From positions 1 to 40,285 of the forward strand of contig DASZFO010000096.1 of the NCBI GenBank assembly GCA_035939775.1: 40,285 nt of DNA. The letters run 5' to 3'. Below are positions 1 to 40,285 of this stretch, piece after piece; positions within the stretch are counted from its first letter, which is position 1, and every line of letters begins with the position of its first letter. This DNA is from Pirellulales bacterium. Lineage in GTDB: Bacteria; Planctomycetota; Planctomycetia; Pirellulales; DATAWG01. A program made the translations under genes and the position numbers. Under the pieces are notes generated by a model. It saw only the letters and a list, made by a program, of their open reading frames with translations, did not search any database and had not been told where the DNA came from.

Positions 1-1549
1 CATCGATGAGCATACCAGCCCCCGTCCCGCCGCCCGGCGAGGCGATCACGAAAACTCGCGGATCGCAACTGCCGAACGACAATCCAGTGGCCTCGGTCGT
101 CGCGGCGAGTCCATCGCGATCGGCCGCCGCTAGGATGGCCCTGCGAAGCTGCGTCTTCACGCGCTCGGCGTGATCGAGGAAGGCCAGCCGTCCCAAGGCC
201 CGCAGGCCCTCGGTTTTCTGTGAGCGGGGAATGTTATAGAGCCAGCGCCGGCTAAGCGAGCTGATTTGGCTGACGGGACTGTTGCGATAGTTCCAGGTCG
301 AATGGATCGGCAACAAGAGCGTTTCGGCTTCGCTTAACTTTCCAGCTCCCGAAGCGGAGCTGACCTCGTTCACCGCATCTACGTCCGTATCGATATAGAG
401 CATCTGGAAAGCCGATAGTTGCTTTTCCAATCCAAAACGTTCCCTGAGCAATTGCTTGAGCCGAGCGAGGATTCGCCCGCCGGCATGTCCGATTCCCAAG
501 AACACCGTGGGCCGAAAACTCGGTGCTTGCTCGTCGATGCAGATGGCTGGCAGACGGATCAATTCTGGTGGCCGAACTTCGATCGTTCTGCCGTCATGAC
601 GGGCATCGGGTTCCTCGGATCGCGTGCGGCTCTGCGATGGTTCGTTCACCGCCGGACGGACGGGCGCGCCGGTCAGCAGCGCCGTGCGCGATCGCGGTAC
701 GAGCCGTTCAACGAATTCGCGGCAGCTACTGAATCGCGTCGCCGGGTCTTTGGCGAGCGCCTTGCCGACCGCGAACCGCTCCAGCGGCGAAAGAGGAGTC
801 AGGTCGGGCATCGAGTGCAGATGTTGCGAGGCCAGTTGGGCAGCGGTTCGACCCGAAAAGGGAGACGTCCCTGTCGCCATTTCTTGGAACACGATCGCCA
901 GGCTGTACTGATCGCTGGTGCGGGTGGGGCGACCGTCAAAGACTTCCGGGGCCGCATATTTCGGAGTGAGACCGTTGATCAAGGAAGGACTTCCCTCGGT
1001 CATGTCCTTCAGCAGTCCGAAATCGGCAACCTTGATTCGACCGGCTACCAGCAGCAGGTTCTCCGGCTTGACGTCGAGATGCTGCAAGCCGTGACCGCTT
1101 TCCAAATAATCGAGCGCTTCGGCGGTCTGCGACAAATACTTCATCAGCTCGTCGCGCGGAATGCCGCAAGCGCCGGCCGCGAGACATTCCTCAAAACGAT
1201 CCTTCAAGCTCTCCTCGGCAAGATCGGTGACGATGACCAAGCGGCCGTCGACGACCGCGACGCTTTCCAGCGACAACAAAAACGGATGGCTGAGCGTCTT
1301 GACGCGGTTCAGCGACTTTAACTCCTGCGCAGCCCTCCGCTCGTCGAAGCAGCCAAAAATGATCTTGACCGCCTTCGCCTGCCCCTCCGGCCCGACGGCC
1401 TTCCAGATTTCGCCGCTGCCACCGGAACCTAGTCGCTTCTCCAGGGTGTAGCCCGTGAGCCGTCGGACTTCGTCCGGCATCGAGCCGAAGCGGTCGCGCT
1501 GCGGATGCGGCTGGGCCGGATCGCCGAATGTCGGAGTATCTTGCAGCAT
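1..1549 (-). CDS. Ser/Thr protein kinase fused to an FtsZ/tubulin-like domain (partial, C-terminus beyond window)
   Basis: The visible 516 residues start at ATG 1547-1549, 22 bases past the stop of the AAA+ ATPase gene, and run off the left edge without a stop. Residues about 34-285 form a Hanks-type kinase: glycine loop LGSGGSGEIW (40-49), the lysine in AVKII (Lys62), catalytic loop HLDVKPENLL (157-166, HLD instead of the usual HRD), DFG at 176-178 and APE at 200-202. After a hydrophilic linker (about 286-345) comes an FtsZ/tubulin-like GTP-binding fold: FLGIGHAGGRI (350-360) like the FtsZ T1 loop, YIDTDVDAVNE (385-395) like the T3 region, and the tubulin signature ASPGGGTGAG (503-512). The tubulin-like part is probably of the Tubulin_2 type rather than true FtsZ. 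Phosphorylation of the GTPase domain or its partners is inference. No transmembrane segment is seen in the visible part. Confidence 0.85.
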   Translation of the reverse strand, partial: MLQDTPTFGDPAQPHPQRDRFGSMPDEVRRLTGYTLEKRLGSGGSGEIWKAVGPEGQAKAVKIIFGCFDERRAAQELKSLNRVKTLSHPFLLSLESVAVVDGRLVIVTDLAEESLKDRFEECLAAGACGIPRDELMKYLSQTAEALDYLESGHGLQHLDVKPENLLLVAGRIKVADFGLLKDMTEGSPSLINGLTPKYAAPEVFDGRPTRTSDQYSLAIVFQEMATGTSPFSGRTAAQLASQHLHSMPDLTPLSPLERFAVGKALAKDPATRFSSCREFVERLVPRSRTALLTGAPVRPAVNEPSQSRTRSEEPDARHDGRTIEVRPPELIRLPAICIDEQAPSFRPTVFLGIGHAGGRILARLKQLLRERFGLEKQLSAFQMLYIDTDVDAVNEVSSASGAGKLSEAETLLLPIHSTWNYRNSPVSQISSLSRRWLYNIPRSQKTEGLRALGRLAFLDHAERVKTQLRRAILAAADRDGLAATTEATGLSFGSCDPRVFVIASPGGGTGAGMLID

Positions 1550-1570
1550 CGGTGTGGTCGTGCGAATCAA

Positions 1571-2914
1571 TCACGAAGACGGTGGTGACTTTTCGCCGAA
1601 AACCAGGGCGAAATAGGATCGGCAGACTCGGTCGAAATGCTCGGACCGCATTTCCAAGGGAATCCGCTTGTAGCGGCAATAGTTCCGGACCTGCTTGAGC
1701 AAATCGCGTGGATGACAGCGCCGCATCGCCCGGCCGTTTGGTCGATAATGGCGGTCCAAGAGTTGTTCGACCGCTTCGGGCCGAAATTCGAAGCCCAGCT
1801 TTTTCGCGTAACTGGCGAACAATACGAAGAACTCTTCCTCCGTCGGATCGATCAGTTCAATCTTGTAGGGGATTCGCCGAAGAAACGCCTCGTCGACCAG
1901 CTCACGGGGCTCGAGGTTCGTTGAAAAAATGATCAACTGTTCGAATGGAACGCGAATCTTCTTGCCGGTGGTCAACGTCAGGAAGTCATGTCCTTCCTCC
2001 AAGGGAACGATCCAGCGGTTCAAGAGTTCGATTGGGTTGATCCTCTGCCGGCCGAAGTCGTCGATCACCAGGCAGCCGCAATTGCTCTTCATCTGCAAGG
2101 ACGCCTCGGTCACATTGGTCGCCGGGTCGTGCCGGAGATCGAGGTTGTCCATCGTCAATTCCCCGCCGACCGTGACGGTGGGACGCCGAATCCGCACCCA
2201 GCGACGGTCGGCTTCCTTGCTCCTGAGGATTCCGTTTTGCGCGTCTTGGACCTGAAAATGGCAGGCCGAGTCGAACAGCTTGATGAGCTGCCCATCTTCG
2301 ACGATGGTGTTGGGAATCCAGATCTCCTGGCCGAAGCTGAGCGTGATCGCGCGGGCCAGCGTCGATTTGCCGTTACCGGCCGCCCCGTAGAGAAACATGC
2401 CTGCGCCGGAGTTCACCGCGGGCCCGATATAATCGAAGAGGCGCTCATCCACCGAAATGTCGGCACACGCGGCGCGGAGATGCTCATCGGTCGGGGACTC
2501 GCTGCTAATGCATTGCGCTTCCACCGAGATGATATAGTCGTTGAGTTGAACGGGGGCTGGCCCGACGTAGGCGCATGCGCTGCGCGCGGCCCTGGCGCGT
2601 TCGAGGCCTTGTTCGGTGAGAATGTAATAGAAGTCGTTAAACGGGGCCGCGCCGGTGTGCACGATCAATTGCTGCGTCCGCAGCGTCGCCAGGATTTCTT
2701 CCAGCACTCGAAAGGGCAGGCATACCTGCTCCGCGATTCGCCGGCCGCTGATATTCCCAGCGGCAGCCAGGTGTTTGAAGACCAGCGACTCGACCAAATT
2801 GGGAGGCAGCCCAGTCTCTTCCAGGGTCTTCGGCTCCGCTGGCCAGAACCGCTCATCGGACAGGAAGGCTTCCAGCCACGTTGATTCGACGTCTAGCGTT
2901 TCTGTAGTCAGCAA
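1571..2914 (-). CDS. AAA+ ATPase with N-terminal winged-helix-like region
   Basis: The 447-residue protein starts at a TTG (2912-2914) preceded by GGAG at 7 bases spacing. Residues about 35-110 are helical and resemble a winged-helix domain (VFKHLAAAGNISGRRIAEQ). The AAA+ core has Walker A GAAGNGKST (177-185), Walker B CLVIDDFG (281-288), a sensor-1 like STN (331-333) and an arginine-finger candidate FLRRIPYK (344-351). A C-terminal helical part contains RRCHPRDLLKQV. It lies directly upstream of the kinase-tubulin gene on the same strand with a 21-base gap, so the two are probably cotranscribed and act together. Similar ATPases are common in planctomycetes, but I do not know a defined function. 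It could remodel or load the tubulin-like partner; this is inference. Confidence 0.85.
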   Translation of the reverse strand: MLTTETLDVESTWLEAFLSDERFWPAEPKTLEETGLPPNLVESLVFKHLAAAGNISGRRIAEQVCLPFRVLEEILATLRTQQLIVHTGAAPFNDFYYILTEQGLERARAARSACAYVGPAPVQLNDYIISVEAQCISSESPTDEHLRAACADISVDERLFDYIGPAVNSGAGMFLYGAAGNGKSTLARAITLSFGQEIWIPNTIVEDGQLIKLFDSACHFQVQDAQNGILRSKEADRRWVRIRRPTVTVGGELTMDNLDLRHDPATNVTEASLQMKSNCGCLVIDDFGRQRINPIELLNRWIVPLEEGHDFLTLTTGKKIRVPFEQLIIFSTNLEPRELVDEAFLRRIPYKIELIDPTEEEFFVLFASYAKKLGFEFRPEAVEQLLDRHYRPNGRAMRRCHPRDLLKQVRNYCRYKRIPLEMRSEHFDRVCRSYFALVFGEKSPPSS

Positions 2915-3209
2915 GGGCAGTCTCCACGATTCTGGTGACAGCGCAACGATAGCACGGGATCGCTTTGACGGATGTTCCCCTCGCGGGCGTCACAACGCGG
3001 AACTGGAGGTTCGATTGCGCCGCGGATTTCAATGAATTCGACCATAACGAAAGCGCCGGCGGCATTACCAAGGGAACGCGCTGCGCGGCGTTCCGTTTCC
3101 GCGTGATTGCGACGGTAACGAATAGACCGGAACCATTCGCCCGGTCCGCATTTGCGAACGCCCTAGTTCTCTTCCGACTTCGAGCTAAGCTAGATTCGGG
3201 ACGAGATAC
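2915..3209. promoter_or_regulatory. Divergent intergenic region between the AAA+/kinase operon and the FHA-EAL gene
   Basis: This 295-base stretch separates two divergently transcribed units and must hold both promoters. I see no convincing -35/-10 pair. On the + strand TAAGCT and TAGATT near 3185-3196 are weak -10 candidates. No repeat or hairpin stands out. Confidence 0.4.
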
Positions 3210-4403
3210 GTGAGTATGCCGGCGGACGCATGCATGAGCCAAAACGAGAGCCATTTCGCCGTATTGCCCGAACTCGGGGGCGGGGAGCGCGGGCCCAATC
3301 GGGTGCTTGATGCCGCCCCCTGGACCCGTTCCATGTGGTTTCTATGTGGGCGGACCAGCGAGGCGGAGCCGGTTCGTTATGTGCCGGTCCATTCGAGCCC
3401 GTTCGTGATCGGACGCCGGGCAAATTGCGGACTTCAATTGGCGTGCTCGACGGTCTCGAGCGCCCACGCGGAGTTTATCGACAAGGGGGCGACCGCGGCG
3501 ATCTGCGATCTGGGGAGCACGAACGGCACGTTCGTCAATGGAAAGCGCGTGACGTCGGAAGTCGAAGTGGTGTCCGAAGACTTGATCCAGTTTGCAACTC
3601 AAGCGTTTCGAGTGCTGAAGCAAGACAGCTCGACCAATACGGCCACGGCTTGCGAAGACGTCCGCGATCAGGCGATGTCGCTGGTTCTCTTCGATCGTTT
3701 GATCACGGAACGAGCGGTGATCCCGTTTTATCAGCCGATCGTCGATCTGCGGACCATGGCGATCGAAGGCGTCGAGGTGTTGTGCCGAAGCCGTCTGACC
3801 GGCCTGGAAACGCCGCTGAAGATGTTTTCCGTGGCCGCCCAACTCGACCAGGAGGCGCGGCTCAGCCAGACGGTTCGCTGGACGGCCTGCAACGAAATGA
3901 TGGGCCTTCCCAAGCCTCCCCATCTGTTCATGAACACCCATCCGATCGAGATTCGCGAGCCGGGACTGATCGAATCGATCAAGCTGCTGCGTGCCGCCGC
4001 CCCTTCCCAGCCCATGACCTTGGAGATCCATGAAGCGGCAGTGACCGACGTCGTTCAAATGCGAAGGCTCAGCGAAGAACTCAAGAGCGTGAATGTCCGT
4101 TTGGCATTCGACGACTTCGGCGCCGGCCAGGCCCGGATCGCGGAGTTGACGGCCGTTCATCCCGATTATCTCAAATTCGACATCTCGTTGATTCGCAACA
4201 TCCATCGCGCGACGCCCGAACACCAGCAGATGGTGGCCCATCTTGTGAAGATGGTGCGCAGCTTGGGAATTCTCGCGTTGGCCGAGGGCGTGGAACTCGA
4301 AGAAGAAGCTGCTCTCTGCAAGGAGTTGGGCTTCGATCTGGCCCAAGGATTCTACTTTGGAAGGCCTGCGCCGATGAAACGCGTGCCGCCCTCGGGCGAA
4401 TAA
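3210..4403 (+). CDS. FHA domain - EAL domain signalling protein
   Basis: The protein has up to 397 residues. Starts are possible at GTG 3210, ATG 3216 and ATG 3234, and none has a clear ribosome-binding site. Residues about 56-137 form an FHA phosphothreonine-binding domain: FVIGRRANCGLQL, TVSSAHAEF and LGSTNGTFVNGKRV. Residues about 160-390 form an EAL-type cyclic-di-GMP phosphodiesterase domain: the EAL signature is EVL (189-191), followed by Asn242, LEIHE (271-275), DDFGAG (301-306), LKFD with Lys322, AEGVE (358-362) and QGFYFGRP (379-386). Most metal and catalytic positions are kept, so it may be active, but the altered EAL and DDFG flanks leave a binding-only role possible. It is soluble with no signal peptide. 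The divergent kinase gene next door suggests that the FHA domain reads a phosphothreonine written by that kinase (inference). Confidence 0.88.
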   Translation: MSMPADACMSQNESHFAVLPELGGGERGPNRVLDAAPWTRSMWFLCGRTSEAEPVRYVPVHSSPFVIGRRANCGLQLACSTVSSAHAEFIDKGATAAICDLGSTNGTFVNGKRVTSEVEVVSEDLIQFATQAFRVLKQDSSTNTATACEDVRDQAMSLVLFDRLITERAVIPFYQPIVDLRTMAIEGVEVLCRSRLTGLETPLKMFSVAAQLDQEARLSQTVRWTACNEMMGLPKPPHLFMNTHPIEIREPGLIESIKLLRAAAPSQPMTLEIHEAAVTDVVQMRRLSEELKSVNVRLAFDDFGAGQARIAELTAVHPDYLKFDISLIRNIHRATPEHQQMVAHLVKMVRSLGILALAEGVELEEEAALCKELGFDLAQGFYFGRPAPMKRVPPSGE

Positions 4404-4406
4404 CTC

Positions 4407-4527
4407 AGAACGCCTAAACAATCCGGCGGGGATTGTCCCCCTTTTGCGAAGCGGGCACCATCGCCGCGATGGTCGGCAGCAAAATGGGGACTGTCCCCTT
4501 CTCCCAGCCGGATTTGTTAGGCGTTCT
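4407..4527. repeat. 121-bp long hairpin element
   Basis: The outer arms at 4407-4427 and 4507-4527 are inverted copies with two mismatches in 21 bases. Inside them GGGGATTGTCCCC and GGGGACTGTCCCC also pair, and the centre ACCATCG/CGATGGT closes the hairpin, so nearly the whole element folds on itself. It begins three bases after the FHA-EAL stop codon and could act as a transcription terminator, but its size and nested symmetry look like a dispersed palindromic (MITE- or REP-like) element. Confidence 0.85.
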
Positions 4528-4540
4528 TAGCGGCTATAAT
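4514..4540 (+). promoter_or_regulatory. Candidate sigma-70 promoter for the glycosidase gene
   Basis: A perfect TATAAT lies at 4535-4540 and a TTGTTA at 4514-4519, with a short spacing of 15 bases. The -35 box would lie in the right arm of the hairpin element, so the repeat may have contributed part of the promoter. Confidence 0.35.
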
Positions 4541-4579
4541 CCATACTCATGGGGCGCACGATATCGCAGGACCGGAGCC

Positions 4580-4636
4580 GAATTCGCCAGAAGTCGGACC
4601 TGCGAAACGCGGAAAGCCTCGACTTCTGGCGAATTC
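4580..4636. repeat. Palindromic repeat, GAATTC family, copy 1
   Basis: GAATTCGCCAGAAGTCG at 4580-4596 is a perfect inverted copy of 4620-4636 with a 23-base loop. It ends about 5-17 bases before the possible starts of the next gene. Related sequences occur at 7421-7506 and 19785-19808. Confidence 0.9.
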
Positions 4637-4640
4637 CGCT

Positions 4641-6005
4641 ATGAGGTGCTCTATGGGGCAGACTGCGCGTCAATTAAGAGGCGTCGTCCTCTTGCTTGTC
4701 GTCGGCGCGACGACTGCCGCGGCGGCTGATTCGCCATATCCGCTAAAGATCGGGCCGACCGGGCGATATCTGGTCGATCGCCACGGCCAGCCGTTTCTGA
4801 TCGCCGGCGAGTCGCCGCAAGCGATGATGGTCAACGTATCCGAGGAAGACGCGGAACTATTCTTCAAAAACCGCCAGGCGCACGGCTTCAACGCCGCCTG
4901 GATCAATCTGATCTGCGCCAAGTACACCGGCGGGCGCGAGGACGCGAGCACTTTCGACGGCCTGCATCCGTTCAAGGCCGTGAACGACTTTTCGGAGCCG
5001 AACGAGGCGTATTTCGCCCGCTGCGATCGGATCATCCAGGTGGCGGCCAAGTACGACACACTCGTGATGCTCGATCCGGCCGAGACGGGGAGCTTTCTCG
5101 AAGTGATGCAGAAAAATGGAGCGGAAAAGTGCCGCGCGTACGGACGGTATCTTGGCAAGCGCTATAAGGACTTCGACAATCTGCTCTGGTTCCACGGCAA
5201 CGATTACGTGCAAGACACGGCCGAGAACGATAAGCTGGCCATCGCGATCGCCCTGGGGATCAAGGATCTCGACGATCGGCATTTGCACACGATTGAGATC
5301 GACTGGAAGGGAAATTGGTCGACCTCGCTCGTCAACGAGCGCTGGGCGCCGCTGGTGGGCCTAAGCGCCGCCTACACTTACAAGCCCGTTTACCTGCCGC
5401 TGCTTGCGGACTACAACCGCAAGACTGAGCATCGCGTGCCGACGTTCATGGTCGAATCGAGCTACGAGTTCGAGAACGTCGCCCACATCAAGTTCGGCGA
5501 CCCGCACCAGCTTCGCCTCGAGGAATACACCTCGAATCTCTGCGGCTCGACCGGGCAGCTCTACGGCAACAAATACACCTGGCCCTTTCTCGCCGGCTGG
5601 AAGGAGCAGCTCGACACGCCGGGCGCCGTGCAAATGAAGTACGTCCAATCTCTGTTCGAGCCGCGGGCATGGTACGACCTTGTGCCCGATCAGGAGCATA
5701 AGTTGCTGACCGAGGGATTCGGCAGGTTCGGCGAGTTCGACTACGCCGCCGCCGCGCGCACTCCAGACGGCCGGCTGGCGATGGCCTACATCCCCGACCG
5801 GCGAACGGTCACGGTCGATATGAGCCTTCTCGCGGGACCAACCATCGCCCGCTGGTACGACCCCGCCGCCGGCAAGTTCCACGACATCGCCGGCTCGCCG
5901 CTCGCAAACCGCGGCACGCACCAATTCACCACGCCCGGCGAAAACGCCGACGGCAAGGGAAACGAAGATTGGGTGCTGGTGCTGGAGGCCGAGAAGGCGA
6001 AGTGA
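4641..6005 (+). CDS. Secreted DUF4038 (apiosidase-like) glycoside hydrolase-type protein
   Basis: The protein has 454 residues if it starts at ATG 4641. ATG 4653 is also likely because AGGTG lies six bases before it, giving 450 residues. The N-terminus is a signal peptide (RGVVLLLVVGATTAAAA). The body resembles the DUF4038 family of TIM-barrel glycosidases: YPLKIGPTGRYLVDRHGQPF, then ESPQAMMVN and HGFNAAWINLI. The last 85 residues (RLAMAYIPDRRTVTVDMS ... WYDPAAGKF) look like the collagen-bind-2 beta domain that usually follows DUF4038. The protein probably acts on plant or algal polysaccharide in the periplasm or outside the cell. The substrate cannot be told from sequence, and I did not assign catalytic acids. 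It stands alone between repeats and the convergent waaA. Confidence 0.8.
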   Translation: MRCSMGQTARQLRGVVLLLVVGATTAAAADSPYPLKIGPTGRYLVDRHGQPFLIAGESPQAMMVNVSEEDAELFFKNRQAHGFNAAWINLICAKYTGGREDASTFDGLHPFKAVNDFSEPNEAYFARCDRIIQVAAKYDTLVMLDPAETGSFLEVMQKNGAEKCRAYGRYLGKRYKDFDNLLWFHGNDYVQDTAENDKLAIAIALGIKDLDDRHLHTIEIDWKGNWSTSLVNERWAPLVGLSAAYTYKPVYLPLLADYNRKTEHRVPTFMVESSYEFENVAHIKFGDPHQLRLEEYTSNLCGSTGQLYGNKYTWPFLAGWKEQLDTPGAVQMKYVQSLFEPRAWYDLVPDQEHKLLTEGFGRFGEFDYAAAARTPDGRLAMAYIPDRRTVTVDMSLLAGPTIARWYDPAAGKFHDIAGSPLANRGTHQFTTPGENADGKGNEDWVLVLEAEKAK

Positions 6006-6056
6006 GACGCGAGGATTGTTCCCGACCGGCTCACATAGCGCGACGCACTCGTGGCA

Positions 6057-6071
6057 GACGCTGCTAGCGTC
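6057..6071. terminator. Small hairpin between convergent glycosidase and waaA genes
   Basis: GACGCT-GCT-AGCGTC forms a six-pair hairpin just beyond the waaA stop codon (6074-6076). There is no T-tract, so a terminator role is only possible. The rest of the 68-base gap shows nothing else. Confidence 0.35.
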
Positions 6072-6073
6072 GG

Positions 6074-7414
6074 CTAGGCTGCCGAGCGATCAGCCGGGAT
6101 CGTCGCCCGCGCATTTCCCAAGAGCAACAAAAGAGCGGCCAAAGTGGTCTCCGTTGCTCCCAACTGCCGCGCGACGAACGCCTTGGCCCGATGGCCGAGT
6201 TCAGCGGCAAAGTGCGGTTCCGCGAGCGCGCGGCGAACGTAGGCCGTCAGTTCGGCGCCATTTTGGACGACGATGGCGGCCCGTTCGGCGAGCAGCGCGG
6301 CGACGATGTCGCGGAAGTTCTGCGTATTCGGGCCGAACGAGACGGCCACGCCGTAGGCGGCCGGCTCGATCATGTTTTGTCCGCCGCGATTGGAGAGACT
6401 GCCGCCGACGAAGCCGATGTCGGCCGTCCCCCACCAAGCGCCGAGTTCGCCGACGGCATCGATCAGCAGCACCCGAGCCGCTGGATCGCGCGGGGCGGTG
6501 TCCATGTCGGTGCATCGCTGCCATGCAATGCCCGAGGCGTCGAGCAGCGCGGCAACCGCTGCGAATCGATCGGGATGCCGCGGCACCAGCACGAGCTGTA
6601 ATCGCGGATGCGCGGGCGCCAATTCGCGGAACGCGGCCAACGCGAGCGATTCCTCGGGATCCTGAGTGCTGCCGGCGAGGAAGACGATGTCATCCAGCGC
6701 GAAGCCCGCCAGCGCTCGCAGCCGCTCCGTCGCCGGATTGTGCCGATCGGTCTCGGCGCCGTCGAATTTTATAGAGCCGGTGACGAGAACGGTTTGGGAA
6801 CGAGCGCCGAGCGCAGTGAACCGCTCGGCATATTCTTGATTCTGCGCGCCGATATAGTCGATTCGTTCGAGCAGCGGCCGGACGAGCCAGCGGCAGAATT
6901 GATAGCCGCGGAAGCTGCGCTCACTCAACCGGCCGTTCACGATCGCCACTTTCACTCCCGCCGCATGCGACAGGCGAACCAAGTTCGGCCACAATTCCAG
7001 CTCGGCCAGCACCAGCAAGGTCGGCCGAATGCGGGCGACCGCTCGGCGCACCGCCCAGGTGAAATCGAGCGGGCAGTAGAACACCGTCAACTCGGGATAT
7101 TTCTTGCGCGCCAGCGCGTAGCCGGTCATCGTCGTCGTCGAGATCAGGCACTCGCAATCCGGCCGCCGCGCGGCGATCCGGGCCAACAGCGTGGCCAGCA
7201 GATTCACCTCGCCGACGCTCACCGCGTGAAACCAAATGCCGGGGCGGTCCGATTCGCGCCGCGGCACTTGCCCCAAAAACTTGGCGGCGAAGCCATCGCG
7301 GTATTTCCCCTTGCGAATCCCCTGCCAGAGCAACCAGGGCGAGGCGAGCGCGAGCACCCCGAGATAGAGGACGTTCAACAGATACGACACCGCGGGATTC
7401 CTTTCCCTTGCCAT
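6074..7414 (-). CDS. waaA: 3-deoxy-D-manno-octulosonic acid (Kdo) transferase
   Basis: WaaA (KdtA) transfers Kdo from CMP-Kdo to lipid A precursor at the inner face of the cytoplasmic membrane, the first step of lipopolysaccharide core synthesis. The 446-residue product starts at ATG 7412-7414. A GTG at 7388-7390, with AGGGAAAGGA eight bases before it, is a good alternative eight codons later. Residues 11-31 are a hydrophobic membrane anchor. The family motif WFHAVSVGEVN carries the catalytic glutamate (Glu69). Further motifs are TTTMTGYALA, LAELELWPNL, IVNGRLSERSFRGY, VTGSIKFD, LVPRHPDRF and the C-terminal FVGGSLSNRGGQNMIEPAA. Length matches the family (about 420-450). The frame stays open upstream through the repeat at 7421-7506 into secA, but that extension is not part of the protein. 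Confidence 0.95.
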   Translation of the reverse strand: MARERNPAVSYLLNVLYLGVLALASPWLLWQGIRKGKYRDGFAAKFLGQVPRRESDRPGIWFHAVSVGEVNLLATLLARIAARRPDCECLISTTTMTGYALARKKYPELTVFYCPLDFTWAVRRAVARIRPTLLVLAELELWPNLVRLSHAAGVKVAIVNGRLSERSFRGYQFCRWLVRPLLERIDYIGAQNQEYAERFTALGARSQTVLVTGSIKFDGAETDRHNPATERLRALAGFALDDIVFLAGSTQDPEESLALAAFRELAPAHPRLQLVLVPRHPDRFAAVAALLDASGIAWQRCTDMDTAPRDPAARVLLIDAVGELGAWWGTADIGFVGGSLSNRGGQNMIEPAAYGVAVSFGPNTQNFRDIVAALLAERAAIVVQNGAELTAYVRRALAEPHFAAELGHRAKAFVARQLGATETTLAALLLLLGNARATIPADRSAA

Positions 7415-7420
7415 TTGACC

Positions 7421-7506
7421 GTAGCCGAATTCACCAGAATTCGGATGCGCTACGCTGAGATTCGCTACGTGGCCGCTGCCATCGGAATTCTGGCGAAATC
7501 CGCTAC
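7421..7506. repeat. Palindromic repeat, GAATTC family, copy 2
   Basis: The arms at 7421-7446 and 7481-7506 are inverted copies with four mismatches in 26 bases and a 34-base loop. The arms share the core GAATTCxCCAGAATTC with copy 1. It fills the gap between secA and waaA and could affect how far the secA transcript runs into waaA. Confidence 0.9.
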
Positions 7507-7518
7507 ACGACGTTCGCG

Positions 7519-10500
7519 CTATCCGGCAGGCCCCTTGATCCTCATGTGGCAGTTCTTGTATTTCTTTCCGCTGCCGCACGGGCAGGGGTCGTTGCGGCCG
7601 ACCTTTGGATTGCGATTGCGGATCGGTTCGATCTTTTGATCGCCGTTGGCCGACGAGTCGATGGCGGCCTGCTGCTGGCGGGCCATCTCGGTGGTCGAGG
7701 GGGCTTCCTCATGGACGGCCGTGGCTTCCTTCCAGGTCGAGCCGACGAAATTCGGATCGAGGTCTTCCATCCGAAAGATCAGGTCGGTGACTCGCTCGCC
7801 GATGCTCGTCCACATCTGCTCGAAGGTGCGCATCCCTTCTCGCTTGTATTCCACCTTCGGATCGACTTGCGCCCAGCCGCGCAGTCCAACCGCGGAGCGG
7901 AGGTGATCCATCGCCAGCAAATGGTCTTTCCAGGCGGCATCGAGAATCTCGAGCACTAGCGTCCGCTCCATCTTCCGCATTTCAGGGCGGAAGTGGTCTT
8001 CCAATACTATCGACAGCCGATTCTTGAGCGCTTCGCGATCCAGCTCGGCGAATTCCCCTGGCCTGGCTTGATAACCGACCGTTTCACGCACCCACGCGGT
8101 GAGCGAAGCCAGCGGATCGTCGCCGTTGGACCCGTGCTTGGCGTCGAACACGTCGTCCGGCAATTCATTGATCCGTCGCCGCAGCTCGGCCAGCATTTCA
8201 TCGGCGCGGCGGTGGTTGGTGCGGCTCTGCTCGATCAACAGGGCGCGAACCTCCTCGCGCTGCTTGCTCTTCAGGTCTTCGAGGTCGAGATCGACATGGA
8301 ACCGCTCTTTGGCCCAGGCCACGAGCTTCTCGCGGTCGAACCGCTTCTGCCCGCTCGAGTCGCGGGTGGTGAAGTGATACAGTCCCGCCATGACCGGGTA
8401 TTCAATTTCCTTCTCTTCGTAGGCGGCGGTCCCCTTTTCGCGAATCAAGCTCTTGAACGGGGCTGGCTCGAGCGAGCGGATCTCCTGCGGTTCGAGCGCC
8501 ACGCCGAATTTGTATTGCACCCAGCCGCAGGCCGTGCGGATGCCGAAATCGTCGATCAAGAACTTGGCCCCTTCGGCGAGATCGACCTTTTCAATCGCGT
8601 CGCGGGCCTTCTGGATCAGCGTTTCGGCGAGTTGATCGCGGCCGATCTTCTTGATGTCTTTATCGCGATAGTTCGTTTTCCAACGGGTGTTGGAGAACTT
8701 GGCCAGAGCTTCCCAATTCAATTCCTCGTCTTCCTCCCCTTCGGGAAGGTTCTCTTCGATGGCGTCGAAGATCTGGCGCTCCGCGGCCCGCTCCGCTTCG
8801 TTCTTCGCATGCTGGATGGCGGCGTCGAAGTCGATCCCGGCAAACTGTTTGGGATCCAGCTCGGCCGAGAGCAATCCACCAGCCCATTTGGCGAATGTCT
8901 CCGTGCCGTACTGCTTGTCAAGGAAAATATCGAGATGATGCTCGATTTGGCTGTCGATCATCTCGAGGATCAATTCCTTGCAGTTCGCTCCGTTGAGGAT
9001 GCGTTGGCGATAGCCGTAAACGCGCTTGCGCTGCTCGTCCATCACCTCGTCGTATTCGAGCAGGTTCTTGCGTTGGTCGAAGTTTCGCTCCTCGACCTTT
9101 TTCTGCGCGCCCTCGATGCGGCGGCTGACCATGCGGTTCTCGATCGCCTCTCCTTCTTGCATGCCGAGACGAGTAAGAAAGTTTGCGATCCATTCGCCGA
9201 TGAAGATTCGCATCAGGTCATCTTCTAGCGACAGATAGAACCGGCTGCTGCCGGGGTCTCCCTGTCGACCGCAGCGGCCGCGCAACTGGAGGTCGATGCG
9301 GCGGGCTTCGTGCCGCTCGGTGCCGATGATGTGCAGGCCCCCCATCTCCTTCACTTCGCGCCCGTCGGCCTTCATCTGCTCGCGCTGCTCGATCTCGTTG
9401 ACGAGCGCTTCCCATTCCGCCTGCGGCACGTCGAGGCGCGTCGGATACTTGTCTTGCAATTGGGCCCAGGCCATCGTCTCGGGATTGCCGCCGAGGATGA
9501 TGTCGGTGCCGCGGCCGGCCATGTTCGTGGCGATCGTCACGGCCCCCTTACGGCCGGCCTGGGCGACGATCTCCGCCTCGCGTTTGTGATGCTTGGCATT
9601 GAGCACCTGATGCTTGATCCCGCGCTTTTCGAGCAGGGCCGACATCCGCTCGCTCTTCTCGATCGACACCGTGCCGACCAGCACCGGGCGGCCGCGGCGC
9701 TCGAGCTGCTTGATCTTGTCGCGGGGGATCGTCTCGCGCTGGCGGCTATCTCTGGCCTGGAAGTCGATCGCGTCGGGCTGCTCCTTGGCGATCGTGCCGA
9801 GCTTTTCCGTGCCGTCGGTCAGCTCGAGCGCGTCCCACTTGTTGATCCGCTCGATTTCGTCGGCGATGGCGGTGAATTTTTCGCGTTCGCTGCGGAAAAT
9901 CACGTCCGGGTAGTTGCGCCGGCGGAGCGGTTTGTTGGTGGGAATGGCGATCACGTCGAGCTTGTAGATCTTCCAGAACTCGGAGGCCTCGGTCATGGCC
10001 GTGCCCGTCATCCCGCAAATCTTGTCGTAGAGCTTGAAAAAGTTTTGCAGCGTGATCGTGGCGAGCGTTTGCGTTTCTTCCTTGATCCGCACCCCTTCCT
10101 TGGCCTCGACCGCCTGGTGCAGGCCGTCGCTCCATTGCCGGCCGGGCATCTTGCGGCCCGTGAATTCATCGACGATCACGACTTCCCCGTCGTCCTCGAC
10201 CACATAATTCACGTCGCGCTTGTAGAGATGATGGGCTTTTAGCGAATTGTCGATCAGATGGGGCCATTCCATGTTGCCGGCCGTGTAGAAGCTCTCGACG
10301 CCGGCCAGCTTTTCCGCCGCCCGAACTCCTTCGTCCGTCAAATTGACCGCGTGTTCCTTTTCCTTGACCTCGAAATGCAGGTCCTTGACCAACTGCCTTG
10401 CCAACTGGTCGGCCTTGGCGTATTTGGCCACGTCGTCGTGGGCCGGGCCGGAGATGATCAGCGGCGTGCGGGCCTCGTCCACCAAAATATTGTCGACCTC

Positions 10501-11214
10501 GTCGATGATCGCGTAATGCAGCGGACCCTGCGACTGTTGCAACGGCTTCACATAGCGATCGTCGTCGCGGGCGGCGTGGCGCATGTTGTCGCGAAGATAA
10601 TCGAAGCCGAATTCGTTGTTCGTGCCGTAGGTGATGTCGCAGGCATAGACCTTTTGCCGCTGGGCGGAGTCCATGCTGTTTTGAATCGCCCCGACCGTCA
10701 GCCCGAGCCCCATATAGAGCGGGCCCATCCATTCCATGTCGCGGCGCGCCAGATAGTCGTTCACCGTGACGACGTGGACCCCTTTGCCTTCGATCGCGTT
10801 GAGGTATGCGGGCAGTGTGGCGACGAGCGTTTTCCCTTCGCCAGTGACCATTTCGGCAATCGACCCGCTATGCAGCACCATGCCGCCGACGAGCTGCACG
10901 TCGTAATGGCGCATGCCAAGAAAGCGGCGACCGGCCTCGCGGCAGACGGCAAACGCCTCGATCAGCAAGTCTTCGAGCGTTTCGCCCGCAGCCAGCCGGT
11001 TGCGGAACTCGACCGTCTGCTGGCGCAGGGCCTCGTCGGTCAGCGACTGGAATTTCGGCTCGAGCGCATTGATCGCGTCCACCTTCGGCTGAAGCTTGCG
11101 GACATAGCGGGCATTCGACGAGCCGAACAACGAAGTGATCGAGCGCTCGATGCCGCTCCCGATGGCGCCAAAGAAGCCCCCGATCCATTCCCAAATCTGT
11201 TCGAGTATTTCCAT
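7519..11214 (-). CDS. secA: Preprotein translocase ATPase SecA
   Basis: SecA drives unfolded preproteins through SecYEG. I place the start at ATG 11212-11214 ([16 protein letters not shown]), giving 1231 residues. An ATG 17 codons upstream is possible, and neither has a clear Shine-Dalgarno sequence. Motifs are Walker A region [17 protein letters not shown] near residue 120, [19 protein letters not shown] near 235, the NBD2 motif [35 protein letters not shown], and a long helical scaffold and wing part. The last residues [20 protein letters not shown] are the SecB/zinc-binding tail with the CxC...CH pattern. The protein is some 330 residues longer than E. coli SecA (901), with extra acidic sequence such as [18 protein letters not shown] in the C-terminal half, as is usual in planctomycetes. 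Confidence 0.97.
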
Positions 11215-11265
11215 AGCGGAGGCCGTTGGTTGCAAACAGCAAAAGCCCAAGCCGTCGATCAGCAT

Positions 11266-11495
11266 TCGATCAACGGCCGGGAAGCTAGGGTTATGAGTAC
11301 GTAAGTTTATCTCGCATCAAAGTTTATAGCGATTGCCGCAATGGGTCAAGCGTGACACATGGAGCTTGTACACTCCGTAAGCGCAATCCATAATTGAATT
11401 TGCAGTTAGTGCTTTCGCTTGATTGCCAGGCCGGCGCCGGAACCGTCGGCCGAGCGAACATTCCCCGCGTGAAACGTCCGCCGAGACGCCGATTT
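11266..11495. promoter_or_regulatory. Divergent intergenic region between secA and the prenyltransferase-repeat gene
   Basis: About 230 bases, locally AT-rich around 11300-11400, must carry the secA promoter on the minus strand and that of the next gene on the plus strand. I find no box pair that I trust and no repeat. Confidence 0.35.
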
Positions 11496-13346
11496 ATGTC
11501 TAGTTCGCGCGTGCTATCGGGCGGTCTTCCTGAGCGGTCCGCGGTCGTGGCGGCGGAAGAGCGCGAGAGGATGGAGGCCGGCATTGATCTGTTCGCCATG
11601 GCAACGGTCGCAGGAGTCGCGACCGAGCATCCCCCACCGATCGAGACCATTGCGGAAGTCGAGTCGACAACGGCGGGTGAGTCAGAAATCGATTCACCGA
11701 TTAACAATGGCATGACGCCGAGACTTCCCGCCGACGCGCCGGAGCCGACCGTCGACGAAGGACTGTGGGCCGAATGCTTCGCTTGGATGCGGGCCAATGT
11801 TCATTGGTACGCGGTCAGTTTCGTCGTCCACCTGATTATATTCGCAGCACTGCTCTTTATCTTGGGACGATTTCGGTTGGACGTGACCGACAATTCGGGC
11901 ATGTTTCAGCCGGTAGATGACGAGCTGGCTTTGAAGGGCCGATTACACAACATCGAAATCCCCAGCGGGGCGCCCGAAGACCCGACCGAATTGAATGCCG
12001 ACGTGCTGCTGTCGCCGGAGATTCGCCCCGTGACAGCGGAAAACAACGACGACTCCACGACGTTCCGGAAAGAGGGAGGCGGGCGGGCGATGGATTCCGA
12101 CGCGGCCCTGGTTGGCGGCGCCGGCGGTTTCACGGTGCGTGCGCCGGGCCCCGGGCCGTTGGTCGCGGGCGCCGGCGGCATCGGCGCCGAGCGCGGCACT
12201 TCCGATCGCCTCGGCAATGGCGGATCGGGGGAAGGGTTTGCCGGCCGCGGCAAGGGGCGTCGCGACGCCATGTTGCGGCTGGGAGGTGGCACGAGGGACA
12301 CGGAAGCAGCCGTCGCCGCCGCGCTCAACTGGTTCTATCGGCATCGCAACGCCAACGGAAGCTGGAGCTTGTCGCGATTCGCCGCCCATTGCTCGGGAAC
12401 CGCTTGCACCGGTCCGGGCACCGCCGACTCCGATTCCGCCGCCACTGCGCTGGCGGTGCTTCCTTTTCTCGCGGCCGGCGAGACACACAAGAGCCGAGGG
12501 CCGTATCAAGACGCCGTGAAGCAGGCCCTCTATTTCTTAATACGTCGGCAAGCGGCGAACGGCGATCTTTCCGGCGGCACAGGTCACCAAATGTATGCCC
12601 ATGCGTTGGCGTCGCTCGCGCTTTGCGAAGCCTATGGCATGACCAACGACCAGAAGATTGGCGACGCCGCTCAGCGGGCCGTGTTCTTCATCGAGGCGGC
12701 CCAAAACCGCACGACCGGCGGCTGGCGGTATGTGCCCGGCGAAGACGGCGATACCTCGGTTCTCGGTTGGCAGATGATGGCGCTGCGGAGCGCGCAGTTG
12801 GCCGGCTTGGCCGTGAACACGCTCACGATGGAGAATGCCAAGAAATGGCTCGCGGTCGTCTCGAAGGGGCATTACAACGGACTCTACTCCTATCAGCCTT
12901 ATAAGGAAGCCACGCCGACGATGACGGCCATTGGCATGCTCTCCTGGCAGTATTTGGGGATGCGGCCCGACACTCGGGAAATGATCGAAGGACGGCAATA
13001 CCTGATGGACCACCTGCCGGACAACCGCGCCCGCAGCACCTACTATTGGTATTACGCCACGCAGGCGATGCACAACATGCTCGGCTCGGATTGGGACACC
13101 TGGAATCGGCGGATGCGGCGGACATTGCTCGAAGCGCAGTGCCGCGAAGGCTGCGCCGCGGGAAGCTGGGACCCGGAACTTCCGACGCTCGATGCCTGGA
13201 GCGAGCAAGGGGGCCGGATTCTCACCACCAGCTTCTCGACGCTCTCGCTTGAGGTTTACTACCGCTACCTGCCGCTTTACAATCTGCACCCAAGCGCAAG
13301 CGACGGCCCGCCGCCGCCGATTAACGCGGCCGATGAGGGCCGATAG
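11496..13346 (+). CDS. Membrane-anchored prenyltransferase/squalene-cyclase-repeat protein
   Basis: The start is uncertain: ATG 11496 gives 616 residues, while ATG 11571, nine bases after GGAAGAG, gives 591. A single transmembrane segment (WYAVSFVVHLIIFAALLFILG) lies near residues 104-125, followed by a glycine-rich linker around residues 200-265 (AALVGGAGGFTVRAPGPGP, GNGGSGEGFAGRGKG). The C-terminal 350 residues show alpha/alpha-toroid repeats of the prenyltransferase/squalene oxidase type: AVAAALNWFYRHRNANGSWS, DAVKQALYFLIRRQAANGDL, AAQRAVFFIEAAQNRTTGGW. This architecture is frequent in planctomycetes. It has not been tied to a reaction and I see no DxDD cyclase motif. It probably faces the periplasm as a binding or scaffolding domain (inference). 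The next gene begins 21 bases downstream. Confidence 0.75.
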   Translation: MSSSRVLSGGLPERSAVVAAEERERMEAGIDLFAMATVAGVATEHPPPIETIAEVESTTAGESEIDSPINNGMTPRLPADAPEPTVDEGLWAECFAWMRANVHWYAVSFVVHLIIFAALLFILGRFRLDVTDNSGMFQPVDDELALKGRLHNIEIPSGAPEDPTELNADVLLSPEIRPVTAENNDDSTTFRKEGGGRAMDSDAALVGGAGGFTVRAPGPGPLVAGAGGIGAERGTSDRLGNGGSGEGFAGRGKGRRDAMLRLGGGTRDTEAAVAAALNWFYRHRNANGSWSLSRFAAHCSGTACTGPGTADSDSAATALAVLPFLAAGETHKSRGPYQDAVKQALYFLIRRQAANGDLSGGTGHQMYAHALASLALCEAYGMTNDQKIGDAAQRAVFFIEAAQNRTTGGWRYVPGEDGDTSVLGWQMMALRSAQLAGLAVNTLTMENAKKWLAVVSKGHYNGLYSYQPYKEATPTMTAIGMLSWQYLGMRPDTREMIEGRQYLMDHLPDNRARSTYYWYYATQAMHNMLGSDWDTWNRRMRRTLLEAQCREGCAAGSWDPELPTLDAWSEQGGRILTTSFSTLSLEVYYRYLPLYNLHPSASDGPPPPINAADEGR

Positions 13347-13367
13347 AATAGCGGAAAGGATTTCACG

Positions 13368-13838
13368 ATGGCGCACCCAGACATGGACGAGTTGCTCAAC
13401 GAGGCGCTCGATGCGGCCGAGCAGTTTTTGGAGAAGATCGGCGAGTTCTTTCCGTTCGTGGTGACGATGTCGCCCGAGGGCGAGATCAGTCATGCCCAGG
13501 AGTATCTCGGGGAAGAGCCGCCAGCGGCGGAGGAAACCGTGGACGTGCTCATCGACGGCCTGAAGCAAGCGGCCGCAAAGGGGACGTACAAAGCGACCGC
13601 GCTAGTGAGCGACGCGCATCTTCCGTCGCCGGACGGCAAGTTTCAGGACGCGGTCAGCGTGTTGCTCGAGCATCAATCGGAGCCCCCCGTCACTTGCTAT
13701 CTGCCCTATAAGCACGTCAAGGGTAAATTCGAATTCGGCGAAGTGTTCGCCAAACGCGCCGACCGCCGAGTTTTCGCGAAGGCTGCTGAGAAGGCGAGCC
13801 CGAAAGAACCAAAGCGGACGGAGAAGAAGACGAAATGA
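13368..13838 (+). CDS. Hypothetical acidic protein
   Basis: This 156-residue protein of unknown function starts 21 bases after the prenyltransferase-repeat gene, with GGAAAGGA before the ATG, and is probably cotranscribed with it. The N-terminal two thirds are acidic and predicted mixed alpha/beta (LLNEALDAAEQFLEKIGEFF, FVVTMSPEGEISHAQEY). The C-terminal 25 residues are a lysine-rich tail (KASPKEPKRTEKKTK). No signal peptide, membrane segment or known domain is recognised. Confidence 0.75.
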   Translation: MAHPDMDELLNEALDAAEQFLEKIGEFFPFVVTMSPEGEISHAQEYLGEEPPAAEETVDVLIDGLKQAAAKGTYKATALVSDAHLPSPDGKFQDAVSVLLEHQSEPPVTCYLPYKHVKGKFEFGEVFAKRADRRVFAKAAEKASPKEPKRTEKKTK

Positions 13839-13881
13839 CGAGTGGTCGGACGTTCGTCATATCCTTTGTTGCCTAACGCGG

Positions 13882-13887
13882 TATAAT
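13882..13887 (+). promoter_or_regulatory. Candidate -10 box upstream of prfB
   Basis: A perfect TATAAT lies 41 bases before the prfB start. No good -35 box is seen at 16-18 bases spacing. Confidence 0.3.
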
Positions 13888-13928
13888 TGGTGGCATCAAT
13901 AACCGCTCCGCCCAAGGATCACGCCGTC

Positions 13929-15060
13929 ATGGAACGAGAATTCATCGATCGCGCCGCCGCCCTTCACGACCGAATCCTGCAACTGCGGGATTCTCTTTGA
14001 CTACGCCACCAAGCAATCTCAGGTTGCCGCAATCGAGCAGCGGATGGCGGCGGCAGACTTCTGGAATAGCCAAGAGCGGGCCCAGGCCACGGTTGCCGAA
14101 TTGAAGGGGCTTAACGGCGTGCTCAAGCCGCTCGACGAGGCGCTTCGCGCCGATGCCGAGCTAGCGACGCTCGTCGAGATGGGGCAGGAAGACGAGAGCT
14201 TCGTCCCCGAGCTGCGCGCCGTGCTCGAGCGCACCGAGAAGCAAGTCGATGACCTGGCAATCAAGTCGCTACTGAATGGCCCGCACGACGGCAACCCCGC
14301 GATCCTCGCGATCAACGCCCGCGACGGCGGCACCGACGCCAACGACTGGGCCGAGATGCTGCTGCGGATGTACATCCAATGGGCGCAGAAGCAGGGCTAC
14401 TCGGTCGAGCTGCTCGATCGGCAGGACGACGGCGTGGCCGGGATTCAAAGCGCGGCGATCGCCGTTCGCGGCCCGATGGCCTATGGCTATTTGAAAGGCG
14501 AAACCGGCATGCACCGGCTGGTGCGGATCAGCCCGTTCAACGCCGAAGGGAAGCGGCAGACGAGCTTCGCGGCCGTCGACGTCTCGCCGGAGATCGCCGA
14601 AGACGCGGAGATCGAATTGCGCGACGAGGACATCCGCGAGGACGTGTTCCGTGCTAGCGGGGCGGGCGGCCAGCATGTGAACAAGACCTCGAGCGCGATC
14701 CGGCTCACGCACTTCCCCAGCGGGATCGTCGTGCAATGCCAGAACGAGCGGAGCCAGCACAAGAATCGAGCGACCGCGATCAAGATGCTCCGTGCCCGCC
14801 TCGCGCGGATGCAAGAGGAGAAGCGCGAAGCGGAGCTGGCGACGAAATACAAGAGCCAGGCCAAGACCGGCTTCGGCTCGCAGATTCGCAACTATTTCCT
14901 CCATCCCGATCAGCGCGTGAAGGACCAGCGCACGGGTCATTACGTCGGCAGTTTCCAGAGCGTGCTGGATGGCAACATCCAAGGCTTCCTGGATGCCTAT
15001 CTTCAATGGCGCGTCGCCGACAAACCGGCGGCCGCCAAATCGGCGGCGGACGATGAATAG
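13929..15060 (+). CDS. prfB: Peptide chain release factor 2, expressed by programmed +1 frameshift
   Basis: RF2 terminates translation at UGA and UAA. The zero frame starts at ATG 13929 and reads 23 codons to an in-frame TGA at 13998-14000. After a +1 shift at CTT the ribosome reads GAC (13999) onward to the TAG at 15058-15060, giving about 376 residues, normal for RF2. The joined sequence (RDSLDYATKQSQVAAIEQRM) aligns across the shift with ordinary RF2. Key motifs are the stop-codon-reading SPF tripeptide (VRISPFNAEGKR), the catalytic loop RASGAGGQHVNKTSSAIRLT with GGQ, and QCQNERSQHKNR. A single-frame gene call would give only the part from ATG 14044 and lose the N-terminus. The downstream gene overlaps the end by eight bases. 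Confidence 0.97.
13986..14001 (+). promoter_or_regulatory. prfB programmed frameshift site
   Basis: The slippery sequence CTT TGA C (13995-14001) is the canonical RF2 recoding site, with C after the stop codon making UGA a weak terminator. The usual upstream internal Shine-Dalgarno AGGGGG is reduced here to CGGGA (13986-13990). Low RF2 favours the shift and so raises RF2, a feedback control known from the family. Confidence 0.93.
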
Positions 15061-15580
15061 CGTGCTGCTCGTTGCCTCCGAGAGATTGGCAATGTGGTTC
15101 CACCGGCGCGATGATCGGTGGATGCAGTTTGTTGAGGTCCGGCGCGACGGAAGAATGGTCGCCTGTTTGGCGTCTGCCGAAGGGGAATCAGGCGACGAGT
15201 GGCCTCCCAGCCCCCCGTTTCAGAACCTCGAATTGCAAACAATCCCCGGCAAAGCGCAAACGGCGCTGCTGGTCGGCAAGGCCGGTTCCAGCCATTGGTC
15301 GGCCGCCGTCGAGGCCGATCCCACGGCCGGCGTGTTGCGCTTCGACGTCGCTTGCCGAATCCAGAACGAACCGAGCCGGCTGGGAAGCAGCTACTGGATT
15401 GGGGCCAATCCAAAACTGCCGCCGCCCGCGCTCCCGCGATTCGAGATGACACCGATCGGCGACGGCGTCGAACGTAGGTTAGACGTGACGGATCGAGAAG
15501 TGGCGATTAGAGTCTTGAGCGACACCGGACCTCTGCCGCGCACGATTCGCTGGCAGTACGTCATTTCGTTTCCGGAGTGA
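15053..15580 (+). CDS. Hypothetical protein downstream of prfB
   Basis: This 175-residue protein starts at ATG 15053, overlapping the last codons of prfB (stop 15058-15060), which suggests translational coupling. No signal peptide or membrane segment is seen. The sequence is mostly beta-rich (MWFHRRDDRWMQFVEVRR, WSAAVEADPTAGVLRFDVAC, IRWQYVISF). I do not recognise a family. An earlier ATG at 14969 is in frame but would lie deep within prfB and is unlikely. Confidence 0.7.
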   Translation: MNSVLLVASERLAMWFHRRDDRWMQFVEVRRDGRMVACLASAEGESGDEWPPSPPFQNLELQTIPGKAQTALLVGKAGSSHWSAAVEADPTAGVLRFDVACRIQNEPSRLGSSYWIGANPKLPPPALPRFEMTPIGDGVERRLDVTDREVAIRVLSDTGPLPRTIRWQYVISFPE

Positions 15581-15617
15581 GCATCAGCTTTGCCACTGAG
15601 ATCTCGGATTCCAGATT

Positions 15618-16043
15618 TCAGGTCGCGTCGCCCTGCAACGTCAGCACCAGGCTGCGGCGCGAGGCGCGGTTGCGATGCTCGCAGAGATAGATTCCTTGCC
15701 AAGTGCCGAGCGCCAATTGGCCATCGTGAACGGGAATCGTTAGCGAGCTGCCCAGGAGCGAGGCCTTCACGTGGGCCGGCATGTCATCTGGGCCTTCGCA
15801 GGTGTGCCGATGCGGGAAATCCTCCGGCGCCAGGGCGTTGAATGACGACTCCAAATCGGCCGGCGCGTCGGGATCGGCGTTCTCGTTGATCGAGAGCGAC
15901 GCCGAGGTGTGCTGAATGAACACGTGCAGCAGCCCGACGCGAATCTGTTTGAGTTCCGGCAGCGCGGCCACCACCTCGCCGGTGATCAGATGAAACCCTC
16001 TCGACCGCTGCCACAACTGAATCCGCCGTTGAAACCACGCCAT
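15618..16043 (-). CDS. YjbQ/UPF0047 family protein
   Basis: The 141-residue protein starts at ATG 16041-16043. Length and motifs match the YjbQ family (secondary thiamine-phosphate synthase enzyme family, UPF0047): FIQHTSASLSINENADPD, HRHTCEGPDDMPAHVKASLLGSS and LGTWQGIYLCEHR. The conserved histidines form a metal site in the known trimeric structures. E. coli YjbQ has weak thiamine phosphate synthase activity in vitro, but its true role is open. It is convergent with the preceding hypothetical gene and divergent from the small basic protein gene. Confidence 0.92.
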   Translation of the reverse strand: MAWFQRRIQLWQRSRGFHLITGEVVAALPELKQIRVGLLHVFIQHTSASLSINENADPDAPADLESSFNALAPEDFPHRHTCEGPDDMPAHVKASLLGSSLTIPVHDGQLALGTWQGIYLCEHRNRASRRSLVLTLQGDAT

Positions 16044-16062
16044 GACAACTCGCCGCCACGCC

Positions 16063-16091
16063 TTGATGGATCGGTCTAGGCCCCGTATACT
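16063..16091 (+). promoter_or_regulatory. Sigma-70 promoter of the small basic protein gene
   Basis: TTGATG (16063-16068) and TATACT (16086-16091) are separated by 17 bases, matching the consensus at four and five of six positions. Transcription would begin near 16098, leaving a leader of about 70 bases with GGGAGG (16152-16157) ten bases before ATG 16168. The promoter overlaps the upstream region of the divergent yjbQ-like gene. Confidence 0.65.
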
Positions 16092-16167
16092 ACTTGACTT
16101 ACGACCGAATTGAAACCTTGCCCGGTGTTTGGCCTGCCAGGCAGTGTCTTTGGGAGGTTTTTCGACC

Positions 16168-16452
16168 ATGACGATGGACAAGAGTTTGCGCGTCCGCCGC
16201 GGGATGATCCGCAGCCGCAACGTGCTCCGCCGAGACGAGCGGATCGCGCGTCTGCAGGAGTCGGACCGATGGACCGAAGAGAGCAGTGCGCTGGGGTTGC
16301 CCAAGGTCCGTGTGTTCAAGCTGGCGGTGAAGAAGAAGAAAAAGAAGAAGGAAGAGGAAGGGGCTGAAGGCGAGGCCGCCGCTGCCGCCACGCCTGCCGC
16401 CGGCGCCGCTAAACCGGCTGCCAAGCCGGCCGGAAAATCCGGCGGGAAGTAG
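16168..16452 (+). CDS. PVC-superphylum small basic signature protein
   Basis: The 94-residue protein starts at ATG 16168 ([20 protein letters not shown]), ten bases after GGGAGG. Its core [18 protein letters not shown] ... [20 protein letters not shown] is that of the small basic protein found across Planctomycetes, Verrucomicrobia and Chlamydiae, reported as a signature of the superphylum and thought to bind nucleic acid or ribosomes. The seven-lysine run is followed by an acidic patch and an alanine/proline/lysine-rich tail ([16 protein letters not shown]), which is low complexity and longer than usual. A good promoter precedes it. The LarA-family gene starts 13 bases after its stop, so they probably share a transcript. 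Confidence 0.88.
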
Positions 16453-16465
16453 CAACCCAACTCCT

Positions 16466-17746
16466 GTGAAGTTTCGTCTCGAATATGGCCGAACCGGATT
16501 GGAAATCGACCTGCCGGCCGAGCGGGTTGTTCGTAAGCTGGCATACAAGGATGCCGTGCCGCTGCCCGATCCGGTCGGCGATCTTCGCAAGTTGCTCGAC
16601 CGGCCGAACGGCACGCCGCCGCTGGCCGAGTTGGCTCGCGGGCGAAAGTCGGCGTGCGTGGTCATCTCCGACATCACGCGCCCGGTTCCCAATCGCCTGA
16701 TCCTCGCGCCGCTGCTCGAAACGCTCGAATCCGCCGGCATCCCGCGCGGCGAGATCACGATCCTCGTGGCGACGGGGTTGCACCGGCCGAATCTCGGCGG
16801 CGAGCTGGTTGAGATGGTGGGCCAGGAAATCGTCGACAACTATCGGATCGAGAATCATCGCGGCACCGCGCTCGACGAGCATACGTATCTCGGCGAAAGC
16901 CCGCGCGGCGTGCCGATCTGGATCGACCGCCGCTATGTCGAGGCCGATCTCAAGATCACCACGGGCCTGATCGAGCCGCATCTGATGGCCGGCTTCTCCG
17001 GCGGGCGGAAACTGATCTGCCCCGGCATCGCCGCGCTGGAGACGATCAAGGTCTGGCACGGTCCCGATTTCCTCGAGCATCCCAACGCCGATGCCGGCAT
17101 TCTGGACGGCAACCCCGTCCACGAGGAAAACACTTGGATCGGCCGGCACACTGGCTGCGATTTCATCGCGAACGTCGTGATAGACAGCGAGCGGCGGCCG
17201 CTGAAATGGGTCGCCGGCGACATGGAGGCCGCGTTTCTCGAAGGGGTTGAGTTCGTTCGCGGAGTGGTGGTCGATACGGTGCCCGAGCCGGTCGATGTGG
17301 TCGTGACGAGTTGTGCCGGCTATCCGCTCGACACGACGTTCTATCAGGCCGTGAAGGGACTGACCGGCGCGCTGCCGATCGTCAAGCAAGGAGGCACAAT
17401 CATCATGGCGGCCAGCCTCTCGGAAGGGATCGGCAGCCCGGAGTTCGCACGCATCTTCGACGAGCATCCAAGCCTCGACGTGTTCGTCGAGAAAATCCTC
17501 GGCAAAGATTATTTCGTGATGGACCAATGGCAGCTTGAAGAGCTGGCCAAAGTTTGCCGCAAAGCCCGCGTGAAACTCGTGAGCGACGGCTTGCCCGCCG
17601 AAACGATTAACCGCCTATTCGTCGAAAGCGCCCCGAGCGTGGAGCGAGCCGTGGCGGATAGCCTGGCGGAATACGGCCCGGATGCCACGCTGGCAGTGAT
17701 CCCGAAGGGGCCGTACGTGCTGGCGCAGGTCGGGGGTCAGGCGTAG
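16466..17746 (+). CDS. LarA-family (nickel-pincer racemase/epimerase-type) protein
   Basis: The 426-residue protein starts at GTG 16466, 13 bases after the small basic protein, with no visible Shine-Dalgarno. It belongs to the LarA/DUF2088 family, whose founder is lactate racemase with a nickel-pincer nucleotide cofactor. Visible motifs are SDITRPVPN (substrate-binding arginine region), VATGLHRP (catalytic histidine), and [20 protein letters not shown], with the second catalytic histidine and the cofactor-attaching lysine. Many homologues act on other 2-hydroxyacids, so the substrate is open. No larB, larC or larE lies nearby, so the cofactor would have to be made from elsewhere in the genome. 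The stop codon lies inside a dispersed repeat (17743-17763). Confidence 0.88.
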
Positions 17747-17763
17747 GGCATGCTGTGCATGCC
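17743..17763. repeat. GTAGGGCA...GTGC repeat, diverged copy over the larA stop
   Basis: This 21-base sequence differs at two positions from the copies at 24199-24219 and 25060-25080 inside uvrA. The TAG at 17744-17746 that ends the LarA-family gene is part of the repeat. Confidence 0.75.
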
Positions 17764-17871
17764 GTTGGTGCAAGTCGCTATGGACGAGTCCAGTTGGAAA
17801 TCAGCCTACCATCCGCCTCAAGGTTCCCGCGCCGCGCTTCGTTACCTCCTATCCATTGCGGAGAAAAAGGG

Positions 17872-18105
17872 ATGATTAGAGAACTCGACACGGTTGCATT
17901 GACCGATGACATCCCGGAGCATGGACTAATGCGGGGCGACATCGGAACCGTGGTGTTGCTCCACAGCGAACGCGGATACGAGGTGGAATTCGTAAGTCTT
18001 GCTGGCGAGACATTGGCGGTCGTGTCGTTGCGGCCCGAGCAGATTCGATCGGTTGGCCCGCGCGAGATTGCTCAGGCGCGTCCCGTCGAGGCGACACCGA
18101 CTTAG
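17872..18105 (+). CDS. DUF4926 domain protein
   Basis: The 77-residue protein starts at ATG 17872, closely preceded by GGAGAAAAAGGG, a strong ribosome-binding site. An upstream in-frame start at 17755 is less likely. The core MIRELDTVALTDDIPEHGLM, RGDIGTVVLLHSERGYEVEF and SLRPEQIRSV is typical of DUF4926, a small beta-rich SH3-like domain often coded next to other small genes of unknown role. No partner gene is obvious here. Function unknown. Confidence 0.82.
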   Translation: MIRELDTVALTDDIPEHGLMRGDIGTVVLLHSERGYEVEFVSLAGETLAVVSLRPEQIRSVGPREIAQARPVEATPT

Positions 18106-18170
18106 CATAGTTGCTCAATGGTCCATCGGGAGAGCGGGGCCGGTGTGTCTGCGTGGACTGGACGCACCCA

Positions 18171-19718
18171 TTACGCGTGCCCCAGGGTTCGTTCCGCCGC
18201 TTCTTCGCCGCTTCGGATCGCATGCGGGATGCCGACGCCGCGGTAGGCGTTGCCGGCTAGCGCGAGGCCTGGGAGCGCGCTGGCTTGGGCTTCGATGCGG
18301 GCCACGCGGTCGAGATGGCCGAGGTGGTATTGGGGCATCGATTGCGACCAGCGGGCGATCATGGCCCAGAGCGGCTGGCCGGTGATGCCGAGCAAGTCGC
18401 GAAGCTCTTCGGTGACGATGCGCTCGAGAACGGCGTCTGAGAGATCGACCAATTCACGCTGGCATGCTCCGCCGACGAAGGTGCGGATCAGCGCTTTGCC
18501 GACCGGGGCGCGGCCGGGGAATTTCACGCTCGGAAAGCTGGCCGAGAGAATCCGTCGCCGCTCGATCGCCGGGACGACGAAGCCGAAGCCATCGAGCGGT
18601 TGCCGAATCTGCCGGCGGTCGAAGGCCATCGAGACCACGACCGCCCCGGCGTATTCGATGGCCGAGAGTTCGGTGGCGAGTTCGCCATCGACGTCGGCGA
18701 GCAGGCGGCTAGCGATCGGGGCTGGCGCGGCTACGATAAGGCCGTCGAATTCCAGCTCGGTCGCGCGCTGCGAGTTCGCCGTTCCCTCTCCCTCTGGGAG
18801 AGGGTTAGGGTGAGGGGCGGCTGGCAACGGTCTTTCGCACTGCCCCTCACCCCGGCCCTCTCCCAGAGGGAGAGGGAGACTTGCGGTCACGCGCCAGCGG
18901 TTTGTCTCGCGCGTGATGCGCTCGATGGACGTGTTCAACCGCACGGTCCCGGCAGGCAAGCTGGAAGTGATGGCCACTACGATGCTGGAAAGCCCGCCGC
19001 GCGGCGTGACGAACAAGGCGTATCACGCACCGCTGGCCGGTTCTTGATCGACGGCATGATTGATCGGGCCGTCGGACTGCGCCGATTTCCCGCGCATGGC
19101 CGCGCGGATTAGCCCGCCGTGCTGTCGCTCCATCTCCTGGAATCGCGGCACCGTTCCCGCGAGGCTGAGTTTTTCCGGATCGGCCGTGTAGATGCCGGCC
19201 ACGAGCGGTTGCACAAGCCGCTCGAAGGCTTCGCGCCCCAATCGCCGCCGGACGAAGCTCGCCAAACTTTCGTCGCCATCGCCGGAGCGCCGCGGGATGA
19301 AAAACTCCCATGCCAGCCGCAGCTTGCCGAGCGGGCTCAAGATGGGCGTCGTCAGCACCGGCCAAATCCGGCTCGGCGCCATCAACATGAATCCATCCGG
19401 CACAGGGCGGAGCCGGCCACGCCGGACAACGAACGCCCGCCGTCCCTCTGGATTCGTGCCGATCAGCTCGTCAGCGAGCCCGATCCGTCGGCAGAGATCG
19501 ACGCCCCAGGGCACATTGGTGATGAAACTGTCGGCCCCTTGCTCGATGAGAAAACCGTCGCGGCTCACAGTGTGCAGCGATCCACCCAACCGGCCGCTGG
19601 CTTCGAACAGCGTGACGCGAACCGACGGATCGAGTTCGAGAAGCCGATGCGCCGCCGCCAGCCCGGCGATGCCGCCGCCGATCACGGCGATTCGTCGAGG
19701 GGGGGCGATTGAAGACAT
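18171..19718 (-). pseudogene. hemY: Protoporphyrinogen oxidase (HemY/HemG type) interrupted by an in-frame TGA
   Basis: The product would be an FAD-dependent oxidase of protoporphyrinogen IX, a late haem step. The N-terminal part (19718 to 19026) has the dinucleotide-binding motif IAVIGGGIAGLAAAHRL, then GRLGGSLHTVSRDGFLIEQG, GADSFITNVPW and LVQPLVAGIYTADPEKLSL. A TGA at 19023-19025 follows ASGA. The same frame resumes at once with YALFVTPRGGLSSIVVAI, a conserved HemY region, and ends with the FAD-contact motif LALAGNAYRGVGIPHAIRSGEEAA. A CGA-to-TGA change would explain it (family proteins often have GARY here). The second half also carries an in-frame palindromic insert (18784-18876). The total is about 515 codons against roughly 470 in the family. 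It could be a recent pseudogene, a sequencing error, or read-through. Confidence 0.88.
18784..18876. repeat. In-frame palindromic coding repeat (PLPLGEGRGEG family), copy in hemY
   Basis: The arms 18784-18818 and 18842-18876 are inverted copies, about 35 bases each with few mismatches, around a 23-base loop. On the hemY strand it codes for PLPLGEGRGEG, a spacer, then PHPNPLPEGEG. Homologous elements lie in uvrA at 20709-20793 and 24225-24319. Confidence 0.93.
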
Positions 19719-19929
19719 GCGGTCGCGAAATGTTCAGCAGGCGGGATTCTGTTGTTATTCTAATCGCAAACGTTTAGCGGCCTTCGGAATTCCGGCGAAT
19801 TCCGCTACCGGCAGGTTATTCGACGCATCAGTGGCCGCGTTCCGGCCTCTGGCCGCCGGCCCTTAATCTTCTACAATACTAAGCTGTTCACGGACGTACA
19901 CCATCGCTCCTCGATTCCCCCGCCTCCGC
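19719..19929. promoter_or_regulatory. Divergent intergenic region between hemY and uvrA
   Basis: The region holds a half copy of the GAATTC repeat at 19785-19808 and TACAAT at 19872-19877, a possible -10 for uvrA about 53 bases before its ATG. No clear -35 or SOS (LexA) box is seen. Confidence 0.35.
19785..19808. repeat. GAATTC family repeat, single half (copy 3)
   Basis: CGGAATTCCGGCGAATTCCG followed by CTAC matches the right arm of the copy at 7481-7506 with few changes. No partner arm is present nearby. Confidence 0.75.
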
Positions 19930-22900
19930 ATGCCTGCCTCGGACATCGTCATCAAAGGCGCCCGCGAGCATAATCTGCGGGATATTCAGCTTGCACTGCC
20001 GCGGAACAAGCTGATTTGCTTGACCGGGGTGAGCGGGTCGGGGAAGAGTTCTCTAGCATTTGACACGCTGTACGCCGAAGGGCAGCGGCGCTACGTCGAG
20101 AGCCTCTCCAGCTTCGCCCGGCAATTCTTGGGGCAGATGCCGAAGCCGGACGTCGATTTCATCTCCGGGCTCAGCCCGTCGATTTCGATCTCGCAGAAGA
20201 CATCCGGCCAAAACCCGCGATCAACGGTCGGGACAATCACCGAGATTTACGATTATCTCCGCGTGCTCTACGCCCGCACCGGCCAAGGGCATTGCCCGAA
20301 TTGTTCGCGGCCGATCACCGCCCAGAGCCGCGAGCAGATCATCGAGCGGATCATGTCGCTTCCGGCGGAGACGCAGTTCCTCGTGCTCGCGCCGCTGATT
20401 CGAGCGCAGAAGGGGGAATATCGCGACCTGTTCGAAGACTTGATCAAGCAGGGTTTCGCGCGGGCGCGAGTCGATGGCCGGGTAGTGCAGCTCAGCGATG
20501 ATCTACGGCTCGACCGGCAGATGCGGCACAATATCGAGGTGGTCGTCGATCGGCTCACTGCCGGCGACTCAATCCGACCCCGATTGGCGGAGGCGGTCGA
20601 GTTGGCGCTGCGATTGGGGGAAGGGAATCTGATCGTCGCCGTGAATTCTGGCAGGGGCGCGGACGGAACGTCGGCTTCGGACGAAAAGCAGCCGAAGGCC
20701 GAGTTTCTCCCTCTCCCTTTTGGAGAGGACCAGGGTGAGGGTGAATCGTCTCTGGCTTCCCCTCGCCCTAACCCTCTCCCAGAGGGAGAGGGGACCGACT
20801 CTCGCCGACGCGGGCCGAGAAGCAAGGCAGCGAACCCAGGCGACATTGTCCTCTCGGCCCATTACGCCTGCACGCATTGCGGTCTGAGCTTTGAAAGCCC
20901 CAGCCCGCAGTTGTTCAGCTTTAACAGCCCGCAGGGAATGTGTCGCGAGTGCGACGGGTTGGGGGAAATCTACGGCTTCGATGTCGCGCAGCTCATTCCG
21001 AACACGGCGCGATCGTTCAAGGACGGCTGCATCGAGTTGGTCGGCCCATGGCGCGACATGGGGCGCTGGCGGCGGCACATTTATCAAGGCGTGGCCGACA
21101 CAGTCGAGCGAGTCCACGCCGTCGAATCCGGCACGATGCTCGAAACGCCTTGGGAGACGCTGCCGGCGGATCTGCAAAAACTCTGGCTCTGGGGCACCGG
21201 CAACGAGCACATCACGTTCACTTGGCGCAGCGGCGCGCATGGCCACAAATACGGCGGCCGATTCGAGGGGATCATCCCGCACCTGCTCTCGCGCTACCGC
21301 ACCACGAACAGCCGCATCCAACGCCGGCAGTTGGAAAAATACATGAGCGTCGTCCGCTGTGGGGCGTGCGGCGGGGCCCGGTTGGGGCCGCAAGGCCGCT
21401 CCGTCACACTCGCGACAGGGCATTCAAGATTCGCCGATCGACCCAAGCGATCCTTGCCTGACGTTTGTGCCTTGTCGGTTGCTGACGCGGGTGAGTTTTT
21501 CAGCGCCCTGCAACTCGATGCGACCGGCCAGAAGATCGCCGCCGAATTACTCAAGGAAATCCGCGGACGGCTCGGCTTTCTTGTCAACGTGGGTCTCGAA
21601 TACCTGACGCTCGATCGCACCGCTCCGACGCTTTCCGGCGGCGAATCGCAGCGGATTCGGTTGGCGGGGCAGATCGGTTGCGGGCTGGTCGGAGTGCTTT
21701 ACATCCTCGACGAGCCGTCAATCGGGCTGCACCCGCGCGACAATCAAAAGCTACTCGACACGCTTACGCAACTCCGCGACAAGGGGAACACGGTCATCGT
21801 GGTCGAGCACGACGAAGACACGATGCGGGCGGCCGACACGATCGTCGATTTCGGCCCCGGCCCCGGCGTCCGCGGCGGAGAACTCGTGGCCCAAGGCCCC
21901 GCCGCGACGATCGCCAAGACAACGAGGAGCATCACGGGCAAGTATCTTTCCGGGAAGCTCAGGATTGAAGTGCCGGGCAAGCGGCGATTGGGGCCTCATT
22001 CCTCACCTCTCACCCCTCGCCCTTCGTCCCTCTTGAGAATCATCGGCGCGCGGCACAACAATCTCCAAGGGATCGACGTCGAGATCCCACTCGGCGCCGT
22101 CGTCTGCGTCACCGGCGTTTCCGGCTCGGGCAAAAGTTCGCTGGTGAACGATATCCTCGTCGAAGCGCTCCGCCGCGATTTGAATGGCGGCGTCGGCGCC
22201 CCCGGCCACCACGAGCGGATCGAAGGGATCAATCATCTCGACAAGCTGATCGCCATCGATCAATCGCCGATCGGCCGCACGCCGCGATCCAATCCGGCGA
22301 CTTACATCAAGGTGTTCGACGACATCCGCAATCTATACGCGAAGCTATCCGAATCGAAGACTCGCGGCTACAAGCCGGGGCGGTTTAGCTTCAACGTGAG
22401 CGGCGGGCGATGCGAGGCCTGCGAGGGAAACGGTTCGAATCGGCTTGAAATGGACTTCCTGGCCGATGTGTGGGTCACCTGCCCGGTCTGCGAAGGGCAC
22501 CGTTTCAATCGCGAAACGCTCCAGGTGCGGTTCAAGGGGCAGAACATCGCCGACGTGCTGGAGATGGACATCCAGCAAGCTCTGGCACATTTCGAGAATG
22601 TCCCCGACGTGCGGCACAAGTTGCAAACGCTGCACGACGTGGGGTTGGATTATCTCAAACTTGGCCAGCCCTCGCCGACGCTCTCCGGCGGCGAGGCGCA
22701 GCGGATCAAGCTGGCCCGCGAGCTGGTCAAGAAGAGCACCGGCCGCACGCTCTACCTGCTCGACGAGCCGACGACGGGACTGCACTTCGCCGACATCCAA
22801 ATGCTGCTCAAAGTGCTGCACGATTTCGTCGACGCGGGGAACACGGTGCTCGTGGTCGAGCACAATCTGGATGTGATCAAGACGGCCGATTGGATCATCG

Positions 22901-25900
22901 ACCTCGGCCCCGAGGGAGGCAGCGGCGGCGGGCGCATCGTCGCCGTCGGCACGCCCGAGGAACTGGCCGCCAATCCCGATTCGTACACCGGACGGGCACT
23001 CGCGCCGCATCTCGATCCCTCAGCGCGAATACTGGCCGTGACCGCGGCGGCTAAGGCGGCGCGGCGCGGCAAAGCGCTCGGCGGCAAGTCCAAGGGCAAC
23101 GGCCAAGCCCGCGCGATCGTCGTTCGCGGCGCGCGGCAGCACAATCTCAAGGGAATCGACGTCGAAATCCCGCGCGATCAGATGACCGTCTGCTGCGGGT
23201 TGAGCGGTTCGGGCAAGAGTTCGCTGGCGATGGACACAATCTATGCCGAGGGGCAGCGGCGGTACGTCGAGAGCTTGAGTTCGTACGCTCGGCAGTTCGT
23301 CGGTCAGATGCAGAAGCCGAAGCTCGATCATATCGAAGGATTATCGCCCGCAATCGCCATCGAGCAGAAACACATGGGGCACACGCCGCGCTCGACCGTC
23401 GGCACGGTCACAGAGATTTACGATTATCTGCGGGTGCTGATGGCTCGGCTCGGCGAGCCGTATTGCCCCGCCTGCGACATCCCGATCGGCACGCAATCGG
23501 CCGACGAGATCATCGCGAAGATCATGGCCGAGCCGCCGGGGACAAAGCTCTATCTGATGGCTCCGCTTGAAATTCACGTCGGCGAGAATTACGAATCGCT
23601 GTGGGACGAGATTCGCGCCGGCGGTTATCCGAGGATACGGATCGATCGCCAGACCTATTCGGTCGATGAGCCGCCGACCATCGATCGCCGGCGCAGACAC
23701 TTGATTGAAGTGGTGATTGACCGCGTGGCTGTTCGACCAGACATCCGCTCGCGGATCGCCGGGAGCATCGAAACCGCGCTCGCGCTCGGCAAAGGGATGC
23801 TGCACGCTGCCTATCCGTCGGACGACATGCCGGAAGCGAAATGGCGGACCGAGATTCACAGCCAGCATTTCGCGTGCGACCGGTGCGGGCGGAGCTTCGA
23901 GCCGCTCACACCGCATAGTTTCTCATTCAACAGTCCGCTGGGCTGGTGCCCGACGTGCGAAGGGCTTGGCGTGCAATCCGGGGCGAATCCTGCCGCCCTG
24001 ATCCATGATCCCAAGCTGACGCTCGCCGAGGGGGCCGTCGGGATTTGGCCGGCCGTGGATCAGCCAATGTTTGCGGCGATGTTGGCGGCCTTATCGTCCA
24101 AGCTCGGCATCCCGACCGACGTGCCGTTCGAGCAACTCTCGGCCCGGCAGCGGCGCACGATCCTGCACGGCAGCGGCGAGGAATGGATCGATGTTTCAGT
24201 AGGGCACGCTGTGCGTGCCGAGCTCCCTCTCCATCTGGGAGAGGGCCGGGGTGAGGGGCGTCGGCAAAACGCTCTGGCCGCTTCCCCTCACCCTAACCCT
24301 CTCCCAAAGGGAGAGGGGACGATCACGAGGCAGCCATTGCCGCTGTGTTTTCGCTTCCAATACAAAGGCCTGTATCCTGCGCTCGAGGAGGCGGCGCGGC
24401 TCTCTCCCGCCATGCGCGGAAAGCTGGATCACCTGATCGATCAAGTGGAATGCTCGACCTGCGACGGCAGCCGGCTGCGCGACGACGCGGCGGCGGTTCG
24501 GCTGCGCGGGCGAACGAGCGACGAGATTTGCCGCCTGCCGCTCGGGCAGTTATCGGCCGAACTCGATCGCTGGGAACTTACCGATCGCGAGAAGAAGATT
24601 GCCGGCGATTTGATTCGCGAGATTCGCACGCGGGTGCAATTCCTGGTCGATGTCGGCCTTGAATACTTATCACTCGCCCGGCCTGCCCCGACATTGTCCG
24701 GCGGCGAATCGCAGCGGATTCGGCTGGCGAGCCAAGTGGGCAGCGGGCTGTGCGGCGTGCTGTACGTGCTCGATGAGCCGACGATTGGCCTGCATCCGCG
24801 CGACAATCGCCGCTTGCTCGGCGCTCTCGAAAAGCTCCGCGACCTGGGGAACACGCTGCTCGTGGTCGAGCACGATCGAGAAGTAGTCAAGAGCGCCGAT
24901 CAGTTGCTCGACTTTGGCCCCGGTGCCGGAGAATTCGGCGGCCAAATCGTCGCCCGGGGCACACCAGCGCAAGTCGCCAAATCAAGGACATCCGTCACCG
25001 GGTCGTATCTTTCGGGAAAGAAAGCAATTCCGATCCCGACGAATCGGCGCATGGGTTCCGTAGGGCACGCTGTGCGTGCCAAGCCGTCGCGTGCCAAGGC
25101 CGTCACGCACAGCGTGCCCTACGACTCGCCGCCGGATCCTCCCGGCGGCGGCTGGCTCGAAATTATCGGCGCTCGGCACAACAACCTCCGCAACATCGAC
25201 GTGCGCATTCCCCTCGGCACTCTAACGGCCGTCACCGGCGTGAGCGGCAGCGGAAAAAGCTCGCTGATCGAAGACGTGCTCTATAACTCGCTCGCCCGCA
25301 CTCTGCATCGCGCCCGCCTCATGCCCGCCCCGCACGACACGATCCGCGGCATCGAGCACGTGAACAAAGTGATCCGAGTGGATCAACAGCCGCTCGGGAA
25401 TACTCCGACCTCGAACCCAGCAACGTACACCGGCGTGTTCGATTTAATCCGCGAGCTGTACGCTCAGCTTCCCGAGGCGAAGATTCGCGGCTACATGCCG
25501 CGGCGGTTCAGCTTCAACGCCCCCGGCGGCCGCTGCGAGGCCTGCGAGGGAAACGGCCAAAAGCGGATCGAGATGCACTTTCTGCCCGACGTGTGGGTCG
25601 AGTGCGATGTCTGCCGCGGCCAGCGATACAACCCCGAGACGCTCGCCGTGCGCTACCACGGCCAATCGATCGCCGAGGTGCTCGATATGTCGTGCGGCCG
25701 GGCGGTCAAGCTATTCGAAAATATCCCCAGGATTCGCAAGATTCTGCAAACGCTCTGCGACGTTGGGCTGGATTATCTCACGCTCGGCCAGCCGGCGCCG
25801 ACGTTGAGCGGCGGCGAAGCGCAGCGCGTCAAGCTGGCGGCGGAACTGTCGCGCCCCGACACCGGGCGAACGCTCTTCCTGCTCGACGAGCCGACCACCG

Positions 25901-27327
25901 GGCTGCACTTCGACGACGTGGCGAAGCTGCTCGACGTGCTCAACCGGCTCGTGGACCTGGGAAATACCGTCGTGGTGATAGAGCACAATTTGGACGTGAT
26001 CAAGACGGCCGATTGGGTGATCGACATGGGACCGGAGGCGGGCGAGGGAGGAGGGTTCGTTGTCGGAGTGGGCACGCCCGAACAGGTCGCTACGAATGCG
26101 GCGCAAGTACGAAGTACGAAGTACGAAGTACGAAAGAAGGGTGGCACTGGCCAGCGAAGTCGGCCAGTGCCGGACGGCGGCAATTCGCCAGCGCAGTCGG
26201 CCATTGGCGGCATTCACCGCAGCCATACAGCCGAAGCGCTCGCACCAATGCTGGCGGCTGGTCCGCATGTGGAAAGGAAACCACATGACTTCGCGGCCGC
26301 CCAAACGCGACGCGCGGAGGATGTGGAGATTCATGAGGTCGGCAAGGCAGTCAGGATGCCCTGGGAAGTGGATGGCCGGCGCTGGCATACGCACGATCGA
26401 GTGGGCCGCACCGGCGAGCCATGTCGCTGGGATGGAGAGGTTTTGGCTCGCGTCGTCGATCGGATTCACGAGCTGGGTGAGTTCAGCGAAACCGATTGGA
26501 ATAGCCGCGGAGTGGTTGAGATTCGGGCCACGAAGAAATCCGACGGCTGGTTCTTTCATGCCATCACCGGCGAGCAATGGCTGTTGAAGCTGAAGTTCCG
26601 CGTTGCCCGCGCCACCTTCAAGCGCGAGAACTTGATCGAGCGGATCGCGCTGACGCCGCTCAACGATCTGGAGCATCTGCCGGTGTACGGCAACGATCCG
26701 CGGGTGAAGTGCAAGAACCTTCGCGGGCCGTTTCAGGAGGTCGAAATCCGCGTGCATTCGCTCGCCGAGATGGACCATCCGGAGTTCTGGAAATTCCTCG
26801 CCGAGGCGGTGGCCGGTTTTCAGAAATTTACGCATCGCGTCGAGCAGAAGCCGGAGGACCTCATGCCTTGGAAAGTGCTTGGCCGAAAATGGCATTTCTC
26901 ACGGAAAGGGTTTCCGCCGGGGAAGCGGGTTCACTGGGAGGCGGAGGTGCTCGAGGAGCTGTGCGAACTCCTCTCGTCGGCCGCCCCCGCCGGACAATTC
27001 CTTTGGAACAATCAGCAATTGGTCCACATGTTTGTCCCCGGCCAGCGCGAGCCGTGGGCCTCAATTCACACCAAGCGGTTGGCGAGCGTCGATCTGCAAC
27101 TGAACGGACCGAAGGGACGATTTGCCCTGGGCCGTCTGACCGACTTGGGAACCGAGCGGAACCTGGACGCGACGCGGCCGGATTTCGACTTCATACAGAT
27201 CAGTTTTCGCGCGGTCGATGATCTTCATCGGGGAAACTTGACGGCATTTCTGCAAGAACATTTGGCAACGATCGGATCGAGCAACGGCGAAGCGAAAAAC
27301 ACGCGGAGATTGGCGCGAGCGTTTTAG
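19930..27327 (+). CDS. uvrA: Double-length fused UvrA (excinuclease ABC subunit A) with C-terminal duplicated domain
   Basis: UvrA finds DNA damage and loads UvrB in nucleotide excision repair. This 2465-residue protein holds two complete UvrA copies. Half one (to about 1045) has Walker A near 33 and 729 and ABC signatures (LSGGESQ, LSGGEAQ) near 568 and 918. Half two (about 1055-2050) has Walker A near 1090 and 1770 and signatures near 1589 and 1959. Both halves keep zinc-binding CxxC pairs (YACTHCG ... CRECDG; RCEACEGNG ... CPVCEGH; FACDRCG ... CPTCEG; RCEACEGNG ... CDVCRGQ). One protein therefore resembles a covalent UvrA dimer. A double UvrA is known from Chlamydiae. The last 350 residues are an extra duplicated domain (see separate entry). 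Palindromic repeats are inserted in frame at codons about 260-288, 1424-1464, 1711-1731 and 2059-2081, all at linkers. The start ATG 19930 has no obvious ribosome-binding site. Confidence 0.95.
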   Translation: MPASDIVIKGAREHNLRDIQLALPRNKLICLTGVSGSGKSSLAFDTLYAEGQRRYVESLSSFARQFLGQMPKPDVDFISGLSPSISISQKTSGQNPRSTVGTITEIYDYLRVLYARTGQGHCPNCSRPITAQSREQIIERIMSLPAETQFLVLAPLIRAQKGEYRDLFEDLIKQGFARARVDGRVVQLSDDLRLDRQMRHNIEVVVDRLTAGDSIRPRLAEAVELALRLGEGNLIVAVNSGRGADGTSASDEKQPKAEFLPLPFGEDQGEGESSLASPRPNPLPEGEGTDSRRRGPRSKAANPGDIVLSAHYACTHCGLSFESPSPQLFSFNSPQGMCRECDGLGEIYGFDVAQLIPNTARSFKDGCIELVGPWRDMGRWRRHIYQGVADTVERVHAVESGTMLETPWETLPADLQKLWLWGTGNEHITFTWRSGAHGHKYGGRFEGIIPHLLSRYRTTNSRIQRRQLEKYMSVVRCGACGGARLGPQGRSVTLATGHSRFADRPKRSLPDVCALSVADAGEFFSALQLDATGQKIAAELLKEIRGRLGFLVNVGLEYLTLDRTAPTLSGGESQRIRLAGQIGCGLVGVLYILDEPSIGLHPRDNQKLLDTLTQLRDKGNTVIVVEHDEDTMRAADTIVDFGPGPGVRGGELVAQGPAATIAKTTRSITGKYLSGKLRIEVPGKRRLGPHSSPLTPRPSSLLRIIGARHNNLQGIDVEIPLGAVVCVTGVSGSGKSSLVNDILVEALRRDLNGGVGAPGHHERIEGINHLDKLIAIDQSPIGRTPRSNPATYIKVFDDIRNLYAKLSESKTRGYKPGRFSFNVSGGRCEACEGNGSNRLEMDFLADVWVTCPVCEGHRFNRETLQVRFKGQNIADVLEMDIQQALAHFENVPDVRHKLQTLHDVGLDYLKLGQPSPTLSGGEAQRIKLARELVKKSTGRTLYLLDEPTTGLHFADIQMLLKVLHDFVDAGNTVLVVEHNLDVIKTADWIIDLGPEGGSGGGRIVAVGTPEELAANPDSYTGRALAPHLDPSARILAVTAAAKAARRGKALGGKSKGNGQARAIVVRGARQHNLKGIDVEIPRDQMTVCCGLSGSGKSSLAMDTIYAEGQRRYVESLSSYARQFVGQMQKPKLDHIEGLSPAIAIEQKHMGHTPRSTVGTVTEIYDYLRVLMARLGEPYCPACDIPIGTQSADEIIAKIMAEPPGTKLYLMAPLEIHVGENYESLWDEIRAGGYPRIRIDRQTYSVDEPPTIDRRRRHLIEVVIDRVAVRPDIRSRIAGSIETALALGKGMLHAAYPSDDMPEAKWRTEIHSQHFACDRCGRSFEPLTPHSFSFNSPLGWCPTCEGLGVQSGANPAALIHDPKLTLAEGAVGIWPAVDQPMFAAMLAALSSKLGIPTDVPFEQLSARQRRTILHGSGEEWIDVSVGHAVRAELPLHLGEGRGEGRRQNALAASPHPNPLPKGEGTITRQPLPLCFRFQYKGLYPALEEAARLSPAMRGKLDHLIDQVECSTCDGSRLRDDAAAVRLRGRTSDEICRLPLGQLSAELDRWELTDREKKIAGDLIREIRTRVQFLVDVGLEYLSLARPAPTLSGGESQRIRLASQVGSGLCGVLYVLDEPTIGLHPRDNRRLLGALEKLRDLGNTLLVVEHDREVVKSADQLLDFGPGAGEFGGQIVARGTPAQVAKSRTSVTGSYLSGKKAIPIPTNRRMGSVGHAVRAKPSRAKAVTHSVPYDSPPDPPGGGWLEIIGARHNNLRNIDVRIPLGTLTAVTGVSGSGKSSLIEDVLYNSLARTLHRARLMPAPHDTIRGIEHVNKVIRVDQQPLGNTPTSNPATYTGVFDLIRELYAQLPEAKIRGYMPRRFSFNAPGGRCEACEGNGQKRIEMHFLPDVWVECDVCRGQRYNPETLAVRYHGQSIAEVLDMSCGRAVKLFENIPRIRKILQTLCDVGLDYLTLGQPAPTLSGGEAQRVKLAAELSRPDTGRTLFLLDEPTTGLHFDDVAKLLDVLNRLVDLGNTVVVIEHNLDVIKTADWVIDMGPEAGEGGGFVVGVGTPEQVATNAAQVRSTKYEVRKKGGTGQRSRPVPDGGNSPAQSAIGGIHRSHTAEALAPMLAAGPHVERKPHDFAAAQTRRAEDVEIHEVGKAVRMPWEVDGRRWHTHDRVGRTGEPCRWDGEVLARVVDRIHELGEFSETDWNSRGVVEIRATKKSDGWFFHAITGEQWLLKLKFRVARATFKRENLIERIALTPLNDLEHLPVYGNDPRVKCKNLRGPFQEVEIRVHSLAEMDHPEFWKFLAEAVAGFQKFTHRVEQKPEDLMPWKVLGRKWHFSRKGFPPGKRVHWEAEVLEELCELLSSAAPAGQFLWNNQQLVHMFVPGQREPWASIHTKRLASVDLQLNGPKGRFALGRLTDLGTERNLDATRPDFDFIQISFRAVDDLHRGNLTAFLQEHLATIGSSNGEAKNTRRLARAF
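20709..20793. repeat. In-frame palindromic coding repeat, first copy in uvrA
   Basis: Inverted arms around 20709-20741 and 20759-20793 code in the uvrA frame for LPLPFGEDQGEG and PRPNPLPEGEG, the same frame as the hemY copy. It lies just before the first zinc-binding module, in a stretch not conserved in UvrA. Confidence 0.93.
24199..24219. repeat. GTAGGGCACGCTGTGCGTG repeat inside uvrA, half copy
   Basis: This 21-base sequence codes for VGHAVRA in the uvrA frame. It lies immediately before the PLPLGEG-family insert at 24225, so two repeat families are nested or adjacent at one site. An identical 21-mer occurs at 25060-25080. Confidence 0.9.
24225..24319. repeat. In-frame palindromic coding repeat, second copy in uvrA
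   Basis: Inverted arms 24225-24258 and 24284-24319 code for LPLHLGEGRGEG and SPHPNPLPKGEG in the uvrA frame. The insert splits a loop between GSGEEWIDVS and LPLCFRFQYKGLYPALEE in the second UvrA copy. Confidence 0.93.
25060..25122. repeat. GTAGGGCACGCTGTGCGTG palindrome inside uvrA, full copy
   Basis: The left arm at 25060-25078 is the inverted copy of 25104-25122. The uvrA frame reads VGHAVRAKPSRAKAVTHSVPY. It lies in the linker before the last ATPase module, where the family has no conserved sequence. Confidence 0.93.
26106..26171. repeat. AGTACGA tandem repeat followed by a GGCACTGGCC palindrome in uvrA
   Basis: Four exact copies of AGTACGA (26106-26133) are followed by GGCACTGGCC at 26143-26152 and its inverted copy GGCCAGTGCC at 26162-26171. 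The frame stays open and codes for a linker between the UvrA core and the C-terminal domain. A 23-base part of the palindrome recurs on the other strand at 36275-36297. Confidence 0.9.
26355..27300 (+). other. Duplicated C-terminal domain of the fused UvrA
   Basis: Two related units, about residues 2143-2295 and 2312-2455, follow the UvrA core. The first begins MPWEVDGRRWHTHDRVG and continues RWDGEVLARVVDRIHELG; the second begins MPWKVLGRKWHFSRKGFPPG and continues HWEAEVLEELCELLSS. The shared pattern is PW-x-V-x-G-R-x-WH, a basic loop, then W-(E/D)-x-E-V-L followed by a helix, and later hydrophobic strands. I cannot name the fold. An accessory nucleic-acid or protein-binding role is a guess. 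Confidence 0.8.
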
Positions 27328-27392
27328 GGAACACCCTCCGTGGCGTTCCGTGACACAGCACGGATTCGGAACGCCACAGAGGGAGTTCCCTA
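27325..27392. repeat. TAGGGAAC palindromic repeat overlapping the uvrA stop
   Basis: The arms 27325-27350 and 27367-27392 are inverted copies with two mismatches in 26 bases and a 16-base loop. The first three bases of the left arm are the uvrA TAG stop codon. It may also serve as a terminator, although it lacks a T-tract. Confidence 0.92.
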
Positions 27393-27446
27393 CAGTTCTT
27401 CACGAAGACCTCAAAAAACGACGCCCTGACAGCCTGGCGTACGATT

Positions 27447-28157
27447 ATGTCCGAACCCCTGTTACCCGCGAGCTTCTTGTTTCGCTATTCGGTCCCGTGC
27501 TTGTATCTGCCGGAGGGAACCGAGCTGCGCGACAAGACGATTGGCGAGGCTTATCGCTTGCCGAATTTCACGCCGCTTGACGGCGGGCCGGATGGGCCGG
27601 AGGTGCGCGTCGGCTGGAACGAATCAGGATTGGCCATCTCGCTCCACGTGATAGGCAAGCGGCAGCTTCCTTGGTGCCGCGACAACCGGATCGAAGACAG
27701 CGACGGCTTGCTCGTCTGGATCGACACCCGCGACACGCACAACATCCATCGTGCCGGGCGGTTCTGCCATTATTTCGTCTTTCTGCCGAGCGGCGGCGGG
27801 CATCGACTCGACGAGCCGGTCGCCGAGCAGCTCTGGATCAACCGGGCCCGCGAGAACGCGCGGCCAATTCGGCCTGGTATGCTTCGCGCAAGAACGGAAA
27901 AGCGGCGCGATGGCTATATCTTGCAGGTGCATATTCCCACGGCCGCGCTCACCGGCTTCGATCCTGTCGAGCATCCGCGGCTGGGCTTCACCTACTGCAT
28001 CGCCGATCGCGAAATCGGTCTGCGCACCTTCAACTGCGGCCCCGAGTTCCCCTTCCGCGACGACCCGAGCCTGTGGGCGACGCTTGAGTTGGTGAAGCCA
28101 GAGTCCGGAGGGAGAAATGCCAAGAAAGGGCGCTCAACTGGCGAGAAAGTGAGCTAG
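27447..28157 (+). CDS. CBM9-like (carbohydrate family 9 binding) domain protein
   Basis: The 236-residue protein starts at ATG 27447. The pattern of a beta-sandwich CBM9-like domain is visible: VRVGWNESGLAISLHVIGK, then SDGLLVWIDTRDTHNIHRAG, FCHYFVFLPSG, YILQVHIPTAALTGFDP and HPRLGFTYCIADRE. No signal peptide is seen, so it may be cytoplasmic, or the true start may differ. Proteins of this kind are common in planctomycetes and of unknown use. The gene ends four bases before the convergent hicA stop. Confidence 0.78.
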   Translation: MSEPLLPASFLFRYSVPCLYLPEGTELRDKTIGEAYRLPNFTPLDGGPDGPEVRVGWNESGLAISLHVIGKRQLPWCRDNRIEDSDGLLVWIDTRDTHNIHRAGRFCHYFVFLPSGGGHRLDEPVAEQLWINRARENARPIRPGMLRARTEKRRDGYILQVHIPTAALTGFDPVEHPRLGFTYCIADREIGLRTFNCGPEFPFRDDPSLWATLELVKPESGGRNAKKGRSTGEKVS

Positions 28158-28161
28158 CCGG

Positions 28162-28347
28162 TCATCTCAACTCCAATCCCAACTGCTTGCGGATAATCCG
28201 GCAAAGACTCTCCCGGATTTCCGTATGCCGCGGGATGGGCGCTTGCCGTCCTGTTGCCGGATTTCGATAAACATCGTGGCGCGCACCATGACGATGCAAC
28301 ACGCAGCCCGCCTCTTGCAGTTCGCGAATGAGAAGTCGCCGTTTCAT
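28162..28347 (-). CDS. hicA: HicA-family toxin (mRNA interferase)
   Basis: The 61-residue HicA-like protein has the double-stranded RNA-binding-like fold pattern: LLIRELQEAGCVLHRHGARH, DVYRNPATGRQAPIPRHTEI, then RIIRKQLGL. The catalytic histidine is His24 in GARH (the usual motif is GSH). It cleaves mRNA when free of HicB. Its ATG overlaps the hicB stop as ATGA, so the two are translationally coupled with the antitoxin gene first. Confidence 0.88.
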   Translation of the reverse strand: MKRRLLIRELQEAGCVLHRHGARHDVYRNPATGRQAPIPRHTEIRESLCRIIRKQLGLELR

Positions 28348-28547
28348 CCGTCGATGGCGAGTTCTTTCGTTTGGGCGCCTTCGGGGGCGGGAGTCTCGTC
28401 GGCCGTCATCAGGTGATACGCGTCGCGGATGTTCTCTTCCAACTCCGCTAGCGTTTCCCCTTGGCTAAATACTCCCGGAACGCCGCGCAGTCGTCCGACG
28501 AACGAGCCGTCGTCTTCCCAGTATTCCAAGACGAATGAAGGTTGCAT
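28344..28547 (-). CDS. hicB: HicB-family antitoxin (short form)
   Basis: The 67-residue protein has the partial RNase H-like HicB fold: FVLEYWEDDGSFVGRLRGVP, GVFSQGETLAELEENIRDAY. The usual C-terminal helix-turn-helix or ribbon-helix-helix DNA-binding domain is missing, so it probably neutralises HicA but may not regulate the promoter itself. The start at 28547 lacks a strong ribosome-binding site. Confidence 0.88.
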   Translation of the reverse strand: MQPSFVLEYWEDDGSFVGRLRGVPGVFSQGETLAELEENIRDAYHLMTADETPAPEGAQTKELAIDG

Positions 28548-28583
28548 TGATGAGTTTCTCTACGAGAACGATGCCAAACGGAC

Positions 28584-29498
28584 TCACAAACATTCTACCA
28601 TCTCCCGCGCATGATAGCTCGACCTCACGAACGGCCCGCTGGCGACGCGGCGGAATCCCATCGAGCGGGCGGCGGCGGCGAGTTCGTCGAACTCCTCCGG
28701 CGGCACGTAGCGGACGACCGGCAGATGCTCGGGAGTTGGCTGAAGATACTGCCCTAGCGTGAGGAAATCGCAACCGGCCTCGAGCAGATCGGCGAGCGTA
28801 TCGAGAAGTTCTTCGCGCGTCTCGCCGAGGCCGAGCATCAGGCCGCTCTTGGTCTTGAGCGCCGGATTGAGCCGCTTCACGATGCGCAGCAGTTCGAGCG
28901 TCCAGCAGTAGTCGCTCTTGCGGCCGCGCACCTGGCGATAGAGCCGCGGGACGGTTTCCGTATTGTGGTTAAAGACCTCGGGGGCGGCCGCCACGACGCG
29001 ATCGATCGCGCCCGGCTTGCCGAGGAAGTCCGGCGTGAGCACCTCGACCGTCGCGCCGGTTCGCCGGCGGACGGCCAGCACCGATTGATAGAAATGCTCC
29101 GCCCCGCCGTCGGCGAGATCATCGCGCGTCACCGAGGTGATCACCACGTGCTTGACTCCCAGCCGCGCGGCCGCCTCCGCCACCCGGTCCGGCTCGTCCG
29201 CTTCGAGCGCCTCGGTCTTCCCCTTCGGCACCGAGCAGAAGCCGCAGGGGCGCGTGCAGACATTGCCCAGGATCATGAATGTGGCCGTCTTTTGCGACCA
29301 GCATTCCATCCGGTTCGGACATTTGGCGCTCTCGCAAACCGTCTCCAGCCGCAGTTCCTCGATCAGCCGAGCGGTAAAATGACTGCCGTCGCCCTTAGGC
29401 ACATTCCGCTTCAGCCACCGCGGCAAGCGGCCAGTCGTGGGCCACGCCGTCACGCTAATTTCAAGCGGTCGAACGACAATTGGCAAGTCGGCGAGCAT
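28584..29498 (-). CDS. lipA: Lipoyl synthase
   Basis: LipA is a radical SAM enzyme that inserts two sulfurs into protein-bound octanoyl chains. The 304-residue product carries the auxiliary cluster CESAKCPNRMEC (Cys55, 60, 66), the radical SAM motif CTRPCGFC (Cys81, 85, 88), VTRDDLADGGAEHF, PDFLG, FNHNTETVPRL, KSGLMLGLGET and the C-terminal RSSYHA with the serine that ligates the auxiliary cluster. The first 15 residues before PRWLKRNVP are poorly conserved, so a GTG at codon 16 could be the real start. No lipB is visible here. It is divergent from smpB. Confidence 0.96.
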   Translation of the reverse strand: MLADLPIVVRPLEISVTAWPTTGRLPRWLKRNVPKGDGSHFTARLIEELRLETVCESAKCPNRMECWSQKTATFMILGNVCTRPCGFCSVPKGKTEALEADEPDRVAEAAARLGVKHVVITSVTRDDLADGGAEHFYQSVLAVRRRTGATVEVLTPDFLGKPGAIDRVVAAAPEVFNHNTETVPRLYRQVRGRKSDYCWTLELLRIVKRLNPALKTKSGLMLGLGETREELLDTLADLLEAGCDFLTLGQYLQPTPEHLPVVRYVPPEEFDELAAAARSMGFRRVASGPFVRSSYHAREMVECL

Positions 29499-29599
29499 AG
29501 TCGGGCTAAACGAGCAACGTCGGCCGGGTTACAATGGGTCAAACCCAATCGTCTGACTAACTTTAATCGTCGGATCGCTCGCAGGAAAGGGCAACGCCC

Positions 29600-30121
29600 C
29601 TGGCTAAGAACATCCCCAAGAACGTCCCGAAAAAGCCGAAGAAAAAGGCCGCCCCCGATCGCGAGCATGACAACGAGCGGCTGATCGCCCAGAATCGCAA
29701 GGCGCGGCACGAGTACGAAGTGCTCGACACGCTCGAATGCGGCATCGTGCTCTTGGGCAGCGAAGTGAAGAGCCTGCGTGGCGGTCGGCTCTCGCTCGAC
29801 GAAGCCTATGGCAGAGTGAAAGAAGGCGAGGTCTGGCTCATGGGATGCGACATCGCCGAATACGTCCAGGCGAATCGGCTCAATCACCAGCCGCGCCGCC
29901 CGCGGAAGCTCTTGATGCACCGCCGCGAGGTCAAGAAGTTCGCCAGTCAGGCCTATGAAAAAGGGCTGACATTGGTGCCGCTCAAAATGTACTTCACCGA
30001 AGGGCGAGCGAAAGTGCTGATGGGCATCTGCCGCGGCAAAAAGCTGCACGACAAGCGCGAGTCGATTAAAGCGGCTTCGATGAAGCGCGACATCCAGCGC
30101 GCCATGCGCCGCGGGGGATAG
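29600..30121 (+). CDS. smpB: SsrA-binding protein SmpB, probably starting at CTG
   Basis: SmpB binds tmRNA and brings it to stalled ribosomes. Conserved family sequence begins well before any ATG, GTG or TTG: IAQNRKARHEYEVLDTLECG, GSEVKSLRGGRLSL, DIAEYVQANRLNHQPRRPRK, GKKLHDKRESIK. The region is open back to a TAA at 29564-29566 and holds no standard start before GTG 29720, which would cut off the essential NRKARHEY part. CTG 29600, following AGGAAAGG (29583-29590) with nine bases between, gives a 173-residue protein starting LAKNIPKNVPKKPKKKAA, a typical basic SmpB N-terminus. An ATG-to-CTG change or sequencing error is the alternative. Confidence 0.9.
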   Translation: MAKNIPKNVPKKPKKKAAPDREHDNERLIAQNRKARHEYEVLDTLECGIVLLGSEVKSLRGGRLSLDEAYGRVKEGEVWLMGCDIAEYVQANRLNHQPRRPRKLLMHRREVKKFASQAYEKGLTLVPLKMYFTEGRAKVLMGICRGKKLHDKRESIKAASMKRDIQRAMRRGG

Positions 30122-30150
30122 GGCCAGGCATTGTCATTTGCCACTATTCT

Positions 30151-30240
30151 CGCGGGCGCACCGCGAGTTTATTCGCGCGCGGGCGGATACCGAGTTTATC
30201 GCGAGGGTGCACTGCGAGTTTATTCGCGCGGGCGCACTGC
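30151..30240. repeat. Degenerate 24-27 bp tandem repeat
   Basis: Three and a partial fourth unit share GCGAGTTTATTCGCGCG-type sequence; the CGAGTTTA cores begin at 30164, 30191 and 30215 (27 and 24 bases apart). It lies between the smpB stop and the end of the small minus-strand gene, overlapping its last codons. Confidence 0.8.
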
Positions 30241-30444
30241 GCCGGTCAGGCCGCTATAGTCGGGCCGATCCTCCGGGTGCCAAAGGGGCAATCCCTGGGC
30301 GATCCGCTCCGCCAGAATCTCGAGCTTGTCGCGCGATCCGGCCGGAGCGTCCGTCGGACCAAATTCATCGGTCTCCACCGGAGCAAAGTCCTCGTCATGT
30401 CCATACTTGAGGATCGTTTCAAAGACATTGCGATGTTGACGCAT
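30220..30444 (-). CDS. Small hypothetical protein
   Basis: The 74-residue ORF starts at ATG 30442-30444, preceded by GGAGAGAAAGGG, a good ribosome-binding site. It is acidic with a distinctive ending RIAQGLPLWHPEDRPDYSGL that looks conserved rather than random. No known domain is recognised. The last codons lie in the tandem repeat. Function unknown; the ribosome-binding site and balanced composition support a real gene. Confidence 0.6.
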   Translation of the reverse strand: MRQHRNVFETILKYGHDEDFAPVETDEFGPTDAPAGSRDKLEILAERIAQGLPLWHPEDRPDYSGLTGAVRPRE

Positions 30445-30932
30445 AACCCTTTCTCTCCAACTACAAAAAACAGTCACAGACGGTCGCTAATTCGGCATGT
30501 CGCCCACGCCCAAAACGCCGCTGCCCGAGGCCGCCGCAAACTTCACTACGGCTTGACCGAGCCTTTGGATCGCACTGCAGCCAAATCGCATTGCAACCAA
30601 TCGCACTGCAACCGGCGGCCCACGATCCAAATCGTCAACAACAACCACCCTGTGACAAAATTACACTTTCCGGGCGCCAAAGGCTCGCTAGCGGTGGGCA
30701 CGCACATGCGGCCAAAAGGCAGGACGACACCCGGCAAACACTCCCCTTGCCAGAGCACCGCATTGTGGTCGATTTCGCCGAAATGTCAAGCATTTGAGGC
30801 TGAAACCGCTTGGCTCATCCAGCGATTTGACGCGGTCGAATTGCGTAAGTTATGCGGCGAAAGTAACTTAATGAGAACCAAATCAGCCGATGAAAGTCGC
30901 GCGATTCAAACGGATTGGACAAATTACTGTCA
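30445..30932. other. Non-coding stretch, 488 bases, with a short tandem repeat
   Basis: No convincing gene. At 30569-30613 a 15-16 base unit (ATCGCACTGCAACC type) is repeated three times. Base composition is less GC-rich than in the genes around. No tRNA or tmRNA-like fold was recognised, although smpB lies upstream. Confidence 0.5.
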
Positions 30933-31121
30933 ATGACATTACCGCGAATCGTGTTCGTGACTCGGCGATTTTGGCCGCTTTTGGGGGGTGCGGTGACGAT
31001 CATCGGCAACCTGGCGGCGGCGCTCGTTGAAAAAAAGGGGATAAGTCCAATTATTCCAATCCAGCAATCTGCGAAACGAATGCAGCTCGTTAATTGGACT
31101 TATCCCCTTTTTAACACATGA
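30933..31121 (+). pseudogene. N-terminal remnant of a GT4-type glycosyltransferase
   Basis: The first 34 codons (MTLPRIVFVTRRFWPLLGGA, then VTIIGNLAAALVE) look like the start of a GT-B glycosyltransferase, including the RRFWP-x-x-GG pattern. After VE the reading frame enters a palindromic repeat (31032-31112) and ends with a TGA that overlaps the ATG of the intact glycosyltransferase (ATGA at 31118-31121). The rest of the gene is missing. It is best read as a deletion scar; a short coupled leader peptide is the other possibility. Confidence 0.65.
31032..31112. repeat. Perfect 22-bp inverted repeat at the glycosyltransferase scar
   Basis: The left arm 31032-31053 (containing GGGGATAAGTCCAATTA) is a perfect inverted copy of 31091-31112, with a 37-base loop. 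The arms begin and end in A and T runs, so it could also terminate transcription in either direction. It sits six bases before the next gene's ATG. Confidence 0.95.
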
Positions 31122-32224
31122 CGCACCGCATTCTTCACGTCATCCCGAGCCTCGATTCGCATGGCGCGGAGAAGCAGCTTACGCTGCTGGCCACCGGATT
31201 GCCGCGCGAGCGCTTCGATGTTCACGTCTGCGCGCTCGCGCGCGGCGGGCCGTATGAGGCGGTATTGCGAGCGGCGGGGATTCCGGTCACGGTGATCGGC
31301 AAACGCTGGAAGCTCGATCCGGCCGCGTTCTGGCGGCTCAAGCGAGAGATCGCTCGCGTCCGCCCCGATCTGGTTCACACCTGGCTGTTCGCGGGCAATT
31401 CCTACGGCCGAGCGGCGGCGCTGGCGGCGGGAGTGAAGCTTCTGGTGGCCGCCGAACGCTGCGTCGATCGCTGGAAGGTTTGGCACGAGTTTGCCTTCGA
31501 TCGCTATTTGGCGCGGCGAACCGAGCGGATCGTGGTGAATAGCGCGGCCGTCCGCGATTTTTACATTTTCCACGGTCTGCCAACGGAGAGATTCGCTGTG
31601 ATTCCGAACGGGGTGCCGCCGGCGGCGCCCAGTCGCGTCACGCGCGCTGAACTGCTGGCAGAACTCGGCTTGCCGACGAACGCCCAACTCATCGGCGCGA
31701 TTGGCCGGCTCTGGCCGCAGAAGCGAGTCAAGGAATTGATCTGGGCCGCCGATCAGTTGAAGTGCGTTCGCGACGGCGTGCATCTGTTAGTGATCGGCGA
31801 TGGGCCGCTGCGCCCGGACCTGGAGCGCTACGCCTGGATCTGCGAAACGGACGATCGCGTCCACTTTCTCGGCGCTCGTGACGACGTGCCGCGGCTGGTG
31901 CCGCATTTCGACGTGGCCTGGCTCGCCAGCGGTTATGAAGGACAATCCAATGCCATCATGGAGGCGATGGCCGCCGGGGTCCCGGTTGTGGCGACCGACA
32001 TTCCCGGCAACCGCGACTTGGTCGTTCCCGGTGAAACCGGCTACCTCGTGCCGCTCGATAGCCGTTCGGCATTTGCCAAATGGACGCTGCAAATCCTCCA
32101 AGATGCGGATTTGGCTCACCGCTTTGGCGCCGCCGGAAAAGCCCGCATGACCGCCGAGTTCAGCGTCGAGCGAATGGTGAATCGCTACGCCGCGCTGTAT
32201 GGTGAATTGCTCGATGGTAAATGA
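31118..32224 (+). CDS. GT4-family glycosyltransferase
   Basis: The 368-residue GT-B enzyme starts at ATG 31118. The N-terminal half has ILHVIPSLDSHGAEKQLTLL, with the usual G-A-E motif, and LVHTWLFAGNSYGR. The C-terminal nucleotide-sugar part has AVIPNGV, IGAIGRLWPQKR, LVIGDGPLRPDL, VHFLGARDDVPRL and the E-x7-E motif GYEGQSNAIMEAMAAG (Glu274 and Glu282). It probably adds a sugar to a lipid-linked surface polysaccharide on the cytoplasmic face. The amidotransferase downstream supports a role in exopolysaccharide. Its TGA stop lies within a repeat starting at 32220. Confidence 0.93.
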   Translation: MTHRILHVIPSLDSHGAEKQLTLLATGLPRERFDVHVCALARGGPYEAVLRAAGIPVTVIGKRWKLDPAAFWRLKREIARVRPDLVHTWLFAGNSYGRAAALAAGVKLLVAAERCVDRWKVWHEFAFDRYLARRTERIVVNSAAVRDFYIFHGLPTERFAVIPNGVPPAAPSRVTRAELLAELGLPTNAQLIGAIGRLWPQKRVKELIWAADQLKCVRDGVHLLVIGDGPLRPDLERYAWICETDDRVHFLGARDDVPRLVPHFDVAWLASGYEGQSNAIMEAMAAGVPVVATDIPGNRDLVVPGETGYLVPLDSRSAFAKWTLQILQDADLAHRFGAAGKARMTAEFSVERMVNRYAALYGELLDGK

Positions 32225-32363
32225 CGAATGACGAATGTCTAATGACGAATGCCCAAATGACGAACGAATTCACAACTCCGCTTGCGCCTCGTCCCGCCTC
32301 GGTGGATCTTCGACATTCGTGCTTCGTCAATCCTTAGGTATTCGTCATTCGACATTAGTCATT
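32220..32363. repeat. ATGACGAAT repeat region with inverted arms
   Basis: Several direct copies of ATGACGAATG lie at 32220-32267. The 24 bases 32227-32250 are inverted at 32340-32363 with two mismatches. It supplies the glycosyltransferase stop (TGA 32222-32224) and fills the gap up to eight bases before the asparagine synthetase ATG. Confidence 0.88.
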
Positions 32364-32371
32364 CCCATCGC

Positions 32372-34324
32372 ATGTGCGGCATCACTGGCGCAGTTTGGAT
32401 CGACCCGGCCGCGGCGCTCGATGCGGCCACGCTCGAGCGGATGACCGATTTGGTCGCGCATCGCGGTCCAGATGATCGCGGCTGCTATCGCAGCGACTAC
32501 CGCTTGCAAACCGGCGCGGCGCCGCAGCCCGGCGTGGCGCTCGGGCATCGGCGGCTGTCGATCATCGACATCGAGGGGAGCCGCCAGCCGCTGTCGAATG
32601 AAGACGGCACGATCTGGGTCGTCTTCAACGGAGAAATCTACAATTTCCGCGACTTACGGCGGCGGCTGGAAGGTTCCGGCCATCGCTTCCGCACGCAAGG
32701 AGACGTCGAGACGATCGTTCATCTCTACGAGGATGAGGGGCCCGATTTCGCCAAACATCTCTGGGGAATGTTCGCCGTGGCGATCTGGGACGCCCCACGG
32801 CGGCAATTGGTGCTGGCCCGCGATCGCCTCGGGAAGAAACCGCTGGTGTATCGCGCCGAGACGAACCGGCTGTTGTTTGCTAGCGAATTGAAGTGCCTGC
32901 TGGCGACCCTCGGCGTCCCGCGCGAGATCGATCCGGGAGCGCTCGACGAATACTTGACCTACCAGTACATCCCGCACCCGAACACGATTTTTCGCGGAAT
33001 TCGCAAGTTGCCGCCAGCCCACTACGCCGTCTGGCGCGACGGCCGCTTGAATGTGGCCAGTTATTGGCAGCCTGACTTCAACCATGAGGAACGTCGACCG
33101 CTCGGCGAATATGTCGAAGAGTTGCAATCGCGAATGACCGACGCGGTGCGGCTGCGATTGCAGAGCGACGTGCCGCTGGGGGCGTTTCTTTCTGGTGGGA
33201 TCGATTCGTCGATCGTCGTCGGCCTGATGAGCCGATTGAGCGGAAGTCCCGTGAAAACATTTTCAATCGGCTTTCCCGAATCGGATTACGATGAAACCCG
33301 CTACGCACGCGAAGTCGCCGAGCGCTTCGGTACGGAGCATCACGAGCTGCGCGTCGAGCCGAACGCCTTGGAGATTCTGCCGAAGCTGGCCTGGCACTAC
33401 GACGAGCCGATGGCCGACAGTTCAGCGGTGCCGACCTGGTATGTCGCGGAGCTGACGCACCGAGAGGTGAAAGTGGCGCTCACCGGCGATGGCGGGGACG
33501 AACTTTTCGCGGGCTACGATCGTTATCGGGCGGTGCGGCTATCGACACTGTTCGACAGGCTGCCCGGCCCGTTGCGGCGGTTGCTGGCGAGTTCCCTCTG
33601 GCAGCGGCTGCCGGGCGGGAATCGGCGGCGATCGTTCATCCGCCGATTGAAGCGGTTCACGGCCGCGCTCGGGCAGCCCGTCCAGCGGCGGTATCTCGAT
33701 TGGATCGGCATTTTCGACGAAGCCGGTCGCGCGGCTTTGTACTCGGACGAATTCCTGGCCAGTCTGCCGAACGTCGATCCGACAGAATTCTTGAATCGGG
33801 CCTGGCGGCGAGCCGGCCGGCGCGACACGGTCACCGCGGCGTCGCTCGCCGATCTGACGACCTATCTTCCCTGCGATCTGTTGACGAAAGTGGATATCGC
33901 CTCGATGGCCCACGGCCTCGAGTGCCGGCAACCGTTTCTCGACCATCGGGTCGTCGAACTGGCGATCGCGATGCCAGTGCAATTCAAGCAGCGCTTCGGC
34001 CGCGGGAAGCGAATTCTGCTCGAGGCTTTCGACGATCTTTTGCCGCCGAGCGTTCGCCGCCGGCGGAAGATGGGCTTCGGCATCCCGCTCGAATCCTGGC
34101 TGCGCAACGAACTGAAGCAATTCACCCGCGAAGTGTTGCTCGATCGTGTTTCGCTCGGCCGCGGCTACTTCCGCCCCGAGGCCGTGACGCGGATCGTCGA
34201 GGAACATCAATCCGGCGCCCGCAACCACGGCTATCAGCTTTGGTCATTACTGGTCTTCGAGCTGTGGCATCGCCAATGGATGGAGGCCGCAAACAGGATA
34301 GACAACCCCGAACGGCGGTTCTAA
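32372..34324 (+). CDS. asnB: Glutamine-dependent asparagine synthetase-type amidotransferase
   Basis: The 650-residue protein starts at ATG 32372 so that Cys2 (MCGITGAVW), the N-terminal nucleophile, is exposed; longer in-frame starts would destroy this. The glutaminase domain shows HRGPDDRG, LGHRRLSIID, VFNGEIYNF and GDVETIVHLYE. The synthetase domain has the ATP-binding SGGIDSS near residue 274, KTFSIGFPESDYDET and LTGDGGDELFAGY. Family members either make asparagine or amidate sugar acids in exopolysaccharide clusters. The upstream glycosyltransferase favours the second, but free asparagine synthesis remains possible. No Shine-Dalgarno is seen because the leader is repeat sequence. Confidence 0.92.
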   Translation: MCGITGAVWIDPAAALDAATLERMTDLVAHRGPDDRGCYRSDYRLQTGAAPQPGVALGHRRLSIIDIEGSRQPLSNEDGTIWVVFNGEIYNFRDLRRRLEGSGHRFRTQGDVETIVHLYEDEGPDFAKHLWGMFAVAIWDAPRRQLVLARDRLGKKPLVYRAETNRLLFASELKCLLATLGVPREIDPGALDEYLTYQYIPHPNTIFRGIRKLPPAHYAVWRDGRLNVASYWQPDFNHEERRPLGEYVEELQSRMTDAVRLRLQSDVPLGAFLSGGIDSSIVVGLMSRLSGSPVKTFSIGFPESDYDETRYAREVAERFGTEHHELRVEPNALEILPKLAWHYDEPMADSSAVPTWYVAELTHREVKVALTGDGGDELFAGYDRYRAVRLSTLFDRLPGPLRRLLASSLWQRLPGGNRRRSFIRRLKRFTAALGQPVQRRYLDWIGIFDEAGRAALYSDEFLASLPNVDPTEFLNRAWRRAGRRDTVTAASLADLTTYLPCDLLTKVDIASMAHGLECRQPFLDHRVVELAIAMPVQFKQRFGRGKRILLEAFDDLLPPSVRRRRKMGFGIPLESWLRNELKQFTREVLLDRVSLGRGYFRPEAVTRIVEEHQSGARNHGYQLWSLLVFELWHRQWMEAANRIDNPERRF

Positions 34325-34363
34325 AATCGGTAACAGTCCGCCCATTTTCCCGAGGAGATTCTT

Positions 34364-34822
34364 ATGCCCCCGAGCGCTCGACCCGTTGGCGCATGCTTTC
34401 GCATCGCTCTTTTTTTGTGCGGCTGTTTCCTGGCCGGATCTTTGGCCGGCTGCGGTTCCGGGGAGCCGTTTTCGTACGTGCCAGTCAGCGGCAAAGTTAC
34501 CTACGCCGACGGCACCCCTATTCCGGCAAAACTCAAATTGATTTTCATTGCCGTTAACCCGCCGACAGCCGACGCGGGTACCGTTCCCAAACCAGGCGCC
34601 GCGATCACAAACTCCGACGGAACGTTCGACGCCGTCACCAGCCATACTTACGGCGATGGTTTGATTCCCGGCAAGCACAAGGTTGTATTGACCGTGTCAA
34701 CCGGGAGGGGCGGCGAATCAACGACGGACCTCTTCGGGCCCGAGTATTCCGACCCGAACAAGACGCCGATCGAGGTCGATACGGCAAACCTGCCGATGGA
34801 GATCAAGGTGAAGAAGCCGTAG
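34364..34822 (+). CDS. Planctomycete lipoprotein with carboxypeptidase-regulatory-like fold
   Basis: The 152-residue protein starts at ATG 34364, with GAGGAG six bases before it. The signal sequence ends in lipobox SLAGC with Cys30 as the lipidation site. The mature part is a small beta-sandwich of the transthyretin/carboxypeptidase-regulatory type (VPVSGKVTYADGTPIPAKL, ITNSDGTFDAV, PGKHKVVLTVS). Such lipoproteins are often coded beside DUF1559 genes in planctomycetes, as here (convergent). Function unknown. Confidence 0.82.
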   Translation: MPPSARPVGACFRIALFLCGCFLAGSLAGCGSGEPFSYVPVSGKVTYADGTPIPAKLKLIFIAVNPPTADAGTVPKPGAAITNSDGTFDAVTSHTYGDGLIPGKHKVVLTVSTGRGGESTTDLFGPEYSDPNKTPIEVDTANLPMEIKVKKP

Positions 34823-34825
34823 GGC

Positions 34826-35974
34826 TTAATACTGACCGCTTTGGATCGTTTCGCCGTCGTTGGAGAGCAGGATCTTGTCCCACACGCCAAGGCCCTGGGG
34901 TGGGTTGATGCTCGATATTCCCAACTGAATGTAATCGCTGATGAACTTGACGCTGCCATCGGCGAAACAGACATTGACGCCGCCCGTGTGAAGGCTACGA
35001 GCCGCTTGTTGCCAATTCGGCCAATCATCGCTCGAGCAGGACATCCCGATCTGCGATGTCTTGACGGCCCCACCGACGATCGCTTGGATCGCGGAGCAGG
35101 CCTCCACGTCGTCGGACTTGAGCCCCGGATCGGCTGCGTTCGGGCCGTTGCAGTCCCCTTGATATCCGGAAGCCCAGATCGCGCTCGGGCAAGCGCCGCT
35201 CATGGCCCAAACACCCCGGCAATCGAAAGGAACCAAGCCGGCGCGAATCTCGCAAACCAAGATCGTTTTGCTCGTTCCGTCCTTGATCTCGGTGGCCTTC
35301 AGCGCGACATTGGCCCCCATCACACCGCACTGATACTTGTTGCGCCAAACCGCCGCGCTGGCAGCATCGTCGGAATTGCTGCCAACACTCATGAAGCCCG
35401 TCGAGGCATTGGCGGCGTAATCGCCGCGAGCCCAGAGCGGAGTCGCGCCCTTCGGGCTCAAGAGCGAAGTCGCCGCGTTTTGCGAACCATCGAATGGCGT
35501 GGCGTTATAAGGATCGCTCGGACAACACATGACGCCCATGTGGGTAGCCCGCGCGGGCGCGTTTATCGCGTTGTTGATGGGTTGCTTCAAGTCCATCGTC
35601 TTGTAGATGTCATTCCCTTCGATCTGCGGAAGAATATCGATCACCCAGTTCTTGTAAAGTCCGGGAGAGTTTAAGGCGTGGTTGGATGTCGGAATCGGCG
35701 AGTTAATGATATTGGGCAGCCCCTTCGAGTCCAGCCACGTCGAACTTGCCGGGAACGTTCTATGGCCCGAGTGGAAATTCAACAAAGCCAAACCCAGTTG
35801 TCGGATATTGCTGGAACATTGCGATCTTCGGGCGGCCTCGCGGGCTGCTTGAATCGCCGGCAGCAAGAGCGCAATGAGAATGCCGATGATCGCGATCACG
35901 ACCAAAAGTTCGACCAGTGTGAATCCACGGCGGCGCGCAGAGAGAAACGAATTGCGACGATCTACCTTGAACAT
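34826..35974 (-). CDS. DUF1559 prepilin-like protein
   Basis: The 382-residue protein starts at ATG 35972-35974, with GGAGAG four bases upstream; a TTG four codons earlier is the less likely start. The N-terminus has a type IV prepilin/pseudopilin cleavage and methylation motif [20 protein letters not shown] (residues 14-33), then [18 protein letters not shown]. The C-terminus has the H-x9-DG element [20 protein letters not shown]. This family is hugely expanded in planctomycetes and assumed to be cell-surface fibres or pseudopilins. It would be processed by a prepilin peptidase coded elsewhere. Confidence 0.95.
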
Positions 35975-36561
35975 GATGCTCTCCAATCTGAATAGCTTAC
36001 GCGAATGGTATTGATGAGGGCGTCGCTTATTGTAGCAAAAACCTCCATCCGTGCCAAAACTCCATCATAAAGAATTTCCCGCGGAAATGAGATTCCGGGC
36101 ATGCCCATCCCTTGAGGGGTAGAAAGCGTGCGTGCCGTTTCGCGGTCGGGTAACGCTTCTGACCAGTCCGCCGCGGCGGATCGGCCAGTGCCGAAACTTG
36201 CCCCGAACGCTGATTCAACAAGTCTTCCGTGAGTCGGCGGGTAATGCAGTAGGGCTATGCTATGTGCCAGTTCAGCACTGGCCGACTTCGCTGGCCACAC
36301 GTCGCTGGCCGGTGCCACGCCTTGATGGCGGGCGCCGAATCGCGGGTTGGTTGCAACGCACCGGCCGGCGTTGCTCTGACTCAGCCTTCATCCTTCCGCC
36401 TTCATCGTTAATTCCGCCGCAGGATTCGCTGGGTTGACATCGGCCAGGCGCGTCACTATCATTCCGGGGATTGGTGGCCCTTCGGCTTCCAAGTGCTTTG
36501 GTGACAAGTTGTTCGGCCTTGGCTGCGACCTCCGCAGACGGTCGCGAGGAGTAATCTGTCG
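35975..36561. other. Repeat-bearing intergenic region, 587 bases
   Basis: No gene is supported. Around 36185-36310 lie fragments of the GGCACTGGCC palindrome: a 23-base identity at 36275-36297 with 26148-26170 on the other strand, plus shorter GGCCAGTGCC-like pieces. At 36249-36269 a degraded GTAGGGC-type repeat is visible. A small palindrome ATTTCC-CGC-GGAAAT lies near 36072-36088. The promoters of the DUF1559 gene (minus) and ferredoxin gene (plus) must lie here but I cannot place them. Confidence 0.6.
36275..36297. repeat. GGCACTGGCC-family repeat, second copy
   Basis: These 23 bases are the exact reverse complement of 26148-26170 inside uvrA, which shows that the element is dispersed. 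Confidence 0.85.
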
Positions 36562-36843
36562 ATGACCCACGTTGTGTGTGAACCTTGTTTCGATTGCAAA
36601 TATACCGACTGCGTCGTGGTGTGCCCCGTCGAGTGCTTCTATGAAGGGGAACGGATCCTGTACATCCATCCCGATGAATGCATCGACTGCGAAGCCTGCG
36701 TGCCGGAATGTCCGGTCGAGGCCATCTTTCATGAAGACAACGTGCCGGAAGAGTGGAAGGACTTCACCGCCTTGAACGCCGAAATGGCGCCGCAGTGCCC
36801 CGTGATCACGGAAAAGAAAGAACCGCTGGCGGGCAAGGAATGA
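36562..36843 (+). CDS. fdxA: FdxA-type ferredoxin with two iron-sulfur clusters
   Basis: The 93-residue protein starts at ATG 36562. It carries two cluster motifs, [20 protein letters not shown] and [12 protein letters not shown], and the family ending [16 protein letters not shown]. The first motif has the spacing typical of the 3Fe-4S/4Fe-4S FdxA ferredoxins. It is a soluble electron carrier. A strong terminator follows at 36903. Confidence 0.95.
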
Positions 36844-36902
36844 CGGCCGAGCGCGCCGGCCATCGGAACACTTGGATCGCGCGATCACGAACAGAATTCT
36901 CA

Positions 36903-36938
36903 AGCCGCCGCGGGCTTTGAAGCCGCGGCGGCTTTTTT
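36903..36938 (+). terminator. Rho-independent terminator after fdxA
   Basis: AGCCGCCGCGG and CCGCGGCGGCT form an 11-pair GC-rich stem with a nine-base loop, followed by six T. It lies 60 bases after the fdxA stop. Confidence 0.92.
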
Positions 36939-37002
36939 GCACTTCTGCATTCAATTCAATCGACTTCGTTCGCTGTCCTCTTGGCGTCCTTGGCGGCGGT
37001 TC

Positions 37003-37048
37003 AAACAAAAAGAACGCAGCCCGCCACGAATTCCCTGTGACGGGCTGC
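37003..37048 (-). terminator. Rho-independent terminator after the PRC-barrel gene
   Basis: On the minus strand a 12-pair stem (37048-37037 with 37027-37016, one G-T type pair) is followed by TTCTTTTTGTTT. It lies 37 bases past the stop of the PRC-barrel gene. Confidence 0.85.
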
Positions 37049-37084
37049 GGATGCAGACGCTGCGATCAGGTGGCGCGCGAAATT

Positions 37085-37540
37085 CTATCGCGCGTTCGGT
37101 CTGGGCGTCGCAGCGTTGTGATCGATTTGCTCGGCGAAGCCCGCCGGGGCCGTGTCGGGCCAATGCTCTTTGTCGAAGCCCTTCGCGTTGTCGAGCTTGG
37201 TCTTCGACACATTGACCACGAAGAACATGTTGTTCCCGTCGAGCTTCATTTGCAGCTCGTTAAACGGGATGGCGAATAGCTTTTCGCCTACTCCCAGCAC
37301 TCCGCCAGACCCCAGGGCGATGTAGTTGATCGTCCCGGTATCCATGTTGACCACGAAGTCCGCGACTGTCCCCAGCTTTTCATTCTGGAGATTGCGGACT
37401 TCGGTCCCGTGCAGCTTGGTCATTCTGAAGGTCTTGGGCACCGACACGTTTTCGGTCGGCCGCGGATCGGCGGCCAACGCGCCCCCCGCCCAACTCAAGA
37501 CCAGCCCACAGGCCAGCAATCCGGTAATGATGCGCTTCAT
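37085..37540 (-). CDS. Exported PRC-barrel domain protein
   Basis: The 151-residue protein starts at ATG 37540 after AAGGAG. A signal peptide MKRIITGLLACGLVLSWAGG, cut near residue 23 (ALA-ADP), sends it to the periplasm. The body is a PRC-barrel: RMTKLHGTEVRNLQNEKLGT, VADFVVNMDTGTINYIALG, LFAIPFNELQMKL. Such exported PRC-barrel proteins are often stress related, but the role is not known. Confidence 0.88.
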   Translation of the reverse strand: MKRIITGLLACGLVLSWAGGALAADPRPTENVSVPKTFRMTKLHGTEVRNLQNEKLGTVADFVVNMDTGTINYIALGSGGVLGVGEKLFAIPFNELQMKLDGNNMFFVVNVSKTKLDNAKGFDKEHWPDTAPAGFAEQIDHNAATPRPNAR

Positions 37541-37610
37541 AGTTCTGCTCCTTCCTCCATAAATCAGGCGGTCTGCCCAAACAAAACACCCGGTATCCGC
37601 CGCGCCGGTC

Positions 37611-37784
37611 TCATAGACTGGCGCCGCGGCGCGGTCTTCCGAGCAACAGGCTCAACACGAACAGGATCAAGAACACGAAGAACAAAATCTTCGCTACGCC
37701 GACCGCCTCGATGGCAATCCCGCCAAATCCGAACACGGCGGCGACCAGCGCAATCACGAAAAATACGGCAGCCCAGTACAACAT
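37611..37784 (-). CDS. DUF1328 small membrane protein
   Basis: The 57-residue protein starts at ATG 37782-37784, preceded by GGAGG at eight bases spacing. It has two hydrophobic segments: [20 protein letters not shown] and [19 protein letters not shown]. Length and sequence match the DUF1328 (YtjA) family. The frame is open further upstream but that part is not conserved-looking. It lies upstream of the PRC-barrel gene on the same strand and may be cotranscribed or coregulated. Confidence 0.9.
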
Positions 37785-38152
37785 GGGTTGGTCCTCCAAG
37801 GCGCGGAAAACAATGATCGGCTGCCCTGGGCCATATGGGCCGGCAGCTTCAATCAGTCTAGGTCCGGTGCGACCCCTGCCCCACCGACACCGCTGCCCAA
37901 ACCACGCACAAACCGTGCCAATGCGAATCTGCCCGTAGCGGTGGGGACCTGCGGCAATATCGTCGACGAAAACGCGGATTGGGGACCGATATTCAGCCTT
38001 GGAATGGAGGCCTTGGCTATCCATTGAGCAAGCTGGCCGAAAACCGGCTAGGATTTGAATGCAAGAATCAGCCGGCGGCGTTCCGCGCTGGTGCCCAATG
38101 TCGAATAGAATGAACACGTTCGCCATTCCCATCTTGGCGAGGACAAGCGTCG
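37785..38152. other. Divergent intergenic region, 368 bases, no gene seen
   Basis: The stretch separates the DUF1328 gene (minus) and the DUF2007 gene (plus). I see no repeat, RNA gene or convincing promoter. The minus frame is open across it, but the implied protein has no family-like features. Confidence 0.4.
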
Positions 38153-38902
38153 ATGAGCGGCAAGCAAATCGTGATCTACACGGCGGCGAGTCTGCCGCAG
38201 GCCCATGTGTTGCGCAATGTCCTTGAAGAATTGGGCATCCCCGCCTCGATCACGAACGACACGATCCAGTTTGCCGTGGGCGACGTGCCGGCGGGCTGGC
38301 CAACTTCCCCGCGCGTTGTGGTGGACGAGCAACAGGCCGAACTGGCACGCCGGGTCGCGTTGGAGTTCGACGTTGCCGGCCGCAGTTCGCGATTGCGCGA
38401 CAAGGGCGATGACGATTCAGATTCGAGCGCCGACCGCGAGACAATCGCTTGGCCCATGTGCCCGAAATGCGGCCGCCGCCGAGTGGCGATTTGCCCTTTC
38501 TGCGGCTCGACCGGCGACGATATTCCGCCCGCCGATCTCAGCTATCAGGCGCTGGAAGAGCATGCCGACGACGAAGGCGACACCGCCGCCTTGCGGCTCG
38601 ATCGCCAATCGACCGGCACGCAGCGCAACTGGCTCCTGTGCCCAACCTGTGAAGAACCGTTCGAGGCTCAATACGAGCACGCTTGCCGAAACTGCGGGCA
38701 CGATTTCGGCGACGGCATCAAACGGCCTGACGCGCCCCCGGCGCTGCTCTTTTCGCCGCCCCGATTGGCATGGTTTTCCGCCTGCGTTGCCGCAACAGTG
38801 CTCTTGATGCTCTGGAAGCCGGTGATGGGCTACGTGCTCGTGGCCGTCATCGTCGTGGCGACACTGGTTCGTCGGAGTATCGACGCGGGACGCTCGCAGT
38901 AG
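38153..38902 (+). CDS. DUF2007 / zinc-ribbon membrane protein
   Basis: The 249-residue protein starts at ATG 38153. Residues 1-75 match DUF2007, a putative signal-transducing domain ([49 protein letters not shown]). The middle has two zinc-ribbon-like knuckles, [17 protein letters not shown] and [21 protein letters not shown]. The C-terminus has two membrane segments ([15 protein letters not shown] and [13 protein letters not shown]) and a short basic tail. The soluble part probably faces the cytoplasm. Role unknown. Confidence 0.85.
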
Positions 38903-39030
38903 TCGACAAAAAAGGCAAACCCGCTTGGGCGATCGTGAATCGCTGATTGGCCCTTTATGCAGCCCAGGCGTTCGCTGCATCGAGCGCCTGTCCGTCGCCG
39001 CTGGCTCCGGTTAAACGATCTCGCCCTGCA

Positions 39031-39813
39031 TCAGGATGCGAATTCGGGGCGGCGGCGGCCGAGCTGGGATTGGAGCCGCTGCACGATCGAGCTGTGCATC
39101 TGGCTGACGCGGCTTTCCGAAAGATCGAGCGTGGCGCCAATCTCTTTCATCGTCAGCTCTTCGTAGTAGTAGAGAATGATGATTAGCCGCTCGTTGCGAT
39201 TGAGGCCCTTGGTGACTAGGCGCATCAGGTCGTTCTTCTGGATGCGCCGTGTGGGGTCTTCCCCCTTCTTGTCTTCGAGGATGTCGATCTCGCGGACGTC
39301 CTTGTAGCTATCGGTCTCGTACCATTTCTTGTTCAGGCTGATCAGATTGACCGCGTTGGCGTCGAGCATCATCTTTTCCAGCTCGGCGACGCTGATCTGC
39401 ATCTGCTCGGCCAGCTCGATTTCGGTCGGCGAGCGGCCCAGCTTGGCTTCGAGAGTCTTGATCCCTTCGTTGAGCTTGCTGGCCTTGGAGCGCACTAACC
39501 GCGGCACCCAGTCCATCGTGCGCAGCTCATCGAGCATCGCCCCGCGGATTCGCGGCACGCAATACGTTTCGAACTTCACGCCGCGCGAGAGGTCGAAAGC
39601 GTCGATCGCGTCCATCAGGCCGAACACGCCGGCCGAGACGAGGTCGTCCAGCTCGACCCCTTCGGGCAACCGAGCCCAAATCCGTTCGCCGTTGTACTTC
39701 ACCAGCGGCAGATATTGCTCGACGAGCCGATTGCGCAGGTCTTGATTCGACGGATCGGCTTTGAATAGCAGCCAAAGCTGTTGTACGTCCTCAGGTGCGA
39801 GCGTCGTCGCCAT
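39031..39813 (-). CDS. FliA/WhiG-type RNA polymerase sigma factor
   Basis: The 260-residue protein starts at ATG 39811-39813, with GGAGG five bases upstream. Region 2 is clear (LVEQYLPLVKYNGERIWARL, LDDLVSAGVFGLMDAIDAFD, VKFETYCVPRIRGAMLDELR), then region 3 (LGRSPTEIELAEQMQISVAE) and region 4 with its helix-turn-helix (IIILYYYEELTMKEIGATLD, LSESRVSQMHSSIVQRLQ). It belongs to the sigma-28 group that controls flagella in many bacteria, but in planctomycetes it may have other targets. Two hairpins lie in its leader. Confidence 0.93.
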   Translation of the reverse strand: MATTLAPEDVQQLWLLFKADPSNQDLRNRLVEQYLPLVKYNGERIWARLPEGVELDDLVSAGVFGLMDAIDAFDLSRGVKFETYCVPRIRGAMLDELRTMDWVPRLVRSKASKLNEGIKTLEAKLGRSPTEIELAEQMQISVAELEKMMLDANAVNLISLNKKWYETDSYKDVREIDILEDKKGEDPTRRIQKNDLMRLVTKGLNRNERLIIILYYYEELTMKEIGATLDLSESRVSQMHSSIVQRLQSQLGRRRPEFAS

Positions 39814-39845
39814 GCAATCCTCCGTGATTGTTCGCCGAGCGTGGT

Positions 39846-39887
39846 CTTCACGCTCCGCGTGAAGCATTCGCCGCATGCAACGCATGC
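39846..39887. repeat. Two short palindromes in the sigma-factor leader
   Basis: CTTCACGC-TCC-GCGTGAAG (39846-39864) is a perfect eight-pair hairpin. Two GCATGC palindromes follow at 39873-39878 and 39882-39887. They lie 33-74 bases upstream of the sigma-factor start and may be a dispersed repeat, a terminator for the preceding gene, or a control site. Confidence 0.6.
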
Positions 39888-39915
39888 AGCCCACACTGGC
39901 AGAGCCAGCGGCAAA

Positions 39916-40182
39916 TTATTTTTTCATACTGATCGCGGCCGGAGCCGTTTTGCTTGCCGCGTTCGCGCCGGCGGCCATTTCGGACATCAGCCGCGAGCGA
40001 ACCGAATCATCCACAATCCAACCGGCCAGTTGTCCGACCACGCCACCGATCACCGCAAAAACGATAAGGCACGCAATGGCTTGACCGATCGTCGCTTCAA
40101 CGGAGACCGACCGCACAACGCACCGCACAAGGACCGTCAAAAAGGCGAGCGTCCCTAAGACGCCGGCGTAGGCGCGTCCCAT
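39916..40182 (-). CDS. Small membrane protein
   Basis: The 88-residue protein starts at ATG 40180-40182, with AGGA eight bases upstream. Two membrane segments are visible (YAGVLGTLAFLTVLVRCVV and AIACLIVFAVIGGVVGQLAG), then a charged stretch and an alanine-rich tail ending ISMKK. It lies 102 bases upstream of the sigma-factor gene on the same strand. I recognise no family. Confidence 0.7.
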   Translation of the reverse strand: MGRAYAGVLGTLAFLTVLVRCVVRSVSVEATIGQAIACLIVFAVIGGVVGQLAGWIVDDSVRSRLMSEMAAGANAASKTAPAAISMKK

Positions 40183-40285
40183 GAATTGTCCTGCGATTTG
40201 GCGGAAGGGATGAATTCCGTTCCGCGTTTGCCGTCAAAACTGCCATAAACGGTGCATTTTAACGACACATTGCGTGCCGACGGTC

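Follow-up and report, generated by a model that had tools for sequence, protein, structure and literature searches.

The locus and its genes

The window, a stretch of 40,285 nucleotides from a Pirellulales bacterium, is one contig (C96) of a 6.39 Mb genome assembled in 384 contigs. Its left end carries a gene for a Hanks-type kinase fused to an FtsZ-like (FtsZl1) domain, which is cut by the contig end, together with genes for an AAA ATPase and for a protein with FHA and EAL domains. The features are as follows:

2–1549, minus strand: kinase–FtsZl1 fusion gene, N-terminal 516 codons (open reading frame and Pfam); the 3′ part lies on contig C349 (L146 3693–5585, minus strand)
704–1450, minus strand: Hanks-type Ser/Thr kinase domain, residues 34–282 (Pfam Pkinase, E = 9.3e-33)
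1058–1081, minus strand: catalytic loop HLDVKPEN, with HLD for HRD, residues 157–164 (motif reading)
506–703, minus strand: linker between kinase and tubulin-like domain, residues 283–348, probably disordered (residues 284–319 of the relative L087 have pLDDT below 50)
2–505, minus strand: Tubulin_2/FtsZl1 domain, first half up to the T4 loop, residues 349–516 (Pfam Tubulin_2 and the model of the relative)
221–250, minus strand: RRWLYNIPRS signature, of which RRWLYNIP is invariant in the cassette-linked family (alignment)
14–34, minus strand: GGGTGAG nucleotide-binding (T4) loop, residues 506–512 (motif; glycines invariant in the alignment)
1571–2914, minus strand: gene of an N-terminally extended AAA ATPase, upstream of the fusion (Walker A GAAGNGKST, Walker B LVIDDFG)
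3210–4403, plus strand: gene for the FHA–EAL protein, oriented divergently from the AAA gene (Pfam EAL, E = 6e-46; FHA, E = 9e-15)
3645–3647, plus strand: codon for residue 146, the invariant threonine that lies between FHA and EAL (alignment column)

The fusion frame starts at an ATG at 1549, with a possible TTG start upstream at 1570, and runs without a stop to the contig end. The AAA gene, directly upstream on that strand, is separated from this ATG by 21 bases.

The kinase–FtsZl1 protein and its continuation

The identity of the window protein as a kinase fused to FtsZl1 is near certain. The first-pass annotation had read it as a full Hanks kinase joined to a tubulin-superfamily fold, and both profiles score above the Pfam cut-offs: Pkinase at 114 bits against 31.7, and Tubulin_2 (PF13809) at 78 bits against 27 (E = 1.1e-21). 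The motifs that it named were found where it had placed them. All the features by which Hanks-type kinases are recognized are present, namely the glycine-rich loop (residues 41–46), the VAIK-type lysine (K62), the catalytic aspartate, DFG, and APE. The arginine of the RD type is absent, which is a subgroup trait and no requirement for kinases. The HLD triplet was noted correctly, but its interpretation as a hint of activation-loop-independent control is weak, as H, L, and D are each conserved in at least 90% of the 67 aligned members, so HLD is a trait of the family.

In the tubulin-like part, GIGHAGG stands at residues 352–358 and DTDVDAVNE at 387–395. The T1 glycines and the GGGTG(S/T)G loop that characterize FtsZl1 are found, with alanine at the S/T place. 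Relatives often have another residue in place of the first T4 glycine; the window protein keeps the full GGGTGAG. The Tubulin_2 match covers profile positions 1–181 of 356 because the contig end cuts the gene, while the canonical FtsZ profile (PF00091) gives the fusion 21.4 bits, below its cut-off of 33.

The leftward continuation called for at first pass was located in the same genome, on contig C349, where the remaining 630 codons stand in an open frame that reaches the contig end. A family profile of the tubulin part is matched at positions 2–190 in the window and at 192–801 at the C349 end. The two contigs share no sequence, which ruled out joining them by overlap, and approximately one base is missing between them. 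With its 3′ part on C349, the full fusion protein would comprise 516 + 1 + 630 codons, or approximately 1,147 amino acids. A Pfam search of the C349 part of the protein returned nothing significant.

The linker contains 8.3% threonine against 5.2% in whole proteins, a value equally high in relatives that lack the partner genes described below; the enrichment is therefore not specific to cassette members and was dropped as evidence for FHA docking.

Predicted fold of the tubulin-like part

Structure prediction was performed with AlphaFold2 on the full-length relative L087 (1,160 amino acids), using a 67-row alignment that includes the window protein. L087 is approximately 50% identical to the window protein over the shared part, and the statements on fold rest on this relative. 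The whole-protein model reached a pLDDT of 87.3 and a pTM of 0.69, and its kinase part resembles PknB of Mycobacterium tuberculosis (Z 27.7, 2.3 Å, 248 residues aligned). As kinases filled the fold-search list of the whole protein, a separate prediction was made for the tubulin part (pLDDT 90.0, pTM 0.83). Its closest likeness is to CetZ (Z 26.1, 3.7 Å, 302 residues), followed by FtsZ (Z 22.6) and tubulins (approximately 22), and Foldseek agrees (CetZ2, E = 6.9e-6). The tubulin and kinase assignments made from motifs are thus borne out in the predicted structure of the relative.

The structural alignments span residues 20–824 of the 839-residue model of the tubulin part, so the tubulin fold, with both its domains, appears complete but is interrupted by a helical insert. 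We infer from the model that the C-terminal domain is split, with S7-H9 at 326–358 and S8-H10-S9-S10 at 758–806, and that a helical or coiled-coil insert of approximately 370 residues lies between them. The C349 part aligns over the region corresponding to the coiled-coil region and C-terminal domain of FtsZl1, and the helices of L087 in it are 40–50 residues long. The final 100 residues or so are alpha/beta rather than mostly helical as first described for FtsZl1. At the expected T7 loop, the sequence reads D/N-x-x-T-x-A/G and not NxDxxD, in a register that comes from the model and is uncertain; since the T7 acids appear not to be conserved at this place, the normal FtsZ GTPase cycle may be absent. 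Profile comparison with Escherichia coli FtsZ was weak (42 columns, probability 7).

Distribution of the fusion

When GTDB genomes were searched with a pattern specific to the family, 67 loci were obtained. The kinase and Tubulin_2 are in one frame in 66 of them, and the 67th (L064) is cut by a contig end; complete chromosomes with the fusion include those of Adhaeretor mobilis and Lacipirellula limnantheis. With so many loci from a separate genome collection, complete chromosomes among them, neither chance resemblance nor a chimera accounts for the fusion. A chimeric assembly join is ruled out by dozens of independent planctomycete genomes and by the continuation on C349. A chance match of motifs, judged unlikely at first pass, is likewise ruled out by the Pfam profiles and the CetZ structural match of the relative's model.

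Sampling of the class found Tubulin_2 in 138 of 297 genomes, against 14 of 294 in the sample of the phylum, and scans of fetched loci revealed a fused kinase in nearly all members of the class. Within the order, it is present in 43 of 80 other sampled genomes and missing from 37, and the sampled genome of the same family also lacks it. The nearest relatives of the window protein are approximately 50% identical or less; judged by such sequence divergence, the family is old and diverse.

Another family-level group of the class (f107) carries the fusion, often in several copies per genome, and its fetched loci lack the AAA and FHA–EAL partners. The fusion also exists in other families of the class without these genes, and so does not as such require the partners. 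Tandem kinase–FtsZl1 pairs without AAA or FHA–EAL occur in another family of the class (L126, 5435–12750; L127, 4910–12032), and they are possibly heterodimer partners. One contig named Candidatus Nealsonbacteria (L061) has a typical planctomycete kinase–FtsZl1 gene and is probably a binning error.

A conserved gene cassette

The immediate neighbors of the fusion are the AAA and FHA–EAL genes; vWA, P-loop GTPase, and OmpA genes are not among them. The AAA protein is 53%–63% identical to the corresponding neighbors of relatives. It has a weak AAA_16 match (E = 8e-4), its profile matches VCP-like AAA chains, and its N-terminal extension is probably a winged helix. An FHA–EAL gene lies near the fusion in 61 of the 67 GTDB loci; most of the others are on short or cut contigs, and one (L103) looks like a true exception. 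Blastopirellula marina and Lacipirellula limnantheis are cultured species that carry the cassette. Throughout the order, these genes flank the fusion in one of three arrangements: AAA / GGDEF–CBS (opposite strand) / FHA–EAL / fusion; FHA–EAL (opposite strand) / AAA / fusion, which is the layout of the window; and, third, AAA / fusion / FHA–EAL. The cassette often also includes a degenerate GGDEF–CBS protein.

One paralogue in the AAA family is nearly universal and scores below approximately 646 bits. With a cut-off of at least 650 bits, set by eye, the linked AAA group was found in 39 of 43 Tubulin_2-positive genomes of the order against none of 37 negative ones, with a borderline 40th case at 645.7 bits (G423). 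Linked AAA and fusion agree in presence and absence within several genera and families (for instance, G415 against G435, G506, and G559 within a single genus), which speaks for more than common descent. The universal paralogue (e.g., on contig C308 of this genome) had no conserved neighbors and offered no functional clue.

A second cassette occurs in the same genome on contig C110 (L003, 3329–9910), with AAA, GGDEF–CBS, an FHA protein with an EAL part that has become unrecognizable, and a short kinase–FtsZl1 of approximately 778 amino acids that lacks most of the helical insert.

The FHA–EAL partner and its conserved threonine

All 30 sampled partners have FHA, and 28 of them have EAL. The window protein possesses the complete set of EAL catalytic residues that was checked (E, N, E, D, D, K, E, and Q), which suggests that it probably degrades c-di-GMP. 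Two types of cassette can be told apart. All 29 cassettes with a GGDEF–CBS gene have a degenerate EAL, and the GGDEF motifs themselves are missing from nearly all GGDEF–CBS proteins. Among the 32 cases in which no such gene was seen, the DDF criterion marks EAL as intact in 25; of the remaining seven, several lie on short contigs. The window cassette belongs to the intact-EAL type.

A single threonine in the linker between FHA and EAL is retained in 30 of 30 proteins of the intact type and 39 of 41 of the degenerate type, while no other linker column exceeds 46% threonine. This residue is a candidate phosphoswitch or kinase target like that of GarA/OdhI.

Relation to known systems

The FtsZl1 family was named, and its fusion to a kinase in Planctomycetes reported, by Makarova and Koonin (2010; PMC2875224), and the fusion was repeated in papers of 2023 and 2024 (PMC9871819; PMC11032199). 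The fusion is therefore not new. The order of kinase, FtsZ-like domain, coiled-coil region, and C-terminal domain is the same, as is the lineage; FtsZl1 is also listed for Gemmata massiliana. The main text on FtsZl1 contains neither the AAA, FHA–EAL, and GGDEF–CBS cassette nor a C-terminal completion of the tubulin fold. Makarova and Koonin were unable to align T6-H7 or the C-terminal domain (PMC2875224), so the split-fold model extends their description; it would also give FtsZl1 a structural place in the superfamily, something that was out of reach of sequence analysis alone in 2010. The typical FtsZl1 context, a vWA/GTPase/OmpA operon, does not define the family, and the immediate neighbors of the fusion differ from it. 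With CetZ, FtsZ, and tubulin, the protein shares the predicted fold and the T1 and T4 loops, but it differs in the helical insert, the fused kinase, and the lack of clear T7 acids.

In Actinobacteria, the autophosphorylated extensions of the kinase PknG recruit the FHA substrate GarA/OdhI (PMC8546545), likewise a pairing of a kinase with an FHA protein that has a conserved threonine beside the FHA domain. However, the threonine of GarA/OdhI is N-terminal to FHA and that of the cassette protein C-terminal, the cassette partner has an EAL domain, and the cassette kinase is joined to a tubulin-like domain. With the threonine on the other side of FHA, the likeness would be one of working and not of descent.

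In open-licence main texts, neither the cassette nor the split fold nor the conserved threonine was found described, and open-licence papers yielded no report of FHA with EAL in Planctomycetes. These three features go beyond the literature found. The conserved cassette suggests how a fusion known since 2010 may be wired.

Proposed mechanism and alternative explanations

The best-supported reading, held tentatively and at somewhat below even chances, is that the cassette fusion is a kinase-bearing tubulin-like scaffold that phosphorylates and recruits the FHA–EAL protein and is remodeled by the AAA ATPase. The tubulin-like part would bind GTP and assemble into a dimer or filament, bringing kinase domains together for autophosphorylation and for phosphorylation of FHA–EAL at the invariant threonine. 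FHA would read phosphothreonine either on the disordered linker of the kinase, as recruitment, or on FHA–EAL itself, as a switch, and this reading would set the c-di-GMP phosphodiesterase activity of EAL locally. The AAA ATPase may then remodel or dismantle the assembly. In the second cassette type, EAL and GGDEF without active sites would probably serve as binding or sensory domains. The stronger proposal of a self-contained switch, in which a polymer-borne kinase acts through the phosphothreonine of FHA–EAL to couple assembly to local c-di-GMP and AAA disassembles the polymer, is speculative, and we consider it rather unlikely to hold in full. If true, it would directly link a cytoskeletal fold, Ser/Thr phosphorylation, and c-di-GMP. 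Planctomycetes organize their cells without FtsZ, and the fusion, though known, is an orphan protein; the cassette supplies candidate partners for it, and the invariant threonine and intact EAL provide checkable predictions. The regulated cytoskeletal or membrane-remodeling role suggested at first pass is a possible one.

The tubulin-like domain could instead be a scaffold only, a nucleotide-locked, non-hydrolyzing oligomerization module that clusters kinases without a dynamic filament. The apparent loss of the T7 acids with retention of the T1 and T4 glycines fits this explanation, as does the frequent replacement of the first T4 glycine in relatives, yet the T7 register is model-based and the window protein retains the full GGGTGAG, and we regard it as unlikely. 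A membrane-remodeling or vesicle system with a fused kinase, the function that Makarova and Koonin proposed for FtsZl1, deserves slightly more credit but is still improbable: the protein is of the same family by profile, with the FtsZ-like domain, coiled-coil region, and C-terminal domain, but its immediate partners are AAA and FHA–EAL rather than vWA, GTPase, or OmpA.

Two further functions appear far less probable than these. The fusion could be a cytokinetic stand-in for FtsZ in planctomycete division, forming a tubulin-like ring timed by the kinase. The first-pass annotation rightly expected canonical FtsZ to be lacking: PF00091 has no match in this genome, with 13 of 14 controls positive, and FtsZ is reported absent from Planctomycetes (PMC6952346); the tubulin/CetZ fold would also suit such a role. 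A division role is nevertheless highly unlikely, because approximately half of the order (37 of 80 other sampled genomes) and the sampled same-family genome lack the gene; the other organisms studied typically have FtsZ alongside FtsZl1 (PMC2875224), and the T7 acids were not seen in the model-derived register. Hardly more credible is an anti-phage or conflict system in which NTP-dependent assembly triggers a response, as in the GTPase–tubulin systems of Kaur and colleagues. Tubulin-family proteins are known in such systems (PMC7159879), the kinase matches the Mad6 and PD-T4-6 models of PADLOC, and the presence of the gene is patchy. However, the PADLOC kinase matches reflect a domain common to all Hanks kinases, the IetA matches of the AAA protein are weak, no effector domain was recognized, and the gene set is long conserved, with old divergence.

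Other genes in the window

Beyond the cassette, the window encodes an apiosidase-like protein with a putative collagen-binding domain (4641–6002, plus strand). Farther along, a 2,465-amino-acid open reading frame (19930–27324, plus strand) contains UvrA interaction and UvrA DNA-binding domains, two of each, together with ABC regions; two copies of UvrA apparently share one frame.
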